A stretch of DNA of 64,000 bases, taken from positions 2,604,001 to 2,668,000 of the forward strand of contig NZ_CP100404.1 of NCBI RefSeq assembly GCF_024218775.1, written 5' to 3'. The position numbers and the translations under genes were made by a program. This DNA is from Haloarcula marina (GTDB taxonomy: Archaea > Halobacteriota > Halobacteria > Halobacteriales > Haloarculaceae). The notes beneath the pieces were generated by a model. That model saw only the letters and a list, made by a program, of their open reading frames with translations. It did no database searches and was not told the DNA's origin. Positions 1 to 64,000 of the stretch are shown in pieces (position 1 is the stretch's first letter; the number at the start of each line of letters is the position of its first letter).

Positions 1-58
1 CGCGTTTCACGAGGTCAGTGCCGCGGCGGAGGTCCTCTAAATCAGTAGCTTCGGACAT
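1..58 (-). CDS. pdxS: Pyridoxal 5'-phosphate synthase PdxS subunit, N-terminal fragment
   Basis: Only the first 19 codons lie in the window, and the gene runs off the left edge. Read on the minus strand from the ATG at 58, the residues begin MSEATDLEDLRRGTDLVKR. This closely matches my recollection of the opening of haloarchaeal PdxS (Pdx1), the ring-closing lyase subunit that makes PLP from ribose 5-phosphate, glyceraldehyde 3-phosphate and PdxT-derived ammonia. A TATA-like box lies about 25 bases upstream, which fits a leaderless start. The call rests on a short stretch, so another protein with a similar start cannot be excluded. Confidence 0.75.
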   Translation of the reverse strand, partial: MSEATDLEDLRRGTDLVKR

Positions 59-78
59 TACTCGCCGCTTGGGACTGG

Positions 79-88
79 ATTTACTTAA
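79..88 (-). promoter_or_regulatory. TATA-like box for pdxS
   Basis: On the minus strand this reads TTAAGTAAAT. It is an AT-rich island in GC-rich DNA, about 25 bases before the pdxS ATG, the usual spacing for a leaderless haloarchaeal promoter. Confidence 0.5.
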
Positions 89-172
89 CCCGTGTCCTTG
101 GCCGGAACGCGAGGCGGGGCCGTCGTCGGCCCGTTTGACGCCCCGAACGACGCCGCGTCAACTGCCAGTGGA

Positions 173-180
173 CTTTTATC
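173..180 (+). promoter_or_regulatory. TATA-like box for the hybrid sensor kinase
   Basis: CTTTTATC is centred about 27 bases before the ATG at 203. It decides that start against the in-frame GTG at 92, which would place the promoter inside the coding sequence. Confidence 0.5.
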
Positions 181-202
181 GTCTACCGATGATTGTGCGG
201 CA

Positions 203-1690
203 ATGGGATGGGAGTGGCCGCCGCGGGAGTGGGACGAACAGATACGCGTCCTCCACGTCGACGACAACAGTGATTTTCTAGACGTGGCGACGGCGATGCT
301 GGCCCGACAGGCCGACGAGTTGAACGTGGTCCCCGTCGACGACCCGGCGAGCGTCACCGACCGCCTCTCGGAGGCGCGGGTCGACTGCATCGTCTCGGAC
401 TACGATATGACGCCGCTGGACGGCCTCGAACTCCTTCGGACGGTTCGCGACGAGTACCCCGACCTCCCGTTCATTCTCTTTACCGGGAAAGGGAGCGAGG
501 AAGTCGCCAGCGAGGCCATCTCCGCGGGCGTCACCGATTACGTCCAGAAGAGCGGCGACAACGAGACGTTCGAGATGCTGTACAACCGCATCGAGAACGC
601 CGTCGACCACGCCCGCACCGAACAGCGACTCGCCTACCAGAGCAGTCTCCTCGACACGATATTCGAGCGGATTCCCCACCACATGTACGTCAAAGACGCC
701 GAGGGGCGGCACCTCCGCGTCAGCGAGGCCCACGTCGACGACCCCGCTGCCGTCATCGGCAAGACCGACACCGAGATGTACCCCGAAATCCACGCCGAGG
801 ACACCTACAGGGACGATATGCAGGTTATCGAGGAAGGGGACCCGATAATCCACAAGGAAGAGCAGACCATCGCGGAGGTCAGCAAGACGTACAGTTTCGA
901 CAACCTCTACGACAACTACGAGAAGGATGTCGTCACCGACAAACAGCGGTACAACGAGTGGGTGCTCACCTCGAAGGTCCCGTGGCGCGACGAGGACGGA
1001 GACATCGTCGGCCTCATCGGCATCACCCTCGACATCAGCGACCAGAAACACTACGAACAGTCCCTCGAACGCCACACCGAGCGACTCGAACAGTTCCTCG
1101 CCGAGGTGGCCCACGACGTCCGCTCGCCGCTACAGGTCGCCAGTGCCAACGCCGCGTTGCTCCGCGACGACGTGGACGGCGACGACGCACGCGATAGACT
1201 GGACGCTATCGAGCGGAATCACGACCGCATCGCCGCGCTGGCCGACGAACTCGCGAACTTCGCCCGCCACGGCGACGTGGAACCCACGCCCGAACCGGTC
1301 GACCTGAACGAGATGGTCGCGGACGCGTGGGCCAGTCACGCCACCGACGAGGCGACCCTCACGGTCGGGGACCTCCCGACGGTGGAGGCCGACCGGACCG
1401 AACTGCGACGGTTGGTCGACAACCTCGTCGACAACGCCATCGACCACGCGGGGACGGAGGCGGCGGTGACGGTCGGCCCCATCGACGGCGGCGGGTTCTA
1501 CGTCGCCGACGACGGCCCCGGCGTCCCGGCGGACGAACGCGCGACCGTGTTCGAGACTGGCTACACCACCGCCGCCGACGGAACCGGACTCGGCCTCGCA
1601 ATCGTCGACACCGTCGCCGACCGCCACGACTGGACGGTATCGGTCACCGACAGCGAGGACGGCGGCGCGCGCTTCGAGATACACGTCTGA
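203..1690 (+). CDS. Receiver-PAS-histidine kinase hybrid protein
   Basis: A 495-residue cytoplasmic signalling protein with three modules. Residues 14-130 form a receiver with the acidic pair DD at 20-21, a likely phospho-acceptor Asp66 in VSDYDM, and the TGKG lysine loop. Residues 140-280 form a PAS sensor domain. Residues 290-495 form the kinase: the H-box is HDVRSPLQ with phospho-acceptor His304, the N-box is around Asn407-411, and the glycine loops are DDGPGVP and GTGLGLAIV near 460. There are no membrane segments, so the signal is probably internal. No separate output regulator is adjacent, so its partner is unknown. The order receiver, PAS, HisKA, HATPase is common in haloarchaea. The ATG at 203 was chosen from the TATA box at 173-180. 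Confidence 0.9.
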   Translation: MGWEWPPREWDEQIRVLHVDDNSDFLDVATAMLARQADELNVVPVDDPASVTDRLSEARVDCIVSDYDMTPLDGLELLRTVRDEYPDLPFILFTGKGSEEVASEAISAGVTDYVQKSGDNETFEMLYNRIENAVDHARTEQRLAYQSSLLDTIFERIPHHMYVKDAEGRHLRVSEAHVDDPAAVIGKTDTEMYPEIHAEDTYRDDMQVIEEGDPIIHKEEQTIAEVSKTYSFDNLYDNYEKDVVTDKQRYNEWVLTSKVPWRDEDGDIVGLIGITLDISDQKHYEQSLERHTERLEQFLAEVAHDVRSPLQVASANAALLRDDVDGDDARDRLDAIERNHDRIAALADELANFARHGDVEPTPEPVDLNEMVADAWASHATDEATLTVGDLPTVEADRTELRRLVDNLVDNAIDHAGTEAAVTVGPIDGGGFYVADDGPGVPADERATVFETGYTTAADGTGLGLAIVDTVADRHDWTVSVTDSEDGGARFEIHV

Positions 1691-1741
1691 AGGAGTCGCC
1701 CGACCGCTACCGTTTTGGCCGCCCCACTCTACCGCTCGGAC

Positions 1742-2509
1742 ATGGCTACAGAGGAGGGCGTCGGCGCGCGCATCGAGGCGCTCGTCGCACGGGTGTTCGA
1801 CGACCGGTTGCCCGCGCCGGAGGGACTGCCGCGGTACGTCGCACCGCTCCCGCGATGGCTGGAGAACGTCGGCCTCCGACTGGCGTGGCCCATCGCCATC
1901 GTCAACCTCCTCGGGACGCTCTTCGGCTTCTGGTACTACGCGGGCCGACCGCTGAACCTCGCGCCGCCGCTCGTCGAGGGGCAACTCGGGGCGGCCCCGG
2001 TGCTGGCGTATCCGCTCATCCCCGACTCGCCCGTGGCGACGATGTTCATCGGCCTCTCGTTCGTCGCGTGGAAACTCGACTGGGACGCCCAGTGGCTCCA
2101 CATGCTCGCCTTCTTCGGCTGTATCAAACTCGGCCTGTGGACGCCGTTCGTCCAGTTGGTCGTCAACGGCGTCGGCTCGATTCCGCTGTGGCTCTACTGG
2201 TTCCTCGTCCTCTCGCACATGGCGATGGCCGTCGAGGCGTTCCTCATCCACCGCTACGCGAGCTTTTCGGTTCCCGCGGTGGCCGTCGCCGTCGTCTGGT
2301 ACGGCTTCAACGACGTGGTCGACTACTTCGTGCCGGTGCTGGGCGGCCCACATCACACCTGGCTCCGCGGCGAACCCGTCGTCGCCGCCTACCAGTTCGA
2401 CCACACCGTCCTCGCCCACGACCTCGCGGCGGGATGGGCTGTCGTCCTGACGATTCTCGCGACGTTTCTCGCTCTCTCGACGCGCATCGAGAAGGTGAAG
2501 CGACGCTGA
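1742..2509 (+). CDS. DUF1405 family multi-spanning membrane protein
   Basis: A 255-residue membrane protein that I recognise as DUF1405, a family found in haloarchaea and some Bacillota with no assigned activity. A charged cytoplasmic N-terminus of about 45 residues precedes at least six hydrophobic segments. Aromatic and histidine-rich loops occur, such as FGFWYYAGRP, WLHMLAFFGCIKLG and GGPHHTWLRG. The conserved His residues near the membrane face could bind metal or haem, but that is inference. It lies 51 bases after the kinase gene and is probably transcribed with it or from its own start. Confidence 0.75.
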   Translation: MATEEGVGARIEALVARVFDDRLPAPEGLPRYVAPLPRWLENVGLRLAWPIAIVNLLGTLFGFWYYAGRPLNLAPPLVEGQLGAAPVLAYPLIPDSPVATMFIGLSFVAWKLDWDAQWLHMLAFFGCIKLGLWTPFVQLVVNGVGSIPLWLYWFLVLSHMAMAVEAFLIHRYASFSVPAVAVAVVWYGFNDVVDYFVPVLGGPHHTWLRGEPVVAAYQFDHTVLAHDLAAGWAVVLTILATFLALSTRIEKVKRR

Positions 2510-2523
2510 CCGACCGCACAGCC

Positions 2524-2943
2524 TCAGTTCTCGGCGTCGGCCGTCGACCGTTTTGCGTGGATAGATAGCCCCATTGCCACGAACACGCAGACGAGCGCGC
2601 CGACGCCGACGGCGGCCGCTGCCACGTCCCACGGGAACGACCGGCCGATGCGACCGAGCACCGACGGTTCGACGCCCGTCCTGTCCAGCAGGCGGGCCTG
2701 CGTCCCGGCGTAGTCGAACCCGAAGGCGACGCTCGCGACGCCGATACCCGCGAGGCCGACGCCGCCGACGCGGGCCGACAGTCGTTCGGTGCGGGACTCG
2801 GCCCGCCGACGGAACAGCCACCCGTAGCCGGTGCCGACGGCGACGCCGAGGAGTCCGCCCCCGAGCGCCGACAGGAACGGGACGGCAAAGAGCGGGTCAG
2901 AAAGCGACTGTAACACTGGCGGACCCACACGACGGGCCAGCAA
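2524..2943 (-). CDS. Small haloarchaeal membrane protein of unknown function
   Basis: A 139-residue protein with about four hydrophobic segments (roughly residues 18-42, 62-80 and 105-130 are clearest) and a positively charged loop RRRAESRTERLSAR between the first two. I do not recognise a family or any catalytic motif. It is convergent with the DUF1405 gene and separated from it by 14 bases, with typical haloarchaeal codon use, so it is likely a real gene. The TTG or GTG codons upstream are less attractive starts than this ATG. Confidence 0.65.
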   Translation of the reverse strand: MLARRVGPPVLQSLSDPLFAVPFLSALGGGLLGVAVGTGYGWLFRRRAESRTERLSARVGGVGLAGIGVASVAFGFDYAGTQARLLDRTGVEPSVLGRIGRSFPWDVAAAAVGVGALVCVFVAMGLSIHAKRSTADAEN

Positions 2944-2970
2944 AAAAGTACGTGGCGGTCAGTCGCCGTC

Positions 2971-3147
2971 TCAGATAGTGAAGGGGTCGTCTTCCTCGCG
3001 CTGTTCGAGGACCCACTCCAGTTCCTCGATGGCGCGCAGTATCGCCACCTCCGCCTCGTCTTCCAGTTCCGAGGAGGGCGGGTCGTGGCTGTCGTACTCG
3101 GCTCGAAGCGCCTCGATGCGGTCGCGAATCGCCGATTCGTCCTGCAT
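2971..3147 (-). CDS. Small acidic coiled-coil-like protein (58 aa)
   Basis: A short reading frame that codes for MQDESAIRDRIEALRAEYD and ends EEDDPFTI. It is rich in Glu, Asp, Arg and Leu with heptad-like spacing, so it is probably helical. Third positions are strongly G/C, as in real haloarchaeal genes. It sits 27 bases upstream of the membrane protein gene on the same strand and may share its message. No function can be named. Confidence 0.6.
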   Translation of the reverse strand: MQDESAIRDRIEALRAEYDSHDPPSSELEDEAEVAILRAIEELEWVLEQREEDDPFTI

Positions 3148-3218
3148 ACAGGGTCTAGCGGCGCATCAACATTGACGGTACTGGTCGCGGCGATGGCCGC
3201 GGGGACGCGGCGAACAGC

Positions 3219-3226
3219 CATATACC
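3219..3226 (+). promoter_or_regulatory. TATA-like box for the CPBP-like gene
   Basis: CATATACC is centred about 29 bases upstream of the GTG at 3252. It supports that GTG as the start rather than a later ATG. Confidence 0.5.
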
Positions 3227-3251
3227 TGACAGCCGAACAGACACTTCGACA

Positions 3252-4094
3252 GTGGCTCCCAACGCGACGGCCGCCGACGGACAGCCCACCGCGGTAGCGC
3301 CGCGGCGGCCTGCGCGAGCGATGGCCGCCGCCGTCGGGACGTTCGTCCTCTGGACCGCCGTCACGTACCTCCTCGAAGGCCGACTGCGAACGCTTCTGCG
3401 TCCCGAAGCCGCGTTCGACCGCGTCACCTACGCTCTCGTCGCGAACGTCCTCGTGGGTACGGTGCTGGCTCTCTGGGTCACCCGCTGGGTAGTCCTCGCG
3501 GGTCACCTCTCGCCCGAACGTCTCGGCCTCCGCTCCGCCCGCCGGACGGCGCTTGCCGTCGTCGTCGCGGGGGCGCTGGGCGGCGGCCTCTTTGTGCTTC
3601 AAGGCCCGCCGTCGACGGACGTGGTCGTGGTGACGAACGCGTTCGCACAGGTCCTCGTCGTCTCTATCGCCGAAGTCGTGGTCTGCTGGGTCCTGCTCGG
3701 CGGAACGGTCGAGTGGGCGCTGTCGGAACGGACCGACCAGCGCGTCGCGACGGTCGGCGCGTCCCTGCTCGCCAGCGCCGCTTTCGGCGTCTATCACGTC
3801 GCCCACAGCCCACCGTTCAACACGCCAGCGATGGTCGGTCTGCTCACCGTCGTCGGCCTCGGAACCAGCCTCGTCTACTTCGGCGGCCGGACGCTGTACG
3901 GCGCGCTGGTCTTTCACAACACGCAGGCGCTGTTCGGCGTCACGCAGGCCCTGGCCGCGAGCGGGCAGTTGGCGGCCTTCGAGACGCCGCAGGTTCCGCT
4001 GTTGGCGATGGCGGGATTCGCCCTGTTCGTGTTGGTGGTCGCGGAACGGACGCTGGTCAGGCGTGCCGCCTCCGAAACACCGACCGCAGAATAG
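3252..4094 (+). CDS. CPBP-family (Abi/CAAX protease-like) membrane protein, degenerate
   Basis: A 280-residue integral membrane protein with about seven to eight hydrophobic segments. The fold signature of the CPBP (type II CAAX prenyl endopeptidase) family is visible: a Glu-containing helix SIAEVVVCWVLLGG, then FGVYHVAHS, then a late His in VFHNTQ. The usual first motif EExxxR is not present as such, because only one Glu remains and there is no following Arg. Proteolytic activity is therefore doubtful. It is convergent with valS, 14 bases away. A GTG start is supported by the TATA box at 3219. Confidence 0.65.
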   Translation: MAPNATAADGQPTAVAPRRPARAMAAAVGTFVLWTAVTYLLEGRLRTLLRPEAAFDRVTYALVANVLVGTVLALWVTRWVVLAGHLSPERLGLRSARRTALAVVVAGALGGGLFVLQGPPSTDVVVVTNAFAQVLVVSIAEVVVCWVLLGGTVEWALSERTDQRVATVGASLLASAAFGVYHVAHSPPFNTPAMVGLLTVVGLGTSLVYFGGRTLYGALVFHNTQALFGVTQALAASGQLAAFETPQVPLLAMAGFALFVLVVAERTLVRRAASETPTAE

Positions 4095-4108
4095 GCGCGA
4101 CCGGTCGC

Positions 4109-6829
4109 TTACCGGACGACGACGACGGCGTTCTCCGTCTCGGTCATCTCGCCCTCGCCGGAGTAGGTGCGTGACTCTTCGACGGCGAACATCTCCGCGT
4201 CGAGTTCGAACTCGCCACCGGCGACGACCAGCGTGTCGCCGTCGATTTCGTAGTCGCCCTCGGCGATGGCGGCGTCGATGTCGCCGACGGAACTCCCGAA
4301 CTCCGGCCCGACGACGGAGTAGTCGAGGTCGATGTCGCTGACTTCGGTGGTGATGTCCGGGGCGTCCGCGAACGTCTCCAGCGTGTCGACGTGCATCGCC
4401 TCGGCGATGGCCGCGGCGAACCCGTCGACGTGGCCGTACACCTCGACGTGTTCGAGGTCCGCGTTCAGCGGCAGGCCGTTCTCGGTCTTGTAGCGGCGGA
4501 GCGCGGAGACGACTTCCATCGCCGTCTCGCCCGCGTCGAGGTCGGCCTCGTAGCCGCCCGCGACTGGCCAGTCGGTGGTGTGGACCGACTCGGATTCGTC
4601 GTAGATGCGGTCCCACAGTTCCTCCGTGATGTGCGGGAGGAACGGCGCGAACAGTTTCAGGAAGGTGCGGTGGGCGGTGAGGAGCGTGTACTCCGTCGAG
4701 GCGTCGCCGCCGTCCGAGAGTCGCTGTTTCGCGATTTCGAGGTAGTCGTCACAGAACGTGTTCCAGAAGAACGAGCGCAGTTCGTTACGGGCCTTCGAGA
4801 ACGCGTAGTCCTCGAACTTCGCCGTGACCGAGTCGATGGTCGCGTCGAGTTCGGCCAGTAGCCAGCGGTCGACGGCCGAGAGGTCCTCGTCGGCCACGTC
4901 GCCGACGGCGTCGTGGGCGGGCGTGAGTTGGTCGACGAGGCGGGAGGCGTTCCAGAGCTTCTGGAGCAGGCGCTCGCCCGCTTCGAGGTCGCCCTCCTTG
5001 TACGGGAAGTCGTCGCCGATGGAGGTCCCGGCGGCCCAGTAACGGGCGGCGTCGACCGGGAAGTTCTCCAGCACCTCGCTGGGCGGGATGACGTTGCCCT
5101 TGGACTTCGACATCGCCTCGCGGTTCTCGTCGAGGACCATCCCGTTGACCATGACGTTCTCGAAGGGCACCTCGTCGGTGTGCTCGTAGCACTTGACGAC
5201 GGTGTGGAACAGCCAGAAGGAGATGATGTCGTGGCCCTGCGGGCGCAGGTCGAACGGGTACAGTTCGTCCATCGCCATCTCGAAAGCGCCGTCGGTGATG
5301 GACTGGGGTTCGTCCTCGTCGCTGTCGGTGGCGTCGTCCGCGGTCCACTCCCACCCGGCGTTGACCAGCGGCGTGAGCGAGGAGGTGGCCCACGTGTCGA
5401 AGACGTCCTCCTCGGGCGTGAACGTGTCGTGGCCACAGGACGGACAGTTCTCGACCGGCGGGTCGTCCGAGAGCGGGTCGGCGGGCAGTTGGTCGGGTTC
5501 GGCGAGGACCGGGTCGCCGCAGTCGTCGCAGTACCAGACCGGAATCGGGATGCCCGAGTCGCGCTGTCGGGAGATACACCAGTCCCACTCAAGCCCCTCT
5601 ATCCAGTGTTGATACCGGCTGTACATCTTCTCCGGGAACCACTCCATGTCCCGACCGGCCTGCAGGTACTCTTCCTTCTTGTCGAGCAGTTTGATGTACC
5701 ACTGCTCGGTGACGAGGTACTCGACTTCGACGCCGCAGCGCTCGTGGACCTGCACGGTGTGCTCGTGGTCGCGCGATTCCAGCAGGTACCCCTCGACGTC
5801 CAAGTCCTCGATGATGGCGGCGCGGGCCTGCGTCGTGCTCATGCCCTCGTAGTCGCCCGCGACTTCGGTCATCGTCGCGGACTCGTCGATAGCCAGACGG
5901 AGGTCCAGGTCGTGGGCCTGATACCACTCGATGTCGTTCTGGTCGCCGAACGTACAGCACATGACGAGGCCGCTACCGGTCTCCATGTCGACGCGTTCGT
6001 CGGCGATGATGGGGACCTCTTGGCCGAACAGCGGGACCTTCGCGGTGCCGCCGACGAGGTGCTGGTTCTCGTCGTCGTCCGGGTGGACGAACACGGAGAC
6101 ACACGCCGGGAGGAGTTCCGGGCGCGTCGTCGAGATGGTGAACGTCTCGTCCTCGACGGGGCCGTTCGCGTCTTCCACGAGGTCGAAGGCGATGTCGTTG
6201 AACTTCGTGTGTTTGTCCTCGTCTTCCTGTTCGACCTGCGAGATGGCCGTCTCGCAGTCCGGACACCAGATGGTCGGCGCGCGCTGGCGGTACTCCCGAC
6301 CCTGTTCGTACAGGTCGAGGAAGGAGAGTTGGGAGATGCGCTGGACGCGCGGTTCGATGGTCTTGTAGGTGTTGTCCCAGTCGACCGAAATCGCGAGCGA
6401 CTGCACGTCCTCGGTGAACTCGTCCTCGTACTCCGTGCAGACGGCGCGGCACTTCTCCTGGAACTCGCGGCGCTCGAAGTCCTGATGCCGGATGCCCAGT
6501 TCGCGCTCGGTCAGGCGCTCGGAGGCGATGCCGTTGTCGTCGTAGCCGAAGGGGAAGTAGACGGTGTCGTCGGCCATCCGGTGGTAGCGGGCGACGAAGT
6601 CCTGCAGGGTGAACTGGTAGAGGTGGCCCATGTGCAGGTTGCCCGACACCGTCGGCGGCGGCGTGTCGATGCTGAATCGGGTGTCGGCGTCGCCGTCGTA
6701 GGCGTAGGTGTCCGCGGTCACCCAGTGGTCTTGCCACTTCGGTTCTATCTCGGCGGGGTCGTACTCCCCGTCGAGGGACTGCTGGTCGGCGGGCGATTCG
6801 TCGGTCGGCGGGTCCTGTGTGTCACTCAT
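4109..6829 (-). CDS. valS: Valine--tRNA ligase
   Basis: A 906-residue class I aminoacyl-tRNA synthetase that charges tRNA-Val in the cytoplasm. The HIGH signature is HMGH at 66-69 and the KMSKS loop is MSKSK at 573-577. Two zinc-type cysteine pairs are visible, CPDC near 190 and CDDC with CPSC near 430-465, as in archaeal ValRS. The editing (CP1) domain lies between, and an anticodon-binding helical domain follows the KMSKS loop. The length matches archaeal ValRS. The acidic N-terminal extension is typical of haloarchaeal proteins. The gene stands alone, with a 280-base spacer to the next gene. Confidence 0.97.
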   Translation of the reverse strand: MSDTQDPPTDESPADQQSLDGEYDPAEIEPKWQDHWVTADTYAYDGDADTRFSIDTPPPTVSGNLHMGHLYQFTLQDFVARYHRMADDTVYFPFGYDDNGIASERLTERELGIRHQDFERREFQEKCRAVCTEYEDEFTEDVQSLAISVDWDNTYKTIEPRVQRISQLSFLDLYEQGREYRQRAPTIWCPDCETAISQVEQEDEDKHTKFNDIAFDLVEDANGPVEDETFTISTTRPELLPACVSVFVHPDDDENQHLVGGTAKVPLFGQEVPIIADERVDMETGSGLVMCCTFGDQNDIEWYQAHDLDLRLAIDESATMTEVAGDYEGMSTTQARAAIIEDLDVEGYLLESRDHEHTVQVHERCGVEVEYLVTEQWYIKLLDKKEEYLQAGRDMEWFPEKMYSRYQHWIEGLEWDWCISRQRDSGIPIPVWYCDDCGDPVLAEPDQLPADPLSDDPPVENCPSCGHDTFTPEEDVFDTWATSSLTPLVNAGWEWTADDATDSDEDEPQSITDGAFEMAMDELYPFDLRPQGHDIISFWLFHTVVKCYEHTDEVPFENVMVNGMVLDENREAMSKSKGNVIPPSEVLENFPVDAARYWAAGTSIGDDFPYKEGDLEAGERLLQKLWNASRLVDQLTPAHDAVGDVADEDLSAVDRWLLAELDATIDSVTAKFEDYAFSKARNELRSFFWNTFCDDYLEIAKQRLSDGGDASTEYTLLTAHRTFLKLFAPFLPHITEELWDRIYDESESVHTTDWPVAGGYEADLDAGETAMEVVSALRRYKTENGLPLNADLEHVEVYGHVDGFAAAIAEAMHVDTLETFADAPDITTEVSDIDLDYSVVGPEFGSSVGDIDAAIAEGDYEIDGDTLVVAGGEFELDAEMFAVEESRTYSGEGEMTETENAVVVVR

Positions 6830-7109
6830 GTGTAGACTGTGGCGGGTCGGTCGAAAACGGTGCGCGCGTCGGCGGTGGGGATTAGTGGGGCGTGGAGACC
6901 CCTACTACGGGTCCGAGAACGGGTCGGGAGACTGCTCGACGCGCCATTACCTATACGTGGGCCAACCGGGGGCTAAACGACTTCGGTTTGCCGTCGCTCG
7001 GCGGCGGTCGTTTGCGAGTCTCGCGCCGGGCGCTATCGAACGAGTACGTGATGACAAATATGTATCAAGCGTTATCGCTGAGAGTGTAGAAGTGTTAGAT
7101 TGATAATAG

Positions 7110-8537
7110 ATGTCCCAACGACTCGACGACAGCGAACTGACCGAGCGCATCGACGACCTCCGGGCGGCGTTCCGGGGCGAAATTCTGCGTCCCGACGACG
7201 AGGGGTACGAGGAAGTGCGGTCGGTGTGGAACGGCATGATAGACCGCAGACCCGCGGTCATCACGCGGGCGACCGGCACCGCCGACGTGGTCGCGGCCGT
7301 CGACTTCGCGCGGGAGGCCGGACTGGAACTGTCGATTCACGGCGGCGGCCACAACGCCGCGGGCAACGCGGTCACCGACGGCGGCCTGATGCTGGACCTC
7401 TCGCCGATGGACGGCGTGTTCGTCGACCCGGCGGCACGGACGGCGTGGGTCGGCGGCGGGGCGACGCTGGGCGACATCGACAGCGAGACGCAACTGTTCG
7501 ACCTCGCGGCCCCGCTGGGCGTCGTCTCGGAGACGGGCGTCGCCGGACTGACGCTCAACGGCGGCTACGGCCACCTGTCGCGGGAGTTCGGTCTGGCCGC
7601 CGACAACGTCGTCTCGGCACAGGTGGTGACCGCCGACGGCGCGGTCCGAATCGCGAGCGAAGACACCAACGAGGACCTGTTCTGGGCGATTCGCGGCGGC
7701 GGCGGGAACTTCGGCGTCGTCACCGCCTTCCAGTTCCGACTCCACGATATCGGCCCCGAAGTGTACGGCTTCTTCCCGTGGTTCCACGGGGACGACGCGC
7801 GGACCGTCTTAGAGGGGTTCCGCGAGTGGACCGAAGACGCGCCGCGACACGCGAGCGCCATCCCGTTCGTCGCACACGTGCCCGAACTCGAGGAGTTCCC
7901 GGAGGCCGCGTGGGGCGAACCGGCCGTCGCGCTCCTCGGCGCGTACCGCGGCGACGACTTTTCGCAGGCCCCCGTGGTGTACGAACCGATACTGGAGCGC
8001 GCGACGCCGCTCGCGGACCTCAGCGGACCGATGAACTTCGTCGACCTCCAGTCGATGCTCGACGAGGACTACCCGGACGGCATGCGTTACTACTGGAAGT
8101 CCATCTTCGTCGCCGAGGCGAGCGACGAGGTGTTCGACATCATGGTCGAGTACAACGAGTCGGCTCCCTCCGACCTCTCGACCGTCGACCTCTGGCACCT
8201 CGGCGGCGCCGTCGCCGACCGCCCGCAGGACGCGACGGCGTTCTATCACCGCGATAAGCCGTTCATGGTCACCTTCGAGGCCAACTGGGAGGACCCCGAA
8301 GACGACGACGCCAACATCGAGTGGGCGCGCGAGGGGTTCGCCGCGCTGGAGTCGCTCGACATCGCCTCGGGCCGCTACGGGAACTTCCCGGGGTTCGCGG
8401 ACGACCCGGCGACGATGCTGTTCGGCGATAACTACGAGCGACTGGTCGACGTGAAGACGGAGTACGACCCCGAGAACCTGTTCCGTCTGAACCAGAACAT
8501 CGCGCCGCGGGGCTGGGAAGAGGGCGGGGACAGCTAG
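7110..8537 (+). CDS. FAD-binding oxidoreductase, PCMH/berberine-bridge-like
   Basis: A 475-residue flavoprotein. The FAD-binding PCMH fold spans roughly residues 45-215, with the flavin-linking motif GGGH at 78-81, where His81 is the expected 8-alpha covalent attachment site. The second attachment Cys seen in bicovalent berberine-bridge enzymes is absent here. The C-terminus carries the BBE motif near YDPENLFRLNQN. Such enzymes oxidise sugars, alkaloids or other hydroxylated compounds, but the substrate cannot be read from the sequence. The upstream 280-base spacer is AT-rich near 7040-7108, with a GTTATC element near 7069, and probably holds the promoter. Its stop abuts the stop of the convergent HFX_2341-type regulator. 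Confidence 0.85.
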   Translation: MSQRLDDSELTERIDDLRAAFRGEILRPDDEGYEEVRSVWNGMIDRRPAVITRATGTADVVAAVDFAREAGLELSIHGGGHNAAGNAVTDGGLMLDLSPMDGVFVDPAARTAWVGGGATLGDIDSETQLFDLAAPLGVVSETGVAGLTLNGGYGHLSREFGLAADNVVSAQVVTADGAVRIASEDTNEDLFWAIRGGGGNFGVVTAFQFRLHDIGPEVYGFFPWFHGDDARTVLEGFREWTEDAPRHASAIPFVAHVPELEEFPEAAWGEPAVALLGAYRGDDFSQAPVVYEPILERATPLADLSGPMNFVDLQSMLDEDYPDGMRYYWKSIFVAEASDEVFDIMVEYNESAPSDLSTVDLWHLGGAVADRPQDATAFYHRDKPFMVTFEANWEDPEDDDANIEWAREGFAALESLDIASGRYGNFPGFADDPATMLFGDNYERLVDVKTEYDPENLFRLNQNIAPRGWEEGGDS

Positions 8538-9446
8538 CTAGCGCAGGTCGTGGCCGCGGTCCTCCGCAGAGTGCGCCCGGACCCACAACTCGCCGATGCG
8601 CGAGAGGCGGGTGCGGTAGGACTTCCCGTGTTCCTCCTGTTCGATGTAGCCCTTCCCGCCGGGGCCGAGTCGGTCGACGTTGTAGATGACCTTCGAGCGG
8701 AACGAGTCGGTGTACTCCTCGCCCATGTCGCGGGCCAGTTCTTGGGCCAGTTCCGAGACGGACTCGAACTCCCCGTGTTCGCCCAGCGTGAACAGGATGA
8801 CCTCCTCGAACGGCTTGACGTTCGAGAAGGAGGCGACCGGGAGTTCGACGATGTGCGACCCGTCAATCTCCTTCGCGCCGATGGTGGTCCCGCGCTCGTC
8901 GAACTCGTCTAAGAGGTCCAGCGCCGCGTCCAGTCGGCCGTCCACCCGGTCGTCCACGCCGTCGCCCGCCCGCAGGTCTTCGAGCAGTGCGACCTGCTTG
9001 CGCAGTTCCTCCGCGAGTTCTGTCTCCAGATACTTCTCGGGGACGGTGTAGTAGGTGTGGATGCGGTCCCGGTCGCCCTCGCGCTCGACCATGATGGAGT
9101 GGGCCGCCGTCGCGAACGCGAAGGAGACGGTCCGCGGCATCGCGGAGACGTTGACCCACACTTCGCCACCCGCGTCGAGTTCGGCGTTGATGAGTTCGAA
9201 GGCCTGCTCGAACGCCTCGTCGTAGTCGTACACGTCGGCGACGACGACCCGTTCCGTCTCGGCCCCCAGCAGGTTGCTGTAGTCTTTCTCCAACTTCTCG
9301 GCGAGGTTCCGCGAGTACTCGACGTTGGCTTCCGACCCGACCGCCCCCTCCAAGAGGATGACGCGGTCCACGTCGAGGCGCTCGCGCACCAGCGGCGCGA
9401 TAAGCCGGTCGTAGTCGAAGCCGACCGGGACGATGTGGGTCTGCAT
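8538..9446 (-). CDS. HFX_2341-family (DUF6293) CARF-wHTH transcriptional regulator
   Basis: A 302-residue protein matching the haloarchaeal HFX_2341 family, with the conserved start MQTHIVPVGFDYDRLIAPLV. The N-terminal half, about 1-160, is a Rossmann-like CARF-type ligand-binding domain that includes ILLEGAVGSEANVEYS and NVSAMPRTVSFAFATAA. The C-terminal part, about 205-302, is a winged-helix DNA-binding domain. Related CARF-wHTH proteins (Csa3 type) control CRISPR systems and sense nucleotides. No CRISPR locus lies in this window, so its targets are unknown. The ATG at 9446 rather than the GTG at 9455 is preferred because of the TATA box at 9469-9478. Confidence 0.85.
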   Translation of the reverse strand: MQTHIVPVGFDYDRLIAPLVRERLDVDRVILLEGAVGSEANVEYSRNLAEKLEKDYSNLLGAETERVVVADVYDYDEAFEQAFELINAELDAGGEVWVNVSAMPRTVSFAFATAAHSIMVEREGDRDRIHTYYTVPEKYLETELAEELRKQVALLEDLRAGDGVDDRVDGRLDAALDLLDEFDERGTTIGAKEIDGSHIVELPVASFSNVKPFEEVILFTLGEHGEFESVSELAQELARDMGEEYTDSFRSKVIYNVDRLGPGGKGYIEQEEHGKSYRTRLSRIGELWVRAHSAEDRGHDLR

Positions 9447-9468
9447 ACGTACCACACCGTCCCCCGCA

Positions 9469-9478
9469 GTATAAAAAC
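9469..9478 (-). promoter_or_regulatory. TATA-like box for the HFX_2341-family gene
   Basis: On the minus strand this reads GTTTTTATAC, centred 27 bases before the ATG at 9446. It implies a leaderless transcript and fixes the start. Confidence 0.6.
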
Positions 9479-9493
9479 AACCAGACTCCGCAC

Positions 9494-9928
9494 TCAGTTG
9501 CAGTCGTCGTGAACGATGTCGCCGTCGGCGTTCGGGCCGCGGGACTGCCCCGAGCGGATGGGGTCGCCGCAGGCGGCACAGGTCAGCCAGTTACTGCGGG
9601 AGTCTGCTCCGGCGTCCGTTTCGATTACCACGGGCTCCGAGTCGGCGTCCGCCGTCTCGCTGTCTCCGGCATCGTCCGTCGTGTCGGCGTCTATCTCGGC
9701 GACCTCGACATCGTCGTCGCCAGCGCTCGTGTCAACGCCGAGGGCGTCGTTGACGCCGCAGTACTTCGTGCTCGCGGTGTATCCGAACGCGACCGCACCA
9801 GCGGCGGCGAGGAGACCGCGGAAGCGCTTGCCGTTCCGGAGCGAGCGAATCGCCGCGATAGTGAGAATTACCGCGAGGACTGCGCGAGCGAGACGGTCAC
9901 GACCGCCGACGTTCTCAGTGACGTCCAT
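9494..9928 (-). CDS. DUF2892-like membrane protein with C-terminal zinc-knuckle motif
   Basis: A 144-residue protein. Residues 1-55 resemble DUF2892 (YgaP-like), with the typical NVGGRDRLARAVLAVIL start and two short membrane helices. A linker rich in Asp, Glu and Thr (about 68-108) follows. The C-terminus has Cys117-x2-Cys120 and His140-x2-Cys143, a likely zinc-binding knuckle. DUF2892 units often join rhodanese or sulfur-handling proteins, but here the partner is a zinc motif. The ATG at 9928 was chosen because the family begins at this residue. An upstream GTG would add a basic, unconserved stretch. It lies 106 bases downstream of the symporter gene on the same strand. Confidence 0.7.
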   Translation of the reverse strand: MDVTENVGGRDRLARAVLAVILTIAAIRSLRNGKRFRGLLAAAGAVAFGYTASTKYCGVNDALGVDTSAGDDDVEVAEIDADTTDDAGDSETADADSEPVVIETDAGADSRSNWLTCAACGDPIRSGQSRGPNADGDIVHDDCN

Positions 9929-10034
9929 ACGTGTTCTGTCGGCCCGGAGACTCTTGTAGGTTGACGTACCGGACGTTCTGACGCGCGGGCAGTCCGCCCG
10001 ACGCGCGAGTGCCCGCAAGGACTGTGTGGCCGCG

Positions 10035-11531
10035 TCAGTCCGCGTCGGCGGGGTCGATACGGTAGGCGGCGCGGTTCTCCTCGGGCGCGGCCGACGTGAC
10101 AAGCGAGACGCCGACGGTCAACAGGAGTCCGAGGACGATGCCGACGATGCCCGGCGACCAACCCATGAAGTACTGCGCCGCGTTCGGGACGAAGAACACC
10201 GTCGCGCCGTAGAACACCTGCGTCCCGACGACGCCAGCGTACATCCCGTAGCGGGTCGTCCCGCCCCAGTACAGCGCCAGCGCGACGGGGACGGTCAACT
10301 GCGCGAACCCGCTGAACGCGGTGTCGCCGATTTGGACGAGCGTGCCCGGTGAGTAGAGGCTGGCGACGAACGACAGCGTGGCGAAGACGACGACGCCCAC
10401 GCGGGCGACCAGCGCCTCCCGTGCGTCTCCCGTGTCGGCGTCGCCCTCGCCGAAGACCCGCTTCAGCGGCCGGTACACGTCACGAGTGAGGTACGACGAC
10501 CCCGACAGCAGCATCGAGTCGCTGGAGGACATCATGGCGGCCATCGCCCCCGCGATGACCAGCGCCGCGAACCACACGGGCGTGTACTCGGCGAGCAGTG
10601 CGGGAACGACGTTCCCGCCCTCCGGAACCGTCACGCCCAGTCCGGCCGCCCACGACCCGAGCATGAACGCCGGGACGAACAGCAAGAGCACGAGGACGGG
10701 CCACAGCGCGAACGTCCGCTTGAGGACTTTCTTCGACCCGGCGGCGAAAAAGCGCTGGTTGATCTGCGGGAACATCGTCACGCCGAAGGCGATGCTCACC
10801 GCCGTCGAGATGATGTACTGCGGCGTGTAGAGGCCCCCGCCGAGCGCCAGGAACTCGGGGTTCGTCTCGGCGAGCGCCGCGGTGGCCTGTCCCGCCCCAC
10901 CGACGGAACTCAGGAGCCACGCGACGGCGGCCCACACCAGCGAGAGCATGAACAGCCCTTGGATGGTGTCGGTCCACGCGACGCCGCGCATCCCCGAGAC
11001 GGCGACGTAGGCAATCATGAACAGGGTGATGCCGCCCGCGCCGACCCAGAACGGGACCGCGCCCTCCGTGAGGCCGACGATGGCCTGTCCCGCCCCCTTC
11101 TGCTGGAGCATCACGTAGGGAAACAGCCAGACGAGGCTGACGACGGCGACGACGACGCGGAGAAGCGTCGACCCGAAGCGGTCCCCGAGCATCTCGCCGA
11201 GCGTGACGTAGCCGTGGCGCTTGCCGACGAGCCACTGCTTGTAGCCGAGTACGTACCAGAGGATAGCGAAGATGATGCCGTCCATCACGCCCATCACGAG
11301 AATCCACTCCGGTCCGGCCGCAAAGGCGACGTTCGGCCCGCCGAAGAAGGTAAAGGCCGACAGCAACGTCGCGAACGTGGTAAAGAGGAGGACGACGGTG
11401 CCGAGCGTCCGACTCGCGAGGTAGTAGTCCTCCGCCGTTCGGTCGGTCAGGCGGTACGCGAGGACGCCGACTACCAGCGCGACGACCATGTACGCGCCGA
11501 CGATACCGAGTTGCAGCGCGGTGTTCGCCAT
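10035..11531 (-). CDS. Sodium:solute symporter (SSS family)
   Basis: A 498-residue transporter with about 13 membrane helices, of normal size for the SSS (SLC5-like) family. The early signature DYYLASRTLGTVVLLFTTFA and the later segment AAMMSSSDSMLLSGSSYLTR, with the Na+-site serines in the eighth helix, are characteristic. It uses the sodium gradient to import a small organic solute. The pairing with a DUF3311 protein one base upstream resembles pantothenate or carboxylate permease pairs, but the substrate is not determined by the sequence. It is co-transcribed with the DUF3311 gene. Confidence 0.9.
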   Translation of the reverse strand: MANTALQLGIVGAYMVVALVVGVLAYRLTDRTAEDYYLASRTLGTVVLLFTTFATLLSAFTFFGGPNVAFAAGPEWILVMGVMDGIIFAILWYVLGYKQWLVGKRHGYVTLGEMLGDRFGSTLLRVVVAVVSLVWLFPYVMLQQKGAGQAIVGLTEGAVPFWVGAGGITLFMIAYVAVSGMRGVAWTDTIQGLFMLSLVWAAVAWLLSSVGGAGQATAALAETNPEFLALGGGLYTPQYIISTAVSIAFGVTMFPQINQRFFAAGSKKVLKRTFALWPVLVLLLFVPAFMLGSWAAGLGVTVPEGGNVVPALLAEYTPVWFAALVIAGAMAAMMSSSDSMLLSGSSYLTRDVYRPLKRVFGEGDADTGDAREALVARVGVVVFATLSFVASLYSPGTLVQIGDTAFSGFAQLTVPVALALYWGGTTRYGMYAGVVGTQVFYGATVFFVPNAAQYFMGWSPGIVGIVLGLLLTVGVSLVTSAAPEENRAAYRIDPADAD

Positions 11532-11532
11532 C

Positions 11533-11742
11533 TCAGTACACCTCCTCGACGCCGACTCCCCAGTCAGTCCGCGCGAAGACGGCGAAGACGACGCTCGCCA
11601 GCACCATCCAGCCGATGTGCCACCAGAGCCACAGCGGCAGTCCGGCGGCGACAGTCGCGCTATCCCAGAGGAACCACGGCACGGCCAGCACCGTCAGCAC
11701 GAGGCCGACGACGGCCCAGCCGACGGTTCGCGTGACGCTCAT
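11533..11742 (-). CDS. DUF3311 family small membrane subunit
   Basis: A 69-residue protein with two hydrophobic helices and aromatic loops (VPWFLWDS, PLWLWWHIGW). DUF3311 proteins are found immediately before sodium:solute symporter genes and are thought to be accessory subunits. Here the stop precedes the symporter ATG by one base, which implies translational coupling. Confidence 0.85.
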   Translation of the reverse strand: MSVTRTVGWAVVGLVLTVLAVPWFLWDSATVAAGLPLWLWWHIGWMVLASVVFAVFARTDWGVGVEEVY

Positions 11743-11818
11743 GTGTGACGTTTGCTAGATACTCCGCGTACTAAGAGGTGTCGAACCTTCACAGGCGAGT
11801 TCTGAAGAACTTTCGTCT

Positions 11819-12163
11819 TCAGTACACGCGGGTCCCCGGTTCCACGTCGCGTTCGGTCGTGAGGTGGACGACGCCCTCGTCGCCGTCGACGCCGGTGACC
11901 AGACACTCGCTCTCGAATCCGGCGATGGAGACGGTCCCGAGGTTGACGACGGCGACGACCTGTGCGCCGAGGAGGTCGTCGCGGTCGTACACGTCGGTCA
12001 GGCCCGCGGCCGACTGAAGCGTCTCCTCGCCGAAGTCCACGTCGAGTTTGTACACGTCCTTGCGGGCCTCGGGGAAGTCCTCGACGGCGACGACTTCGCC
12101 GACGCGCATCTCCACGTCTTCGAGGAACCTGGCTGGGTCGATTCGGGCTTCGTCGAATCCCAT
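11819..12163 (-). CDS. tRNA-binding OB-fold protein (CsaA/EMAPII-like)
   Basis: A 114-residue single-domain protein. The pattern VEMRVGEVVAVEDFPEARK, then YKLDVDFG, then LLGAQVVAVVNLG and a late GDEGV matches the tRNA-binding domain of CsaA, Trbp111 and the C-terminus of MetRS. These bind structured RNA, and some assist as chaperones. The first residues MGFDEARIDPARFL are typical of haloarchaeal members. It has its own start and lies 76 bases upstream of the DUF3311 gene on the same strand. Confidence 0.85.
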   Translation of the reverse strand: MGFDEARIDPARFLEDVEMRVGEVVAVEDFPEARKDVYKLDVDFGEETLQSAAGLTDVYDRDDLLGAQVVAVVNLGTVSIAGFESECLVTGVDGDEGVVHLTTERDVEPGTRVY

Positions 12164-12183
12164 ACACGTCTGTTCGGGGGAAC

Positions 12184-12192
12184 GGTTATTTC
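12184..12192 (+). promoter_or_regulatory. TATA-like box for the isomerase gene
   Basis: GGTTATTTC is centred about 29 bases before the ATG at 12217. It supports that start against longer in-frame alternatives that begin inside the opposite-strand gene. Confidence 0.45.
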
Positions 12193-12216
12193 ACCGTCGC
12201 GGTCGGACTCCGTGGT

Positions 12217-12933
12217 ATGCGCACAGCAATTCAGTTGTGGACCCTCCGAGACCTCGATACGCCGCAGACGGACCTGTTTGGAGCCATCGCCGACGCCGGA
12301 TACGACGGCGTCGAGTTCGCGGGCGTCGACGACCCCTTCGAGACGGCGCGGGGGATGGACGACGCCGGACTGCTCGCGGCGGGCGCACACGTCGGAGCGG
12401 ACGAACTCCGGGCCGACCCGGACGCTATCGCCGAGGAACTGTCGACGCTATCGGTACCCTACGTCGTCGTTCCCTACCTCGATTCGGACCACTTCGCCGA
12501 CGCGGCGGCCGTCGACGAGACGGCGGCGATGCTCGACGACCTCGCACTCGCGATGGACCGGCCGCTGCTGTATCACAACCACGACCACGAGTTCGTCCCG
12601 GTCGGAACCGAGACGGCGTTCGACCGACTCGTCAGCGAGACGACCGTCGGCATCGAACTCGACGCGGGCTGGGCACACGCCGCGGGACGGGACCCCGTCG
12701 CCCTCCTCGCGGACCTCGACGGCCGCGTCCCCGTCGTTCACCTGAAAGACATGACCCCCGACGGGGAACCCACCGACCTCGGCGACGGCGTCGTGGACCT
12801 CCCCGCGGTGGTCGAGGCCGCCCGCGACGCCGGGACCGAGTGGCTCGTCTTCGAGCACGACGACCCCGAGGACCCCCTCGCGTCGATGGAACGGGGCATC
12901 GAGGTGATGGACCGACTGCTCGACGACGGCTGA
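12217..12933 (+). CDS. Sugar phosphate isomerase/epimerase (AP endonuclease 2-type TIM barrel)
   Basis: A 238-residue TIM-barrel protein of the xylose isomerase-like/AP endonuclease family 2 superfamily. Metal-ligand segments are visible: GYDGVEFAG near 29, LLYHNHDHEF near 112-121, GIELDAGWA near 146, VVHLKDM near 172 and WLVFEHD near 210. The HNHDHEF motif resembles inosose dehydratase and hydroxypyruvate isomerase-like members. The exact substrate is unknown. It is divergent from the tRNA-binding gene. Confidence 0.85.
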   Translation: MRTAIQLWTLRDLDTPQTDLFGAIADAGYDGVEFAGVDDPFETARGMDDAGLLAAGAHVGADELRADPDAIAEELSTLSVPYVVVPYLDSDHFADAAAVDETAAMLDDLALAMDRPLLYHNHDHEFVPVGTETAFDRLVSETTVGIELDAGWAHAAGRDPVALLADLDGRVPVVHLKDMTPDGEPTDLGDGVVDLPAVVEAARDAGTEWLVFEHDDPEDPLASMERGIEVMDRLLDDG

Positions 12934-12968
12934 GACCGCCCTCACGACGGCGGAACGATGTCGGTGAC

Positions 12969-12984
12969 GCCAAGCTTATTTGGC
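12969..12984 (+). promoter_or_regulatory. Inverted repeat over the probable dnaG promoter
   Basis: GCCAA-GCTTAT-TTGGC is a perfect 5-base inverted repeat whose centre and right arm contain the TATA-like CTTATTTG. A transcription start about 25 bases downstream would leave a 5' leader of some 55 bases before the dnaG ATG at 13061. A protein bound to this repeat would block TBP, so it could be an operator. The function is inferred. Confidence 0.4.
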
Positions 12985-13060
12985 TCGTCCTCGCCTATCG
13001 AAACATAGTGACAGCGGTCTGTCGCCCGCCGTTCCCCGACGGACCGACCGCTCTGGAACC

Positions 13061-14317
13061 ATGCACGACACAGCCAAATACCTGATACACGCGGACATCA
13101 CCGCCGCCGGCGTCGTCGAGCGAAGCGACGTGGTCGGTGCGGTGTTCGGTCAGACCGAGGGTCTGCTCGGCGAGGAGTTGGACCTCCGGGACCTCCAAGA
13201 CTCGAAGAAAGTCGGTCGTATCGACGTGGAAATACGCTCTGAGGGCGGCCAGTCCTTCGGCCAGATTACGGTCGCCAGCGGCCTCGACAGGGTCGAGACG
13301 GCCATCCTCGCGGCCGCCTTAGAGACCATCGAACAGGTCGGCCCCTGCCGGGCCGAGATAGCCGTCTCGGACATCGAGGACGTACGGAGCGCGAAGCGCC
13401 GCGAAGTCGTCGACCGGGCGACGGAACTGCTCGCCGAGTTCGAAGCCCACTCCGTCCAGACCGAAGACATCGTCGAGACGGTGCGCCAGCGCGCCCGCGT
13501 CGAGGACATCTCCGAGTACGAGGGCCTGCCCGCCGGTCCCCGTGTCGAGGATTCGGACGCCATCGTCGTCGTCGAGGGTCGGGCCGACGTGCTCCAACTC
13601 CTGAAGTACGGCGTCAAGAACGCCATCGCGGTCGAAGGCACCGACATCCCCGAGGCCGTCGCGAACCTGACGAAAGAGCGAACCGTGACCGCCTTCTTGG
13701 ACGGCGACCGCGGCGGCGACCTCATCCTGAAGGAACTCGCGCAGGTCGGCGAGGTGGACCACGTCGCCGTCGCGCCCCGCGGCCGGTCGGTCGAGGAACT
13801 CTCCCGCCGCGAGGCGATGACGGCGCTCCGCGATAAGGTCCCCTACGACGTGTTCGCCGACGCCGACTCCGTCGAGGCCATCCACGAGGAAGCGGCCCGC
13901 GCCGACGGGAGCGAGGTGGCCGCCGCGCAGGCCCAGGTCCCGAGCGGCGACGCCACCGAGACAGGCTCCGACCCGGCCGACGCAAGCCCGGGAGAACCGG
14001 CGGAAGCCGCCGCGGACGGGCAGACCGACGACCCGGTGACGCTCTCGGACCACGTCGACGCGGTCATCCGCGCCGAGAGCGGGACCGTCCGACTCTTAGA
14101 CAGCGACCTGACCGTCCTCGCCGAGGGCGACGCCGAGGACGTGGTGTCGCTCGTCGCCGAGGCGTCGGGGACGCCGACGACCATCGTGCTGGACGATACC
14201 TGCTCGCAGAAGGTCCTCGACGTGGCCGCCCAGCGCGGCGTCGACGTGGTCGTCGCCACCGGTGACGGCGACTACGTCAAGCAACCGACGAGCGTGCAGG
14301 TCCGGACAATCGGCTAG
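13061..14317 (+). CDS. dnaG: Archaeal DnaG primase (exosome-associated)
   Basis: A 418-residue protein with the archaeal DnaG start MHDTAKYLIHADITAAGVVE. A central TOPRIM domain begins near residue 165 (DAIVVVEGRADVLQLLKYG, catalytic Glu) and continues to FLDGDRGGDLI near 214. Archaeal DnaG makes short primers in vitro and is a stable subunit of the RNA exosome, where it helps bind poly(A)-rich RNA. A linker rich in Ala, Asp, Glu and Pro (about 285-325) separates the TOPRIM domain from a conserved C-terminal domain. The gene is monocistronic and ends just before a strong terminator-like hairpin. Confidence 0.95.
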   Translation: MHDTAKYLIHADITAAGVVERSDVVGAVFGQTEGLLGEELDLRDLQDSKKVGRIDVEIRSEGGQSFGQITVASGLDRVETAILAAALETIEQVGPCRAEIAVSDIEDVRSAKRREVVDRATELLAEFEAHSVQTEDIVETVRQRARVEDISEYEGLPAGPRVEDSDAIVVVEGRADVLQLLKYGVKNAIAVEGTDIPEAVANLTKERTVTAFLDGDRGGDLILKELAQVGEVDHVAVAPRGRSVEELSRREAMTALRDKVPYDVFADADSVEAIHEEAARADGSEVAAAQAQVPSGDATETGSDPADASPGEPAEAAADGQTDDPVTLSDHVDAVIRAESGTVRLLDSDLTVLAEGDAEDVVSLVAEASGTPTTIVLDDTCSQKVLDVAAQRGVDVVVATGDGDYVKQPTSVQVRTIG

Positions 14318-14321
14318 AGTC

Positions 14322-14340
14322 CCTTTTTACGCTAAAAAGG
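14322..14340. terminator. Perfect U/A-rich hairpin after dnaG
   Basis: CCTTTTTA-CGC-TAAAAAGG forms a perfect 8-base stem with a 3-base loop, starting 5 bases after the dnaG stop. Each arm has a run of five T or A, so RNA from either strand carries a U-run. It could terminate both dnaG and the convergent acetyltransferase operon. Confidence 0.6.
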
Positions 14341-14440
14341 CCAGAATCGCCGACGGCGATTCCGGTATCTGTCGGAGCGCAGCGACGACAGGCACGTCAG
14401 TGCTACGCTCTAACGAGAAACCGCGACGCTCCGTGTCGCG
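14341..14440. other. Cluster of three further hairpins between convergent genes
   Basis: Directly after the terminator stem come GAATCGCC-GAC-GGCGATTC (14344-14362), CTGTCG with CGACAG (14369-14391) and CGCGAC with GTCGCG (14422-14440). They lie in the 168-base spacer between the convergent dnaG and GNAT genes. No tRNA or known RNA fold is recognisable. They may be 3' processing or stability elements, or an unrecognised small RNA. Confidence 0.4.
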
Positions 14441-14485
14441 CGAATGCTCGTGGAACCCGCTATGAGTCTCCGAAACGGCCCACAC

Positions 14486-14902
14486 TCACAGCTCTCGAAC
14501 AAGTAGCACGCCGTCGCCGTCCTCGTAGTGGTCGGGGATGCGCTCGGCGACGGTGTACTCGAACCCGTCGTAGAACGACCGCGCCCGCTCGTCGTCTTCA
14601 CGGGCGGTGAGTCGAACCGTCTCGAATCCGCCCGCCCGGAGGCGTTCCAACAGCGCCGTCATCAGCGCCGTCCCGTGGCCCTGCCCCTGCATCGCCGGGA
14701 CGACGGCGAACTCCGCGACGTACGCGACCGGATGGTCCGGGACGACGAGCGCGTAGGCGATGGGGCCGCCGATGTCCGTAACGAGCACCAGCGGCGGGCC
14801 GTCGATGGCCACGTCGAGCAGTCCCGGCCACGGTTCGTCGAGGGCGGCCGTCTGGATGGCGCCGAGTCGGTCGGCATCGTCGGGACGGGCTTCGCGAATC
14901 AT
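14486..14902 (-). CDS. GNAT family N-acetyltransferase
   Basis: A 138-residue single-domain acetyltransferase that moves the acetyl group of acetyl-CoA to an amine. The N-terminal pattern IREARPDDADRLGAIQ and the acetyl-CoA pyrophosphate loop VVPAMQGQGHGTALM (Q/RxxGxG/A) near 68-82 are clear. Another conserved segment, RSFYDGFEYTV, follows near 109. The acceptor is unknown. It follows the DUF92 gene by one base, so the two are probably co-transcribed. Confidence 0.85.
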   Translation of the reverse strand: MIREARPDDADRLGAIQTAALDEPWPGLLDVAIDGPPLVLVTDIGGPIAYALVVPDHPVAYVAEFAVVPAMQGQGHGTALMTALLERLRAGGFETVRLTAREDDERARSFYDGFEYTVAERIPDHYEDGDGVLLVREL

Positions 14903-14903
14903 C

Positions 14904-16247
14904 TCAGACGAGACCGGCGGCGAGAACGATGCCGACGCCGGTCAGCGCCGCAGCGAACGTCGCCAGCGTGTTGACGCCCTGATTACCGACGACGGTTCCC
15001 TCCACCGTCGCGCCGAGGAGGCTGTCGACGGTCATTCCGACGAACCCGCAACAGAGGACGACCGCCCCGCCGACGGACCCGACGCTGTCGAGCGTGAGCG
15101 CGGCGATACCGGCGATGATGGCCGCGCCGACGAGACCAGCGACGACGCCCTGCCACGTGACGCCGCCGTCGGTGCCCGGTTCGACCGGCTTGAGCGTCGT
15201 GATGAGTCGCGGGTTGTCGTAGAGGCCGCCGAACTCGCTGGAGAACGTGTCCGTCATCGCGGCGGCGACGGCCCCGGCGAACGCGTACAGGAACAGGTCC
15301 GGGTCGACGGCGATGTGGCTGGGACTGGCCGCCCACGCGAGGACGGCGACGAGGGCGACGATGGAGTTCGCGAGGACGTTCCCGCTCCCGCGCGCCCCCT
15401 CGTTCTCCTCGGCGATGCCGCGGTCCTGTTTCTCCTCGTAGCGGTACTTCGTCGAGAGGCCGCCGAGGCCGAAGAACGTGATGAGCATGGCGAACCAGCC
15501 GTAGCCGCCGAGGACGATAGTGAGGAGCGAGAGGAGGACACCGGTGAGCATCCCCGGGAGCGAGGCGGTGTCGAGCGCGTAGGCGACGTAGCCGAGGACG
15601 GCCGAGATGCCGAGCGCGACGAACACCCGCTGTGTGGCGACGGTCGGGTCGAGTTCGAAGAACAGCCACAACAGGAGGCCGACCGAGAGCATCACCAGCG
15701 GGTCGTCGCGCTCGAACAGTACCGACCGGAGGAGGGCGGCGACGAGCGCGCCGGTCGCGGCCAGAAACAGCACGTCGCCGGTCGGTATCGAGAGTCCCTG
15801 AATCGCCGCGGCACCCAACTGCCCGGCGGCGCTGGCGAGGAAGCCGACGACGACGAACCCGGCGGCTCCGAACACCTCGTCGGTGTTCACCTGTCGCGCG
15901 AGTCGCTGGCCGAGGTTGCCGTAGGCGACGAGAAGCACCGTGCCGACGAACACCCACACCGGCAGTTCGAACTGGACCGCGATGAGCGCCAGTCCGGCCG
16001 CGGCCAGTGAGAAGGCCGTCAGACCGTAGAGCTTCCCGTCCTCGTAGTCGCCGGGGCGGGCGAACAACTCGAACAGGGCGCTCCCTTGGTCGATGGCGGT
16101 CATCGCGAGGACCGCGACCAGCACGAACGGACCGGTCGCGGCGACAGTCGCGAGGGCGGGTGAGTCGAGGCCCGTCGCCAGTGGCACGAGAAACGCGAGC
16201 GTCCCCACCACGGCGAAGGCCCCGGCACGGCGGACTGTCGAAGTCAC
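14904..16247 (-). CDS. DUF92 family membrane protein (VTE6/phytyl-phosphate kinase-like)
   Basis: A 447-residue integral membrane protein with about 12 hydrophobic segments. The C-terminal half shows the DUF92 (TIGR00297) core: LGGYGWFAMLITFFGLGG, then STKY, then DTFSSEFGGLYDNPRLITTLKPVEPGTDGGVTW. The plant DUF92 protein VTE6 phosphorylates phytyl phosphate to the diphosphate, so an isoprenyl-phosphate kinase role is plausible. The N-terminal part, about 1-215, is an extra membrane region also seen in archaeal members. It lies back to back with a cis-prenyltransferase-like gene, which strengthens the isoprenoid link. Confidence 0.85.
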   Translation of the reverse strand: MTSTVRRAGAFAVVGTLAFLVPLATGLDSPALATVAATGPFVLVAVLAMTAIDQGSALFELFARPGDYEDGKLYGLTAFSLAAAGLALIAVQFELPVWVFVGTVLLVAYGNLGQRLARQVNTDEVFGAAGFVVVGFLASAAGQLGAAAIQGLSIPTGDVLFLAATGALVAALLRSVLFERDDPLVMLSVGLLLWLFFELDPTVATQRVFVALGISAVLGYVAYALDTASLPGMLTGVLLSLLTIVLGGYGWFAMLITFFGLGGLSTKYRYEEKQDRGIAEENEGARGSGNVLANSIVALVAVLAWAASPSHIAVDPDLFLYAFAGAVAAAMTDTFSSEFGGLYDNPRLITTLKPVEPGTDGGVTWQGVVAGLVGAAIIAGIAALTLDSVGSVGGAVVLCCGFVGMTVDSLLGATVEGTVVGNQGVNTLATFAAALTGVGIVLAAGLV

Positions 16248-16318
16248 GTTCCGCCGGTATCCCCGAGAGCCACTTACTCTTTCCGAACGACCGAGGACTC
16301 CAGTCTTCGGACCGTGAG

Positions 16319-16325
16319 GTTTAGG
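16319..16325 (+). promoter_or_regulatory. TATA-like box for the UppS-like gene
   Basis: GTTTAGG is about 28 bases before the GTG at 16350. It favours that start over the GTG at 16314, which would lie upstream of the promoter. Confidence 0.4.
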
Positions 16326-16349
16326 CGAACGCTGGCTGTACCCGTCGGC

Positions 16350-16958
16350 GTGGGTCTGTACGACCGCTATCTCGCGACGCGCCTGCGGATGAGCGACGCC
16401 ACCCTCCCCGAGACAGTCGCACTGGTCATCACCGAACGCGACCTCCTGAGCGACGGCGCGTACACGACCTTAGAGCGGTTTTTCGACTGGGCGGTGCAGT
16501 ACGAGGCCGACACCGTCGTCGTCTACGTCAGCGTCTTAGACGAGGAGGTCGTGCCGACGCTCCGGCGCGAACTGTCGTCGATTCGCGCCCCGAAATCGGT
16601 CGCCGTCCGGGGCCCCGACGACGAGACGGTAGCCGACGCGCCTATCCAAATCTCCATCGGCCTCGGCGGCCAGTCGGAGTTCGCCACCGCCGTCCAGAAA
16701 CTCGCCGAGAGCGTCGACGACGGCGAGTTGACGCCCGAGGACATCGACGAGGCCGCCGTCGAGGAGCACCTCGTCTTCCCGACGAACCCGGACCTCGTCA
16801 TCAAGACCGGCGCGGAACGGCTCTCGGACTTCATGATTTGGCAATCGGTCTACTCCGAACTGTACTTCACCGACGTGAACTGGCAGAACTTCCGCCGACG
16901 GGACTATCTGCGGGCGTTGCGGGATTATCAGGAGCGGCAGCGTCGATTCGGCCGGTAG
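16350..16958 (+). CDS. Divergent cis-prenyltransferase homologue lacking the DGN catalytic motif
   Basis: A 202-residue protein whose C-terminus aligns with undecaprenyl diphosphate synthase: NPDLVIKTGAERLSDFMIWQ, then YSELYFTDVNW and YLRALRDYQ. The N-terminal substrate-binding motif (MDGNxRW or QDGNRRYA), including the catalytic Asp, is missing. The corresponding segment reads VALVITERDLLSDGAYTTLE. The Arg of the IRTGG motif is Lys here. This is the pattern of the non-catalytic subunit of two-subunit cis-prenyltransferases (NgBR/Nus1 type). It is convergent with an intact uppS, 101 bases away. A structural-subunit role is inferred. Confidence 0.75.
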   Translation: MGLYDRYLATRLRMSDATLPETVALVITERDLLSDGAYTTLERFFDWAVQYEADTVVVYVSVLDEEVVPTLRRELSSIRAPKSVAVRGPDDETVADAPIQISIGLGGQSEFATAVQKLAESVDDGELTPEDIDEAAVEEHLVFPTNPDLVIKTGAERLSDFMIWQSVYSELYFTDVNWQNFRRRDYLRALRDYQERQRRFGR

Positions 16959-17059
16959 GGCGAACGCCGAAAGACGACCACAGCGAGTCGTTCGGAAGTT
17001 CGGCCGATAGAACGAATCCTGCCGAACGAACGCGGTGAGTCCGACCGGAAGGTGAGCGG

Positions 17060-17974
17060 TCAGTCGGCGGCGTCGTACTCGTCGTCGACGGCGGCCCGTT
17101 CGCTGTTCGGCAGGGCGTCGCGGAACCGGCCGAGGATTTGGCGGGCCTGGGGCACCTCGGCGTCCTCGACGGCGCTGACCAGCGCCAGCGCGCGCCGGGC
17201 GCGGGTCGTCCGCCACGAGTCCTCGCGGTTCTGGTAGACCCGGATGGCGCGCAGGAAGTCTATCTTGCGAAACTCCGGCCAGTAGGGCGTACAGAAGAAC
17301 GTCGCGGCCTCGTTACCGTTGGCGTGCCACGGCAGGAAGTTCGAGGTTCGCTCGTCGCCGCCGGTGCGGATGATGAGGTCCACGTCGCGGGTCGGCCCCT
17401 CGTAGAGTCGCTGTTCGACGGTGTCCACCGAAACGTCCTCGGGCGAGAGTTCGCCCGCGTCGACGGCCGCGGCCACGTCGCGGGCCGCGCCGAGCAGTTC
17501 CGCGCGCCCGCCGTACGCCAGCGCCACGTTGAGGTTCAGGCGGTCGTACTGAGCGGTCCGGCCCTCCGCGTAGTCGATGGCGTCCTGTACGCGGTCGGGG
17601 AGCATCGACGTTTCGCCGATGGCGCGGATGCAGACCCCGGCGTCGTGGACCCGGTCGGCGTCGGCGAAGGTCCGTAACTTCTGCTCTACGAGGTCGAAGA
17701 TGTGTTCGCGCTCCTCCTCGGGGCGGTTGAAGTTCTCCGTCGAGAAGGCGTACAGCGTCACCTCGCGGACGCCGAGTTCGTCGCACCAGTCGAGCAGTGC
17801 TTCTGTCGTCTCGGCGCCCTCGCGGTGGCCGTCGCTCGTGTCTGCACCCTTCTTCCGGGCGTAGCGCCGATTGCCGTCCTGAATGACGGCGACGTGGCTC
17901 GGCGCACCGGACAGTTCCGAGCGAAGGAGGCGTTCGTAGGCGGCGTAGCCGAGACGGCGGACCCGCTCTCGCAT
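17060..17974 (-). CDS. uppS: Polyprenyl diphosphate synthase (cis-prenyltransferase, UppS family)
   Basis: A 304-residue enzyme that adds isopentenyl units in cis to an allylic primer, making the long lipid carrier for protein glycosylation and envelope glycans. The catalytic motif IQDGNRRYARKKG has Asp33. Further motifs are FSTENFNRP near 83 and VDLIIRTGGDERTSNF near 205. The C-terminus is longer than bacterial UppS and acidic. The ATG at 17974 is chosen over the one at 17986 because a TATA-like box lies 27 bases before it. Confidence 0.93.
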   Translation of the reverse strand: MRERVRRLGYAAYERLLRSELSGAPSHVAVIQDGNRRYARKKGADTSDGHREGAETTEALLDWCDELGVREVTLYAFSTENFNRPEEEREHIFDLVEQKLRTFADADRVHDAGVCIRAIGETSMLPDRVQDAIDYAEGRTAQYDRLNLNVALAYGGRAELLGAARDVAAAVDAGELSPEDVSVDTVEQRLYEGPTRDVDLIIRTGGDERTSNFLPWHANGNEAATFFCTPYWPEFRKIDFLRAIRVYQNREDSWRTTRARRALALVSAVEDAEVPQARQILGRFRDALPNSERAAVDDEYDAAD

Positions 17975-17997
17975 CACACGTAGCATATCAACGAACC

Positions 17998-18005
17998 GAT
18001 AAGGC
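17998..18005 (-). promoter_or_regulatory. TATA-like box for uppS
   Basis: On the minus strand this reads GCCTTATC, 27 bases before the ATG at 17974 and only about 15 before the alternative ATG at 17986. It therefore decides the start. Confidence 0.5.
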
Positions 18006-18077
18006 GTTTGTGGCTCCGAGCGCGTATGTGAGTTCGCCGCATGGTTTTAATACTCGGAGCGCTTACAGGAACATGCA

Positions 18078-18272
18078 ATGGCGACCGGTACGGTAGACTT
18101 CTTCAACGACACGGGCGGTTACGGCTTCATCGACACCGAGGACTCTGACGAGGACGTCTTCTTCCACATGGAGGACGTCGGCGGTCCCGACCTAGAGGAA
18201 GGGCAGGAAGTGGAGTTCGACATCGTGCAGGCGGACAAGGGTCCGCGTGCCGAGAACGTCAAACGGCTGTAA
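18078..18272 (+). CDS. cspA: Cold-shock domain protein
   Basis: A 64-residue single cold-shock domain protein, a nucleic-acid chaperone that binds single-stranded RNA and DNA. It has GTVDFFNDTGGYGFI (RNP1 region) at about 4-18 and DVFFHMEDV (RNP2 region) at about 26-34. The length is normal for the haloarchaeal family. GTTTTAATA near 18043 is a good TATA box, about 30 bases upstream, so the transcript is probably leaderless. A strong hairpin follows the stop. Confidence 0.95.
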   Translation: MATGTVDFFNDTGGYGFIDTEDSDEDVFFHMEDVGGPDLEEGQEVEFDIVQADKGPRAENVKRL

Positions 18273-18280
18273 GCGAACTA

Positions 18281-18309
18281 ACACGCTCGAGTCCGTTCTT
18301 CGAGCGTGT
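18281..18309 (+). terminator. 10-base perfect stem after the cold-shock gene
   Basis: ACACGCTCGA pairs perfectly with TCGAGCGTGT across a 9-base loop, starting 9 bases after the stop. It is probably a 3' end or stability structure of this short message. Archaeal terminators do not need hairpins, so the role is inferred. Confidence 0.5.
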
Positions 18310-18317
18310 CCGACGGT

Positions 18318-18337
18318 CGCGAGCGACAGCGCTCGCG
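18318..18337. repeat. Second inverted repeat, 8-base perfect stem
   Basis: CGCGAGCG-ACAG-CGCTCGCG immediately follows the first stem. The two together fill most of the spacer before the next gene, whose AT-rich promoter region (TACATTAACG) lies at 18352-18361. Confidence 0.45.
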
Positions 18338-18383
18338 GCCGTAATCCGAAGTACATTAACGACGCGCGAGCGGAGCGTCCGGT

Positions 18384-18794
18384 ATGAGCGACGCTGACGC
18401 ACTCGACGAGGACCTCTATCGACGGACCAAACAGCTACTCGAACCCGGCGAGATTCAACTGAACGGGGCCGTCGTCCACACCGAATACGACGGGAGCGAC
18501 GAGATAGAGATGATGCAGGCCACCATCGACGTGGGCGAGATTATCGCCGAGGGGTACGGCATGGACCCGACGGACACGTTCGTCTACTCGGGGAGCGACG
18601 ACTCGAACTTCGCCTCGAACCAGCACCAGGGCCTCACCCTCGACGGCGAGGAGTTCGTCTGGGAGTGCCAGCAACTGCTCCGCAACGGGTCGTTCGACCT
18701 CGTCTTCTACTACGAGGCCAGCGCCGACCACGAGGCCATCTTGGACGCCATCGAGGAGCACGGCTTCGAAGTCACGGGCGTCCGCGGCGACTGA
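18384..18794 (+). CDS. DUF5778-like haloarchaeal conserved protein
   Basis: A 136-residue acidic cytoplasmic protein, MSDADALDEDLYRRTKQLLE onward. It fits my memory of the haloarchaeal DUF5778 family. No catalytic motif or metal site is obvious. The segments EIEMMQATIDVGEIIAEGYG and QGLTLDGEEFVWECQQLL look like alternating strands and helices. The C-terminus GFEVTGVRGD suggests an ACT- or ferredoxin-like fold, which is only an impression. It is convergent with a zinc-ribbon membrane protein gene. Confidence 0.65.
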   Translation: MSDADALDEDLYRRTKQLLEPGEIQLNGAVVHTEYDGSDEIEMMQATIDVGEIIAEGYGMDPTDTFVYSGSDDSNFASNQHQGLTLDGEEFVWECQQLLRNGSFDLVFYYEASADHEAILDAIEEHGFEVTGVRGD

Positions 18795-18827
18795 GCCGCT
18801 GGTCCGACGAAGGGCGTCGACGGCCCG

Positions 18828-19112
18828 CTAGTCCGCCAGTCGCTCCTGACAGTTGTGACAGTAGGTGTAGTTCGGTCCGTTCGCCGACCCGCAGAACCGG
18901 CAGGTCCGCGCGTCGACGCCCGCGCGCTCGAAGTAGGCGTTCAACTGCCCGGTGTCGAGTCCCGCCCGTTGGCCGCTGAACTGCTCGACGAGCGTGTCTT
19001 TCGCGGCGTAGTCCATGAGGCGGAACATGACGACGAAAAACAGCGGCGCACCCACCAGTACGAACAGGTACACCCCCAACCGCACCGCCAGTTCCGCCGT
19101 CGTGATGGTCAC
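18828..19112 (-). CDS. Membrane-anchored zinc-ribbon protein
   Basis: A 94-residue protein with one hydrophobic helix (about 11-33) followed by a soluble part that ends in a zinc ribbon, CRFCGSANGPNYTYCHNC (71-88; pairs CxxC and CxxC). Haloarchaea have many such small membrane-anchored zinc-ribbon proteins with no known role. The ATG at 19112 gives a sensible N-terminus directly before the helix. Confidence 0.7.
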   Translation of the reverse strand: MTITTAELAVRLGVYLFVLVGAPLFFVVMFRLMDYAAKDTLVEQFSGQRAGLDTGQLNAYFERAGVDARTCRFCGSANGPNYTYCHNCQERLAD

Positions 19113-19193
19113 GCGATACGTAGGGGCCCGACGCGCTAAAGCACACTGGCAGGAACGGCGCCGCGCGCCCGCTCCCCGCCCGGCCGTCCCGCG

Positions 19194-19204
19194 CTACTTT
19201 TATT
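19194..19204 (+). promoter_or_regulatory. TATA-like box for the haem operon
   Basis: CTACTTTTATT is centred about 28 bases before the ATG at 19227 and should drive ahbAB-sirC-hemA as one leaderless message. Confidence 0.55.
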
Positions 19205-19226
19205 CGCCGAGTCCCGACCAGTTGGT

Positions 19227-20282
19227 ATGAGCGAAGACCTCGGGACGGTCGACAGCGCGATTCTCAACGCGTTTCAGGGCGGGTTCCCGGTCGTCGAACG
19301 CCCCTTCGAACCGGCGGCCGCGGCGCTCGCCGACCACGGCGTCGAGGTGAGCGGGGCCGAACTGCTCGAACGCGTCAAGCGACTGGACGAGGAGGGCGTT
19401 CTCTCTCGCTTCGGCGCACTCATCAACGCCGAGGCAATCGGTGGGACGGCGACGCTCGTGGCGACGCACGCCCCCGAGGACACCTACGACGACCACGTCG
19501 AGATGGTCAACGCCCACCCCGAGGTGGCCCACAACTACGAGCGCGAACACCCCTACCTGAACATGTGGTTCGTCCTCTCCGTGGTCGAGGAAGGCCGCGT
19601 CGAGGAGGTACTGGCCGAAATCGAGGCCGAGACGGGCGAACCGACGTACAACCTCCCGAAACAGCAGGAGTTCCACGTCGGCGCGAAGTTCCCCGTCGAG
19701 GGACCGCAGACGCAGGCCGTCGACTGTTCGGACGCCGGGCCGGACGTGACGCCGACCGACCGGCAGTCGCTGACCCCCGCGGAACTGGACCTCGTCCTGG
19801 AGATTCAGGGCGGCCTGCCGATTACGGAGACGCCCTACGCCGACGTGGCCGACGCCATCGGCGCGGACACCGAGTGGGTCGTCGAGACCATCAAGCGGTT
19901 CAATCTGGAGGGGAAGGTCCGCCGCGTCGGGGCCATCCCGAACCACTACGCGCTGGGCTACTCGGAGAACGGGATGACCGTCTGGGACGTGCCCGACGAC
20001 GTCATCGACGAGGTGGGACCCGCCATAGCCGAGTTCGACTTCGTCACGCACTGCTACGAGCGGCCCCGTCACGAGGGCGTCTGGCCGTACAACTTCTTCG
20101 CGATGACTCACGGCCGCAGCGAGGCGGAGAGCGAGCGACGCATCCAGCAGGTCCACGACCGGATGACCGAGTACTGGGACGTGGCCGACGACGACTGGGA
20201 CACGCTGTTCTCGACGCGCATCCTGAAGAAGACGGGCATCAGACTGGACGACCGGGCCGAAGCCAACGTCGAATCAGCCTGA
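19227..20282 (+). CDS. ahbB: Siroheme decarboxylase, AhbA-AhbB fusion
   Basis: A 351-residue protein built from two Lrp/AsnC-like halves. Each has an N-terminal helix-turn-helix-like part (LDxxILNAFQGGFPVVERPF near 6-25; LVLEIQGGLPITETPY near 188-203) and a C-terminal alpha/beta domain. This is the architecture of AhbA and AhbB, which decarboxylate siroheme to 12,18-didecarboxysiroheme in the alternative haem pathway. They are separate subunits in many organisms and fused here. Haem-site His residues are plausible in EVAHNYEREH and VTHCYERPRHEG. It is first in an operon with sirC and hemA, which confirms the pathway. Confidence 0.88.
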   Translation: MSEDLGTVDSAILNAFQGGFPVVERPFEPAAAALADHGVEVSGAELLERVKRLDEEGVLSRFGALINAEAIGGTATLVATHAPEDTYDDHVEMVNAHPEVAHNYEREHPYLNMWFVLSVVEEGRVEEVLAEIEAETGEPTYNLPKQQEFHVGAKFPVEGPQTQAVDCSDAGPDVTPTDRQSLTPAELDLVLEIQGGLPITETPYADVADAIGADTEWVVETIKRFNLEGKVRRVGAIPNHYALGYSENGMTVWDVPDDVIDEVGPAIAEFDFVTHCYERPRHEGVWPYNFFAMTHGRSEAESERRIQQVHDRMTEYWDVADDDWDTLFSTRILKKTGIRLDDRAEANVESA

Positions 20283-20285
20283 GCC

Positions 20286-20933
20286 ATGATTCCGCTCCTC
20301 CACGACTTCACGGGCGAGACGGTCCTCGTCGTCGGCGGCGGCCCCGTCGGCGCGCGGAAAGCCCGCCGCTTCGCCAGCGAAGCGCGCGTCGTCGTCGTGA
20401 GTCCCGACTTCGCCGACCGCGAGTTCGGCGATGCGGAACTCGTTCGCGCCGCGCCCGACGCCGAGGCGGTGCGGGAGTGGGTCGCCCGGACCGACCCAGC
20501 GCTGGTCGTCGCCGCGACGGACGACGCGTCTGTGAACGACGCTGCGGCCGAGGCCGCCCGAGAGCGGGGTGCGCTCGTCAACCGCGCGGACGACCACGGC
20601 GAGCAGTCGTTCGGCAACGTCGTCGTGCCCGCGACGGTGCGGGACGACCCCGTGATGCTGGCGGTTGCGACCGGCGGCACGTCGCCCGCGCTGTCGAAAC
20701 ACCTCCGCGAGCGGTTCGAGGCGGAGTTCGCGGGCGCTGGCGCGATGGCCGAACTGACGGGCGAATTACGCGAGTCGCTCAAAGCCGACGGGGTCGCACC
20801 CGCCGACCGCCGGGCGGCGGTGCGGGCGGTGGTCAGAGACGCCGAGGTTTGGAAGGCTTTAGATAGTGGCAGGTCCAACGCACGGCAAGTAGCTACAGCC
20901 GTGATAGAAGACCAACTGGGTGAGACTGCGTGA
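20286..20933 (+). CDS. Precorrin-2 dehydrogenase (siroheme synthase SirC-type)
   Basis: A 215-residue NAD-dependent enzyme that oxidises precorrin-2 to sirohydrochlorin. The Rossmann motif VLVVGGGPVGARKARR is at about 13-28, followed by VVSPDF and VAATDDASVNDA. The central segment FGNVVVPATVRDDPVMLAVATGG with SPALSKHLR matches the family (CysG N-terminal/Met8). It starts three bases after the decarboxylase stop and overlaps hemA by four bases (GTGA). Confidence 0.92.
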   Translation: MIPLLHDFTGETVLVVGGGPVGARKARRFASEARVVVVSPDFADREFGDAELVRAAPDAEAVREWVARTDPALVVAATDDASVNDAAAEAARERGALVNRADDHGEQSFGNVVVPATVRDDPVMLAVATGGTSPALSKHLRERFEAEFAGAGAMAELTGELRESLKADGVAPADRRAAVRAVVRDAEVWKALDSGRSNARQVATAVIEDQLGETA

Positions 20934-22270
20934 GAGAGCAAGGCTCCATCGTGGGCGTCCGCGTCTCCCACGAATGCGCGTCGGTCGACGAATTAGAGGC
21001 CGCAGCGGTCGAGAGCCAGCGCCACGCCGTCGAGACGCTGCTCTCCCGACCGGGCGTCGAGGAGGCGCTGGCGCTCCAGACGTGCAACCGGACCGAGGGA
21101 TACGTCGTCGTCTCCGACGACGAAACCGGCCGCGACGCCCTCTCGCTGTTCACCCACGGCGTGCCAGAGGACGTGGTGGTCGAGATGGACCACGAGGAAA
21201 GTCTGCGCCACCTCCTGCGAGTGGCCGCCGGACTGGAGTCCATCGTCCTCGGCGAGGACCAGATTCTCGGCCAGTTGCGCGACGCCTACGAGGACGCCCG
21301 CGGCGTCGGCGGCATCGGTCGGCTCTTAGAAGACGGCGTGACGAAGGCCATCCACGTCGGCGAACGCGCCCGCAACGAGACGGGTATCAACGAGGGCGTC
21401 GTCTCGCTGGCCTCTGCGGCCGTCCGCCTCGTCGACCGCGAGTGCTCGCTCACCGGCGAAACGGCGCTGGTCGTCGGCGCTGGCGAGATGGGGCAACTGG
21501 CGGCGAAGGCCCTCTCGGAACACGTCGAGCGTGTCATCGTCGCCAACCGGACCGTCCCGCACGCCGAACACGTCGCCGAGACCATCGACGCCGAGGCCAG
21601 CGCCGTCGCACTTGACGCCGTCTCGGCGGCCGTCGAGTCGGCCCGCATCGTCGTCACCGCGACGGGCAGTAGCGGCCACGTCTTCGACGCGGCCACCTTC
21701 GACGGAGCGGGCGAGACGTACGTCGTCGACATCGCCCAGCCCCGAGACGTGCCCGCGGAAGCCGCCGACATCGCGGGCGTGACCGTCTACGACCTCGACG
21801 CGCTGGAGTCGGTGACCGACGAGACGCGCGCCAAGCGCCGCCGTGCCGCCGCGGAAGTCGAGCGCCTCGTCGACGAGGAGTTCGGCCACCTCCTGACCCA
21901 GTACAAGCGAAAGCGCGCCGACCGCGTCATCTCGGCGATGTACGAGAGCGCCGAACAGGTCAAGGCGGCCGAACTCAACACGGCGATGGCCGGGGCCGAC
22001 TTCGACGAGGACCAGCGCGAAATCGTCGAGTCGATGGCCGACGCCATCGTCTCGCAACTGCTGGCCGCGCCGACCCGGAGCCTCCGGGACGCCGCCGAAG
22101 ACGACGACTGGTCGACCATCCAGACGGCGCTCGAACTGTTCGACCCCGATTTCGGCCCGGGCAGTGGCGGTCCGCCAGCGTTCGTGGAAGACATGGCTAT
22201 CGAGGACATCCCCGAGGGGATGCGCGAGGAGATTCCCCCCGCCGTCCTCGACCAGTTGGCCGACGACTGA
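20930..22270 (+). CDS. hemA: Glutamyl-tRNA reductase
   Basis: A 446-residue enzyme that reduces glutamyl-tRNA with NADPH to glutamate-1-semialdehyde, the committed step of tetrapyrrole synthesis. The catalytic Cys is Cys52 in ALQTCNRTEGY. GLESIVLGEDQILGQLRDAY near 103 and the NADPH motif LVVGAGEMGQLAAKAL near 182 are diagnostic. A C-terminal dimerisation helix follows. The GTG start overlaps the sirC stop (GTGA), so translation is coupled. The C-terminal acidic and Pro-rich tail is longer than in bacterial HemA. Confidence 0.96.
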   Translation: MREQGSIVGVRVSHECASVDELEAAAVESQRHAVETLLSRPGVEEALALQTCNRTEGYVVVSDDETGRDALSLFTHGVPEDVVVEMDHEESLRHLLRVAAGLESIVLGEDQILGQLRDAYEDARGVGGIGRLLEDGVTKAIHVGERARNETGINEGVVSLASAAVRLVDRECSLTGETALVVGAGEMGQLAAKALSEHVERVIVANRTVPHAEHVAETIDAEASAVALDAVSAAVESARIVVTATGSSGHVFDAATFDGAGETYVVDIAQPRDVPAEAADIAGVTVYDLDALESVTDETRAKRRRAAAEVERLVDEEFGHLLTQYKRKRADRVISAMYESAEQVKAAELNTAMAGADFDEDQREIVESMADAIVSQLLAAPTRSLRDAAEDDDWSTIQTALELFDPDFGPGSGGPPAFVEDMAIEDIPEGMREEIPPAVLDQLADD

Positions 22271-22277
22271 CCCCCCG

Positions 22278-22568
22278 ATGGTCAGTCTCCTCCCGTTTCT
22301 CGTCGGCGTCGGCTTCGTCGCCGCCGCCGTCGGCGGCCTCTACGAAGTGACCGAGTACACCGAGTCACAGCGCCGCGAGGAGCGCCGCTTGGTGCAGGCG
22401 TACACGTTCGGGAGTCTGCTCGTCCTCGTTCTCGGACTGGTCGCGGCGTGGCTCGGCCTCCGGAACACCGGGATTCCGACGTGGCTGTTCGCGGCGCTCA
22501 CCGTCTCCGTCCTCGCCGTCGTCCTCGTCCAACGACGGCTCAGGAAACGGCTGGGCCTTCGGGACTGA
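22278..22568 (+). CDS. Small membrane protein after hemA
   Basis: A 96-residue protein with three hydrophobic segments (about 4-22, 43-62 and 67-84), separated by a charged loop with ESQRREERRLVQ and ending in a basic cluster RRLRKRLGLRD. The family is not recognised. It starts 7 bases after the hemA stop, so it is probably the last gene of the haem operon. It could help membrane insertion or haem trafficking, but nothing in the sequence shows that. Confidence 0.6.
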   Translation: MVSLLPFLVGVGFVAAAVGGLYEVTEYTESQRREERRLVQAYTFGSLLVLVLGLVAAWLGLRNTGIPTWLFAALTVSVLAVVLVQRRLRKRLGLRD

Positions 22569-22613
22569 CGGGGCGACACAACTGTTTTGCGACTGGCAAC
22601 CGACGGTTCTCGT

Positions 22614-22892
22614 ATGGCAGACCTGCTCTCTGACGACGAGATAGCCGACCGCCTCCCCGACGGCTGGGACCGCGACGGCGACGAAATCGTCCGCACGTTC
22701 GAGTTCGACGCGTATCTGGACGCGTCGGGGTTCCTGAGCGCCGCCGCTGGCCTCGCCGAGGACGCGTGGCACCATCCCGAGATGACCGTTCGCTGGGGGG
22801 AAGTCGAGGTGCGACTGACGACCCACGACGCGGGCGGCATCACCGACAACGACATGGAACTGGCCGAGCGACTGAACGGCATCTACGAGTAA
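22614..22892 (+). CDS. Pterin-4a-carbinolamine dehydratase
   Basis: A 92-residue protein of the DCoH/PCD family (4a-hydroxytetrahydrobiopterin dehydratase). The active-site pattern appears as DAWHHPEMTVRWGEVEVRLT (about 51-70), with the His-His-Pro-Glu core and a later T-H-D-A-G-G. It recycles the pterin cofactor of aromatic hydroxylases, although in organisms without such enzymes its role is unclear. TGTTTTGC near 22583 is a possible TATA box for this ATG. Confidence 0.9.
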   Translation: MADLLSDDEIADRLPDGWDRDGDEIVRTFEFDAYLDASGFLSAAAGLAEDAWHHPEMTVRWGEVEVRLTTHDAGGITDNDMELAERLNGIYE

Positions 22893-22895
22893 CGC

Positions 22896-23285
22896 GTGGC
22901 CGACCCGGCCGACGCTCCGGCGCGGTACGTCTTTCGCGTCCGGTTCCGCCTCGACCCGAAATCGGGCCTCGTCGCGGAGCCGAACCGCTTCGAGACGGTG
23001 CTGTACCGGGCCGCCGACCCGCCGGGCGAGGACGGGTGGCTGTTCTTCCGGGACAACTGCTGGCGAGGTGACCTCGCCGACGAGGCGCACTTCCGCCGAC
23101 TGACCGAGGAAGCGCTCGGCGTCCCCGTCGAGTCGGTGTCGTTCAGCGAACTCCAGACCACCGAGGCGTATCTGGCCGACCTGAAGGCCGAAATCGCCGA
23201 GAATCTGCCCGAGTTCAACGCCGAGAGCGTGACGGAGGTTCTGCGGAAGTACCTCGGGAGTTCCATCCGCGTAGAAGCAGACTAA
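22896..23285 (+). CDS. LWR-salt family-like haloarchaeal protein
   Basis: A 129-residue acidic soluble protein with RYVFRVRFRLDPKSG near the start and WLFFRDNCWRGDLADE near 47-62. This fits the haloarchaeal family called LWR-salt protein, where the L of the LWR motif is Cys here (NCWRGD). The function is unknown. It starts at a GTG three bases after the dehydratase stop and is probably co-transcribed. The family name is from memory and could be wrong. Confidence 0.6.
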   Translation: MADPADAPARYVFRVRFRLDPKSGLVAEPNRFETVLYRAADPPGEDGWLFFRDNCWRGDLADEAHFRRLTEEALGVPVESVSFSELQTTEAYLADLKAEIAENLPEFNAESVTEVLRKYLGSSIRVEAD

Positions 23286-23361
23286 CGCGAAGTTAGATAG
23301 CGCCTACGGCGGTATTAGGGACAGAAAGACTTTACCCGACACTCCCCTACCGTTGTTCCCC

Positions 23362-23991
23362 ATGACCCGAGACTACGACTTCTGGCTGTTCGACCTCGAC
23401 GGCACGCTCATCGACGTAGAGCCGTCGTATCCGGTGACAGTCATGTCTCGGGTCGGCGACAGACTCGGCCACGGCTTCAGCGAGGAGGAGGCGGCGACGC
23501 TGTGGTACGGCGAGGGCGACGCCCGCGCCGACCTGCTGGCGGCGCGGGACATCGACCCCGAAGCGTTCTGGACGGTGTTCCACGAGGAGGAGCGCCCGAC
23601 TGACCGAGCGAAGGCGGCGTTCCTCTACGAGGACGCAGAGCGGTTCCTCGCCGACCGCACCGAGCCGATGGGCCTCGTGACCCACTGTCAGGACTACCTC
23701 ACCGGCCCGGTCCTCGAACAGTTGGACATCGCCGACTGGTTCGAGACGGTGGTCTGCTGCGACGACGACATCGGGTGGAAACCGGACCCCGCGCCCGTCC
23801 ACCGCGCGATGGACGAGATGGGCGTCGGTCACAACGGCCACGCCGGGGTGCTGGTCGGGGACAATCCCAGCGACATCGGCGCGGCGTGGAACGCTGGCTT
23901 AGACGGCGTCCACGTCGAGCGCCGGCCGGGCCCGACCGACCGGTGTGTCCGCGGCGACCACCGCGTCACGTCGTTCACGGACCTCGTCTGA
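23362..23991 (+). CDS. HAD-superfamily hydrolase (phosphoglycolate phosphatase-like)
   Basis: A 209-residue phosphatase-type protein. Motif I is FDLDGTLID near 11-19, with the nucleophile and acid Asp pair. Motif II is GLVTHCQDYL near 105 (Thr). Motif III Lys is in GWKPDPAP near 140, and motif IV is VLVGDNPSDIGAAWNAG near 158. A helical cap lies between motifs I and II. The substrate is unknown. TTTACCC near 23330 could be the TATA element. It is convergent with the pilin gene, 10 bases apart. Confidence 0.88.
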   Translation: MTRDYDFWLFDLDGTLIDVEPSYPVTVMSRVGDRLGHGFSEEEAATLWYGEGDARADLLAARDIDPEAFWTVFHEEERPTDRAKAAFLYEDAERFLADRTEPMGLVTHCQDYLTGPVLEQLDIADWFETVVCCDDDIGWKPDPAPVHRAMDEMGVGHNGHAGVLVGDNPSDIGAAWNAGLDGVHVERRPGPTDRCVRGDHRVTSFTDLV

Positions 23992-24001
23992 CCGACCCGA
24001 C

Positions 24002-25672
24002 TCACGGAATCTGGACGAAGTAGTTCGCCGACGTGCCATTGTACTCCACGGCGAGGCCGAAGAAGTCCTTGTTCCCGGCGTCGTCGAATTCGAGCGTTAT
24101 CGTCTCGGGCTGTTTCGACCGCACGACCACGCTCTGGTCGACCGGTTCCCAGTTGCCGAAGCGGAAGAACTGGTCGGCGTCGTCGCCGTTCAGTTTGCCC
24201 CAATCCGCCGGTTGACCGCTGTTAGCGGAGTAAAACAGCAGTCGGACGCGGTTCATCTTCCGGTCGACCGACCCGTTGTTGTAGAGGACTACCGAGACGC
24301 GGTTCGGTCCCGCGTTCTGGACGGATTCGAGGCGGATGCTCTCGCTGAACCACGGATTGAGTCCCGAGACGTCCTCGTCGGTGTCCTCATCAGTGCCGTC
24401 GGTGACCGGGACGGAAAACGTCGTTCGCTCTCGGGCCTCGACGGTCCCGCTCTCGTCGAAATCCCGCTGTGCGGTGACCACGGCCGTCCCCTCGAACCCG
24501 CTGTCGGGTGAGAACACCGCCGAGACAGTCCCGGTGCCGTTGCTCGGTTTCGTGAGCGACGCGACGCGGGTCCCGTTCGACAGGCGGAACTCGCCGCCCG
24601 TGGCCGTGAACGTCACCCGCCCCGCGGCAGGGTTGTTGTAGCGGTCGCGTATCCGGACGCTCACCCGCGCGGACTCGTCGGCGCGGATGCTCTCGCTCGC
24701 GCCCTCCTCGACCGGCGTCACGTAGTGCGGTCCGAGGACCGTGTCGTCCACGTCGCTGCCGACCCCCACGCGGGCCATCCGGAAGCGGTAGCGACCCGGT
24801 TCGAGCGTCACCGTGAGCGTGTTGTACGGCGTCCCGTCACTGACCGCGATGCCCGAGACGTGGCCGCCGTTCGCGACCCGTTCGTCCGCGAGAATCGCCT
24901 CCCAGTCGCCCGCAGAGAGCGTCGTCGGCAGCGTGAGCGTGATACCGCTCGCCGTGTCGTTCGTCACCGTCAGCGGGCGGGCGGGGCTGGACAGCGGCGT
25001 CGTCTCGACGCCGACGGCCCGCGTGCTCGCCGTCGACAACTGGCCGTCCACGAGCAACAGCATCACCTGGTCGCCCTCGATGAAACTGCCCGAGTCGACC
25101 GGAACCGTCGCGCCGCTCTGGAACGCGTTGGTGAGCGCATTGTGTTCGTACACCGTCGTCGGCGCGTTCCGGTACTCGTTGTAGTTCGGCCGGTAGCGGA
25201 GGACTCGCGTGTCGAACGTCCGGTCGGTCCCGTCCCAGTAGGCCGACGCCGACGGCGCGCGGGCGTTCGACACCGTCACTGTCCCCGGTGCCAGCGTCTC
25301 GATGGACCCCGCGCCGACGCCGGGGTTCACGAGGAAGAACCGCGAGGGGTATCGGGCCGCCAACTCGATTTGGGTCGACGCCGGGACGTTCTCCGTCCCG
25401 GCCCGCAAGAGCGCCCCGTCGAGCGCCAGCATGTCCTGCTGGACGCGCTGGCTGTGTTCGAACTCCACCTGTTGGTTCTGGGCGGGCACGGCGTTGACCT
25501 GCACCAAGACGAGCAAGGAGACCAGCAGGCCGAACATGAGAATCGCGCCGAGGACTTCCGAGACCCCGCGGTCGTCGCGGCGGAGCGACCGCCCGACCGT
25601 GGCGAATCGGCGGAGCCACGGCGTCGGGCGACGAGGACGACCGGTCGACGGGGGATGTGGTTTCGGCGTCAT
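24002..25672 (-). CDS. Large type IV pilin-like surface protein with Ig-like domain
   Basis: A 556-residue protein. A basic N-terminus of about 34 residues precedes RGVSEVLG (35-42) and a hydrophobic stretch to about 58, the pattern of an archaeal prepilin cut by PibD before a helix that packs in the pilus core. The long extracellular part contains an invasin-like (Big-1) Ig segment near 330-410 with RIRDRYNNPAAGRVTFTATG, and many NxS/T sites. It is far larger than ordinary pilins (120-200 residues), so it may be a tip or minor pilin. It follows the platform gene by two bases and is surely co-expressed with it. Confidence 0.8.
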   Translation of the reverse strand: MTPKPHPPSTGRPRRPTPWLRRFATVGRSLRRDDRGVSEVLGAILMFGLLVSLLVLVQVNAVPAQNQQVEFEHSQRVQQDMLALDGALLRAGTENVPASTQIELAARYPSRFFLVNPGVGAGSIETLAPGTVTVSNARAPSASAYWDGTDRTFDTRVLRYRPNYNEYRNAPTTVYEHNALTNAFQSGATVPVDSGSFIEGDQVMLLLVDGQLSTASTRAVGVETTPLSSPARPLTVTNDTASGITLTLPTTLSAGDWEAILADERVANGGHVSGIAVSDGTPYNTLTVTLEPGRYRFRMARVGVGSDVDDTVLGPHYVTPVEEGASESIRADESARVSVRIRDRYNNPAAGRVTFTATGGEFRLSNGTRVASLTKPSNGTGTVSAVFSPDSGFEGTAVVTAQRDFDESGTVEARERTTFSVPVTDGTDEDTDEDVSGLNPWFSESIRLESVQNAGPNRVSVVLYNNGSVDRKMNRVRLLFYSANSGQPADWGKLNGDDADQFFRFGNWEPVDQSVVVRSKQPETITLEFDDAGNKDFFGLAVEYNGTSANYFVQIP

Positions 25673-25674
25673 TG

Positions 25675-27825
25675 TCAGATGAGGAGGAACGCGGCGGTCG
25701 AGACCAACACCAGCAGGATACCGTACTTCAACCCCCCGAACGCGTTGTTGTCGACGAGTTTGCCAGCCAGCAGACCGGACCCGAACGCTTGGATGATCGC
25801 GGAGTGGAAAAAGAGCGTCTCGTAGGCCGACACCGGCAGGTTCGAGATGCTTATCGGCGCTTCCACGTCGACTCCGGTGGCCGCGCCGGACGCCTCGGCG
25901 ACCGGTTGGAGGTAACTCCGGGTGAGCATCGTCACCACCAGCAGGTACACCAGAAAGCCGATTATCACGACTGCCACGTACGAACTGAGTTCGCGGCGGC
26001 GCTGTTGCTCGATTCTGAAGCGGTTTCGCGTGTCGTCGGCGGCGATGCTGAGGACGCGCGCGAGGTCGCTGCTCGACCGCATCCCCTCGGCGATGAGTTT
26101 CATCGCCCGCGAGAGTTGCGGGACGCGCAGTCGGTCGGCGAACGCCCGGAGCGCCCGTGAGGTGTCGTGGTTCCACTCGATGTCGTTGCGGACCTTTCGG
26201 AGTTCCCGCTCGATGGGGCCGCTCGACCACTTCGCGACCAGTCCGAGGGCTTCGGTCGTGGGGACGCCCATCTTGTTCGCGCTCGACAGCGCGTTCATCG
26301 TATCGGGGAACTGCCTGGCGATGTGGCGTTCGCGGCGGGTCTTGCGCTCGACGAACAGCGACAGCGGGACCGTGAGGAGGAACATCGGCACGACGACCAA
26401 CCACAGCGTCGCCCGCCGCGGGGCCGCGAGAAACGCGTCTCGGGAGAGTTCGAACGTCCCCGTGGTCACGGTGGCGGCCACCCACAGCGCGGCCAGTGGG
26501 ACGGTCACCAACAGCGTCAGCGGCGGCGACCGGTCGAAGACGGCGAAGGGCGATTCGAGGGACGAGCGGAGGTACTGTCGGCGGCGGTGACGGAGATAGG
26601 CGGTCCGTTGGGCGGCTATCCGCGCTTCCTCGTCGGGTTCGTCGTCGTAGCCGTCCAGTTCGAGGACGGCGCTCACGTCGGCCCACACGCGCTCCGCGGC
26701 CGCGAGGATACCGTCGCGGACGACGAGGACCATGAGTCGACCGACGCCGTCGGTCGTCACGTGGTGTCGCTCTTCGAGGGTGACGGCCGCCTGCGTGAAC
26801 GGCGAGGACAACGCGTCGAGCAAGACGAGGAAGGCGAGCATCGCCAGCGGCAACACCGCGTAGACGAGCGCCGTCACCTGCGCGAGCGTCTGCGCGCCGA
26901 GCAGACTCATCACGATGAGGATGACGATGAGAAAGAGGGGTGCGGCGACGAACAACACGACGAACACCTCGCTCAACAGCGACAGCGTCTCGATGAACGC
27001 CGTCTGCTCGTCGCGGGCCTCTTCGAGGTACGTGTCTGTCTGGTCTTCGAGGAAGACGGTCACGTCCCCGCCCGCGTCGAGGACGCTCAGCAGGTCGTCG
27101 ACGAACTGTTCGAGGTTGTCGCTGGGCGCGAGGTTCCGGGCGTTCTGGAGCGCCGTGTAGAGGTCGTTGCCGAACAGGTCCACGTCCCGGACCACCATCT
27201 GGAACTCGTTTGCCACCTCGCCGTAGGTGTCCTGTGACTCCCCGAGGACTTTGATGACCTCGACGATGTCCATCCCGCCGTAGGAGAGGGCGTACATGAA
27301 CGTGATGGCGTGCGGGAGCGTCACGTCGATGTTCCGGCGGCGGGTGCCGACGACCGAACGGGGGTAGTAGTACCGCGCGTACCACGTCCCAGCGGCGAAC
27401 AGCACCGCGGTGACGATGGTGACCGCCGCGCCCGCGAACAGCACCCTGTTGGCCCCGAGATACGCCGTCACCCCACCGCGGACCGAGAGCGGGTTCGACA
27501 GCGATGCGATGACCCCCGCCTCGACGAGTGCGGTGGTCGTCACGATACCGACGACGACGCCGAACACCGCCGCGGCGATGGCGTACAGCGCGCTCCGTTC
27601 GAGGTAGGCGTCGTAGTTCGTTCCGAACCGGGCCTGATTCAGCCATCGCTGGAGGTCCTGATACCGCTTCGGTCGGAGGCGGTAGTAGCTTCGGAGGCGC
27701 CCGTACTGACGGCGGAACTCGTCGCTATCCTCGGGCTTGACCGCCTCGGCGTCGCGGTGCTGTCGGAACCCCACGTCGGTCTGTTCCCGTCGCCGGTCGT
27801 CGCGGCGGTACTCGTCGGCCCCCAT
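25675..27825 (-). CDS. pilC: Type IV pilus assembly platform protein (PilC/TadC/ArlJ family)
   Basis: A 716-residue membrane protein with two copies of the type II secretion F domain (roughly residues 200-345 and 520-650) and about nine to ten helices. Characteristic segments are YGGMDIVEVIKVLGE, then PSDNLEQFVDDLLSVLDAGG, and in the second copy NKMGVPTTEALGLVA. It forms the membrane base on which the ATPase assembles pilins. The soluble N-terminus of about 70 residues and the length match haloarchaeal PilC proteins. It starts one base after the ATPase stop. Confidence 0.9.
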   Translation of the reverse strand: MGADEYRRDDRRREQTDVGFRQHRDAEAVKPEDSDEFRRQYGRLRSYYRLRPKRYQDLQRWLNQARFGTNYDAYLERSALYAIAAAVFGVVVGIVTTTALVEAGVIASLSNPLSVRGGVTAYLGANRVLFAGAAVTIVTAVLFAAGTWYARYYYPRSVVGTRRRNIDVTLPHAITFMYALSYGGMDIVEVIKVLGESQDTYGEVANEFQMVVRDVDLFGNDLYTALQNARNLAPSDNLEQFVDDLLSVLDAGGDVTVFLEDQTDTYLEEARDEQTAFIETLSLLSEVFVVLFVAAPLFLIVILIVMSLLGAQTLAQVTALVYAVLPLAMLAFLVLLDALSSPFTQAAVTLEERHHVTTDGVGRLMVLVVRDGILAAAERVWADVSAVLELDGYDDEPDEEARIAAQRTAYLRHRRRQYLRSSLESPFAVFDRSPPLTLLVTVPLAALWVAATVTTGTFELSRDAFLAAPRRATLWLVVVPMFLLTVPLSLFVERKTRRERHIARQFPDTMNALSSANKMGVPTTEALGLVAKWSSGPIERELRKVRNDIEWNHDTSRALRAFADRLRVPQLSRAMKLIAEGMRSSSDLARVLSIAADDTRNRFRIEQQRRRELSSYVAVVIIGFLVYLLVVTMLTRSYLQPVAEASGAATGVDVEAPISISNLPVSAYETLFFHSAIIQAFGSGLLAGKLVDNNAFGGLKYGILLVLVSTAAFLLI

Positions 27826-27826
27826 C

Positions 27827-29731
27827 TCACTGGTCCTCGATGAGCGTCCGGAGGTCGATACTCATCGACTCTAGGTCCTCGACGTCGGGGCCGCGGTCCC
27901 GGAGGTACGACGCGGTGAGCGCCCCGCCCTCCAGTCGACGCATCGTCCCCTCGCGGTCCTTATCGAACAGTTGAATCGCCGCGGAGACTTCCGCGTAGCC
28001 GTTGATGCCCGCGTCGGCGAGGTACTGGAGGAGGCGCGTCCGGTCGCCGAGTTGGCGGTCGAGTTCCGCGTCGGACCACCCGCGGTCGGCCGCGATGTCC
28101 GCGAGCAGTTCCGAGGAGGCGACCCGTTCGTGGGCGTCCGTCTGCGAGTCGCGCTGGAACACCCGCTTGGTCCGCACGTCGTTGGCGTCGTACTCCTGTG
28201 GCAGCACCTCCGCGACGGCGTGGTTCCGCCGCACTCGCTTGTCGTCGAGGTAGGTCTGTCGCTGGACGGAGATGATGTCCAAGTCCTGTAGCATCTGCGT
28301 CGGGACGGTGAGCGGCGGGTTCTGCATCCGCGAGATGACCGTCTCGACGGAGTCGGCGTGGAACGTCGTGTACGCGGTGTGGCCCGTCGACATGGCTTGG
28401 AAGAACGTCAGCGCGACGTTCTGCTCGGTCCGAATCTCGCCGACCAGCAGGTACTCCGGCCGCTGTCGCAACGCCGCCTTGAGCAGGCTGTACATGCTTA
28501 TCTCGCCGCGCCCCTCCGCGGTCAGGGCGCTCCGGGTGACGCTCTGAATCCAGTTCTCGTGGGGCAGGTCTATCTCGCGGGTGTCCTCGATGGAGACGAT
28601 TTTGCTCGCGGGCGGGATGAAAAACGAGATGGCGTTCATGCTCGACGTCTTTCCCGACCCGGTTCCGCCAGCGAAGACGAGCGACTTGTTGTTCTGGATG
28701 GCGATCCAGAAGTACGCCATCATCTCGGCGGAGAAGGTGTTCCAGCGAACGAGGTCGACCGGGGTGAAGGGGATGTCCGCGAACTTCCGGATGGTGAAGT
28801 TGGACCCGCGACTGCTGATGTCGCCGCCGAGGGTTATCTGCACCCGCGACCCGTTCGGGAGCGACGCGTCGACCAGCGGACTGGAGACGGTGAGTTGCTT
28901 GCCCGCCCGCTGGGCCATCCGCGAGGTAAAGGAGTCGAGCGACTCCCGCGCGAAGGTGACGTTCGACTTCAGGTCGCGGTACTCGCGGTGGTAGACGAAC
29001 ACGGGCACGTCCGTCCCGTCACAGGAGATGTCCTCGACGGCCGGGTCCCGCATAATCGGGTCGATGGGGCCGTAGTCGATGAAGTCCCGAATCAGGTAGT
29101 ACAGCAGTTTGTGGAGACTGCCCTTCTCGACGGTCGCCGCGTTGTCGAGAATCATCGCCGTCGCCTCGCGTTCGAACAGGTCGCGGCGCTCGGTGTCGCC
29201 GTCGAACTCCTTGTACATCAGTTGGTTCCGGAGGAGTTCGACCAGGTCCCGCCGGACGTACTGCTCGAAGTTGTTCATCGTCGGTTCGACGCCGAGATAG
29301 CGGCGTTCCATCTCGGACTCGTCGTAGACCACCGCGACGAACGCGTACGGTTCGTTCACCCACCGATACTCCAGCACCTCGTAGGTGTCGAGGAACGAGA
29401 AGTCGAAGAAGCGGGTCGCGACGAACTCGCCCGACGGCGCGTCGGTGAACAGGTCGTCGCCGCGGGCCGCGAAGTACTCGTCCACGTCGGCGAGAACGTC
29501 GGTGACGAGCGGGTCCTCCCACGGGACGATGTCCGTCGCCGGACGGTCGCCGTTCAGGTCCTCGGCGTCGATATCGAGTACGTCGGTGAGGAGGTCGGCG
29601 TCGTCTGCGTCGGCATCTCGCCGGTCGGAGACGCCGGAGCGCTCGGCGGCGCGGCGTTCGAACAGCCCAGTCGGGGCGTCGCTGTCTCTGTCGCGGTCTG
29701 ATAGGGGGTCGTCGGATTCGTGGTCGTCCAT
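27827..29731 (-). CDS. pilB: Type IV pilus assembly/secretion ATPase (PilB/GspE family)
   Basis: A 634-residue cytoplasmic ATPase that powers pilus assembly. It has a very acidic N-terminus (1-70), an N-terminal PilB domain, Walker A GGTGSGKT at 355-362, an Asp box (SIEDTREIDLPHENW near 385), Walker B (LLVGEIRTEQ near 428) and a His box (GHTAYTTFHADS near 447). Its gene begins the three-gene pilus operon. The ATG at 29731 is chosen because the sequence downstream is coherent. A GTG at 29851 would add 40 unconserved residues. Confidence 0.92.
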   Translation of the reverse strand: MDDHESDDPLSDRDRDSDAPTGLFERRAAERSGVSDRRDADADDADLLTDVLDIDAEDLNGDRPATDIVPWEDPLVTDVLADVDEYFAARGDDLFTDAPSGEFVATRFFDFSFLDTYEVLEYRWVNEPYAFVAVVYDESEMERRYLGVEPTMNNFEQYVRRDLVELLRNQLMYKEFDGDTERRDLFEREATAMILDNAATVEKGSLHKLLYYLIRDFIDYGPIDPIMRDPAVEDISCDGTDVPVFVYHREYRDLKSNVTFARESLDSFTSRMAQRAGKQLTVSSPLVDASLPNGSRVQITLGGDISSRGSNFTIRKFADIPFTPVDLVRWNTFSAEMMAYFWIAIQNNKSLVFAGGTGSGKTSSMNAISFFIPPASKIVSIEDTREIDLPHENWIQSVTRSALTAEGRGEISMYSLLKAALRQRPEYLLVGEIRTEQNVALTFFQAMSTGHTAYTTFHADSVETVISRMQNPPLTVPTQMLQDLDIISVQRQTYLDDKRVRRNHAVAEVLPQEYDANDVRTKRVFQRDSQTDAHERVASSELLADIAADRGWSDAELDRQLGDRTRLLQYLADAGINGYAEVSAAIQLFDKDREGTMRRLEGGALTASYLRDRGPDVEDLESMSIDLRTLIEDQ

Positions 29732-30034
29732 CGGCACAGGTCTCCGGGGCCGGAGGGCCGTCCTGCCAGCTGGTGGTCGCAAGCGGTCGCACGCGATGTC
29801 CGTCTGGAGACACGCGGCGATGCTGGTCGACAACCCGGTAGCCGTCGACACCCCCCAAACGGTATCGGTCTGCTGTTTCGAGCGCCGCGCTCGGTCGGTT
29901 CGCCCCGTCCGTGGAGCAATTGGTACCTACCCGCGATAAGCGGGATATTACCCGTACAAGGATGTGGTACGTAATAAACTATATCGCTCGCGCAATGTTT
30001 CGGGGTCGGCGCGGCGCGCGCTCGTCGACCGGGG
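29732..30034 (-). promoter_or_regulatory. Spacer of 303 bases with the probable pilus operon promoter
   Basis: No gene is supported here. On the minus strand GATATAGTTTATTAC (29971-29985) is the most AT-rich element and a credible TATA box. CGGGATATTACCCG (29941-29954), an imperfect palindrome with CGGG/CCCG arms, sits where transcription would begin and could be an operator. If used, the leader of pilB would be about 200 bases, unusual for haloarchaea, unless the GTG at 29851 is the real start. Confidence 0.4.
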
Positions 30035-30964
30035 CTACGGTAGATAGTCCCAGTCTTCCACGGCCACCGTCTCTCCGGCGACGAGTGCGTCGGTCCCTTC
30101 GGGGACGGTCACCCACCCGTCGGCGCGCGTCGCCGTCCCGATGTCAGTCCCGGAGAGCGGCGTCGCCGCGTCGTCGTCGAGGGCGACGGGTACGTAGGTT
30201 ATCGGGTCGGCGTCGACCTCGGCCCCCGCGACCAGCGTCGCCGTCGTCGTCGGGTGGTCGGTAAGCGGCGCGTCGGCGAACGCCTTCAACAGGGGCCGCA
30301 GGAGTTGCACCGCACCGACGCGGGCGGCCACGGGCGAGGACGGCAAGAGTATCACCGGGCGGTTCTCGACGACGGCCAGTCCCGTCTTCCGGCCTGGCGA
30401 GATAGCGACTCGGTCGGCGAACACGTCCCCGAGGTCACGGACCACGTCTCGGAGGGTGTCGCCGGGGTCCGTCCCCGTCACGACGATGGCGTCCCGCGTC
30501 AGGTCCCGCTGGACGGCCATCCGGAGCGACGGGGTCTCGTCCTCGACCACGTCTCGATACGTGACTTTGCCGCCCCAGCGGTCGACGTACTGCGCGAGGG
30601 TGAACCCCGCCGTCTCGATGCGCTGGTCCGGCCCGGCGTCGTGTTGGACGAGTTCGTCGCCCGTCGGGACGATGCCCACCTGCGGGCGCTGGCGGACCAA
30701 CAGTTCGTTGACGCCAGCGGCTTTCAACAGGCCCACGTCGGCGGGCCGGAGTTGGTGACCGCGCTCGAACACCGGTTCGTCCGCGTCGATGGCCGCCCCG
30801 GGAACTCGTTCGTTGGCCGTCGCGTCCGTCGCCAACACGCGCCCGACGGCGACCGAGAGCGGGATGCGGTCGGTGCGGTCGACGGGGACGGCGTAACTCC
30901 CCAGTTGTCGGCGGGCGGTCTCCAGACTGCACTCGTCGGTATCCGTCGGCGAAGCCCCGGCCAT
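30035..30964 (-). CDS. Shortened MoeA-like molybdopterin molybdotransferase homologue
   Basis: A 309-residue protein clearly related to MoeA, which inserts molybdate into adenylylated molybdopterin. The N-terminal RIPLSVAVGRVLATDATANE, the middle RPADVGLLKAAGVNELLVRQ and RPQVGIVPTGDELV, and the C-terminal domain IV are present. The DNSAMDGYAV-type motif and all of domain II (about 100 residues) are absent. The segment jumps from VPGAAIDADEPV directly to the LRPADVG region. The active-site loop reads VTGTDPGDTLRD. It is either a non-catalytic regulator or adapter, or a minimal enzyme. Confidence 0.75.
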   Translation of the reverse strand: MAGASPTDTDECSLETARRQLGSYAVPVDRTDRIPLSVAVGRVLATDATANERVPGAAIDADEPVFERGHQLRPADVGLLKAAGVNELLVRQRPQVGIVPTGDELVQHDAGPDQRIETAGFTLAQYVDRWGGKVTYRDVVEDETPSLRMAVQRDLTRDAIVVTGTDPGDTLRDVVRDLGDVFADRVAISPGRKTGLAVVENRPVILLPSSPVAARVGAVQLLRPLLKAFADAPLTDHPTTTATLVAGAEVDADPITYVPVALDDDAATPLSGTDIGTATRADGWVTVPEGTDALVAGETVAVEDWDYLP

Positions 30965-31057
30965 ACCGCCGGTTGGGACTGGCGAGGCAAAAGTCCCAGA
31001 GTCCGCACGCCCGACACCCTGAATCCTTATGGCTCGTCCACGTCCCAGTCGATTTAC

Positions 31058-31831
31058 ATGGTCCTCGCGCAGGTAGTCGCGCTCGCTTTCCTCGCCGTCG
31101 GCGGGTTCCTCCTCGTGACCGGCGGCCGCGAACTCAAGACGGTGTTCCACATCCTCAGAAACGACCCGCTCCCGGTCCGCGAACTGGACGGCCACACCGG
31201 CCCGGTCGAAATCGTCGGGACGGCCGGCGAAGGCGACGACGGGACCGTCACCGCACCGTTCACCGGGTCACGGTGTCTCGCCTACACCTACGAAGTCGAA
31301 GAACTGCGCTCCTCGGGCAAGAGTTCGTCGTGGCACACGCTCGATTCGGGGACGGGCGGCGTCGACTTCGTCGTCGACGACGGCACCGACCGCGTCCGCG
31401 TCGACCCGACGGGGGCCGACATCCACTTCGAATCCCATACCGTGACGGTCCCGCCCGGAACCGAACTGCCGGACAGACTGGCGGAGTACGTCGCCTCGAC
31501 GGACGAGGTCGACGCCCAAGACAGGACCGTGAACCTCCTCGTCACCGAACTCTCCATCGGCAATAAACAGCGGTTCACCGAGCGCCGCCTCGACGTGGGC
31601 GAAGACGTGTACGTCTACGGGTCGGCCCGGCGGGGCCCGCCCACCGAGTGGGGGAGCGGCCTCGTCGACGCCGTCGTCGGCGGCGGCGAGGGGACGCCCG
31701 TGTTCGTCATCTCGGATACGACCGAGCGCGGGACCGCGTGGCGCATCGCTCGCGGGGGCCTGTGGCGGGCGGGAATCGGCGTCGTCCTCCTCGTCTTCGC
31801 CCTCGTCTTCGTCGCGCCGGTCGTGCTGTAA
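31058..31831 (+). CDS. GIDE-domain membrane protein (MUL1/E3-ligase-like, no RING)
   Basis: A 257-residue protein with one N-terminal helix (about 3-22), a soluble part and one C-terminal helix (about 235-256). The middle matches the GIDE fold known from the mitochondrial ligase MUL1 and its prokaryotic relatives: GPVEIVGTAGEGDDGTVTAP, then GSRCLAYTYEVEE, then ERRLDVGEDVYVYGSA. There is no RING finger, so it is not a ubiquitin ligase as such. It probably senses or scaffolds at the cell membrane. CCTTATGG about 30 bases upstream supports the ATG at 31058. Confidence 0.7.
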   Translation: MVLAQVVALAFLAVGGFLLVTGGRELKTVFHILRNDPLPVRELDGHTGPVEIVGTAGEGDDGTVTAPFTGSRCLAYTYEVEELRSSGKSSSWHTLDSGTGGVDFVVDDGTDRVRVDPTGADIHFESHTVTVPPGTELPDRLAEYVASTDEVDAQDRTVNLLVTELSIGNKQRFTERRLDVGEDVYVYGSARRGPPTEWGSGLVDAVVGGGEGTPVFVISDTTERGTAWRIARGGLWRAGIGVVLLVFALVFVAPVVL

Positions 31832-31879
31832 CTGGCCGATACCGCCGGGTTTAACGCACCGCGACCCCTACCTGTGATC

Positions 31880-32236
31880 ATGTCAGCGCTGCGTGAGGCG
31901 TTACGTGACCTCCCCGACGCCGTGTTCGCGGACGTACTCGAATCCGAGGAGGCGTACCTCCTCGTGCTGGACCTACCGGGCGTGACGACGGAGACACTCG
32001 ACGTGAGCGTCGAGGGCGGCCGCCTCGTCATCGAAGGACAGCGCAGCAAGGACGTTCCCCGCGAGTTCCGCTTCGTCCGCGAGGACCGCTCCGTCTTCCT
32101 CGACGCGGAACTCCCCCTCCCGCCGGACGCGACGGGACAGGGTGCCGAAGGGACGGTCGAGCGCGGCGTCCTCGAACTCACCCTCCCCAAAGCCAGCGCC
32201 GCGCCGAGCACCACAATCCCCATCGACGAGGCCTGA
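31880..32236 (+). CDS. Hsp20/alpha-crystallin small heat-shock protein
   Basis: A 118-residue chaperone-like protein. The alpha-crystallin domain runs from about 24 to 108, with SEEAYLLVLDLPGVTTETLD, SVEGGRLVIEGQRSK and the end motif RGVLELTLPKA (G-V-L-x-L/V). It lacks a long N-terminal arm, as in many haloarchaeal copies, and the C-terminal IxI-like motif is TIPI. It holds unfolded proteins without ATP. It is followed after 18 bases by the ubiB gene. Confidence 0.85.
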   Translation: MSALREALRDLPDAVFADVLESEEAYLLVLDLPGVTTETLDVSVEGGRLVIEGQRSKDVPREFRFVREDRSVFLDAELPLPPDATGQGAEGTVERGVLELTLPKASAAPSTTIPIDEA

Positions 32237-32254
32237 CCTCGGGGTGCCCTGCCG

Positions 32255-33949
32255 GTGAACTTCCGCGCCTACTGGCGGTTCCTGGTCGTCGCGCGCCAGT
32301 TCCTGCCGCTGTTGCTCGCCTACGCCCGCGACAGGAACCGGTTTCTCCTGTTCGGGTCGTCGCGACAGGTGACGAGCGAACAGCGCCGTGAGCGCGCCAC
32401 CGCGCTGATGGACTCGCTGTTGACCCTCGGCCCGACGTTCATCAAACTCGGGCAGTTGCTGTCGACGCGGCCGGACATCCTCCCGCCGGAGTACATCGAC
32501 GAGTTCTCGAAACTGCAGGACCGCGTGCCGCCCGCCGACTGGGAGGACGCGCGACAGGTACTCGAAAGCGAACTCGGGTCGGTCGACGAGCGGTTCGCCA
32601 CGTTCGACACCGAAGCCATCAGCGGGGCCTCCCTCGGACAGGTGTACCGGGCCGAAGTCGACGGCGAGACCGTCGCGGTGAAGGTCCGGCGGCCCGGCAT
32701 CGAGGACCTCGTGGAGGCGGACCTGCGGGTCATCCGCTGGTCGCTCCCGCTCATCATGTACTTCGTCGGGGAGACTCGCTCCTTTTCGTTGGAGACGCTG
32801 GCCGACGAGTTCTCGAAGACCATCCGCGAGGAGATGGACTACGAGCGAGAGGCGCGGATGCTCGCCGAGATTCGCGGGAACTTCGTCGGCAACGACCGCA
32901 TCCGCATCCCCGCCGTCGTCGACAGCCACTCCACCCAGCGCGTCCTGACGATGGAGTACGTTCCGGGGACGAAGATAAACGACATCGAGGACTTGGACGA
33001 ACGCGGCTTCGACCGCACCCAACTCGCGGAGACGCTCCAGAACGCGTACCTCCAGATGATTATCGACGACGGCGTCTTCCACGCCGACCCCCATCCCGGG
33101 AACCTCGCCGTGCAGGACGACGGCAAACTCGTCTTCTACGACTTCGGGATGTCCGGCCGGGTCGACCCGTTCGTCCAGGAGAAAATCGTCGACTTCTACG
33201 CCGCCGTCGCCGACCAGAACATCGACGCCATTCTCGACGCCCTCATCGAGATGGGGACCCTGAGTCCCGAGGCCGACCGGCAGGTGATGGGCGACGTGAT
33301 GGAACTGGCCATCGCCGACGCCCGCGGCGAGGACATCGAGCAGTACCGCGTCCAGCAGATAATACAGCAGGTCGAAGACACCATCTACGAGTTCCCGCTC
33401 CGCCTGCCGTCGAACCTCGCCCTCGTCCTGCGCGTGGCGACGGTGGTGGAGGGCGTCTGTGTCACCTTAGACCCAGAGTTCGACTTCATCTCCGTGGCGA
33501 CGACGTACCTCCGCGAGGAGGGGTTCATCGCCGCTGGCGTCCGCAACTACGTCGAGGACCGCGCGACCGAGGTGCAGGACGCCGCCACCTCGGCCGTGCG
33601 CATCCCGCCGAAACTCGAATCCGTTCTCGACAGGGTCGAACGGGAGGACCTGCAAGTCCGGGCGGACATCGAGGACTCCGACCGCCTGCTGGCGACGATG
33701 ACCAAGCGGCTGATTCTGGGCATGATGCTCGCGAGTACCATCTTCTCCACGGCGTTCCTCTACGCCGAGGCGACGCCGGTAATCGCGGCCGTCACCGGCG
33801 CGTTCGTCCTCGTCCTGGCGGGGGCGCTGTGGTGGTCGTTCCGCAAGAGGAAGGGCCTGCGAGCGAAACCGCAGTTCACCCGACAGAGCATGCGCGACCG
33901 CCAGGAGAGTCCGGGCGGACTCGCGACATCCTTCGACGACGAGAACTAG
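32255..33949 (+). CDS. UbiB/ABC1/AarF family atypical kinase
   Basis: A 564-residue protein of the protein-kinase-like UbiB family, linked to quinone and lipid metabolism in membranes. The family motif LGPTFIKLGQLLSTRPDILP (KxGQ) is near 50-70. The Ala-rich loop is GASLGQVYRAEV, the ATP lysine lies in VAVKVRRPG, the catalytic loop is HADPHPGN near 275, and the metal motif is VFYDFGMSG near 292. Two C-terminal membrane helices (about 490-535) anchor it. It starts at a GTG. Its stop TAG shares a CTAG palindrome with the stop of the convergent P-loop gene. Confidence 0.92.
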   Translation: MNFRAYWRFLVVARQFLPLLLAYARDRNRFLLFGSSRQVTSEQRRERATALMDSLLTLGPTFIKLGQLLSTRPDILPPEYIDEFSKLQDRVPPADWEDARQVLESELGSVDERFATFDTEAISGASLGQVYRAEVDGETVAVKVRRPGIEDLVEADLRVIRWSLPLIMYFVGETRSFSLETLADEFSKTIREEMDYEREARMLAEIRGNFVGNDRIRIPAVVDSHSTQRVLTMEYVPGTKINDIEDLDERGFDRTQLAETLQNAYLQMIIDDGVFHADPHPGNLAVQDDGKLVFYDFGMSGRVDPFVQEKIVDFYAAVADQNIDAILDALIEMGTLSPEADRQVMGDVMELAIADARGEDIEQYRVQQIIQQVEDTIYEFPLRLPSNLALVLRVATVVEGVCVTLDPEFDFISVATTYLREEGFIAAGVRNYVEDRATEVQDAATSAVRIPPKLESVLDRVEREDLQVRADIEDSDRLLATMTKRLILGMMLASTIFSTAFLYAEATPVIAAVTGAFVLVLAGALWWSFRKRKGLRAKPQFTRQSMRDRQESPGGLATSFDDEN

Positions 33950-34491
33950 CGTTCGAGGACCCGGTCGGCCCACGCTCGGAGGCGGTCGAGCGCCGCGCGT
34001 TCGTTCGCCGACACTGGATTGTCCGCGCCGAGTTCGTCGCTCTCGAAGGCGTTCACGACCGCGGCGTCGGCCCGGTCGCAGTACGCTGTCAGTCGCTCCG
34101 TTTTCTCGGGGGCCGCCTGGAGTGCGATAGTGGCGTCGTTGACGAAGACGGCCGCCGGGTCCGCCGGAGCCGAATCGAGCGCGTCGAACGCCGCGCTCGC
34201 GTTCGCTTCCGCGAGTTCGAGCGCCTCGGCGTCCGTCTCGCCCTCGGAACGCGGTGCGTGGGCGTCCACGACAACGTGGTACGCCGCGTCCGGAACCGTC
34301 GTGAACTGGGTCAGCGGCCCGCCCAGCACGACGCCGTCGCGTTCGACGGTCGGCGCGAAGTCGAGGACGACGCAGCCATCGGGACCGTGTCGCTCGACCC
34401 ACGCGTCGAGCGCCGCCGCCGTCAGCCGCGTCTTCCCGGTGTTCGAGGGACCGACGACCAGCGTCGCGCCGTCGAGGGGCGGAACAGTCAT
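33946..34491 (-). CDS. Small P-loop NTPase-like protein
   Basis: A 181-residue soluble protein. The Walker A motif is GPSNTGKT (14-21). A Walker B-like strand is GCVVLDFAP near 39-47. There is no AAA or GTPase signature, and a second conserved segment PAAVFVNDATIALQAAPEKT lies near 113. It could be a nucleotide-dependent regulator. It follows the NRAMP-like transporter gene by three bases, so it may act on or with that transporter, which is inferred from position only. Confidence 0.65.
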   Translation of the reverse strand: MTVPPLDGATLVVGPSNTGKTRLTAAALDAWVERHGPDGCVVLDFAPTVERDGVVLGGPLTQFTTVPDAAYHVVVDAHAPRSEGETDAEALELAEANASAAFDALDSAPADPAAVFVNDATIALQAAPEKTERLTAYCDRADAAVVNAFESDELGADNPVSANERAALDRLRAWADRVLER

Positions 34492-34494
34492 CGC

Positions 34495-35832
34495 TCAGTC
34501 GGCCGCCACCGCTCGCTCGGGGTCGTCGGCCAGCCAGTTTCTGACCGTGAGGCCGAGGAGACCGAGCATGGCGGCGGCGAGGACGGCGGCGAAGGCGAGA
34601 ATCGCCAGCGAGACGGGGTCGGCGACGCCGCCCGCCGCCACGCGCTGGACCCACTGTCCGGCGACGACGGTGCTGATACCGACCAGCAGGACGCCGCCGA
34701 CGTTTTCCAGCGGGGAGTTCGTCTGCGGGACGGCGGTCGGGTCGTTGAGGAGATAGAGGACGAGCAACAGCACGAACGGCGTCCCGACGAACCCGACGGC
34801 GAGCGCCTGAATCAGCAGTCCGAACACCGCGCCGGGCACGAACACGCCGAGGACGCTGACCAAGGCGAACGCGGCGATGGCGGCACGGTAGCGCGAGTCG
34901 TCGGTGTCCTGTTCCCACCCCATCTTGTCGGCGATGAGGTACGGCGGGACGACGGTGTTGCCGCCGAGTGTCGTCACGGCCGCGCCCCACAGACCCAACA
35001 GGAACAGCCACTTCGCGTTCGACCCGACGAGGGGGCCGAGCGCCGTGGCCGCGCCGACGGCCCCGAGACTCGGGTCGCTGAGGACCGAGGCGGCGACGAG
35101 GAAGATGGCGAGGCTGGCGACGCCGAAGGCGACGAGCATCGACGCGCCCACGTCGAAGCGTGCGAGCGCCGAGTCGTCGGTTGTCCAGCCACGCGCCCGC
35201 ATCGTGTACGACTGCATCGTCACCAGCGCGATGTGGACCGCGCCGCCGAGGATACCGGCGGCGAGTAGCGCCCCCTCGACGCCCGCCGGGACGGTGGGAA
35301 CGAGGCCCGCGGCGGCCGCGCCGTAGTCGATGGGGACGACGAACAGCGAGGCGACGAACAGGAGGACGACGAGCGACACCAGCACCTTCGCGCCGCGTTC
35401 GGCGTACTCGTAGCCACCGCCAGCGAGGCCGACGGCCAGCACGACGCCCCAGATACCCGCCCAGGTGACCGGGGTGAGGCCCGCGACTTCCGCGGAGACG
35501 GCCGCGAGCGTCTTCATGATGACCAGTTGGGCCAGTCCGGCGGCGACGACGGCGTCGGCGACCAGCAGCCACGCCCACGCCTCGCCGAGGTTGTCCTCGA
35601 CGACGGCGACGATACCCGCCTCGGTCAGCAGGCCGAGGCGCATCGCGAGGTACTGTGCCGTCGCGCCCATCACCGCCGAGAGGACGACGACCCACAGGAG
35701 CGTGTAGTCGAAACTCGCGCCCGCAGTGACGAGCGCGCCAATCGTCGCCGGACCGGTGGCGATAGCGCCCGCGAGCCAGGTCGGCCCCATCTCGGAGAGG
35801 CGCGATCGGAGACCCGCGTCCGTGGTCGCCAT
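34495..35832 (-). CDS. NRAMP-related transporter without canonical metal-binding residues
   Basis: A 445-residue membrane protein with about 11 helices and the NRAMP (SLC11) fold: WLAGAIATGPATIGALVTAG in helix 1, GGAVHIALVTMQSYTMRA in helix 6, then GGNTVVPPYLIADKMGW. In true Mn/Fe transporters helix 1 has DPGN and helix 6 has MPH. Here these are TGPATIG and GAVHIA, so the Asp, Asn and Met ligands are lost. The cargo may be another ion, such as Mg, or not a metal at all. It sits in an operon between a dioxygenase and a P-loop protein, with 1-3 base spacers. Confidence 0.8.
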   Translation of the reverse strand: MATTDAGLRSRLSEMGPTWLAGAIATGPATIGALVTAGASFDYTLLWVVVLSAVMGATAQYLAMRLGLLTEAGIVAVVEDNLGEAWAWLLVADAVVAAGLAQLVIMKTLAAVSAEVAGLTPVTWAGIWGVVLAVGLAGGGYEYAERGAKVLVSLVVLLFVASLFVVPIDYGAAAAGLVPTVPAGVEGALLAAGILGGAVHIALVTMQSYTMRARGWTTDDSALARFDVGASMLVAFGVASLAIFLVAASVLSDPSLGAVGAATALGPLVGSNAKWLFLLGLWGAAVTTLGGNTVVPPYLIADKMGWEQDTDDSRYRAAIAAFALVSVLGVFVPGAVFGLLIQALAVGFVGTPFVLLLVLYLLNDPTAVPQTNSPLENVGGVLLVGISTVVAGQWVQRVAAGGVADPVSLAILAFAAVLAAAMLGLLGLTVRNWLADDPERAVAAD

Positions 35833-35833
35833 C

Positions 35834-36604
35834 TCAGACGCACCCCCGGAACGAGTCGCCGGTCACGTCGTAGCTGTCGACCCACTCCGGCGGGTTCTGG
35901 TCGGTGAAGCGCGAGCGACTGCGCATGTACGCCGCGATGAACGCCCGCCGCCAGTCCTCGGTCTCGTTGGGCGCGGTGTAGTGGGGGAGCAGGCAGTGCT
36001 GGAAGAGCACGTCGCCGGGTTCCATCGGTAACGCGACGGCGTCTTCGGGCGTGTAGTCGGCCTCCGAGATGGCGATGTCCGTGTCGTACTCGACGGCCTC
36101 GTGACCCAGCAAACCGTCCGTGTGCGCGCCCGGAACCACCTGCATACAGCCGTTCTCGGTCGTCGACTGGTCGAGCGCGACCCAGACGGTGACGTGGTCC
36201 ATCGGGTGAATCGGGTAGTAGGCGGCGTCTTGGTGGAACTTCTTCTCGCTGCCGACGCGGGGCGGTTTCAGCATCGCCGCGCTCCGCAGGAGGTGGAGGT
36301 TCGGCCCCTGCAACTGCCGGACCACGTCGACGATGGCCTCGTCGCGGACCAACTCGGCGAACACGTCGTCCTCGCGGACCATCCCGACGCCCTCGAACTT
36401 CCGGACCGGGTCGGCGTCGCCCAAGGCCGCGTCCTCGGCGTCCGGTTCGAGCATCCGCTCGAACTGGGTCGCGTCGCGGTCGTTCCGGACGTACGCGTCG
36501 ATTCGCTCAGTGACGGCCTCGACCGTCGCACCGTCGAGGCAGTCCTCGACGACGACGTAGCCGTCCCGCTGGTACTGTTCGAACTGTTCGTCGGTGAGTG
36601 GCAT
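35834..36604 (-). CDS. Phytanoyl-CoA dioxygenase-family Fe(II)/2-oxoglutarate oxygenase
   Basis: A 256-residue non-haem iron oxygenase. The facial triad is seen as HxD in EKKFHQDAAYYPI (near 123-135) and a distal His in QHCLLPHYTAPNET, with the 2-oxoglutarate Arg likely in WRRAFIAAYM. The N-terminal LTDEQFEQYQRDGYVVVEDC is typical of the PhyH family. Members hydroxylate fatty acyl-CoAs, ectoine or other small molecules. No substrate evidence is present. It is first in the operon with the NRAMP-like transporter, one base apart. Confidence 0.88.
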   Translation of the reverse strand: MPLTDEQFEQYQRDGYVVVEDCLDGATVEAVTERIDAYVRNDRDATQFERMLEPDAEDAALGDADPVRKFEGVGMVREDDVFAELVRDEAIVDVVRQLQGPNLHLLRSAAMLKPPRVGSEKKFHQDAAYYPIHPMDHVTVWVALDQSTTENGCMQVVPGAHTDGLLGHEAVEYDTDIAISEADYTPEDAVALPMEPGDVLFQHCLLPHYTAPNETEDWRRAFIAAYMRSRSRFTDQNPPEWVDSYDVTGDSFRGCV

Positions 36605-36624
36605 ACCACTTGGTGCTATTCGCG

Positions 36625-36634
36625 AGTAATAAGC
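36625..36634 (-). promoter_or_regulatory. TATA-like box for the dioxygenase-NRAMP operon
   Basis: On the minus strand this reads GCTTATTACT, 26 bases before the ATG at 36604. It fixes the start of the operon and rules out the longer upstream reading frame. Confidence 0.55.
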
Positions 36635-36761
36635 ACTTCTAACTCGCGCTGTGGCCGCGGAATCACCGACGAGCGACCGACGTACGGGCCGTTCCGGTCG
36701 GCCTGCCCTCGGACTGCGCCATTCCAAACCGTTTATACTGCAACAGGGGTAACGCGGCGGT

Positions 36762-37142
36762 ATGGCAAGAGAGCAGACTGAAGTTCGCGAACTCGACGAA
36801 GGGAGCTACGTCATGATAGAGGACGCGCCGTGTAAAATCGACTCCTACAGCACGGCCAAGCCCGGCAAGCACGGCAGCGCCAAGGCCCGTATCGACGCCC
36901 GGGGCGTCTTCGACGACAAGAAGCGGTCGCTCTCCCAACCCGTCGACGCGAAGATTTGGGTCCCCATCATCACGCGAAAGCAGGGGCAGGTCGTCTCCAC
37001 CGACGGCGACGACGCGCAGGTCATGGACCTCGACACCTACGAGACGTTCACGATGCTGATGCCCGACGACGTGGCCCTCGAACCCGACGACGAAATCGAA
37101 TACCTCGAGTACGAGGAACAGCGCAAGATCACCCGCACGTAA
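36762..37142 (+). CDS. eif5A: Translation factor aIF5A (substrate of hypusination)
   Basis: A 126-residue archaeal IF5A. The modification loop is [12 protein letters not shown], with Lys36 as the hypusine (or deoxyhypusine) site. The N-terminal SH3-like and C-terminal OB domains are complete. It relieves ribosome stalling at difficult sequences and is essential. GTTTATAC near 36731 is a strong TATA box 27 bases upstream, so the mRNA is leaderless. The agmatinase gene follows two bases after the stop, and the deoxyhypusine synthase gene is 7.7 kb downstream. Confidence 0.97.
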
Positions 37143-37144
37143 CG

Positions 37145-37948
37145 ATGTTCCCCGGTGCGGTCGCCGACCGCCGCGAGGCCGCCTACGCTCTCGTGGGAGC
37201 GCCGCTGGACGCCTCGACCTCTTTTCGTCCCGGCGCTCGTTTCGGCCCGCGCCGCGTTCGCGAGTTCGGCGAGCAGTTCGACGACTACGACCACCGCACC
37301 GACCAGCACTTCACCGAGTTGTCGGTGTACGACCACGGCGACGTGGGGCCGACGGCCGACACGGGCGAGTACCTGACCTTCCTCGAAAGCCTGTTCCGGG
37401 AGTTCGACGGCGACGGCGCGACGCCGTTACTGGTCGGCGGCGAACACACCGTCACCGTCGCCGCCGTCCGCGCCCTCGACCCCGACGTGTTCGTCTGCCT
37501 GGACGCCCATCTCGATTTACGAGAGTCCTACGCGGGCGACGAGCGCTCCCACGCGACGGTAACCCACCACGTGCTGTCGGTGGCCGACCGCGCCGTCGTC
37601 CTCGGGGCACGGACCGGAAGCGAGGCAGAGTGGGAGCGCGCCTCGGAGACGGACGTGACGGTCGTTCCCCCCGAGGACGTGGCCGACTGGACGCCGGACT
37701 TCGGCGACGAACGCGCCTATCTCTCGGTGGACATCGACGCCGCCGACCCCGGGTTCGCGCCGGGGACCGGGACGCCCGAACCGTTCGGCCTCGCGCCCCG
37801 GGAGATGCGCGACGTGGTCCGGTCGGTCGCACCCCACGCCGTCGGGTTCGACGCCGTCGAGGTGAACGACCGGGACGACGGCCAAGCGGCGACGCTTGCG
37901 GCGAAACTCCTGCGGGCGTTCGCCTTTGCCCACGCCGCCGAGTCGTAG
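37145..37948 (+). CDS. speB: Agmatinase (arginase/ureohydrolase family)
   Basis: A 267-residue binuclear Mn enzyme. The metal motifs are GGEHTVT (near 100), CLDAHLDLR (near 119; DAHxD) and SVDIDAADPGFAPGTGTPEP (near 196; SxDxDxxDP). It hydrolyses agmatine, or an agmatine-modified compound. In haloarchaea, hypusination appears to use agmatine: the adduct on aIF5A is made first and then cleaved by an agmatinase-like enzyme. The gene's tight coupling to aIF5A fits this, so its substrate may be deoxyagmatinylated IF5A. Confidence 0.9.
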   Translation: MFPGAVADRREAAYALVGAPLDASTSFRPGARFGPRRVREFGEQFDDYDHRTDQHFTELSVYDHGDVGPTADTGEYLTFLESLFREFDGDGATPLLVGGEHTVTVAAVRALDPDVFVCLDAHLDLRESYAGDERSHATVTHHVLSVADRAVVLGARTGSEAEWERASETDVTVVPPEDVADWTPDFGDERAYLSVDIDAADPGFAPGTGTPEPFGLAPREMRDVVRSVAPHAVGFDAVEVNDRDDGQAATLAAKLLRAFAFAHAAES

Positions 37949-37997
37949 CCCCGGGTCGCCACAAGATTCATTTCGCTCTCACGAAAACCGCTGAGCG

Positions 37998-38756
37998 ATG
38001 CGCCGCCCCGCCCTCCACGTAGCGCTCGCTGTCTGTCTCGTCCTCGCCGGGTGTTCCCTCCTCGGGGGCGACCCGGTCCGCGAGGCCGAGGCCGTCGACC
38101 GGCTAGACAGCGTCCGCGACCGCGCGCAGACCGTCGAATCGTACCGGTACGACCTCTCGTTCGACGTTTCGACGACGGCGAGCGGTGACCGCGTCTCGGG
38201 CACCGGGACCGGGACGGTCAACGTGACGACCCGCCGCGCCGTGACGAACGTCACCGTCGACGGCGCGACCACCCGGACCTACCTCGACAACCGAACGGCG
38301 TACACGCAGTGTCGGACGACCATGCCGACCGGTTTCTGGGGGGAAGAGGAGATTCCGTCCGAGCGTAACTGGACCGAGGCGACGCCGCTGGGTCGGCAGT
38401 TGGCCCTGCTCTCGACCGGGGGCCTCTACCACAACGGCACGGAGACGGTCGACGGTCACGAGACCGTTCACCTCACGGGGTCGCCCTCGAAGGACGCGCT
38501 CGACGCGTACAGCGACGGGACGAGTGCCAGTCCGGTGTTCGGCGGGCCGAACGTCGACAGCGTCACCGTCGACTTCTGGGTGGACGCGGCGACGAACCGA
38601 CCGGTCCAGAGCGAGGTGAGGGTCGTCGTCAGCGGTGACGGCGAGACGGCCACGGCGACGGTGACTACTCGGTATCGGGACTACGGGGACCGAGTCCGGG
38701 TGACGGTTCCGGCCGACGCGCGAGCGGACGCCTTTTCCGGCGGGTGTCCAGGGTAA
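37998..38756 (+). CDS. Secreted lipoprotein of unknown function
   Basis: A 252-residue lipoprotein. The signal peptide MRRPALHVALAVCLVLAGC ends in the lipobox LAGC with Cys19 as the lipid-bearing residue. There is no twin-arginine motif of canonical form. The rest is rich in Thr, Asp and NxT sites (candidate N-glycosylation) and in beta-prone segments, for example YRYDLSFDVSTTASGDRVSG and a C-terminal DFWVDAATNRPVQSEVRVV. This resembles outer lipoproteins such as LolA/LppX-like sheets, but that is only an impression. It is monocistronic. Confidence 0.75.
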   Translation: MRRPALHVALAVCLVLAGCSLLGGDPVREAEAVDRLDSVRDRAQTVESYRYDLSFDVSTTASGDRVSGTGTGTVNVTTRRAVTNVTVDGATTRTYLDNRTAYTQCRTTMPTGFWGEEEIPSERNWTEATPLGRQLALLSTGGLYHNGTETVDGHETVHLTGSPSKDALDAYSDGTSASPVFGGPNVDSVTVDFWVDAATNRPVQSEVRVVVSGDGETATATVTTRYRDYGDRVRVTVPADARADAFSGGCPG

Positions 38757-38796
38757 CTCGTACCGGTTTTAAGTCGGCGCGCGGAGATGCGAGGAT

Positions 38797-39504
38797 ATGG
38801 ACCGACTCTCCTCCTGTTACTTCTGCGGGGCCGCCCTCGACGCGTCCCTGACGGAGTATCCGGTCGTTCCGAAACGCCTCCAGTCCGACGACGCGACCGA
38901 CCAGACGGTCGTCCTCTGTCCCACCTGCCGCCGGAAACTCGCGACGGTGCTGAAGGAAGTCGTCGCCGCCGTCGACCCCGAGGACCAGAGCGGCGCGATG
39001 GACGAGTCCGGCATGGAACCCCAACCCGACCCGGACGCCGTCGGCGACGCCAACGAGACGGACGCGGGCCTCATCGACGGCGTGGACGAGGGCGAAAGTA
39101 CGGATACAGACGCGGAGGCCGCCGACGCGGTGACCGAGACCGAGTCGGGTTCTGTACCGGCCTCCGAACCTGAATCCAAATCGGACCCCGCCGACGAAGC
39201 GCATCCGATAGCCGAGGCGGGCGCGGACGATGAGACGGCCGACAGAGCCGCCGAGACGGCCGCCAACGCGGCCGACGACGACACCGGGACCGGCGACGAC
39301 GGCCCCTCACTGACGCGACTGGAGTACAACAAGGTGATGCGCCTGCTCCAGAACCGCCAGTTCCCGGTCGACCGCAACGAGATCCGAGAGGTCGCCATCA
39401 ACGCCTACGACCTGAAACCGGCGGAGTTCGACGCCGTCATCGAGGCGGCCGTCGAGCGCAACCTCATCGGCGTCGAGGACGGGCAGTTCGTCGCCGCCGA
39501 GTAG
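38797..39504 (+). CDS. Zinc-ribbon protein with acidic linker and C-terminal wHTH-like domain
   Basis: A 235-residue cytoplasmic protein. An N-terminal zinc site (CYFCGAALDA with CPTCRRKLA, about 7-50) is joined by a roughly 100-residue low-complexity linker of Ala, Asp, Glu, Ser and Thr to a C-terminal domain (about 165-235). The C-terminal part begins LTRLEYNKVMRLLQNRQFPV and looks helical, like a winged helix. It may bind nucleic acid. No close family is known to me. Confidence 0.65.
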   Translation: MDRLSSCYFCGAALDASLTEYPVVPKRLQSDDATDQTVVLCPTCRRKLATVLKEVVAAVDPEDQSGAMDESGMEPQPDPDAVGDANETDAGLIDGVDEGESTDTDAEAADAVTETESGSVPASEPESKSDPADEAHPIAEAGADDETADRAAETAANAADDDTGTGDDGPSLTRLEYNKVMRLLQNRQFPVDRNEIREVAINAYDLKPAEFDAVIEAAVERNLIGVEDGQFVAAE

Positions 39505-39544
39505 AGGGGGAAGGCCTACCACCCCCGACGGGCAACACCCGGCC

Positions 39545-40312
39545 ATGCACGCAGGAGACATCGCCGCCCGACTCGACGACGAACTCGACGTGGCGGCGTA
39601 CGCCGATATCGACGCGAGTCCCAACGGGCTACAGGTCGGTCCCGCCGACCAGTCGGTCGAACACGTCGCCGTCGCCGTCGACGCGGCCGTCGAGACTATC
39701 GCCCGAGCCAGCGACGCCGGTGCGGACCTGCTCGTGACCCACCACGGCATCGTCTGGGGGAGCGTCGAGCGAGTCACCGGGACGACCTACCGCCGAGTCG
39801 CGCCGCTTCTCGAGGACGACATGGCGCTGTACGTCGCGCACCTCCCGCTGGACGGCCACCAGTCCCTCGGCAACGCCGCCGGTCTCGGGGATTTACTCGA
39901 ACTGAACGACCGCGCGCCCTTCGGCGCGATAGGCCCGGAGTACATCGGCCAGCGCGGGACCCTCGCGGAGGCGATGACGCTCGACGACCTCGCCGCGACG
40001 CTCGAAGACGAACTCGACACCGGCGGTCAATCCGTCCAGACGCTCGAGTTCGGTCCCGACGAGATAGAGAGCGTCGCCATCGTCACCGGGAGCGGCGTCG
40101 ATTGGCTGGACGAGGCTGTCGACGCGGACGCTGACGTACTCGTCACCGGCGAGGGGAAACAGCAGGCCTACCACGAAGCGCGCGAGGCGGGCATCAACGT
40201 CGTCTTGGCGGGCCACTACGCCACCGAGACGTTCGGCGTCCGGTCGCTCCAGTCGACGCTGGACTCGTGGGGGCTGGAGACGACGTTCGTCGACTGCCCG
40301 ACCGGTCTCTGA
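39545..40312 (+). CDS. Nif3-like dinuclear metal-centre protein
   Basis: A 255-residue member of the Nif3/DUF34 family, hexameric proteins with two bound metals. The metal His pair is seen in DLLVTHHGIVWG near 61-72, further ligands in VAHLPLDGHQSLGNAAGL near 97-114, and a late GHYATETFGV near 222. Its cellular role is unsettled, with GTP cyclohydrolase 1 type 2 as an old label. Its stop overlaps the ATG of the SprT gene by one base. Confidence 0.9.
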   Translation: MHAGDIAARLDDELDVAAYADIDASPNGLQVGPADQSVEHVAVAVDAAVETIARASDAGADLLVTHHGIVWGSVERVTGTTYRRVAPLLEDDMALYVAHLPLDGHQSLGNAAGLGDLLELNDRAPFGAIGPEYIGQRGTLAEAMTLDDLAATLEDELDTGGQSVQTLEFGPDEIESVAIVTGSGVDWLDEAVDADADVLVTGEGKQQAYHEAREAGINVVLAGHYATETFGVRSLQSTLDSWGLETTFVDCPTGL

Positions 40313-40875
40313 TGGGCGCGACGGTCGCCTACGAGTCGGTATCGTCGGACGCAGACATCGTCGCGTGGTCGCGCGAGTACTGTCGGCAGGTGCGCCGCGA
40401 GTGGGGCGTCGACGTGCGCTTCGACCTCGTCGAGTGGGAGGTGTCCTCGCGGGCCAAGCGCCGTGCGGCGGCGGTCAAGCGGCCGAAACTCCCCGACGCG
40501 ACCGTCGGGGAACCGTACGACTGGGAGCGTGTCGACGGCGCCGACGGCCGCCCGCTCCCGTGTACCCTCTCGCTGACCCGCGAAGCCTTCGACTCGTTCG
40601 ACCGCGCGGAGTGGGAAGCGACCCTGCGCCACGAACTGATTCACGTCGAGCAGTACCAGCGCGACGGGACGACCGACCACGGCGCGGCGTTCCGGGCGCG
40701 CGCCGCGGCGTTGGACACCGAGGTCCACTGTCCCGCCTTCGCCGAAGCGAAGCACGTCCTCACCTGCGAGTCCTGCGGCGACGTCGTCGCCCGCCGGTAT
40801 CGGGACTGCAAACTCGTCCGCGAACGGGAGCGGTACCGCTCGGACTGCTGTGGCGCGTCGCTGGCCGTGGACTGA
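40312..40875 (+). CDS. SprT-like zinc metalloprotease
   Basis: A 187-residue protein with the zincin motif RHELIHVEQY (His107, Glu108, His111) and a third ligand His probably in TDHGAAFRARA. A C-terminal zinc ribbon is visible as CESCGD with CCGASLAVD. SprT/SPRTN proteins cut DNA-protein crosslinks. The architecture, peptidase plus zinc ribbon, is typical. It is translationally coupled to the Nif3-like gene. Confidence 0.85.
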   Translation: MGATVAYESVSSDADIVAWSREYCRQVRREWGVDVRFDLVEWEVSSRAKRRAAAVKRPKLPDATVGEPYDWERVDGADGRPLPCTLSLTREAFDSFDRAEWEATLRHELIHVEQYQRDGTTDHGAAFRARAAALDTEVHCPAFAEAKHVLTCESCGDVVARRYRDCKLVRERERYRSDCCGASLAVD

Positions 40876-40912
40876 GGCACAACGCTACGAGCGCCGGGTT
40901 CGAAGCGACGGT

Positions 40913-42103
40913 ATGGACCTCTCAGTGGCCTGTTACGCCTGCGGACGAGAGGGGGCGCTGGCCGACGGCCCGCGGTGCCCCTGCGGCGAACCGGTTTGGC
41001 TCGACACCGACCCGACCGACTTCGAGTGGCCGACGACCGGCGAGCGGTCGCTGTGGCGCTATCGCGAACTCCTCCCCGACGTGGACCCCGCCGGACTGGC
41101 CGCTGGCGCGGGCGGGACGCCGCTGGTCCGCGCGCCGCGCCTCGACGACTCGGTGGGTGCGACCGTCCACGTGAAGTTCGAGGGCGCGAATCCGACGGGG
41201 ACGTTCAAAGACCGCGGGAGCGCGGTCGGGGTCGCCGCCGCCGAACGGGCGGGCTACGACGCGGTCGGGACCGTCTCCCACGGCAACATGGCGCGGTCGA
41301 TGGCGGCCCACGCCGCCAGCGCCGGACTGGACTGTCTGGTGTTGGTCCCGGCGGACATCCCGACAGCGCGACTCGGCCTCATCGCGCGTCACGACCCGAC
41401 GATACTCCGGGTCGACGGCGACTACGGGCGGTTGTACGAGGAGTCGGTCCGGGTCGACCGTGAGCAGGCCGTCGCGTTCGTCAACTCCGATACGCCGCTT
41501 CGGGTCGCCGGGCAGAAGACCACCGGCCTCGAAATCGCCGAGTCGTTCGCGCCCGACGGCCCGGACGCCATCGTCCTTCCCGTCTCCAGCGGCGGCCACG
41601 CGAGCGGTATCTGGAAGGCGTTCCGCGAAGTTCGTGCGGCGGGCCTCCACTCGGACCTTCCGCGACTGTACTTCGTGCAAGCGGCGGCCTGCGCGCCCAT
41701 CGCCGACGCGTGGGACCGCGGCGACCACGCCGTGACCGCCGTCGAGGGCGGCGAGACGGTCGCCTACTCCATCGCGAACGCCGACCCGCCGAGCGGCAAT
41801 CGGGTGTTGGCGGCCGCCCGCCAGACGGACGGCGCGGTTCTCGCCGTCGACGACGACGCCATCCTCGCCGCTCGCCGCGCACTCGCCGAGCGCGCGGGCC
41901 TGTTCGTCGAGAGCGCCTGCGCGACGGCGCTGGCCGGTGCGAACCGCCTCGCCGAGCGTGGCTCGTTCGCCCCGAACGAGGACGTGGTGCTGGTGGCGAC
42001 CGGCACCGGTTACACCGAACGGGATCTCGATACGCCGACCGTCGACGCGGAGACGGTCCCCTTGGCGGACCTCGAAACGGCCGTCGCCGCGCACCTCGAC
42101 TGA
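40913..42103 (+). CDS. thrC: Threonine synthase
   Basis: A 396-residue PLP enzyme that turns O-phospho-homoserine into threonine. An N-terminal zinc-ribbon-like start CYACGREGALADGPRCPC is typical of the archaeal enzymes. The PLP lysine is Lys99 in GTFKDRGSAVG. Other motifs are SHGNMARSMAAHA near 122 and LPVSSGGHASGIWKAF near 222. Homologues of this family include cysteate synthase and diaminopropionate lyases, so a neighbouring activity is possible. Confidence 0.85.
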   Translation: MDLSVACYACGREGALADGPRCPCGEPVWLDTDPTDFEWPTTGERSLWRYRELLPDVDPAGLAAGAGGTPLVRAPRLDDSVGATVHVKFEGANPTGTFKDRGSAVGVAAAERAGYDAVGTVSHGNMARSMAAHAASAGLDCLVLVPADIPTARLGLIARHDPTILRVDGDYGRLYEESVRVDREQAVAFVNSDTPLRVAGQKTTGLEIAESFAPDGPDAIVLPVSSGGHASGIWKAFREVRAAGLHSDLPRLYFVQAAACAPIADAWDRGDHAVTAVEGGETVAYSIANADPPSGNRVLAAARQTDGAVLAVDDDAILAARRALAERAGLFVESACATALAGANRLAERGSFAPNEDVVLVATGTGYTERDLDTPTVDAETVPLADLETAVAAHLD

Positions 42104-42106
42104 CCG

Positions 42107-43183
42107 TCAGACCATCGCCGCGTCGTCCAGTTCCGGATGGTCGCGGACGTACGCGACCAAGCGGTCGACGTAGCTCTCGAACAGCGGACAGCGAATCCCC
42201 GTTCCCGCCAGCGCCCGGCGCGTGTTCTCGTCGGTGTACGTCGTCGGATGGGCCAGGTACGGCAGTGCCGCCGGGTCGACGCCGAATCGGTTCGCCAGCC
42301 ACGGCGCGGCGTCGAGAACCGCCTTCGAGAGGCCGACCGTTCCCGGGACCGGGACCGCGACGCGGTCGGCGGCCCGCCCGAGTGCCCGGACCAGACGACC
42401 GATTGTGGGTGGATGCGGGTTACAGAGTTGGTACACCTCGCCAACGGTGTCCTCTCGTCGGGAGAGTTCCGCGAGGGCGTCGACCACGAACTCCCGCGGG
42501 ACGACGTTCAGTCGACGGGCGTTCGGACGAATCGGTGCGGGCGCGAACGCCACTCTCGGCTGGCGGCGAAGGAGCGAGAGGAGGTAGTACGGCCCGTCGT
42601 ACTTCTGGGTCTCGCCGGTGCGACTGTCGCCGACGGCGATTGCCGGGCGGTAAACCGTCGCCGGAAGCCCCGCGTCCATGCGGCGCTGGACCTCGACCTC
42701 GGCCGCGAACTTCGTCCGCTCGTAGTGGTTGTGGAACGACTGGCCCACGTCGAGGTCGGCGTGGGTGAACGTCCCGTCGTAGCGCCCGCTGACGTAGCAG
42801 GTGCTGACGTAGTGGAACCGCCGGACTTCGGCGGCCTCAGCGAAGTCGAGGACGTGGTTGGTCCCGTCGACGTTGACTCGGTCCGCGAGGTCTGCGTCGA
42901 CCCCGAGGTCGTAGACGGCGGCGAGGTGATACACCGCCTCGGTGGTGTCGGCGAGGCGGTCGTAGTCGGCCACTCCGAGCGACGGGTCGGTGATGTCGCC
43001 CTCGACGAGCGAGAGGCGGGCGCGCGGGACGCCGACTTCGGCGGTTATCTCCCGGGCGCGACGCTCGGCGGTGTCGCGGTAGGTCGACTGGACCAGACAG
43101 GTCACGCCCTCGTCGCTCCGGTCGAGCAGTCGCCCGACGAGTGCCGACCCGAGAAACCCGGGAAAGCCGGTCAGGAACTGCAT
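42107..43183 (-). CDS. SDR-family NAD(P)-dependent oxidoreductase, thioester-reductase-like
   Basis: A 358-residue extended short-chain dehydrogenase. The NAD(P) motif is TGFPGFLG at 5-12 and the catalytic pair is YVSG with YERTKFAAE (YxxxK) near 140-157. The closest resemblance is to the reductase domains that convert acyl thioesters to aldehydes (male sterility/fatty acyl reductase type). Its ATG overlaps the stop of the upstream aldehyde dehydrogenase (TGATG), so the two enzymes are made together and probably act on one aliphatic aldehyde or acyl pool. The substrate is inferred. Confidence 0.8.
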   Translation of the reverse strand: MQFLTGFPGFLGSALVGRLLDRSDEGVTCLVQSTYRDTAERRAREITAEVGVPRARLSLVEGDITDPSLGVADYDRLADTTEAVYHLAAVYDLGVDADLADRVNVDGTNHVLDFAEAAEVRRFHYVSTCYVSGRYDGTFTHADLDVGQSFHNHYERTKFAAEVEVQRRMDAGLPATVYRPAIAVGDSRTGETQKYDGPYYLLSLLRRQPRVAFAPAPIRPNARRLNVVPREFVVDALAELSRREDTVGEVYQLCNPHPPTIGRLVRALGRAADRVAVPVPGTVGLSKAVLDAAPWLANRFGVDPAALPYLAHPTTYTDENTRRALAGTGIRCPLFESYVDRLVAYVRDHPELDDAAMV

Positions 43184-44760
43184 CACTCGCGCTCCAGCGG
43201 CGAGAAGCGCCGAAGTCTACGGAGCGCCCGAATCCCGTAGGTGGTCGCGACGGCGGCCACGCGGTTCGGAACGCCGTCGACGGGCGCGAGCGGATGGACT
43301 CGTTGGGTCGCCACGGTCTGGGTTTCCGTGTACTTCCGGATGCCGTCGCCCCCGTGCCGACGCCCGATACCCGAATCGCCGACGCCGCCCATCGGGGCAT
43401 CGGTCGCGGCCCACATCCCGAGGAAGGCGTCGTTGACCGACACCGACCCCGTCTCGATGCGGCGAGCGAGCGCCTCCCCGCGGTCGGTATCATCCGTCCA
43501 CACGCTGGCGTGGAGGCCGTACGGCGTGTCGTTGGTCCGCACGACGGCTTCGTCGGCGTCGGCCACGGGCGTCACCGAGACGACCGGGCCGAACGTCTCC
43601 TCGCAGGCGGCCGTCGCGTCCTCGGGGAGGTCGGTCAGCACCGTCGGCGCGTAGAACAGCGGTCCCACGTCTTCGCGGCGGCGGCCGCCGGTCTCGACGG
43701 TCGCGCCTCGTTCGCGCGCGTCGGCGACGTGGTCCTCGACGGTGTCGAGTTGGTGCTGGCCGATGAGCGACCCCACATCGGCCGCGAAGTCGAGCGACGC
43801 GCCGAGGGTCAGGGCCTCGGTGGCATCGACGAACTCCGAGATGAAATCGTCGTACAACCCCTCTTCGACGTATATTCTCTCGAAGGAAATGCACAGCTGA
43901 CCGGCGTTGGCGAAACAGCCGTGGACGAGGCCCCGGACCGCCTGCGAGATGTCGGCGTCCCCGAGGACGACGGCGGCGTTCTTCCCGCCGAGTTCCATCG
44001 AGGCGTCGACGAGGTGTTCCCCGGCCAGCGCCGCGACGGTGCGGCCCGTCTCCGTGCTCCCGGTGAACGTGACGTGGTCGACGTTCGAGACGAGCGGTTC
44101 GCCGAGCGTCGGTCCCTCGCCGGTGACCACCTGCACGAGGTCCTCGGGCACGCCCGCCTCTGTCAGCAGTTCGACGGCCCGGAGCGCGCAGAACGGCGTC
44201 GCCTCGGCGGGCTTGAGTATCGCGCCGTTACCGGCCAGTAGCGCCGGGAGCATGTCCGAGATGGCGAGGGTCAGGGGGTAGTTCCACGGTTCGATGAGGC
44301 CGACGAGTCCGACCGGGTCGTGGCGCTCGACGGCCGTCGTCAACAGCGGAATCCCGCCCGCTCGCCGCGCCGCGTCGAGGTGGGTTGGCCCCCTCCGTGC
44401 GTAGTAGTCCGCCGTGAGGACCACGTCCAATAGCTCGACGTGCGCGTCGAGGCGCGCTTTCCCGGCCTCCAGTTGGACCACGTCGAGCAGTTCCTCGCGG
44501 GCCTCGATAGCGCGGTCGGCGAACCGCTGGAGAACCCCCGCGCGCTCCTCGATTGGGCGGGCGGCCCAGGCCTCCTGTGCGGCCCGCGCTCGCTCGGCGG
44601 CCGCCGCTACGTCGGCAGGTTGGCAGGCCGGGACGGCCCCGACTCGCTCGTCGGTGAACGGACTCCGGACGACGAGTGGCGGTCGGTCGTCGACGCGGGT
44701 CACGCCCTCTCGCAGTCGCTCGACGGTTCGCTCCGAGAGCGACCCACTCGACGCCTTCAT
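43183..44760 (-). CDS. NAD(P)-dependent aldehyde dehydrogenase (ALDH superfamily)
   Basis: A 525-residue aldehyde dehydrogenase of the succinate-semialdehyde/fatty-aldehyde type. The general base is Glu256 in SMELGGKNAA and the catalytic nucleophile is Cys290 in NAGQLCISFER. NAD-binding segments IEPWNYPLTLAI and LKPAEATPF precede them. A C-terminal extension of about 40 residues (VAAVATTYGIRALRRLRRFS) is basic and amphipathic and could touch the membrane. The ATG at 44760 is used because it gives the family start. The operon continues with the SDR reductase gene. Confidence 0.9.
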   Translation of the reverse strand: MKASSGSLSERTVERLREGVTRVDDRPPLVVRSPFTDERVGAVPACQPADVAAAAERARAAQEAWAARPIEERAGVLQRFADRAIEAREELLDVVQLEAGKARLDAHVELLDVVLTADYYARRGPTHLDAARRAGGIPLLTTAVERHDPVGLVGLIEPWNYPLTLAISDMLPALLAGNGAILKPAEATPFCALRAVELLTEAGVPEDLVQVVTGEGPTLGEPLVSNVDHVTFTGSTETGRTVAALAGEHLVDASMELGGKNAAVVLGDADISQAVRGLVHGCFANAGQLCISFERIYVEEGLYDDFISEFVDATEALTLGASLDFAADVGSLIGQHQLDTVEDHVADARERGATVETGGRRREDVGPLFYAPTVLTDLPEDATAACEETFGPVVSVTPVADADEAVVRTNDTPYGLHASVWTDDTDRGEALARRIETGSVSVNDAFLGMWAATDAPMGGVGDSGIGRRHGGDGIRKYTETQTVATQRVHPLAPVDGVPNRVAAVATTYGIRALRRLRRFSPLERE

Positions 44761-44863
44761 TGCCCGTATCCAGGGCGGGCGCACACAATGTCCTTTCGCC
44801 ACCGACTCGCAACATCGGTGGGAACCACGTGGTTCAAGCCCCCCGACGGACCACAGGGGACCA

Positions 44864-45868
44864 ATGAGCGACCACGAGGACCGCGAGACGTTCAGTCACG
44901 ACCCCATCGGCCACGCCGAGGCCCGCGCCGGGATGACCGTCGGCGAATTGGCAGAGAGCTACGGCGACGCGGGTATCGGCGCGAACGACCTCCACGAGGC
45001 CGTCGACGTGTACGCCGAGATGCTCGACGACGACGTGACGACGTTCTTCGGACTGGCGGGCGCGATGGTACCGACCGGGATGCGCGCCATCGTCTCGGAG
45101 TTGATTCGGGACGGCCACATCGACGTGCTGGTGACGACGGGCGCGAACCTGACCCACGACACCATCGAGGCCATCGGCGGCAAACACCACCACGGCGAGG
45201 TGACGCCGCCCGAGCGAACCGAGCGCGAACACGACGAGACGCTCCGCGACGAGGGCGTCGACCGCATCTACAACGTCTATCTCCCGCAGGAACACTTCGC
45301 GCTGTTCGAGTCCCACCTCCGCGACGAGGTGTTCACCGTCCTCGAAGACGAGGGGACGGTGCCCATCCAGCGGATGACCGAGGAACTGGGCCGGGCCAAC
45401 AGCGAGGTCAACGAGCGCGAGGACGTGGCCGAGGACGCCGGTGTGCTGGCGGCCGCCTACGAGAACGACGTGCCCGTCTACTGTCCGGCCTTCCAGGACT
45501 CCGTGCTGGGTTTGCAGGCGTGGATGTACTCCCAGACGAGCGAGTTCACCGTCGACGCCCTGGCCGACATGACCGACATCACGGACATCGCCTACGAGGC
45601 CGACAGCGCGGGCGCGATGCTCGTCGGCGGCGGCGTCCCGAAGAACTACGTCCTCCAGACGATGCTCGTCTCGCCGGACGCCTACGACTACGCCGTCCAG
45701 TTGACCATGGACTCCTCGAACACCGGCGGCCTGTCCGGGGCGACGCTGGACGAGGCGCGGTCGTGGGGGAAACTGGAGAAAGACGCCCGCAACGTCTCGG
45801 TGTACGCCGACGCGACCATCACCCTTCCGCTCGTGGTGGCGGCCGCCCGCGAACGCGCTGGCGAGTAG
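44864..45868 (+). CDS. dys: Deoxyhypusine synthase
   Basis: A 334-residue homologue of DHS, which transfers an aminobutyl (or agmatine-derived) group to the aIF5A lysine. Characteristic segments are TTFFGLAGAMVPTGMRAIVS near 63, TTGANLTHDTIEAIGGKHHH near 88, PVYCPAFQDSVLG near 203, DITDIAYEADSAGAMLVGGG near 240, and the catalytic loop SWGKLEKDARN with Lys303. It is complete. With aIF5A and agmatinase in the same window, it completes the hypusine set. Confidence 0.95.
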   Translation: MSDHEDRETFSHDPIGHAEARAGMTVGELAESYGDAGIGANDLHEAVDVYAEMLDDDVTTFFGLAGAMVPTGMRAIVSELIRDGHIDVLVTTGANLTHDTIEAIGGKHHHGEVTPPERTEREHDETLRDEGVDRIYNVYLPQEHFALFESHLRDEVFTVLEDEGTVPIQRMTEELGRANSEVNEREDVAEDAGVLAAAYENDVPVYCPAFQDSVLGLQAWMYSQTSEFTVDALADMTDITDIAYEADSAGAMLVGGGVPKNYVLQTMLVSPDAYDYAVQLTMDSSNTGGLSGATLDEARSWGKLEKDARNVSVYADATITLPLVVAAARERAGE

Positions 45869-45919
45869 GGTGGTACCACGACGCATAGTTCTTTGGCGCT
45901 GGCCGTCTGAGTCGTAGAC

Positions 45920-46426
45920 ATGTCGTTCCAACTGACTGTGCGGCCAGCGACGACGGACGACGTGCCGGGCATCCAGCGTGTCGCGCGTGATTCGTGGCAC
46001 GCCGTCTACGACGGCATCCTCGGTGCGGAGACGGTCGACGAACTCCTCGGGCAGGGGTACGCGCCCTCTGTCCTCGAACGCATGGCGGACGTAGACGACA
46101 TCGGCCTGTTCGTGGCCGAAGCGGACGGCGACGTGGTCGGCTACGCCAGTTGCGGCATGACCGACCCGGCCGGTATCGGCGACCTCGACCTGTACGTCCA
46201 CCCCGATTACTGGGGCGAAGGCGTCGGGACCGAACTGCTCGAACGGGGCGAGAAACACCTCAAGAGCCTCTCGGTCCGGACGGTGCGGGACGAAGTGCTG
46301 GTCGACAACGAGATGGGGAACGCCTTCTACCGCAAGCACTTCGACCACGTCGGCGAGCGTACCGCGGAGTTCGGGGGCCAGGAACTGCCGGTCAACGTGT
46401 ACGAACTCTCGTTAGCGAGAATCTGA
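45920..46426 (+). CDS. GNAT family N-acetyltransferase
   Basis: A 168-residue acetyltransferase. It has a typical start, LTVRPATTDDVPGIQRVARD, a strand DLDLYVHPDYWGEGVGTELL (the acetyl-CoA loop; W-G-E-G-V-G) near 90-109, and NEMGNAFYRKHFDHVGERT near 134. Its substrate is unknown. It stands alone, 51 bases after the deoxyhypusine synthase gene. Confidence 0.85.
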   Translation: MSFQLTVRPATTDDVPGIQRVARDSWHAVYDGILGAETVDELLGQGYAPSVLERMADVDDIGLFVAEADGDVVGYASCGMTDPAGIGDLDLYVHPDYWGEGVGTELLERGEKHLKSLSVRTVRDEVLVDNEMGNAFYRKHFDHVGERTAEFGGQELPVNVYELSLARI

Positions 46427-46541
46427 GCGACGGAGGACTGCACACGGTCAGTCGAGCTATGACTGTCGCCCGACGACGCGACGCGTAGGAACGGAGCGCA
46501 ACGGCGAGCAAAGTCTGTGCCCGTATGGACCCCCGGTCTAT

Positions 46542-47348
46542 ATGCGACTCTCCGCCAACAGTAACGACGAGATAGTCGTGACCCGCGACATACGGGTACT
46601 CCACGTCGACGACGACGCGGCGTTCCTCGATTTGGCGACCGACGCGCTCGAACGCGAGGGAGGGTTCGCCGTCACGACGACGACGGACCCAACTGCAGTT
46701 CGCGAGCGGTTCGACCTCCCCGAGTTCGACGCGGTCGTGAGCGACTACGAGATGCCCGAGCGGAACGGACTGGCGCTCCTCGAATCGGTTCGTGAGGCGC
46801 ATCCGGACCTCCCGTGTTTCGTGTTCACCGGAAAGGGGAGCGAAGCGGTCGCGAGCGACGCCATCTCCATCGGCGTCACCGACTACCTGCAGAAGAAACC
46901 CGGTCTCGACCAGTTCACACTGCTGGCCAACCGCATCCGGAACGCCGTGGAGCGGACGGAGACGGTGGCCGAACTCAGGCGAGAGACCCATCGGCGCGAC
47001 CGAATCCTCGAAGCGACGCCGATGGGCATCGTCGTCCACGACCGACACGGAGCGGTCGAACTTCGCAACGAACGGGCCCGCGAACTGCTCGGAACGACTA
47101 CCGACGCGATGGATGTGTCGGCGTACTCCGACGCGCCGTGGGAACTCGAACGCCCCGATGGAACGGCAGTGGACCGCGACTCGCTCCCGTTCAGCCGCGT
47201 TCTCGCCGCCGAAGCCCCGATACACGACGAGGCGTACGTCGTCCGCCGCGAGGACGGCACGCGGCAACCAATCGTCGTCCACGGCGCACCGCTCCAGACC
47301 GAGACGGGCGCACTCGACGGCGCAGTCATCGTCTTCGGAGTCCCCTGA
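46542..47348 (+). CDS. Receiver-PAS response regulator without kinase domain
   Basis: A 268-residue cytoplasmic protein. Residues 17-130 form a receiver with DDD near 23-25, a likely phospho-Asp in VSDYEMPERNG near 67-70 and the TGKGSE lysine loop near 94. Residues 145-265 form a PAS domain (ILEATPMGIVVHDRHGAVEL). There is no DNA-binding or kinase domain, so it probably works through protein contacts. It resembles the receiver and PAS of the kinase at 203-1690. A TATA-like TCTATAT overlaps the start, so a GTG at 46578 is a possible alternative start. Confidence 0.8.
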   Translation: MRLSANSNDEIVVTRDIRVLHVDDDAAFLDLATDALEREGGFAVTTTTDPTAVRERFDLPEFDAVVSDYEMPERNGLALLESVREAHPDLPCFVFTGKGSEAVASDAISIGVTDYLQKKPGLDQFTLLANRIRNAVERTETVAELRRETHRRDRILEATPMGIVVHDRHGAVELRNERARELLGTTTDAMDVSAYSDAPWELERPDGTAVDRDSLPFSRVLAAEAPIHDEAYVVRREDGTRQPIVVHGAPLQTETGALDGAVIVFGVP

Positions 47349-47438
47349 GCGACGCCCGGCGCGGGTGCGTTTGCTAGTCACACACGCTGTCTCTCAGTTT
47401 GACAACGTTTTAGCCGCCGATTCGTCTCTAGGTTTCCA

Positions 47439-48626
47439 ATGAGCTACAAAATCGGACTCGTCGGCAAACCCTCCGTCGGCAAGTCCACCTTCTTCAACGC
47501 GGCGACGATGAACGACGTGCCCGAGGGCGCGTACCCGTTCACGACCATCGACCCCTCGATGGGCGAGGCGTACGTCCGCGTCCAGTGTGCCGCGCCGGAG
47601 TTCGAACACAGTTGCACGCCCAACCACGGCTACTGCGAGGACGGGATGCGGTTCGTCCCGACGAAACTCGTCGACGTGGCCGGTCTGGTCCCGGGTGCCC
47701 ACGAGGGTAAAGGGCTCGGGAACCAGTTCCTCTCGGACCTCAACGAGGCCGACGTGCTCATCCACGTCGTCGACTTCACCGGCGAGACGGACTTAGAGGG
47801 CGAACCCACGGAGGGACACGACCCCCGAGACGACATCGACTTCCTGGAGAACGAACTCGACATGTGGTACCTCGACATTCTGGAGAAGGGCATCGAGCGC
47901 TATCGCTCCGGCTACCACGGCGAGGACAAGGACATCGAAACTGACCTCGCCGAGCAGATGTCGGCGTTCAAAATCAACGAAGACGAAATCAAGCAGGTCA
48001 TCCTCTCGCTGGACATGGAACTCGACCCGGACGCGTGGGACGACGACGACCGGGAGACGCTGGCCCGCGAAATCCGCATCCGCACGAAACCGATGGTCAT
48101 CGCGGCCAACAAGATGGACACGCCCGCCGCACAGGACAACTGGGACGAGGTGACCGCGGACCCCGAGTACGAACACCTCACGTTCGTCCCCGTCTCCGCC
48201 CACGCCGAGAAGGCGCTGAAGAACGGCGAGGAACAGGGCGTGCTGGACTACCGGCCCGGCGACGACGACTTCGAGGTGACCGCGGACCTCCCCGACGAGA
48301 AGGCCGCCGGTCTCGAACAGATTCGCGAGTTCGTCGGCGAGTTCGACGGCACCGGCGTCCAGCAAGCCCTCGAAATCGCGCTGTTCGAGGAACTGGAAGC
48401 CATCGCCGTCTTCCCCGGCGCGCGCAAGCCCCAGGACGACGGCACGTTCTTACAGGACTGTTTCGTCCTGCCCGACGGGTCGACTGCCGAAGATTTCGCG
48501 TACTTCCTGCACACCGACATCGGCGACGGCTTCCTCCACGCCCACGACGTGCGCTCGGGGCGACAGGTCGGGGCCGACACGGAACTGGACCACCGCGACG
48601 TGGTCGAGATTACGACGACGAACTGA
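47439..48626 (+). CDS. ychF: YchF/Ola1-type redox-regulated ATPase
   Basis: A 395-residue P-loop protein of the Obg/YchF family. The P-loop is GKPSVGKST (9-17), switch-like segments follow with TTIDPSMGEAY and VDVAGLVPGAHEGKGLGNQF, and the specificity motif is NKMD (near 225). A coiled-coil region and a C-terminal TGS domain (LPDGSTAEDFAYFLHTDIGD near 347) complete it. The protein binds ribosomes and tends to prefer ATP over GTP. GTTTTAG near 47408 fits a TATA box about 30 bases before the ATG. Confidence 0.95.
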   Translation: MSYKIGLVGKPSVGKSTFFNAATMNDVPEGAYPFTTIDPSMGEAYVRVQCAAPEFEHSCTPNHGYCEDGMRFVPTKLVDVAGLVPGAHEGKGLGNQFLSDLNEADVLIHVVDFTGETDLEGEPTEGHDPRDDIDFLENELDMWYLDILEKGIERYRSGYHGEDKDIETDLAEQMSAFKINEDEIKQVILSLDMELDPDAWDDDDRETLAREIRIRTKPMVIAANKMDTPAAQDNWDEVTADPEYEHLTFVPVSAHAEKALKNGEEQGVLDYRPGDDDFEVTADLPDEKAAGLEQIREFVGEFDGTGVQQALEIALFEELEAIAVFPGARKPQDDGTFLQDCFVLPDGSTAEDFAYFLHTDIGDGFLHAHDVRSGRQVGADTELDHRDVVEITTTN

Positions 48627-48757
48627 CCTACCGAGCATCATCTCTGATAATCCGGGGTCGGCGCTTTTGAGGTCCGGACCGCTACTCGGGATATGTCCGT
48701 CCGCATCCGCCGCTATCGGCGATACCGAACCCGGAGTCGCCCCGCCGAGGTGGTGTC

Positions 48758-50401
48758 GTGAGTACCGACGCGAGTGACGACCGAGTCGTCGGCCGGTTGC
48801 TCGTCGCCGTCGGGGCCGTCCCGATGACCGTCGAACCGCATCTTCCCGACTTCCTCCGCCGAGACTTCGGCGTTCGCCTGTTCTTGCTCGCCGTCATCTC
48901 CGTGGTCGTCGGCCCGGCGATGGCCGCGACGCTGTTCAGCGACGCGCTTCCGGCCGTCGCCTTCGCCGCGGCTATCGTTCTCTGTACCGGTTTTCTGGGC
49001 TATTGTGAGCTGTACCGGGCGATATCAGAAATTCGTTCGAAGGCAAAATCAGTCGACGAGGGCGACTACGACATCGACTTCGGCGTCGACCGTCTCGACG
49101 AAATCGGCGAGACGTACGACACCCTCGAACGGACCGCCGCCTCGATGGGCGAGACTATCGCCGACGCCGAGGCCGCCCGCGAAGACGCCGAAGCGGCCCG
49201 GAAAGAGGCCGAAGAGGCGAAGACGAGCGTCGAACGGGAACGCAACGAGATGGAGGCGCTGAGCAGTCACCTCGAACTCAAAGCCACCCAGTATCGGGAC
49301 GCCCTCGACGCCGCGGCCGAGGGGGACCTGACCGCCCGCGTCGACACCGACAGCATGAGCGACGCGATGGCGGAGGTGGGCCACGCCATCAACGAGACGC
49401 TCGCTGCCTTAGAGCGGACCGTCGCGCAGGGACAGACCATCTCGACCCGCATCGCCGACGAGAGCGACGGCGTCGCCCGAGACGGGGACGCAGTCCGGAC
49501 CGAAACCGGACGCGTCACCGACGCCGTCTCGGAAATCGCCGACGGCGCACAGACCCAGCGCCGCCAACTCGGTGACGCCGCCGACGAACTGAGCGACCTC
49601 TCGGCCACCGTCGAGGAGATGGCCTCCTCGGTGACCCAAATCGCCGACCGGAGCAGCACCGCCGCCGAACTCGGCCGCGACGCCCAGCGCTCGTCGTCCG
49701 AGGCCCAGAGCGCCGTCGACGCCATCCGGCACCAGTCGATGACCGCCGCGAACGAAGTCGGGGAGTTGGACGATATCGCCGACGACATGGCCGAAATCGT
49801 CGAGGTCATCGACAGCATCGCCGAGGAGACGAACATGCTCGCGCTGAACGCCTCCATCGAGGCCGCTCGCGCGGGCGAGGCCGGTGCGGGATTCGCCGTC
49901 GTCGCCGACGAAATCAAGCAACTCGCCAGCGAGACCCAAGAGGCGACCACCGACGTCGAGGGACTCATCCGCACCCTGCGCTCGCAGGTCGGCGACTCCG
50001 TCGACGCGATGGAGACGATGGAGTCCGCCGTCGGCCGCGGCAGCGACACCATCTCCGAGACCATCACCACGCTCGAAGACGTGGTCGACGCGACGGTGTC
50101 GGTCAACGACAGCATCCAAGAGATAGACCGAGCGACGAACCAGCAAGCGGACACCGCGCAGGAAGTCGTCGGCCTCATCGACGACATCAGCGCCATCGCC
50201 GAACAGACGGCGACCGAAGCCGAGGGCGTCGCCGAAGTCGTCGACGAACAGGACGCACAGGTCGGCGAGATGGTCGGGACCGTGACCGACTTCGCCGCCG
50301 ACGCCGACGAGTTACAGCGCGAACTCGGGCAGTTCGACACGGATGCGGTAGTCGAGGCGGCCGAGACGGTCGCTCGCGGCGGACACGCCACGACGGACTA
50401 G
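48758..50401 (+). CDS. Methyl-accepting chemotaxis transducer (Htr-type)
   Basis: A 547-residue transducer. Two adjacent helices (about 41-58 and 63-82) anchor it, with no large external sensor domain, so the input may be an intramembrane or cytoplasmic signal or a partner protein. A HAMP-like region (about 83-140) and a long coiled coil lead to the signalling hairpin near 346-365, [20 protein letters not shown]. The C-terminus carries methylation-type Glu/Gln runs. The GTG start is chosen because it gives a short cytoplasmic N-terminus. Its stop shares CTAG with the convergent gene. Confidence 0.9.
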
Positions 50402-51003
50402 AAGTCGACCGGACAGCCGTTTATCTCGCCGCCGCGCATCCCGTCGGCGAGCCAGTATATCGAGAGCGTGATGACCACCAGCGCGCCCAGCGCGAACTCC
50501 AACCCGTCCAGCGGCAGGAACAGAAGCGAGGTGGAGACGCCGAGCAACGAGAGCAGTCCCAAGAGGACGGCGGACCCACAGGCCGCACAGCCAGCGCCGA
50601 GCGTCCCGAGGAGGACTCCGGCCGCCCCGGCCCCGCCCTGTTGGATGTTCAGGCCGTGTTCGCGGAAGTGGTACGTCGCCATCGCCACGTCGACGCCCAT
50701 CAGCAGGGCGACGACGACCAGCAGGACGCCCTGTACCGGCGCGAAGAACGTCCCGACGAAGGGGTACAGTTCCACGAGGACGACCAGTCGACTCGCCAGC
50801 GGCAGTGACCCGCCGACGACCAAATCGAGGACGAGCGGGACGTTCAGCGAGACGACGAAGGCCGTCAGCGAGGCGACGCCAGCGAGGAGCGCGACCACGG
50901 CGTACTCGGGAAGTGTGAGGACGAGTCGAGCGGTCCGACCCATCAGCCGCCAGTCTCGTCGGCGAAGCGGCAGGCGGCGACTCACCCGACGGCGCGCGCC
51001 CAT
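50398..51003 (-). CDS. Membrane protein with GCAACG motif, partner of the DsbA-like lipoprotein
   Basis: A 201-residue protein with a basic N-terminus and about five hydrophobic segments. A membrane-embedded pair, Cys139 and Cys142 in [15 protein letters not shown], plus Cys198 in the C-terminal NGCPVDF, are the only clear polar features. A redox-active Cys pair in membrane would suit a DsbB/VKOR-like recharging role, but the sequence is not a recognised VKOR. The ATG overlaps the stop of the DsbA-like gene (TGATG), so it is translated with it. Confidence 0.65.
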
Positions 51004-51656
51004 CAGCCGCCCTCTCCCAGCGCCTCCGCGATGACCTCGTAACTGACGCTCCCGTTGACCTTCGTGACGAACTCGCCGTCCCGAAAGAGAAGGACGATGG
51101 GCGTCGTCTCACCCAACCCGGCGTTCTCGGCCGCCGAGATGTCCGCCTGCACCGCGTCGTCGTAGGCCTCGTTCCGGGCGTCCTCGGCCACCGCGTCGCC
51201 GTCCAGGCCCGTCTCCGCGTTCAGGAACGACGCCGTCCGGTCGAGGACGTTCTCGCGGTCGAACGCCGAGCGAGTGGCGAAGTAGTGTTCGAACAGCGAC
51301 CAGAACGCCGCGCCGTCCCGCGCGAACGTCGCCTCCAACGCCTGCGTCGCGGGTTCGCCCCACGGGAAGACGACGGGGTACGTTCGGACGACGTAGGCCG
51401 CCCGCCCCGGTTCGAGCAGATTCGAGCGCAGGTCCGGTACCGTGTTCTCGTGGAAGGCCGCACAGCGCTCGCAGGACGGGTCTTCGAAGGCGAGGACGAC
51501 GTGCCCGCCGAGTTCCCCCTGTCGTGGCTGGTCCCGATAGCCCGCCGCCGCCGGGTGGTCCTCGACGGACTCACCGCTCGCCTCGCTTCCCCCACACCCG
51601 GCCACTCCCCCCGCCACGCCCGCCCCCGCGAGCGTCAAGAACCGTCGTCTGTCCAT
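51003..51656 (-). CDS. DsbA/thioredoxin-fold secreted lipoprotein
   Basis: A 217-residue thiol-disulfide protein. The Tat-like start MDRRRFLTLAGAGVAGG is followed by a lipobox with Cys21, so it is exported folded and anchored by lipid. The thioredoxin fold begins near 52 with the active-site CxxC, Cys62-Glu-Arg-Cys65 in DPSCERCAAFHE. A cis-Pro is likely in GETTPIVLLFRDG. The CERC centre differs from CPHC of classical DsbA. It oxidises or isomerises secreted proteins outside the cell, with the downstream membrane protein as probable partner. Confidence 0.85.
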   Translation of the reverse strand: MDRRRFLTLAGAGVAGGVAGCGGSEASGESVEDHPAAAGYRDQPRQGELGGHVVLAFEDPSCERCAAFHENTVPDLRSNLLEPGRAAYVVRTYPVVFPWGEPATQALEATFARDGAAFWSLFEHYFATRSAFDRENVLDRTASFLNAETGLDGDAVAEDARNEAYDDAVQADISAAENAGLGETTPIVLLFRDGEFVTKVNGSVSYEVIAEALGEGG

Positions 51657-51853
51657 GGTCGATTGAATGGCCCCCTGCCGTTTAGCGTTTGTTCATGCGT
51701 GTGCCGCCGAGGGGCAACCGTCTTGCCGACGCGGGCGGTAGGTCGGCCCGGCCGATGACGACAGTGCGTTCCGAGTCGAGGTGACTCCTCGACGGTGACG
51801 AACCCTATGAGTGCCGAGGCCATCGATTTTCCACCCTGCACTGACGAACCACG

Positions 51854-52855
51854 TCATCCCGTGTCGGACCGCTCTTCCGGCGGGACGAAGGGGCCGACCG
51901 AGACGGTGTGGCGGGCGATAGTGGCGGCCCGAAAGACGTACGCGATGAACACGGCCAGCGGCGTGAGGATGACGCCGAGACCGAGGCTGAAGACGACCGG
52001 GAGAGACTGTGCCGGAACGGTGACCGAGTCGGGGCGGTAGATGAGCGCCATCGCGATACTGACGGCGAGGGCGACGAGGCCGCTGTAGGCGACGACGCGG
52101 GAGAGGCGCGCGAAGTCCTGCTGGAGCGAGAGCGTCTTGAAGAACTGGCGCGTGACGGCGATAGCTTCCAGCAGGTCGTCGATAGCGGCGAGTTCCGCTT
52201 CGGCCACGTCCGAGAGACGGTCACCGTGCTCGTTGCGGACGTGCTCCGTCGCGGTCATGTTCTGGGCGTATTCGGTGCCCAGAATGACTTCGAGGACGTT
52301 CACGATGGCCGTCTGACTCTCTATCTTCGCCGTGATGCTCTCCCCGTAGGCGGCGATGCCCTCGGCGTAGTCCTCCACCTCGATGTGCTGGTCGCCATCG
52401 GCGGCGTCGACGGCCGACCCGAGGCGGGTCGCACGCTCGGTGAGCGTCTCCGCGACCAACGCGAGAAACGCCGCCGGGTCGTTCGGCACGATGGACTCAC
52501 CGGCGTGGTCCCGGACTCGGCTGCGGAGGTCACGCGTCCCGCGCAGTTGGTCGAACAGTTCGTTCGGTGACCCGAACACGCGCGAGAGAATGAGTTGGTT
52601 GATAGACAGCGCGATAGTGACGAGCGTCACCGTCCCGGAGATGAGACCGCTCGCGAAGGCCGACGCCGCCGCGCTTCCCGGGCCGATAGCCAGAGCGTCG
52701 AGGAGCGTCAGCGAGAGAAAGACGCTCACGACGGCCGCGACGAGAACTCCCGCGACAGCGATTCGATTTCCGCCGAGAACGAACCAGTGCACCGCCCGCC
52801 CCCGGACGCCGCCGATGCTCCGGACGGAACTCGCCGTCGTCACTGCCTCACTCAT
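51854..52855 (-). CDS. Haloarchaeal four-helix membrane protein with cytoplasmic helical domain
   Basis: A 333-residue protein. Two helices (about 27-50 and 63-90, with GLISGTVTLVTIALSINQLI) are followed by a long polar region (about 100-240, largely helical), then two more helices (about 250-270 and 285-310) and a short polar tail. The topology resembles DUF2254-like or stress-type membrane proteins, but no catalytic residues stand out. The start is ATG 52855, with a TATA-like GTATTTTC about 50 bases upstream. No function can be assigned. Confidence 0.65.
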   Translation of the reverse strand: MSEAVTTASSVRSIGGVRGRAVHWFVLGGNRIAVAGVLVAAVVSVFLSLTLLDALAIGPGSAAASAFASGLISGTVTLVTIALSINQLILSRVFGSPNELFDQLRGTRDLRSRVRDHAGESIVPNDPAAFLALVAETLTERATRLGSAVDAADGDQHIEVEDYAEGIAAYGESITAKIESQTAIVNVLEVILGTEYAQNMTATEHVRNEHGDRLSDVAEAELAAIDDLLEAIAVTRQFFKTLSLQQDFARLSRVVAYSGLVALAVSIAMALIYRPDSVTVPAQSLPVVFSLGLGVILTPLAVFIAYVFRAATIARHTVSVGPFVPPEERSDTG

Positions 52856-53034
52856 CGACACTCTCGGAGAGGGCGCGACATTGTTGCAGGTGTGGCCGCC
52901 GAAAATACACTTTCGTTTACATTTCAGTGCGCGCCCTGATAGGCGTTCCCCTCAGCGGGGGAATTCGGTCGGCGCTCGACGGCGACGCCGAGAGGCGTCC
53001 CGGATTCGGCCGGATATACGTAAACTTCTGTAAG

Positions 53035-53282
53035 GGCCATGGCAGCTACTTCGGCTCCGTTGGGAACGTCGTGGCTCAGCACGGCGACCTCGTTGTCGAG
53101 GGCCTGCGTGCTGGCTCGGAAATCGAGTGCCTCCGGACCAGAGCGGGACGGAACTCGACATCTCCGACACCGGCATCTTCGACGCCCAGAGTCACAACAT
53201 CACCACCGGAGGCGGCGAGAGTCCGGGTTCACCGAGGCGACGCTCACCGACGACGCCCCGGTCGGTCCCGTCGGGACTGTTA
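53035..53282 (+). pseudogene. Decayed protein-coding remnant with frameshifts
   Basis: The spacer 52856-53307 (452 bases) has no intact gene. Protein-like segments occur in all three plus-strand frames in sequence: GHGSYFGSVGNVVAQHGDLV (from about 53035), then TELDISDTGIFDAQSHNITT (about 53151-53210), then FTEATLTDDAPVGPVG (about 53229-53276). Read in this order they look like one beta-rich secreted or surface protein broken by at least two indels. The left flank (52860-53030) holds the promoter of the opposite membrane gene and a small hairpin CCCC-TCAGC-GGGG. The original function is unknown. Confidence 0.45.
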
Positions 53283-53286
53283 AGTC
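53279..53286 (+). promoter_or_regulatory. TATA-like box for the nucleoside hydrolase
   Basis: TGTTAAGT is centred 26 bases before the GTG at 53308 and supports that start. Confidence 0.5.
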
Positions 53287-53307
53287 TCTGCCGAGAGACG
53301 TAGTACC

Positions 53308-54264
53308 GTGGTACAGCGACTCATCATCGACACGGACACCGCGGGCGACGACACCCAAGCGATTCTCATGGCGGTCCTCGCCGATTCCGTCGCCGTCGAG
53401 GCGCTGACCGTCGTCGCCGGGAACGTCGAGTTCGACTACGAGGTCGAGAACGCCAAATACACGCTCGAACTCGCCGACGCCGCGGACTCGGTCCCGGTGT
53501 ACGAGGGCGCGCGGCGGCCGCTCCTCAAGGAGTTCGAACACGTCGACTACGTTCACGGCGAAGGGGGACTGGGCGGCGACCTGTTCCCGGACACGGGTGT
53601 CCCGTCGGCCGACGGTCACGCCGTCGACGCCATCGTCGACGCCGCCCGCGAGTCGCCCGGCGAGGTGAGTCTCGCCTGCATCGGCCCGCTGACGAACGTC
53701 GCGCTGGCGGTCCGGCGCGAACCCGACCTGAACGACCTGCTGGACGAGGTGTGGGTGATGGGCGGCGCGGTGAACACGCTGGGCAACGACACGCCCGCGG
53801 CGGAGTTCAACTTCTGGGTCGACCCCGACGCCGCCAAAATCGTGGTGGGAGAACTGGACGTGACGCTGGTCGACTGGGGCGTGACCGTCAGAGACGGCGC
53901 TATCGGCGGCGAGACGCTGGACGCGTTCGCCGGGTTCGACACGCCCTACGCCGACTTCTTCGCGACCATCACCGACCACACGCGCGAGTTCTCGAAGGAG
54001 CGCCGCGGCGTCGACAGCATCACCGTCCCCGACGCCCTGGCGATGGCGTGCCTGCTCGAACCCGACATCGTCGCCGAGTCGGACACCTACTTCGTCGACG
54101 TGGACGAGCGCGAGGGGATGACCCGCGGGTACAGCCTCGTCGACGAACTGGGCATCACCGACGGCGACCCGCGGACGCGCGTCGTCGAGTCGGTCGACGA
54201 GTCGGCGTTCCGGCGGATGCTCGAAGACATGCTCCGCCACGGCGACCCCGAGCGCTCGCGGTGA
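53308..54264 (+). CDS. Inosine/uridine-preferring nucleoside hydrolase family protein
   Basis: A 318-residue Ca-dependent nucleoside hydrolase that cleaves the N-glycosidic bond of ribonucleosides for salvage. The metal and ribose motif is IIDTDTAGDDTQA, with DTDTAGDD at 8-15. Further motifs are LACIGPLTNVALAV near 124 and VWVMGGAVNTLGN near 149, and a late Asp is in VPDALAMACLLEP. In most family members the motif is DTDPGxDD; here TAGDDTQ replaces PGxDDA, as in several haloarchaeal copies. Confidence 0.9.
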   Translation: MVQRLIIDTDTAGDDTQAILMAVLADSVAVEALTVVAGNVEFDYEVENAKYTLELADAADSVPVYEGARRPLLKEFEHVDYVHGEGGLGGDLFPDTGVPSADGHAVDAIVDAARESPGEVSLACIGPLTNVALAVRREPDLNDLLDEVWVMGGAVNTLGNDTPAAEFNFWVDPDAAKIVVGELDVTLVDWGVTVRDGAIGGETLDAFAGFDTPYADFFATITDHTREFSKERRGVDSITVPDALAMACLLEPDIVAESDTYFVDVDEREGMTRGYSLVDELGITDGDPRTRVVESVDESAFRRMLEDMLRHGDPERSR

Positions 54265-54280
54265 ACGGGATGTGGTCTCC

Positions 54281-54475
54281 CTAGCGAAGCCACCGAATCA
54301 GTCGCAGCAGTACCGACGCGACGACGCCGATGCCCGGAATCCGACTCGACAGCGCGGCGGCACCTAACAGGAACAGCCCGCTCTTTTCACGGCCGCGAAC
54401 GAACGCGAGCGCGGCGTCGACCAGCGTCGAGACGACCCCGACTTTGTTCAACGGTGAGGTAGTGACAGTAGTCAT
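54281..54475 (-). CDS. Small membrane protein (64 aa)
   Basis: A 64-residue protein with a polar start (MTTVTTSPLNKVGVVST) and one or two hydrophobic stretches (VDAALAFV and a helix LFLLGAAALSS-IPGIGVVASVLL), ending in RWLR. Codon use is normal. No family is known to me. It is convergent with the nucleoside hydrolase gene, 16 bases away. Confidence 0.5.
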   Translation of the reverse strand: MTTVTTSPLNKVGVVSTLVDAALAFVRGREKSGLFLLGAAALSSRIPGIGVVASVLLRLIRWLR

Positions 54476-54551
54476 CGTTCCGACAGTACCAATCGGCGGG
54501 AGGGGGAAATAGCCACGGCCGGAAAATGCAAGCAGTCCCGTCCCGGGCGGG

Positions 54552-55280
54552 TCACAGCGGGTCCGTCTCTGCGACGGCGGCTTCGAAGCGGTCCAGAAAC
54601 GCCGGGTCGTACGACGCTTTCACGTGGTCGACGTTCCAGAGTCCCGACGCCCGAATCTCGTGACTCGGACTGTGGTGACCCAACCAATCCCTCGCCCGCG
54701 CGTCGACCAGTCCGTCACCGACGTTGCTCAACAGCGCGATGACGTTCCGTTCGAGGAACGCGCGGTCGCTGTCGGGACCCGGTTCGTCGTCAACGTCGAC
54801 CCACAGGAACGGCTGGTCGCGGAGATAGGTGCTGACTCGGCGTTCGAGCGGGTACTCCTCGTCGCGGACCGCGCTTCGCTCTCTTTCGAGGCCGCGCCAG
54901 CGAGTTCCCCAACTCGGATACTCGGCGTGGAGGGCGTGGCGCTGGACCAGCGCCTCGCCGACGCGCAGGCGGTAGACCGAGCCGCGGTGATTCCCGCCGT
55001 GCGGGTGGGCGGAGCTACCGTCGCCGGTCCCGTAGTGCTGTTTCAAGCGGTCCCAGAGGGTCGTTCCGCTCCCCGTCGACACGGCGTGTGTGCCGACCCG
55101 TGTGACGCGATTGAGCGCCGTGTCAGCGTGCGTCTCGCCCGGTTCGAGGAAGAGGTAGACGCCCCGGTCCGGCCAGTCCATGAATCCGGTGCAGTCTTTG
55201 AGTCGCCGCGGACCGCCGACGCGGTCGCTGAGGTCACCGAGCAGTCGGTAGAATCGGTCGACGTCGTCGGCCCGTCCCAT
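54552..55280 (-). CDS. GIY-YIG-like nuclease-superfamily protein
   Basis: A 242-residue soluble protein. RGVYLFLEPGE (near 39), then VTRVGTHAV and LWDRLKQHYG, and HRGSVYRLRVG follow the GIY-YIG layout, with GVYLF as the GIY strand, VGTHA as the YIG-like strand and Arg in LWDRLKQH. A late LERNVIALLSNVG near 182 is typical of this subgroup, which is often found in DNA-damage or defence contexts. No flanking mobile element is visible. Nuclease activity is plausible but not proved by the motif, because the Glu is uncertain. Confidence 0.6.
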   Translation of the reverse strand: MGRADDVDRFYRLLGDLSDRVGGPRRLKDCTGFMDWPDRGVYLFLEPGETHADTALNRVTRVGTHAVSTGSGTTLWDRLKQHYGTGDGSSAHPHGGNHRGSVYRLRVGEALVQRHALHAEYPSWGTRWRGLERERSAVRDEEYPLERRVSTYLRDQPFLWVDVDDEPGPDSDRAFLERNVIALLSNVGDGLVDARARDWLGHHSPSHEIRASGLWNVDHVKASYDPAFLDRFEAAVAETDPL

Positions 55281-55449
55281 CGTGTTGGCAGTCGGTCGTC
55301 CAGCTGGGTAATGTGTCTTTCCCACGGTGTCGGTGCGCGACGCCCGAGTCACGCGGCCTCGTCGGAGTCGAGGCATCGTGCGACTCGCGGCCCCAGTTCG
55401 AGGCGGCACCGCCACGAACCTCTTTGCTGTGGGCCGTCGAAGAGCAGAT

Positions 55450-55605
55450 ATGGCACTCCAAGACCACTTCGACGAAGTCGGTCCGGCGACGATGCTCCTC
55501 GTCGGGTTCGCCCTGTTCATCTTCCCCGAACCGGCCACCTCCGCGCTCGGTGCGGGCCTGCTCTTGCTCGGGAGCGCGTGGTGGTTCTACGAGTGGCAGC
55601 GATGA
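55450..55605 (+). CDS. Very small membrane protein (51 aa)
   Basis: A 51-residue protein, MALQDHFDEVGPATMLLVGF onward, with one or two hydrophobic segments (13-28 and 33-47) and a WWFYEWQR end. An AT-rich CCTCTTTG lies about 29 bases upstream. Haloarchaea often carry such tiny DUF-type proteins. No function is known. It is convergent with the deaminase gene with no spacer. Confidence 0.55.
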   Translation: MALQDHFDEVGPATMLLVGFALFIFPEPATSALGAGLLLLGSAWWFYEWQR

Positions 55606-56076
55606 CTACCAGTCGTAGGCCGCGTGAATCTCTCGCCCCTCCTCGTTGAGAACCGGCCCGACTACCTCGGTGACGCCAGCGAGAATCGCCGCCGACTGGA
55701 CGGGCGCCCCCTGGTCGGTGAACTCGCCAACGTCACAGCCACTGACGCTGTAGGCGACGCGCCCGAGGTCAGCGTGCCGGATACCGCCCGCGCACATCGG
55801 ACACGGCTCCGTGCTCGTGTACATGACCGTCTCGGCCCGCTCCTCGGACGATAGCTCGCGGCGGGCGCGCGTCGCGAGGTCCAGTTCCGGGTGGCGACGC
55901 ACGTCGTCCTCGGTGACGACGCGGTTCGAGGCTTCCATCACCACCGCGTCGTCTCGGACGAGGACGGACCCGAACGGGCGGTCGCCGCGGTCCATCGCGG
56001 CCCGTGCGAGGTCGAGCGCCCGTCGCATGTGGGATTCGTGGTCGAAGGCGTCGAAGTCGACGTCGGCGTCGGTCAT
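55606..56076 (-). CDS. Nucleoside/nucleobase deaminase (CDA superfamily)
   Basis: A 156-residue zinc deaminase of the guanine/tRNA-adenosine/cytosine type. The zinc and proton-shuttle motif is His62-Pro63-Glu64 (HPE, where most have HAE) and the second ligand pair is PCPMC (91-95, Cys92 and Cys95). The start MTDADVDFDAFDHESHMRRA and the D-R-G-D-R-P-F-G-S-V-L-V strand are typical of the guanine deaminase-like branch. The substrate is unassigned. The exchange of Ala to Pro is tolerated in some relatives. Confidence 0.88.
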   Translation of the reverse strand: MTDADVDFDAFDHESHMRRALDLARAAMDRGDRPFGSVLVRDDAVVMEASNRVVTEDDVRRHPELDLATRARRELSSEERAETVMYTSTEPCPMCAGGIRHADLGRVAYSVSGCDVGEFTDQGAPVQSAAILAGVTEVVGPVLNEEGREIHAAYDW

Positions 56077-56150
56077 GGTCGGACCACGGGACGGACGGGC
56101 CTAAATCGCCCGGCGACAGACTCACCCGCTCGCCGTCCCGACTGCCGCCT

Positions 56151-56396
56151 GTGAACCACGACCGCATCCACGCCCGCGAACCGAGCCATCACGTCGAGAA
56201 GTGGTCGGTGGGGACCATCGAGCGAATCGGCGAGCGAGACGGGCACTGCGTCGTCGACGTGCAGTCAGCGTCCGGCGAGACGGTCGAACTGGTCGTCACG
56301 TTCGCCGTCCGGGACCTCTTCCTCGGTCGACTCGACATCGACGAAGGTGAGTCGCCGGTCGGCGAGCGGGTGTGGTACAGAAAGCGGGGCGGGTGA
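56151..56396 (+). CDS. Small conserved haloarchaeal protein (81 aa)
   Basis: An 81-residue protein, mostly beta-prone, with MNHDRIHAREPSHHVEKWSV at the start, then GTIERIGERDGHCVVDVQS and VVTFAVRDLFLGRLD. It looks like a small OB or SH3-like barrel. The GTG start at 56151 is used, because the region upstream overlaps the promoter of the deaminase on the other strand. It is convergent with the regulator gene, whose stop immediately follows. Confidence 0.6.
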   Translation: MNHDRIHAREPSHHVEKWSVGTIERIGERDGHCVVDVQSASGETVELVVTFAVRDLFLGRLDIDEGESPVGERVWYRKRGG

Positions 56397-56924
56397 CTAC
56401 GCCGGCGGTTCGACGGGCGCTTCGAGTTGCGCGATGTCGACGATGAGCGTGTTGCTCGTGTCGTCGATGGCTTCGATTTCGCCCGCGACGACGAGGCCGA
56501 ACTGCGGCGTCGGTCCGGCGGCGACGGCCTGTCCGACCGAGAACTGATTGACCGACTGCTGGAGGTGGAGTTGCGCGCGGCAGGCGTCGGGGTGGTTGAC
56601 CGAGGTGAATCGAATCCGGTCGACGGTCACGTCGATGCGTTCGAACTCGCGGGCCATCGTGACCGTCTCCGTCTCTCCCAGCGGGTCCCGGCCGAGCGAC
56701 TCGTAGGCCAAGTCCGTCGGGAGATACCCGCCGTCCGGCCCGGAGAGACTCTCGACGAGGCCGAGTTGGGCGAGGCTCTGCATCTGGTTCTGGACCGTCC
56801 CCAGACTCCGGTCGACGTCGTCTGCGATGGTCTGTCCCTTCACCGGCCCGTCTTCAGAGCGGTGACGATTGACCAGCGCAGTGAGCGACTGCTCCTGACT
56901 GCTGGTCAGGTCGATTTGGACCAT
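56397..56924 (-). CDS. Winged-helix transcriptional regulator (Rrf2/MarR-like) next to antiporter
   Basis: A 175-residue DNA-binding protein. The N-terminal winged helix (about 5-75) reads SSQEQSLTALVNRHRSEDGP with TIADDVDRSLGTVQNQMQSL and the wing SLSGPDGGYLPTDLAYESL. The C-terminal half (about 85-170) is a beta-rich ligand or dimer domain with HPDACRAQLHLQQSVNQFSV. It is divergent from the antiporter gene, which it may control. The ATG at 56924 is supported by a TATA box 28 bases upstream. Confidence 0.75.
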   Translation of the reverse strand: MVQIDLTSSQEQSLTALVNRHRSEDGPVKGQTIADDVDRSLGTVQNQMQSLAQLGLVESLSGPDGGYLPTDLAYESLGRDPLGETETVTMAREFERIDVTVDRIRFTSVNHPDACRAQLHLQQSVNQFSVGQAVAAGPTPQFGLVVAGEIEAIDDTSNTLIVDIAQLEAPVEPPA

Positions 56925-56944
56925 ACCGGCACTATCAGGACGAC

Positions 56945-56956
56945 GGTGATATGTGT
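56945..56956 (-). promoter_or_regulatory. TATA-like box for the winged-helix regulator
   Basis: On the minus strand this reads ACACATATCACC, 28 bases before the ATG at 56924. It lies within the short divergent spacer shared with the antiporter, so it may be controlled by the regulator itself. Confidence 0.45.
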
Positions 56957-57024
56957 GTGGGTCCGCGGTCGTTTCTGCGAGGCGTCGGCGGAGTTTCATC
57001 CGTCCGCCGCCCCTCGTCCCGGGT

Positions 57025-58362
57025 ATGGCGTATTCGCTATCGTCGCTGCTTCCCTTCTTCGGGACGCTGGCGGTGATTCTCGTCGTCGCGCACACGCTGG
57101 GTAGTCTCAGCGGCCGACTCGGGTTTGCCCCGGTGGTCGGCGAACTCGTGACCGGCCTCGTCCTCGGTCCGTCGCTGTTGGGCGTAGTCGCCCCTAGCGT
57201 CGCGGCGCTCTTCCTCCCGGTGGACGAACGCGTCGCCGGTGTGGCGTCGCTCGGACTCGTCTTCCTCGTGGTCCTCGCGGGAACGGAGATCGACGGAGCG
57301 CGCCTCAAACGCTCGCTCGGCCCGACGGCCGCCGTCGCCATCGGTGGCACCGTCGTTCCCTTCTTCGGGGGATTCGCGCTCGCATGGGTCCTCCCCGCGT
57401 CGTTCCTCGCCGACCCGGCGCGGCGCTTCGAGTTCGCGCTGTTTCTCGGCACCGCGCTGAGTATCTCCGCCCTGCCGGTCGCGGTTCGGGTGCTGGTCGA
57501 CCTCGACGCCCTCGACACGCGGGTCGGGCAACTCACCCTCACGACGGCCGTGGTCATCGACGCCGCCGGGTGGTTGCTCCTCACCGTCGTCGCGGACGTC
57601 GTCCGGACCGGTCGGCCCGAACTGGCGCGAATCGGTGAGACCGTCGTGCTCCTCGTCGGGTTCGCACTCCTCGTCACCGTGGTCGGTCGACGCGTCGCCG
57701 CTGCGCTCTTCGACGCGACGGCGTGGACCCGGTCACCGGCACTGACAGAATTCTCGGTGGTCATCGTGGTTGCCCTCGGCGTCACCGCCGGGGCCGTCGC
57801 GCTCGGCCTCGAGGCGGTCGTCGGGGCGTTTCTCGCCGGACTGGTCGTCAGTCATCGACTCGAAGTCGGCCCGCGTCACGTCTTCCAGACCGTCACGCTC
57901 GGCTTGTTCGCGCCGGTGTTCTTCGCGACGGCGGGCCTCCGCGCGGACCTGACCAGCCTACTCACGCCCGGCGCGTTCGCCGTCGCCCTCGCCACGCTTG
58001 CGGTCGCTATCGCGGGAAAGTTCGTCGGCGTCGCCCTCGCCACGCTTGCGGTCGCTATCGCGGGAAAGTTCGTCGGCGTCGCCCTCGCCACGCTTGCGGT
58101 CGCTATCGCGGGAAAGTTCGTCGGCGTCGCCCTCGGCGCGGCGGTGACGGACCTGACCCGCGGCGAAACCGTCGCACTCGCGGTCGGCCTGAACGCCCGT
58201 GGCGCCATGGAAATCGTCGTCGCCGCCGTCGGACTCTCGCTAGGTGTTCTCACGCCGTTGCTGTACGCTGTCGTCGTCCTCGTCGCCGTCCTCACCTCGG
58301 TGATGACCCCGCCGCTTCTCAGGCGCTCGCTCGACCGCCTCCCACCGACCGCTCGGGGGTGA
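57025..58362 (+). CDS. Cation:proton antiporter (CPA2/KefB-like) with internal triplicated helix
   Basis: A 445-residue Na+/H+ or K+/H+ antiporter of the CPA2 family with about 13 helices. Conserved segments are GFAPVVGELVTGLVLGPSLL near 33, LGLVFLVVLAGTEID near 76, TALSISALPVAVRVL near 142 and VVIDAAGWLLLTVVA near 173 (the ion-site Asp). Residues 320-367 consist of three identical copies of VALATLAVAIAGKFVG, while homologues have one such segment. This adds 32 residues in the membrane. GAGTTTCAT-like DNA about 29 bases upstream could be the TATA box. Confidence 0.88.
   Translation: MAYSLSSLLPFFGTLAVILVVAHTLGSLSGRLGFAPVVGELVTGLVLGPSLLGVVAPSVAALFLPVDERVAGVASLGLVFLVVLAGTEIDGARLKRSLGPTAAVAIGGTVVPFFGGFALAWVLPASFLADPARRFEFALFLGTALSISALPVAVRVLVDLDALDTRVGQLTLTTAVVIDAAGWLLLTVVADVVRTGRPELARIGETVVLLVGFALLVTVVGRRVAAALFDATAWTRSPALTEFSVVIVVALGVTAGAVALGLEAVVGAFLAGLVVSHRLEVGPRHVFQTVTLGLFAPVFFATAGLRADLTSLLTPGAFAVALATLAVAIAGKFVGVALATLAVAIAGKFVGVALATLAVAIAGKFVGVALGAAVTDLTRGETVALAVGLNARGAMEIVVAAVGLSLGVLTPLLYAVVVLVAVLTSVMTPPLLRRSLDRLPPTARG
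57982..58135 (+). repeat. Perfect 48-bp in-frame tandem repeat, about 3.2 copies
   Basis: Copies lie at 57982-58029, 58030-58077 and 58078-58125, followed by a 10-base partial copy. All copies are identical at every base, so the expansion is recent or kept by recombination. Each unit is 16 codons and keeps the frame, giving VALATLAVAIAGKFVG three times. It is the only long perfect tandem repeat I found in the window. Confidence 0.95.
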
Positions 58363-58368
58363 CCTGCG

Positions 58369-59475
58369 TCACTCGTCCAGTAGCGCGTCGTCGCCGTGCC
58401 GGTCCCGCAGCGTCCGCAGGTACTCGCGCTGTTCGGCCACCGCCGCGGGCATCTCGGCGTAGGCGTCGGCGAACAGGTCGTCCGGGTCGCCGTCGTACGC
58501 CTCGGCCTTATCGACCATCTCGGCCAGTCTGTCGTCGACCGCTTCGTCTATCGCGTCCACTCGCTCGCGGTCCAAGAGGCCGCGGTCCCAGAGGAACGCG
58601 CCGAACCGCGCCAGCGGGTCCCGTTCGCGCCACGCCTCGACCTCTTCCTCGTCGCGGTACACGTCGGGGTCGTCGGCGGTCGTGTGCGCCCCGAAGCGGT
58701 ACTGGACGAACTCCAACAGCGTGGGCCGCAACTGCCCGTCTTCGGGGTCCAGCGCCCGGTCGCGGGCGGCCTTCGTGACGACGTAACTCGCCAGCGGGTC
58801 CATGCCGTCGACCTGCACGCCGTCGAACCCGTAGGCGGTCGCTTTCTGCGCGAACGTCTCGCTCGCCGTCTGTCGCTCCCGCGGGACCGAAATCGCCCAC
58901 TGGTTGTTGTTGCAGACGAAGATAGTCGGCGTGTCGAACACGCCCGCGAAGTTCATCGCCTCGTGGAAGTCCCCCTCAGAGGTCGCGCCGTCCCCGAAGT
59001 GCGCGACGCCGACCCGGTCAGCGCCGTCCCGTTTCGCCGCCCACGACCACCCGACTGCGTGGGGGATGTGCCCGGCGATAGAGATGTTCAGCGGGAAGAC
59101 GTTCACGTCGGCGAGCGCGGCGTTCCCTCGCTCGTGGCCCATCCAGTACAGCAGGTATTCCCACGGGAGGCCGCGGGCGACGACGGCCCCGTGTTCGCGG
59201 TACTGATAGAAGATGGTGTCCGCGTCCGAGAGCGCGTACGTCGACCCGATTTGCGACCCCTCCTGTCCGGCCAGCGACGCGTAGGTCCCGAGGCGGCCCT
59301 GTCGCTGGAGGCTAATCATCCGCTCGTCGAAGCGGCGGGCGAGTTTCATGTCCCGGTACATCCCGACCAGTCGCTCGTCCCCCAAGTCCGGCACGAGGTC
59401 GGGTGCGACGACCTCGCCGTCGGGGTCGAGAACCTGTACGCGGTCGTCGGGACTCCGGTCGAGGACGTCTTCCAT
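58369..59475 (-). CDS. pdhA: Thiamine-dependent 2-oxo-acid dehydrogenase E1 component, alpha subunit
   Basis: A 368-residue E1-alpha subunit (pyruvate or branched-chain type). The TPP motif is GDGATSEGDFHEAMNFAG ending in CNNN (about 163-193), with the phosphorylation-loop-like region RFGAHTTADDPDVY near 265. The first segment LVGMYRDMKLARRFDERMIS is characteristic. Normally E1-beta, E2 and E3 genes follow, but here none is adjacent, so it is an orphan copy or its partners lie elsewhere. A CCTTTTTGCC element 28 bases upstream is its TATA box. Confidence 0.88.
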   Translation of the reverse strand: MEDVLDRSPDDRVQVLDPDGEVVAPDLVPDLGDERLVGMYRDMKLARRFDERMISLQRQGRLGTYASLAGQEGSQIGSTYALSDADTIFYQYREHGAVVARGLPWEYLLYWMGHERGNAALADVNVFPLNISIAGHIPHAVGWSWAAKRDGADRVGVAHFGDGATSEGDFHEAMNFAGVFDTPTIFVCNNNQWAISVPRERQTASETFAQKATAYGFDGVQVDGMDPLASYVVTKAARDRALDPEDGQLRPTLLEFVQYRFGAHTTADDPDVYRDEEEVEAWRERDPLARFGAFLWDRGLLDRERVDAIDEAVDDRLAEMVDKAEAYDGDPDDLFADAYAEMPAAVAEQREYLRTLRDRHGDDALLDE

Positions 59476-59520
59476 CTCGTCTCTACAGACACGGCAGACC
59501 GGCAAAAAGGTGGCCCGCGT

Positions 59521-60177
59521 TCACGCGACCCATTCTCGGACCCGCGAGAGCGCGTCGGCCTGCGCGTCGGGCATCACTTCGAGGACGACCCGCCCGTCGA
59601 AGTGGTCGTCCAGAGCCCGGACAGTTCGTTCGAGGGCAACGTCGCCAGCACCGAACGCGAGGCCGTCGACGGTCGGCGTCGCGTCGTTGCAGTGGACCAC
59701 CCGAATCTGGTCGCCGTTCTCGCGGAGGAGGTCCGTCAGCCCCGCCTCGTAGTCCGGTTGCGACATGAACAGGTGGGCCGTATCGAGGACGAGGTCGTGC
59801 CCGCGGTCGAGAACGAGATTCTGGAGGTGGAAAACGCTCGCGCCGGGGTTGTTTTCGTAACCGTAGGGGGCCGAGAAGTCGTAGGCCTCGAGTCGCTCGA
59901 CGTGGGTGTGCTGGGCGTACTGGCTGTGAACGACGAGATAGGCGTCCAGACGGACCGCGAGGTCGTCGCTCCGGCGGAACGGGCGCTCGTCGTCGGGGTG
60001 GGCGTGGAGCGTGTGTACCGTCGCGGCGTCGACGGGCGAGTCCTCGACCGCCCGGGCCGTCGATGGCACGTCGTTCAAGTCCTCGGGGCGGAGGTACAGT
60101 TCGACGCTGTCGAAGCCGCGGTCGGCCGCGGCGGCGAGCGAGTCGGGGTCGGGCGGGCATTTGCCGACGAGGTCCAT
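59521..60177 (-). CDS. TIM-barrel sugar phosphate isomerase-like protein
   Basis: A 218-residue member of the AP endonuclease 2/xylose isomerase-like superfamily. Metal ligands are suggested by RGFDSVELYLRPED near 20, TVHTLHAHPDDE near 53, DLVLDTAHLF near 127, RVVHCNDATPT near 158 and VVLEVMPD near 196. It is distinct from the one at 12217, with little identity. The reaction is unknown. GGCTTTTTGTC about 28 bases before the ATG is a good TATA box. Confidence 0.8.
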   Translation of the reverse strand: MDLVGKCPPDPDSLAAAADRGFDSVELYLRPEDLNDVPSTARAVEDSPVDAATVHTLHAHPDDERPFRRSDDLAVRLDAYLVVHSQYAQHTHVERLEAYDFSAPYGYENNPGASVFHLQNLVLDRGHDLVLDTAHLFMSQPDYEAGLTDLLRENGDQIRVVHCNDATPTVDGLAFGAGDVALERTVRALDDHFDGRVVLEVMPDAQADALSRVREWVA

Positions 60178-60258
60178 CGGGCGACGGTACGCCAGACTGT
60201 GACAAAAAGCCGCGCCCGCCACCCGAGCGCTCTTGTCGGTCCAGCGCCTCGCCTGGTC

Positions 60259-60615
60259 GTGCCCGTTGTCTCGACGGACGCGGACGACGACGCTCTGTTC
60301 ACGCTCCGGCGCGAGCGCCGGATAACCCGCACCCACGCCGTCCTGTGGACGCTCATCCTCACGTCGACGGTGGCCGACGTGCTGTTGACGATGGTCGGCC
60401 TGTCGCTTGGCTACCGGGAGGGCAACGCCGTCGTCGCCGCCCTCCTCGGGGAGTTCGGCGCGGCCGGGTTGTGGCTCGTGAAGTTCGCGGCGATGCTGTG
60501 GCTGGTCGCCGGGTGGACCGTCCTCTCGGACCGCGACGCCGCCGTCTTCCTCGCGCTGTTCGCCGCCGTCACGGTCGGCGTCGTCGCCTACAACGCCGTG
60601 TTGCTGTTCGGGTGA
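60259..60615 (+). CDS. DUF5658-like small membrane protein
   Basis: A 118-residue protein with about three membrane helices (about 24-50, 60-85 and 92-115). The pattern STVADVLLTMVGLSLGYREG followed by NAVVAALLGEFGAAGLWLVK matches the small DUF5658 family, of unknown function. A GTG start gives a short polar N-terminus. The divergent spacer with the isomerase gene holds its promoter. The family assignment is from memory. Confidence 0.6.
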   Translation: MPVVSTDADDDALFTLRRERRITRTHAVLWTLILTSTVADVLLTMVGLSLGYREGNAVVAALLGEFGAAGLWLVKFAAMLWLVAGWTVLSDRDAAVFLALFAAVTVGVVAYNAVLLFG

Positions 60616-60846
60616 CTCCTGACAACAGCGAGCGTATGCTCTGTTTGTCATTGTAATACACCGACTGTTCAGCGGTCTCGCGCGCACCCGCTCGACCTCT
60701 AATCCGTTCACGGCACCTACCTTCTCTCATGCGAGATTTCCTCGAAACCGGGAACGGACGGTCCGAGTCGACCTGACCGAGGACGACGAGATAAACCAGG
60801 GAGAGACCGAGATTCAAGACCCTTCCCGCCGTCTGCCCGGGCAACC

Positions 60847-61950
60847 GTGACCCAAACCCGTCGCGCCGTCCTCGCGTCGTCGGCCGCCAGCATCGCTGGC
60901 TTCGGGGGCTGTCTCGGACGCATCGGCAGCGTGCCGGTCGACTGCCCGCCACAGGTCGGCGACGGAGACGTTACCCGCCTCGGATTCGTCGGCGACGTGA
61001 TGCTGGGTCGAAACGTCGACGACCGGTGGCGCGACGACCCGACCGGCGTGTGGGGCGGCATGACCGACCGACTCCGCGAACTCGACGGCCTCTTCCTGAA
61101 TCTGGAGTGCTGTGTCTCCGACCGCGGCCGACCTCGACCCGGTCGTACCTACCACTTCCGAGCGAGTCCTTCGTGGGCAATCCCGGCGTTGAATCACGTC
61201 GGCACCGCGTTCGCCAGTCTCGCAAACAACCACGTCCTCGACTTTGGGCCGGACGCACTGACCGACACGCTCGCGCTGGACGACACGGGGATTCCCACGG
61301 CCGGTGCCGGGACGGACAGACAGAGTGCCTTCGAACCTCTCGAAACCGAGGTCGGCGGCCTCGACGTGGCTGTCGTGGCCCTCACCGACCAGTCGCCGAG
61401 TTACGCCGCCCGCGCCGACGCTGGCGGGACCGCCTACGCCCCGCTCTCCCCGACGGACCAGTTGACCCGCAACTGGGTCGGTGGCGCGCTGGCGCAGGCC
61501 CGACAGCGCGACCCGGACCTCCTCGTGGTCTCGCTGCACTGGGGGCCGAACTGGGAGGTCGAACCCTCGGCGACACAACAGTCGTTCGCTCGATGGCTCG
61601 TCGACCGCGGGGCCGACGTGGTCCACGGCCACAGCGCGCACGTGATTCAGGGTGTCGAGACGTACCGAGGGCGGCCGATTATCTACGACGCGGGGGATTT
61701 CGTCGACGATTACGTGGTGAAACCGACTCTCCACAACGACCGGAGCTTCCTGTTCGAACTCGTCGTCGCCGAGGGGACGCTGTCTGCACTAACCCTCGTC
61801 CCGGTCGAAATCGTCGACTCTCGCGTGACACCGGCCAGCGAGACGGCGGCGCGCTGGCTCCGCGACCGAATTCGCCACCTCTCAGAACCGTTCGAGACGA
61901 CCGTCGAGCGGAACGGCACGGGCCTGCGAATCCCGCTCGACGAGTGTTAG
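60847..61950 (+). CDS. CapA-family (PGA_cap) metallophosphoesterase-like lipoprotein
   Basis: A 367-residue exported protein. The start MTQTRRAVLASSAASIAGFG followed by Cys22 shows a twin-arginine-like, lipobox-type signal. The CapA fold, a calcineurin-like phosphoesterase family, is seen in RLGFVGDVMLGRNVDDRW near 39, LFLNLECCVS near 76, FASLANNHVLDFG near 117, LLVVSLHWGPNWE near 222 and VVHGHSAHVIQGVETYRGRP near 258. Bacterial CapA takes part in poly-gamma-glutamate capsule making. Here it probably acts on a surface polymer. It starts at GTG. Confidence 0.85.
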   Translation: MTQTRRAVLASSAASIAGFGGCLGRIGSVPVDCPPQVGDGDVTRLGFVGDVMLGRNVDDRWRDDPTGVWGGMTDRLRELDGLFLNLECCVSDRGRPRPGRTYHFRASPSWAIPALNHVGTAFASLANNHVLDFGPDALTDTLALDDTGIPTAGAGTDRQSAFEPLETEVGGLDVAVVALTDQSPSYAARADAGGTAYAPLSPTDQLTRNWVGGALAQARQRDPDLLVVSLHWGPNWEVEPSATQQSFARWLVDRGADVVHGHSAHVIQGVETYRGRPIIYDAGDFVDDYVVKPTLHNDRSFLFELVVAEGTLSALTLVPVEIVDSRVTPASETAARWLRDRIRHLSEPFETTVERNGTGLRIPLDEC

Positions 61951-61953
61951 GCG

Positions 61954-63129
61954 TCAGTCGTCGTCCTTGCCTTTCTTTCGCTTCTTCTTTCGTTTCTTCT
62001 TCTTCTTCTTCTTTCGCTTCTTCTTCCGCTTCTTTCGCTTCTTCCGTCGCTTCTTCTTCCGCTTCTTTCGCTTCTTCTTCCGCTTCTTCTTCCGCTTCTT
62101 CCGCTTCTTCTTCCGCTTCTTCCGCTTCTTCTTCCGCTTCTTCCGCTTCTCCTCACTCTTTCCGTGTGGCCCGGCATGGTCCGGCGGCCCCGCGTGGTCG
62201 GGGGCGTTCGAGTGGTCCGGCGGTCCCGCGTGGTCCGGCGGCCCCGCGTGGTCCGGCGGCCCGGTGTGGTCGTCTTCGTCATCGTCGTCTCTGTCGTCCC
62301 TCTCGTCGTAGTCGTGGTCGTCGTCCTTCTCGCCCTCGTCGTCTTCCTCGTCTTTGTCGTCGTGGTCGTCTCTCTCGTCGTAGTCCTCGTCATCGTGGTC
62401 GTCGTCCTCCGCGTCTTTGTCGTCGTGGTCGTCGTCTCGCTCGCACGACCCAGTTCGAATCGTCACCCTGTGGTCTAACTCGAGGGCGTATCGATCGGGG
62501 TCGTCCAAATCGCCAGAGAGGACCTCCCAGCCGGAGAGTTGGCCGTCGTAGTACTCGCCGAACAGCGCGGCCTGTTCGTTGAACATGGGGTCGATAGTCA
62601 GCGAGAACGAGCGCCCGTCGAGACCGTCGAGGACGCCGCCGTCCGTCCGTTCGGCCGCCCACGTCCAGTCGATGTCGGCCGACTCGTCGCGGATGTCCCA
62701 CCGGTCGTAGTTGCTGTCGGCGTCGTAGAAGTCGTCTTTCACGACCCACTCGGCCGACGACGGGATGCCGTCGATGGCGAACGACACCGCGCCGCCGTTC
62801 GTCCCGTCGTCGAACGCGTCGTGGACCAACACGAGGCTCAGACCGTTCGGCCCGTCGTAGAGGAACACGATGCTCGTGTCCTGCTTCTGGAGGGCCGTCG
62901 TCCCGGTCGAACTGAAGTAGCGGTCTTCTAGTCCCCATCGGTAGAACTCCGTCACCGGACGGTCGCCCGAAAGCGGCGTAATCGAGCGACACCGGCCATC
63001 CTGTTCGACGACGTAATTGTGCTCGCGGGCGCTCGCGCTCCCGGCGGCGAGGGCGAGACCGCCGACCGTGGCCGTCGCACTCGCGAGGAACTGTCTGCGC
63101 GTCCGCGATTCCGGAGGGTCGAACGTCAT
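61954..63129 (-). CDS. Tat-exported protein with acidic block, GPPDHA repeats and polybasic tail
   Basis: A 391-residue protein. A Tat signal (SRTRRQFLASATATVGG; probable cut after SASA at 34) leads to a globular domain (35-229) that I do not recognise, with a possible disulfide between Cys47 and Cys229. Residues 230-288 are almost only Asp, Glu, His, Lys and Arg, mostly acidic. Residues 289-322 are GPPDHA-type repeats. Residues 328-386 are 59 uninterrupted Lys/Arg, followed by GKDDD. Such a basic end is most unusual for haloarchaea. It is made from its own promoter, divergent from aIF2-beta. Confidence 0.85.
   Translation of the reverse strand: MTFDPPESRTRRQFLASATATVGGLALAAGSASAREHNYVVEQDGRCRSITPLSGDRPVTEFYRWGLEDRYFSSTGTTALQKQDTSIVFLYDGPNGLSLVLVHDAFDDGTNGGAVSFAIDGIPSSAEWVVKDDFYDADSNYDRWDIRDESADIDWTWAAERTDGGVLDGLDGRSFSLTIDPMFNEQAALFGEYYDGQLSGWEVLSGDLDDPDRYALELDHRVTIRTGSCERDDDHDDKDAEDDDHDDEDYDERDDHDDKDEEDDEGEKDDDHDYDERDDRDDDDEDDHTGPPDHAGPPDHAGPPDHSNAPDHAGPPDHAGPHGKSEEKRKKRKKKRKKRKKKRKKRKKKRKKKRKKRKKKRRKKRKKRKKKRKKKKKKKRKKKRKKGKDDD
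61972..62148 (-). repeat. Low-complexity Lys/Arg-coding repeat, period about 21 bases
   Basis: Codons AAG and CGG (or AAA, CGA) repeat, with a seven-residue pattern KKRKKKR clearest near its 5' end and degenerating toward the stop. Synonymous changes (CGG to CGA, AAG to AAA) show that the repeat has drifted while its charge was kept. The coding strand is nearly all purine. Confidence 0.85.
62164..62265 (-). repeat. GPPDHA-coding repeats (18-base period)
   Basis: This codes for GPPDHA three times (the third ends GPPDHS), then NAPDHA, GPPDHA and GPH. It separates the acidic block from the basic tail of the same protein and looks like a flexible, Pro- and His-containing spacer. Confidence 0.8.
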
Positions 63130-63153
63130 AGCGAAACGGACCGCCCAAATGCC

Positions 63154-63163
63154 GATTGTTATT
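63154..63163 (-). promoter_or_regulatory. TATA-like box for the polybasic-tail protein
   Basis: On the minus strand this reads AATAACAATC, about 29 bases before the ATG at 63129. It supports that start over an upstream in-frame ATG that would spoil the Tat signal. Confidence 0.45.
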
Positions 63164-63187
63164 CTGAGCATATCGGCACGGTAAACG

Positions 63188-63205
63188 GTCTGAACAGTCT
63201 GAACA
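63188..63205 (+). repeat. Two adjacent 9-base direct repeats
   Basis: GTCTGAACA occurs twice in tandem within the 170-base divergent spacer, followed by a partial GTCCGGAC. It lies upstream of both promoters and could be a regulator site. Confidence 0.4.
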
Positions 63206-63270
63206 GTCCGGACGGTTCACCTCGATGGCCGACGCCGACGTGTCGACCTGCGAGGACCTATCACGGAACC

Positions 63271-63278
63271 CATATACG
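63271..63278 (+). promoter_or_regulatory. TATA-like box for aIF2-beta
   Basis: CATATACG is centred 26 bases before the ATG at 63300, indicating a leaderless transcript. Confidence 0.55.
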
Positions 63279-63299
63279 TCCCAATCTGCTGTATCTTGT

Positions 63300-63911
63300 A
63301 TGAACTACGAGGCCGCACTTCAGCGCGCGTACGACGTGCTTCCCGACCAACCCAGAGAGGCCGGTGAACGCCTCTCCATCCCGGACCCCGAGGGACAGAC
63401 CGACGGGGCCTTCACACGACTGACCAACCTCGGGGCCATCGCCGACGCCCTCTCGCGCGACCCGCAGCACCTCCACAGCGCCATCCAGCGCGAGTTCGGG
63501 ACCAACGGCCAGTTCGACGGCGGCGAAGCCCGCTACAACGGGTCGTTCGACATCGCGGACTTCCAGGCGGCCGTGGACGCCTACGTCGCCGAGTACGTCA
63601 CCTGCTCGGAGTGTGGCCTACCCGACACCATCCTCAAAAACGAGGACGGCGTCGACATGCTCCGCTGTCAGGCCTGTGGTGCGTTCCGCCCCGTCTCGAA
63701 GAGCGCGAGCAAGAACACCCAACAGCAGACCCCCACGCTCGAAGAGGGGCAGACCTACGAGGTCAAGATCACCGGCACCGGCCGCGAAGGCGACGGCGTC
63801 GCGGAAAAGGGCAAGTACACCATCTTCGTCTCCGGCGCCCGCGAGGGGCAGGTCGTCGACGCCTACATCGAGAGCATCAGCGGGACGCTCGCCTTCGGTC
63901 GCGTCCAGTAA
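63300..63911 (+). CDS. eif2b: Translation initiation factor aIF2 beta with TRAM domain
   Basis: A 203-residue protein. The aIF2-beta core covers about 1-135 and ends in the zinc ribbon CSECGLPDTILKNEDGVDML with CQACGAFRPV (about 102-130). Residues about 145-203 form a TRAM domain (GQTYEVKITGTGREGDGVAE, then YTIFVSGAREGQVVDAYIES), an RNA-binding fold. The fused TRAM extends the usual 135-140 residue subunit, as in other haloarchaeal copies. The protein helps place initiator tRNA on the small ribosomal subunit. Confidence 0.9.
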   Translation: MNYEAALQRAYDVLPDQPREAGERLSIPDPEGQTDGAFTRLTNLGAIADALSRDPQHLHSAIQREFGTNGQFDGGEARYNGSFDIADFQAAVDAYVAEYVTCSECGLPDTILKNEDGVDMLRCQACGAFRPVSKSASKNTQQQTPTLEEGQTYEVKITGTGREGDGVAEKGKYTIFVSGAREGQVVDAYIESISGTLAFGRVQ

Positions 63912-63953
63912 CGACCGGACTCCGGTCTCTCTTCCCGCCGGGTCGCCATCAAG

Positions 63954-63961
63954 CACTTATC
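63954..63961 (+). promoter_or_regulatory. TATA-like box for the gene at the right edge
   Basis: CACTTATC is 26 bases before the ATG at 63984 and is the main reason to call a gene start there. Confidence 0.4.
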
Positions 63962-63983
63962 TCTCGCACCCACAGCACGACCG

Positions 63984-64000
63984 ATGAGTCCTCGCAGTAG
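63984..64000 (+). CDS. Start of an unidentified gene (window edge)
   Basis: Only ATG and the next four codons (MSPRS) lie in the window. The TATA-like element at 63954 supports a start. Nothing can be said about the product. Confidence 0.35.

What the first reader, a model, noticed from the sequence alone, without database searches (positions are those of the whole stretch)
57982..58135. Perfect 48-bp x3 tandem repeat in a membrane helix of the antiporter
Three base-identical 16-codon copies add 32 residues of hydrophobic helix to a CPA2 antiporter. In-frame gain or loss of copies could change helix number or topology, giving a reversible switch of ion transport. No synonymous difference exists, so the event is young or continuously homogenised.
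Basis: partly seen in the sequence, partly recalled or inferred. Interest (0 to 1): 0.65.

Follow-up and report, generated by a model that had tools for sequence, protein, structure and literature searches.

The report
Young tripled helix in salt antiporter
In one salt-loving archaeon, a 48-base stretch of an ordinary sodium/proton-exchanger gene has recently been copied in frame to three identical copies; this is probably a chance copying slip in a gene that has a backup, and nothing yet shows that it works as a switch.

Summary
The repeat is real in the given sequence. A perfect period-48 run spans 57981-58135: three identical 16-codon units plus an 11-bp partial fourth. It lies in frame in a CPA2 (PF00999) antiporter gene at 57025-58362. 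It triples the helix with the family-invariant lysine (K305 in NapA, K307 in KefC). The order-wide search found no other genome with the extra copies. In 110 homologues the same interval is 66-70 residues long; here it is 101. The syntenic orthologue in a congeneric genome and the paralogue in the same genome each have one copy. The single-copy ancestor is therefore secure, and the tripling is young and so far seen only in this genome. The inferred ancestor has an 11-bp direct repeat exactly 48 bp apart, the expected substrate for replication slippage. AlphaFold keeps the NapA fold, with one copy filling the normal helix position and the other two forming a low-confidence helical insert. A reversible switch of ion transport is not supported by anything testable here: no reads or conspecific strains were available, and no relative keeps an array. 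Best reading: an ordinary slippage expansion, tolerated or mildly impairing, in a gene with an intact paralogue. In-frame de novo repeats that can revert are known elsewhere (PMC4169377, PMC3477136).

The parts
57025..58362 (+). CPA2-type cation/proton antiporter gene (445 aa, NapA-like fold)
   Evidence: PF00999 E 1.3e-51; NapA best in PDB by sequence and by structure, Z 43.6, rmsd 2.5 over 379 residues
57981..58135 (+). Perfect period-48 tandem array, 3.23 copies
57982..58029 (+). Unit 1, residues 320-335 VALATLAVAIAGKFVG (K332)
58030..58077 (+). Unit 2, residues 336-351 (K348)
58078..58125 (+). Unit 3, residues 352-367 (K364); aligned and modelled as the canonical core helix
   Evidence: K364 is an invariant column; helix 348-372 has pLDDT about 95 over most of its length
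58125..58135 (+). 11-bp partial fourth copy CGTCGCCCTCG; in the single-copy ancestor it pairs with the identical 11-mer at 57981-57991 as a direct repeat 48 bp apart
   Evidence: the same 11-mer sits at the same codons in the G010 orthologue
56400..56918 (-). Divergent neighbour: HrcA/Rrf2-type winged-helix regulator
   Evidence: PF03444 E 3.6e-24; same position in G010
58369..59505 (-). Convergent neighbour: pyruvate dehydrogenase E1 alpha
   Evidence: TIGR03181 above cut-off; same position in G010

Best explanation
This is a recent, lineage-specific in-frame expansion from one copy to three of a 16-codon stretch of the core-domain helix that carries the conserved lysine of an otherwise ordinary CPA2 antiporter. 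Most likely mechanism: replication slippage, or unequal exchange, between two 11-bp direct repeats (CGTCGCCCTCG) lying exactly 48 bp apart in the single-copy ancestor. This made the second copy, and the resulting perfect repeat then readily gave the third. Because 48 is a multiple of 3, the frame survived. In the protein one copy, most simply the last, fills the normal helix position. The other two are probably extruded as a loosely packed hydrophobic helical insert before it. Transport is likely unchanged or reduced, and is tolerated because a second single-copy homologue exists in the same genome. The array should lose copies by slippage at an ordinary tandem-repeat rate, but it is not a selected switch. 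Shown here: the anatomy, single-copy ancestry, youth, and the flanking direct repeat. Inferred: the slippage event, the extruded insert, the effect on activity and the instability.
For: Three identical units, no difference in 107 consecutive comparisons. In 110 homologues the interval from AP-x-FF to NARGxxE is 66-70 residues, against 101 here. Only the own genome aligns end to end with the triple-copy query; every other hit breaks at the array. The G010 gene is a syntenic orthologue, with the same divergent regulator and convergent PDH E1 alpha, and has one copy. The paralogue on contig C2 is intact with one copy. The 11-bp direct repeat borders the duplicated block exactly, and its downstream member is present in G010. 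Replication slippage at direct repeats bordering the template, and reversion at 9e-7 to 4e-5, are documented for de novo in-frame repeats in a beta-lactamase gene (PMC4169377). AlphaFold gives pLDDT about 95 for copy 3 and 48-65 for copies 1 and 2, and the whole still aligns with NapA at Z 43.6. Outside the array all family-invariant residues are kept, and long-term dN/dS to G010 is about 0.34.
Against: No reads or conspecific strains were available, so neither a collapse or expansion error of the assembly nor copy variation could be tested. The modelled register depends on where MAFFT placed the gap; since the copies are identical, copy 1 or 2 could fill the position instead. No activity data exist. 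The upstream 11-mer is only partly present in G010, so its age is uncertain. Exact 11-bp direct repeats 20-100 bp apart are not rare (about 20 other pairs in the window outside low-complexity DNA), so the flanking repeat fits slippage but does not prove it.
Confidence: 0.68

Rival explanations
1. Reversible phase-variable switch: in-frame gain and loss of units alters helix packing or topology and turns this antiporter's transport down or up, with functional one-copy revertants arising at repeat-slippage rates.
For: The array is perfect, in frame and young, and it hits the helix with the invariant lysine. Precedents exist for repeat-number toggling of an enzyme (PMC4169377) and for repeat-dependent stress tolerance in tolA with contractions at 6.9e-5 (PMC3477136).
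Against: No copy-number variation has been seen, no relative keeps an array, and an intact paralogue could mask a switch. Perfect arrays also occur elsewhere in this genome, including largely outside genes.
Confidence: 0.06
2. Assembly artefact: the real chromosome has one (or another number of) copies.
For: No reads could be inspected, and tandem repeats are a known source of copy-number error.
Against: The array is 155 bp, shorter than a long read and close to or below common short-read lengths. The genome is in 3 contigs, 99.9% complete. An error would have to yield exact in-frame units twice.
Confidence: 0.08
3. Adaptive elongation fixed by selection: the three-copy helix gives a changed antiporter, for example altered ion coupling or regulation by the hydrophobic insert.
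For: The reading frame and all invariant residues are kept, and three copies rather than two keep an odd number of helix units, which could spare the topology downstream (inference).
Against: No relative shows it. The insert is low-confidence in the model, and the array is too young to show purifying selection.
Confidence: 0.05
4. First step of gene decay: the expansion inactivates the transporter, now redundant, and the gene will degrade.
For: An intact paralogue on C2; low-confidence extra helices in a core domain.
Against: No stop, frameshift or loss of invariant residues elsewhere.
Confidence: 0.13

Closest known systems
De novo in-frame tandem repeats in the Burkholderia penA beta-lactamase gene (PMC4169377)
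   Same: In-frame duplication of a short coding block bordered by direct repeats, without a pre-existing array; slippage-type origin and expected reversibility.
   Different: penA repeats were selected in the laboratory, change a loop of a soluble enzyme, and have measured phenotypes and reversion; here three copies lie in a membrane helix and no phenotype is known.
tolA intragenic tandem repeats of E. coli (PMC3477136)
   Same: In-frame copy number within a coding sequence, likely to vary by contraction.
   Different: tolA copy number is highly variable among strains and has tested phenotypes; here no variation is known and relatives have a single copy.
NapA Na+/H+ antiporter of Thermus thermophilus (4bwz, 5bz2) and KefC (8bxg)
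   Same: Same CPA2 fold and the same lysine helix (K305 in NapA, K307 in KefC).
   Different: One copy of the helix; the window protein has 32 more residues there and has I178-D179 where NapA has D156-D157.

Membership tests
CPA2 / PF00999 antiporters | Match to the Na_H_Exchanger profile | tested here: met
   E 1.3e-51, 176 bits against a cut-off of 26
CPA2 / PF00999 antiporters | NhaA/NapA fold | tested here: met
   AlphaFold model against NapA 4bwz: Z 43.6, rmsd 2.5, 379 residues
CPA2 / PF00999 antiporters | Invariant ion-binding Asp (NapA D157) and core-helix Lys (NapA K305) | tested here: met
   D179 and K364 are invariant columns and align with D157 and K305; the Lys is present three times
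NapA-type electrogenic DD motif | Second Asp (NapA D156) | tested here: not met
   I178 at that position, shared with the close haloarchaeal relatives
De novo slippage-derived in-frame tandem repeat | Identical in-frame copies where relatives have one | tested here: met
De novo slippage-derived in-frame tandem repeat | Direct repeat bordering the duplicated block | tested here: met
   CGTCGCCCTCG 48 bp apart in the inferred ancestor
Phase-variable (contingency) locus | Copy number varies within a population or among strains | not testable with these tools
   No reads and no conspecific genome held; related species have one copy
Phase-variable (contingency) locus | Repeat-bearing state conserved among relatives | tested here: not met
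   No other genome in 392 of the order has the extra copies

The most novel reading that the evidence does not exclude
A contingency locus in an archaeon that works by repeating a whole core helix of an ion transporter: one- and three-copy states interconvert by slippage and give antiporters of different activity or stoichiometry.
Probability: 0.06. Interest if true: 0.7.

Novelty: new member of a known kind. Interest (0 to 1): 0.24.

Why it matters
If the three-copy protein folds and works, it is a natural experiment in how a polytopic membrane protein copes with two extra copies of a core helix, each with the functionally placed lysine. If copies are lost and regained at repeat rates with a change in transport, it would be a rare case of slippage switching of a transporter's structure in archaea. 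As it stands it is a clean, young example of a slippage expansion.

Tried and rejected
Looked for any homologue with extra copies by using the triple-copy protein as query, for which such a gene would align across residues 336-351: none in genus, family (146) or order (392 genomes) searches, nor in 80 loci of genome contigs; plasmid hits were all under 60% identity and were not examined one by one. Looked for other copies of the unit in the genome: none. Compared the density of perfect tandem arrays: the own-genome sample of 462 kb, window included, has a few others (157 bp x 2, 30 bp x 4, 36 bp x 2.3), and two congeners have two or three short ones per 400 kb. So the genome is at most slightly repeat-rich and the array is not unique in kind. 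A first spacing script used too narrow a pattern and gave no homologues; it was redone. A single-copy version of the window protein could not be folded (changed sequences are not accepted), so a natural single-copy homologue, L005, was folded instead; it has one helix 315-340 there. The small plasmid gave no identification of the strain. Paper searches found no report of helix duplication in an antiporter.

Full report
OBSERVATION. The array is present exactly as described. The maximal exact period-48 run covers 57981-58135 (155 bp, 3.23 copies), and TRF gives period 48, 99% matches, score 311. In codon phase each unit codes VALATLAVAIAGKFVG, at residues 320-335, 336-351 and 352-367 of a 445-residue protein (gene 57025-58362, + strand). 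The unit is found nowhere else in the 3.74-Mb genome, which is held as three contigs.

WHAT THE GENE IS. It matches PF00999 at 1.3e-51, and its best solved relatives are NapA of Thermus thermophilus by sequence and by structure of the AlphaFold model (Z 43.6, rmsd 2.5 over 379 residues). In the phmmer alignment the GK of the unit meets NapA K305, and D179 meets D157; NapA D156 is replaced by I178. The duplicated helix is thus the core-domain helix with the family-invariant lysine. The literature calls it TM10 or TM11 depending on numbering: K305 in NapA forms a salt bridge with D156, and K307 in KefC bonds to the half-helix break points (PMC11150392).

ANCESTRAL STATE. In 110 distinct homologues the interval from the AP-x-FF motif to NARGxxE is 66-70 residues (103 of them exactly 69); in the window gene it is 101. 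In searches of the genus, the family and 392 genomes of the order, every hit to the triple-copy query breaks at the array except the window gene itself. In G010, a congener, the gene lies between the same divergent HrcA/Rrf2-like regulator and the same convergent PDH E1 alpha gene, and has one copy. The own genome has a 59%-identical paralogue on contig C2, also single-copy and uninterrupted. The species was not identified.

HOW IT AROSE. With two units removed, the inferred ancestor has CGTCGCCCTCG at both ends of a 48-bp block. The downstream 11-mer is at the same codons in G010, and the upstream one is partly there. [quoted passage not shown] A second step on the then perfect repeat gives three copies. 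No differences in 107 comparisons puts an upper limit of about 3% divergence on the age (95% limit, 3/107), unless copies were homogenised. dN and dS to G010, array excluded, are 0.26 and 0.76, so the gene was under purifying selection before the event.

WHAT IT DOES TO THE PROTEIN. Hydropathy stays at TM level with no dip across about 50 residues for three copies. AlphaFold places residues 348-372 (unit 3 plus flanks) as the core helix, mostly at pLDDT about 95, and makes residues 315-330 and 334-344 (units 1 and 2) short helices at pLDDT 48-65. The single-copy homologue L005 has one helix, 315-340, there. This is consistent with two copies being pushed out as a loose helical insert. The register is set by the alignment gap, however, and identical copies are interchangeable. 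No result here says the protein is active, inactive or altered.

VERDICT ON THE SWITCH. Phase variation needs variation. None could be looked for within the strain, and across species the array is a singleton. A few perfect arrays, one of them mostly between genes, occur in a 462-kb sample of the same genome. The economical reading is a young slippage expansion in a gene whose loss would be buffered by a paralogue. By analogy with penA (9e-7 to 4e-5) and tolA (6.9e-5) it should contract at measurable rates, but measurable instability is a property of any such repeat, not evidence of a switch.

Noticed in passing
window 61954-63171 (-), DNA repeats 61973-62438: 405-aa ORF with an N-terminal region that looks like a twin-arginine signal, then Asp-rich, GPPDHA-type and long Arg/Lys-rich low-complexity tracts at the C-terminus; no NCBIfam match. 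Repeat-rich, possibly length-variable.
   Followed up: no
L131 15587-15708 (G000:C1 about 1515587-1515708): Perfect 30-bp x 4 tandem array at the 3' ends of two convergent ORFs; each unit holds stop codons in one frame.
   Followed up: partly
L143 8335-8648 (G000 contig C3, 18 kb): Perfect 157-bp tandem duplication at the 3' end of a gene that reads like a tyrosine recombinase (name from reading the sequence, not tested).
   Followed up: partly
window 57556-57561: This haloarchaeal antiporter clade has Ile-Asp where NapA has Asp-Asp (I178-D179), yet keeps the core-helix Lys: neither the DD nor the KefC-type QD motif.
   Followed up: partly
window 56400-59505; L084: Conserved neighbourhood in two congeneric genomes: winged-helix regulator, antiporter, PDH E1 alpha.
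   Followed up: partly
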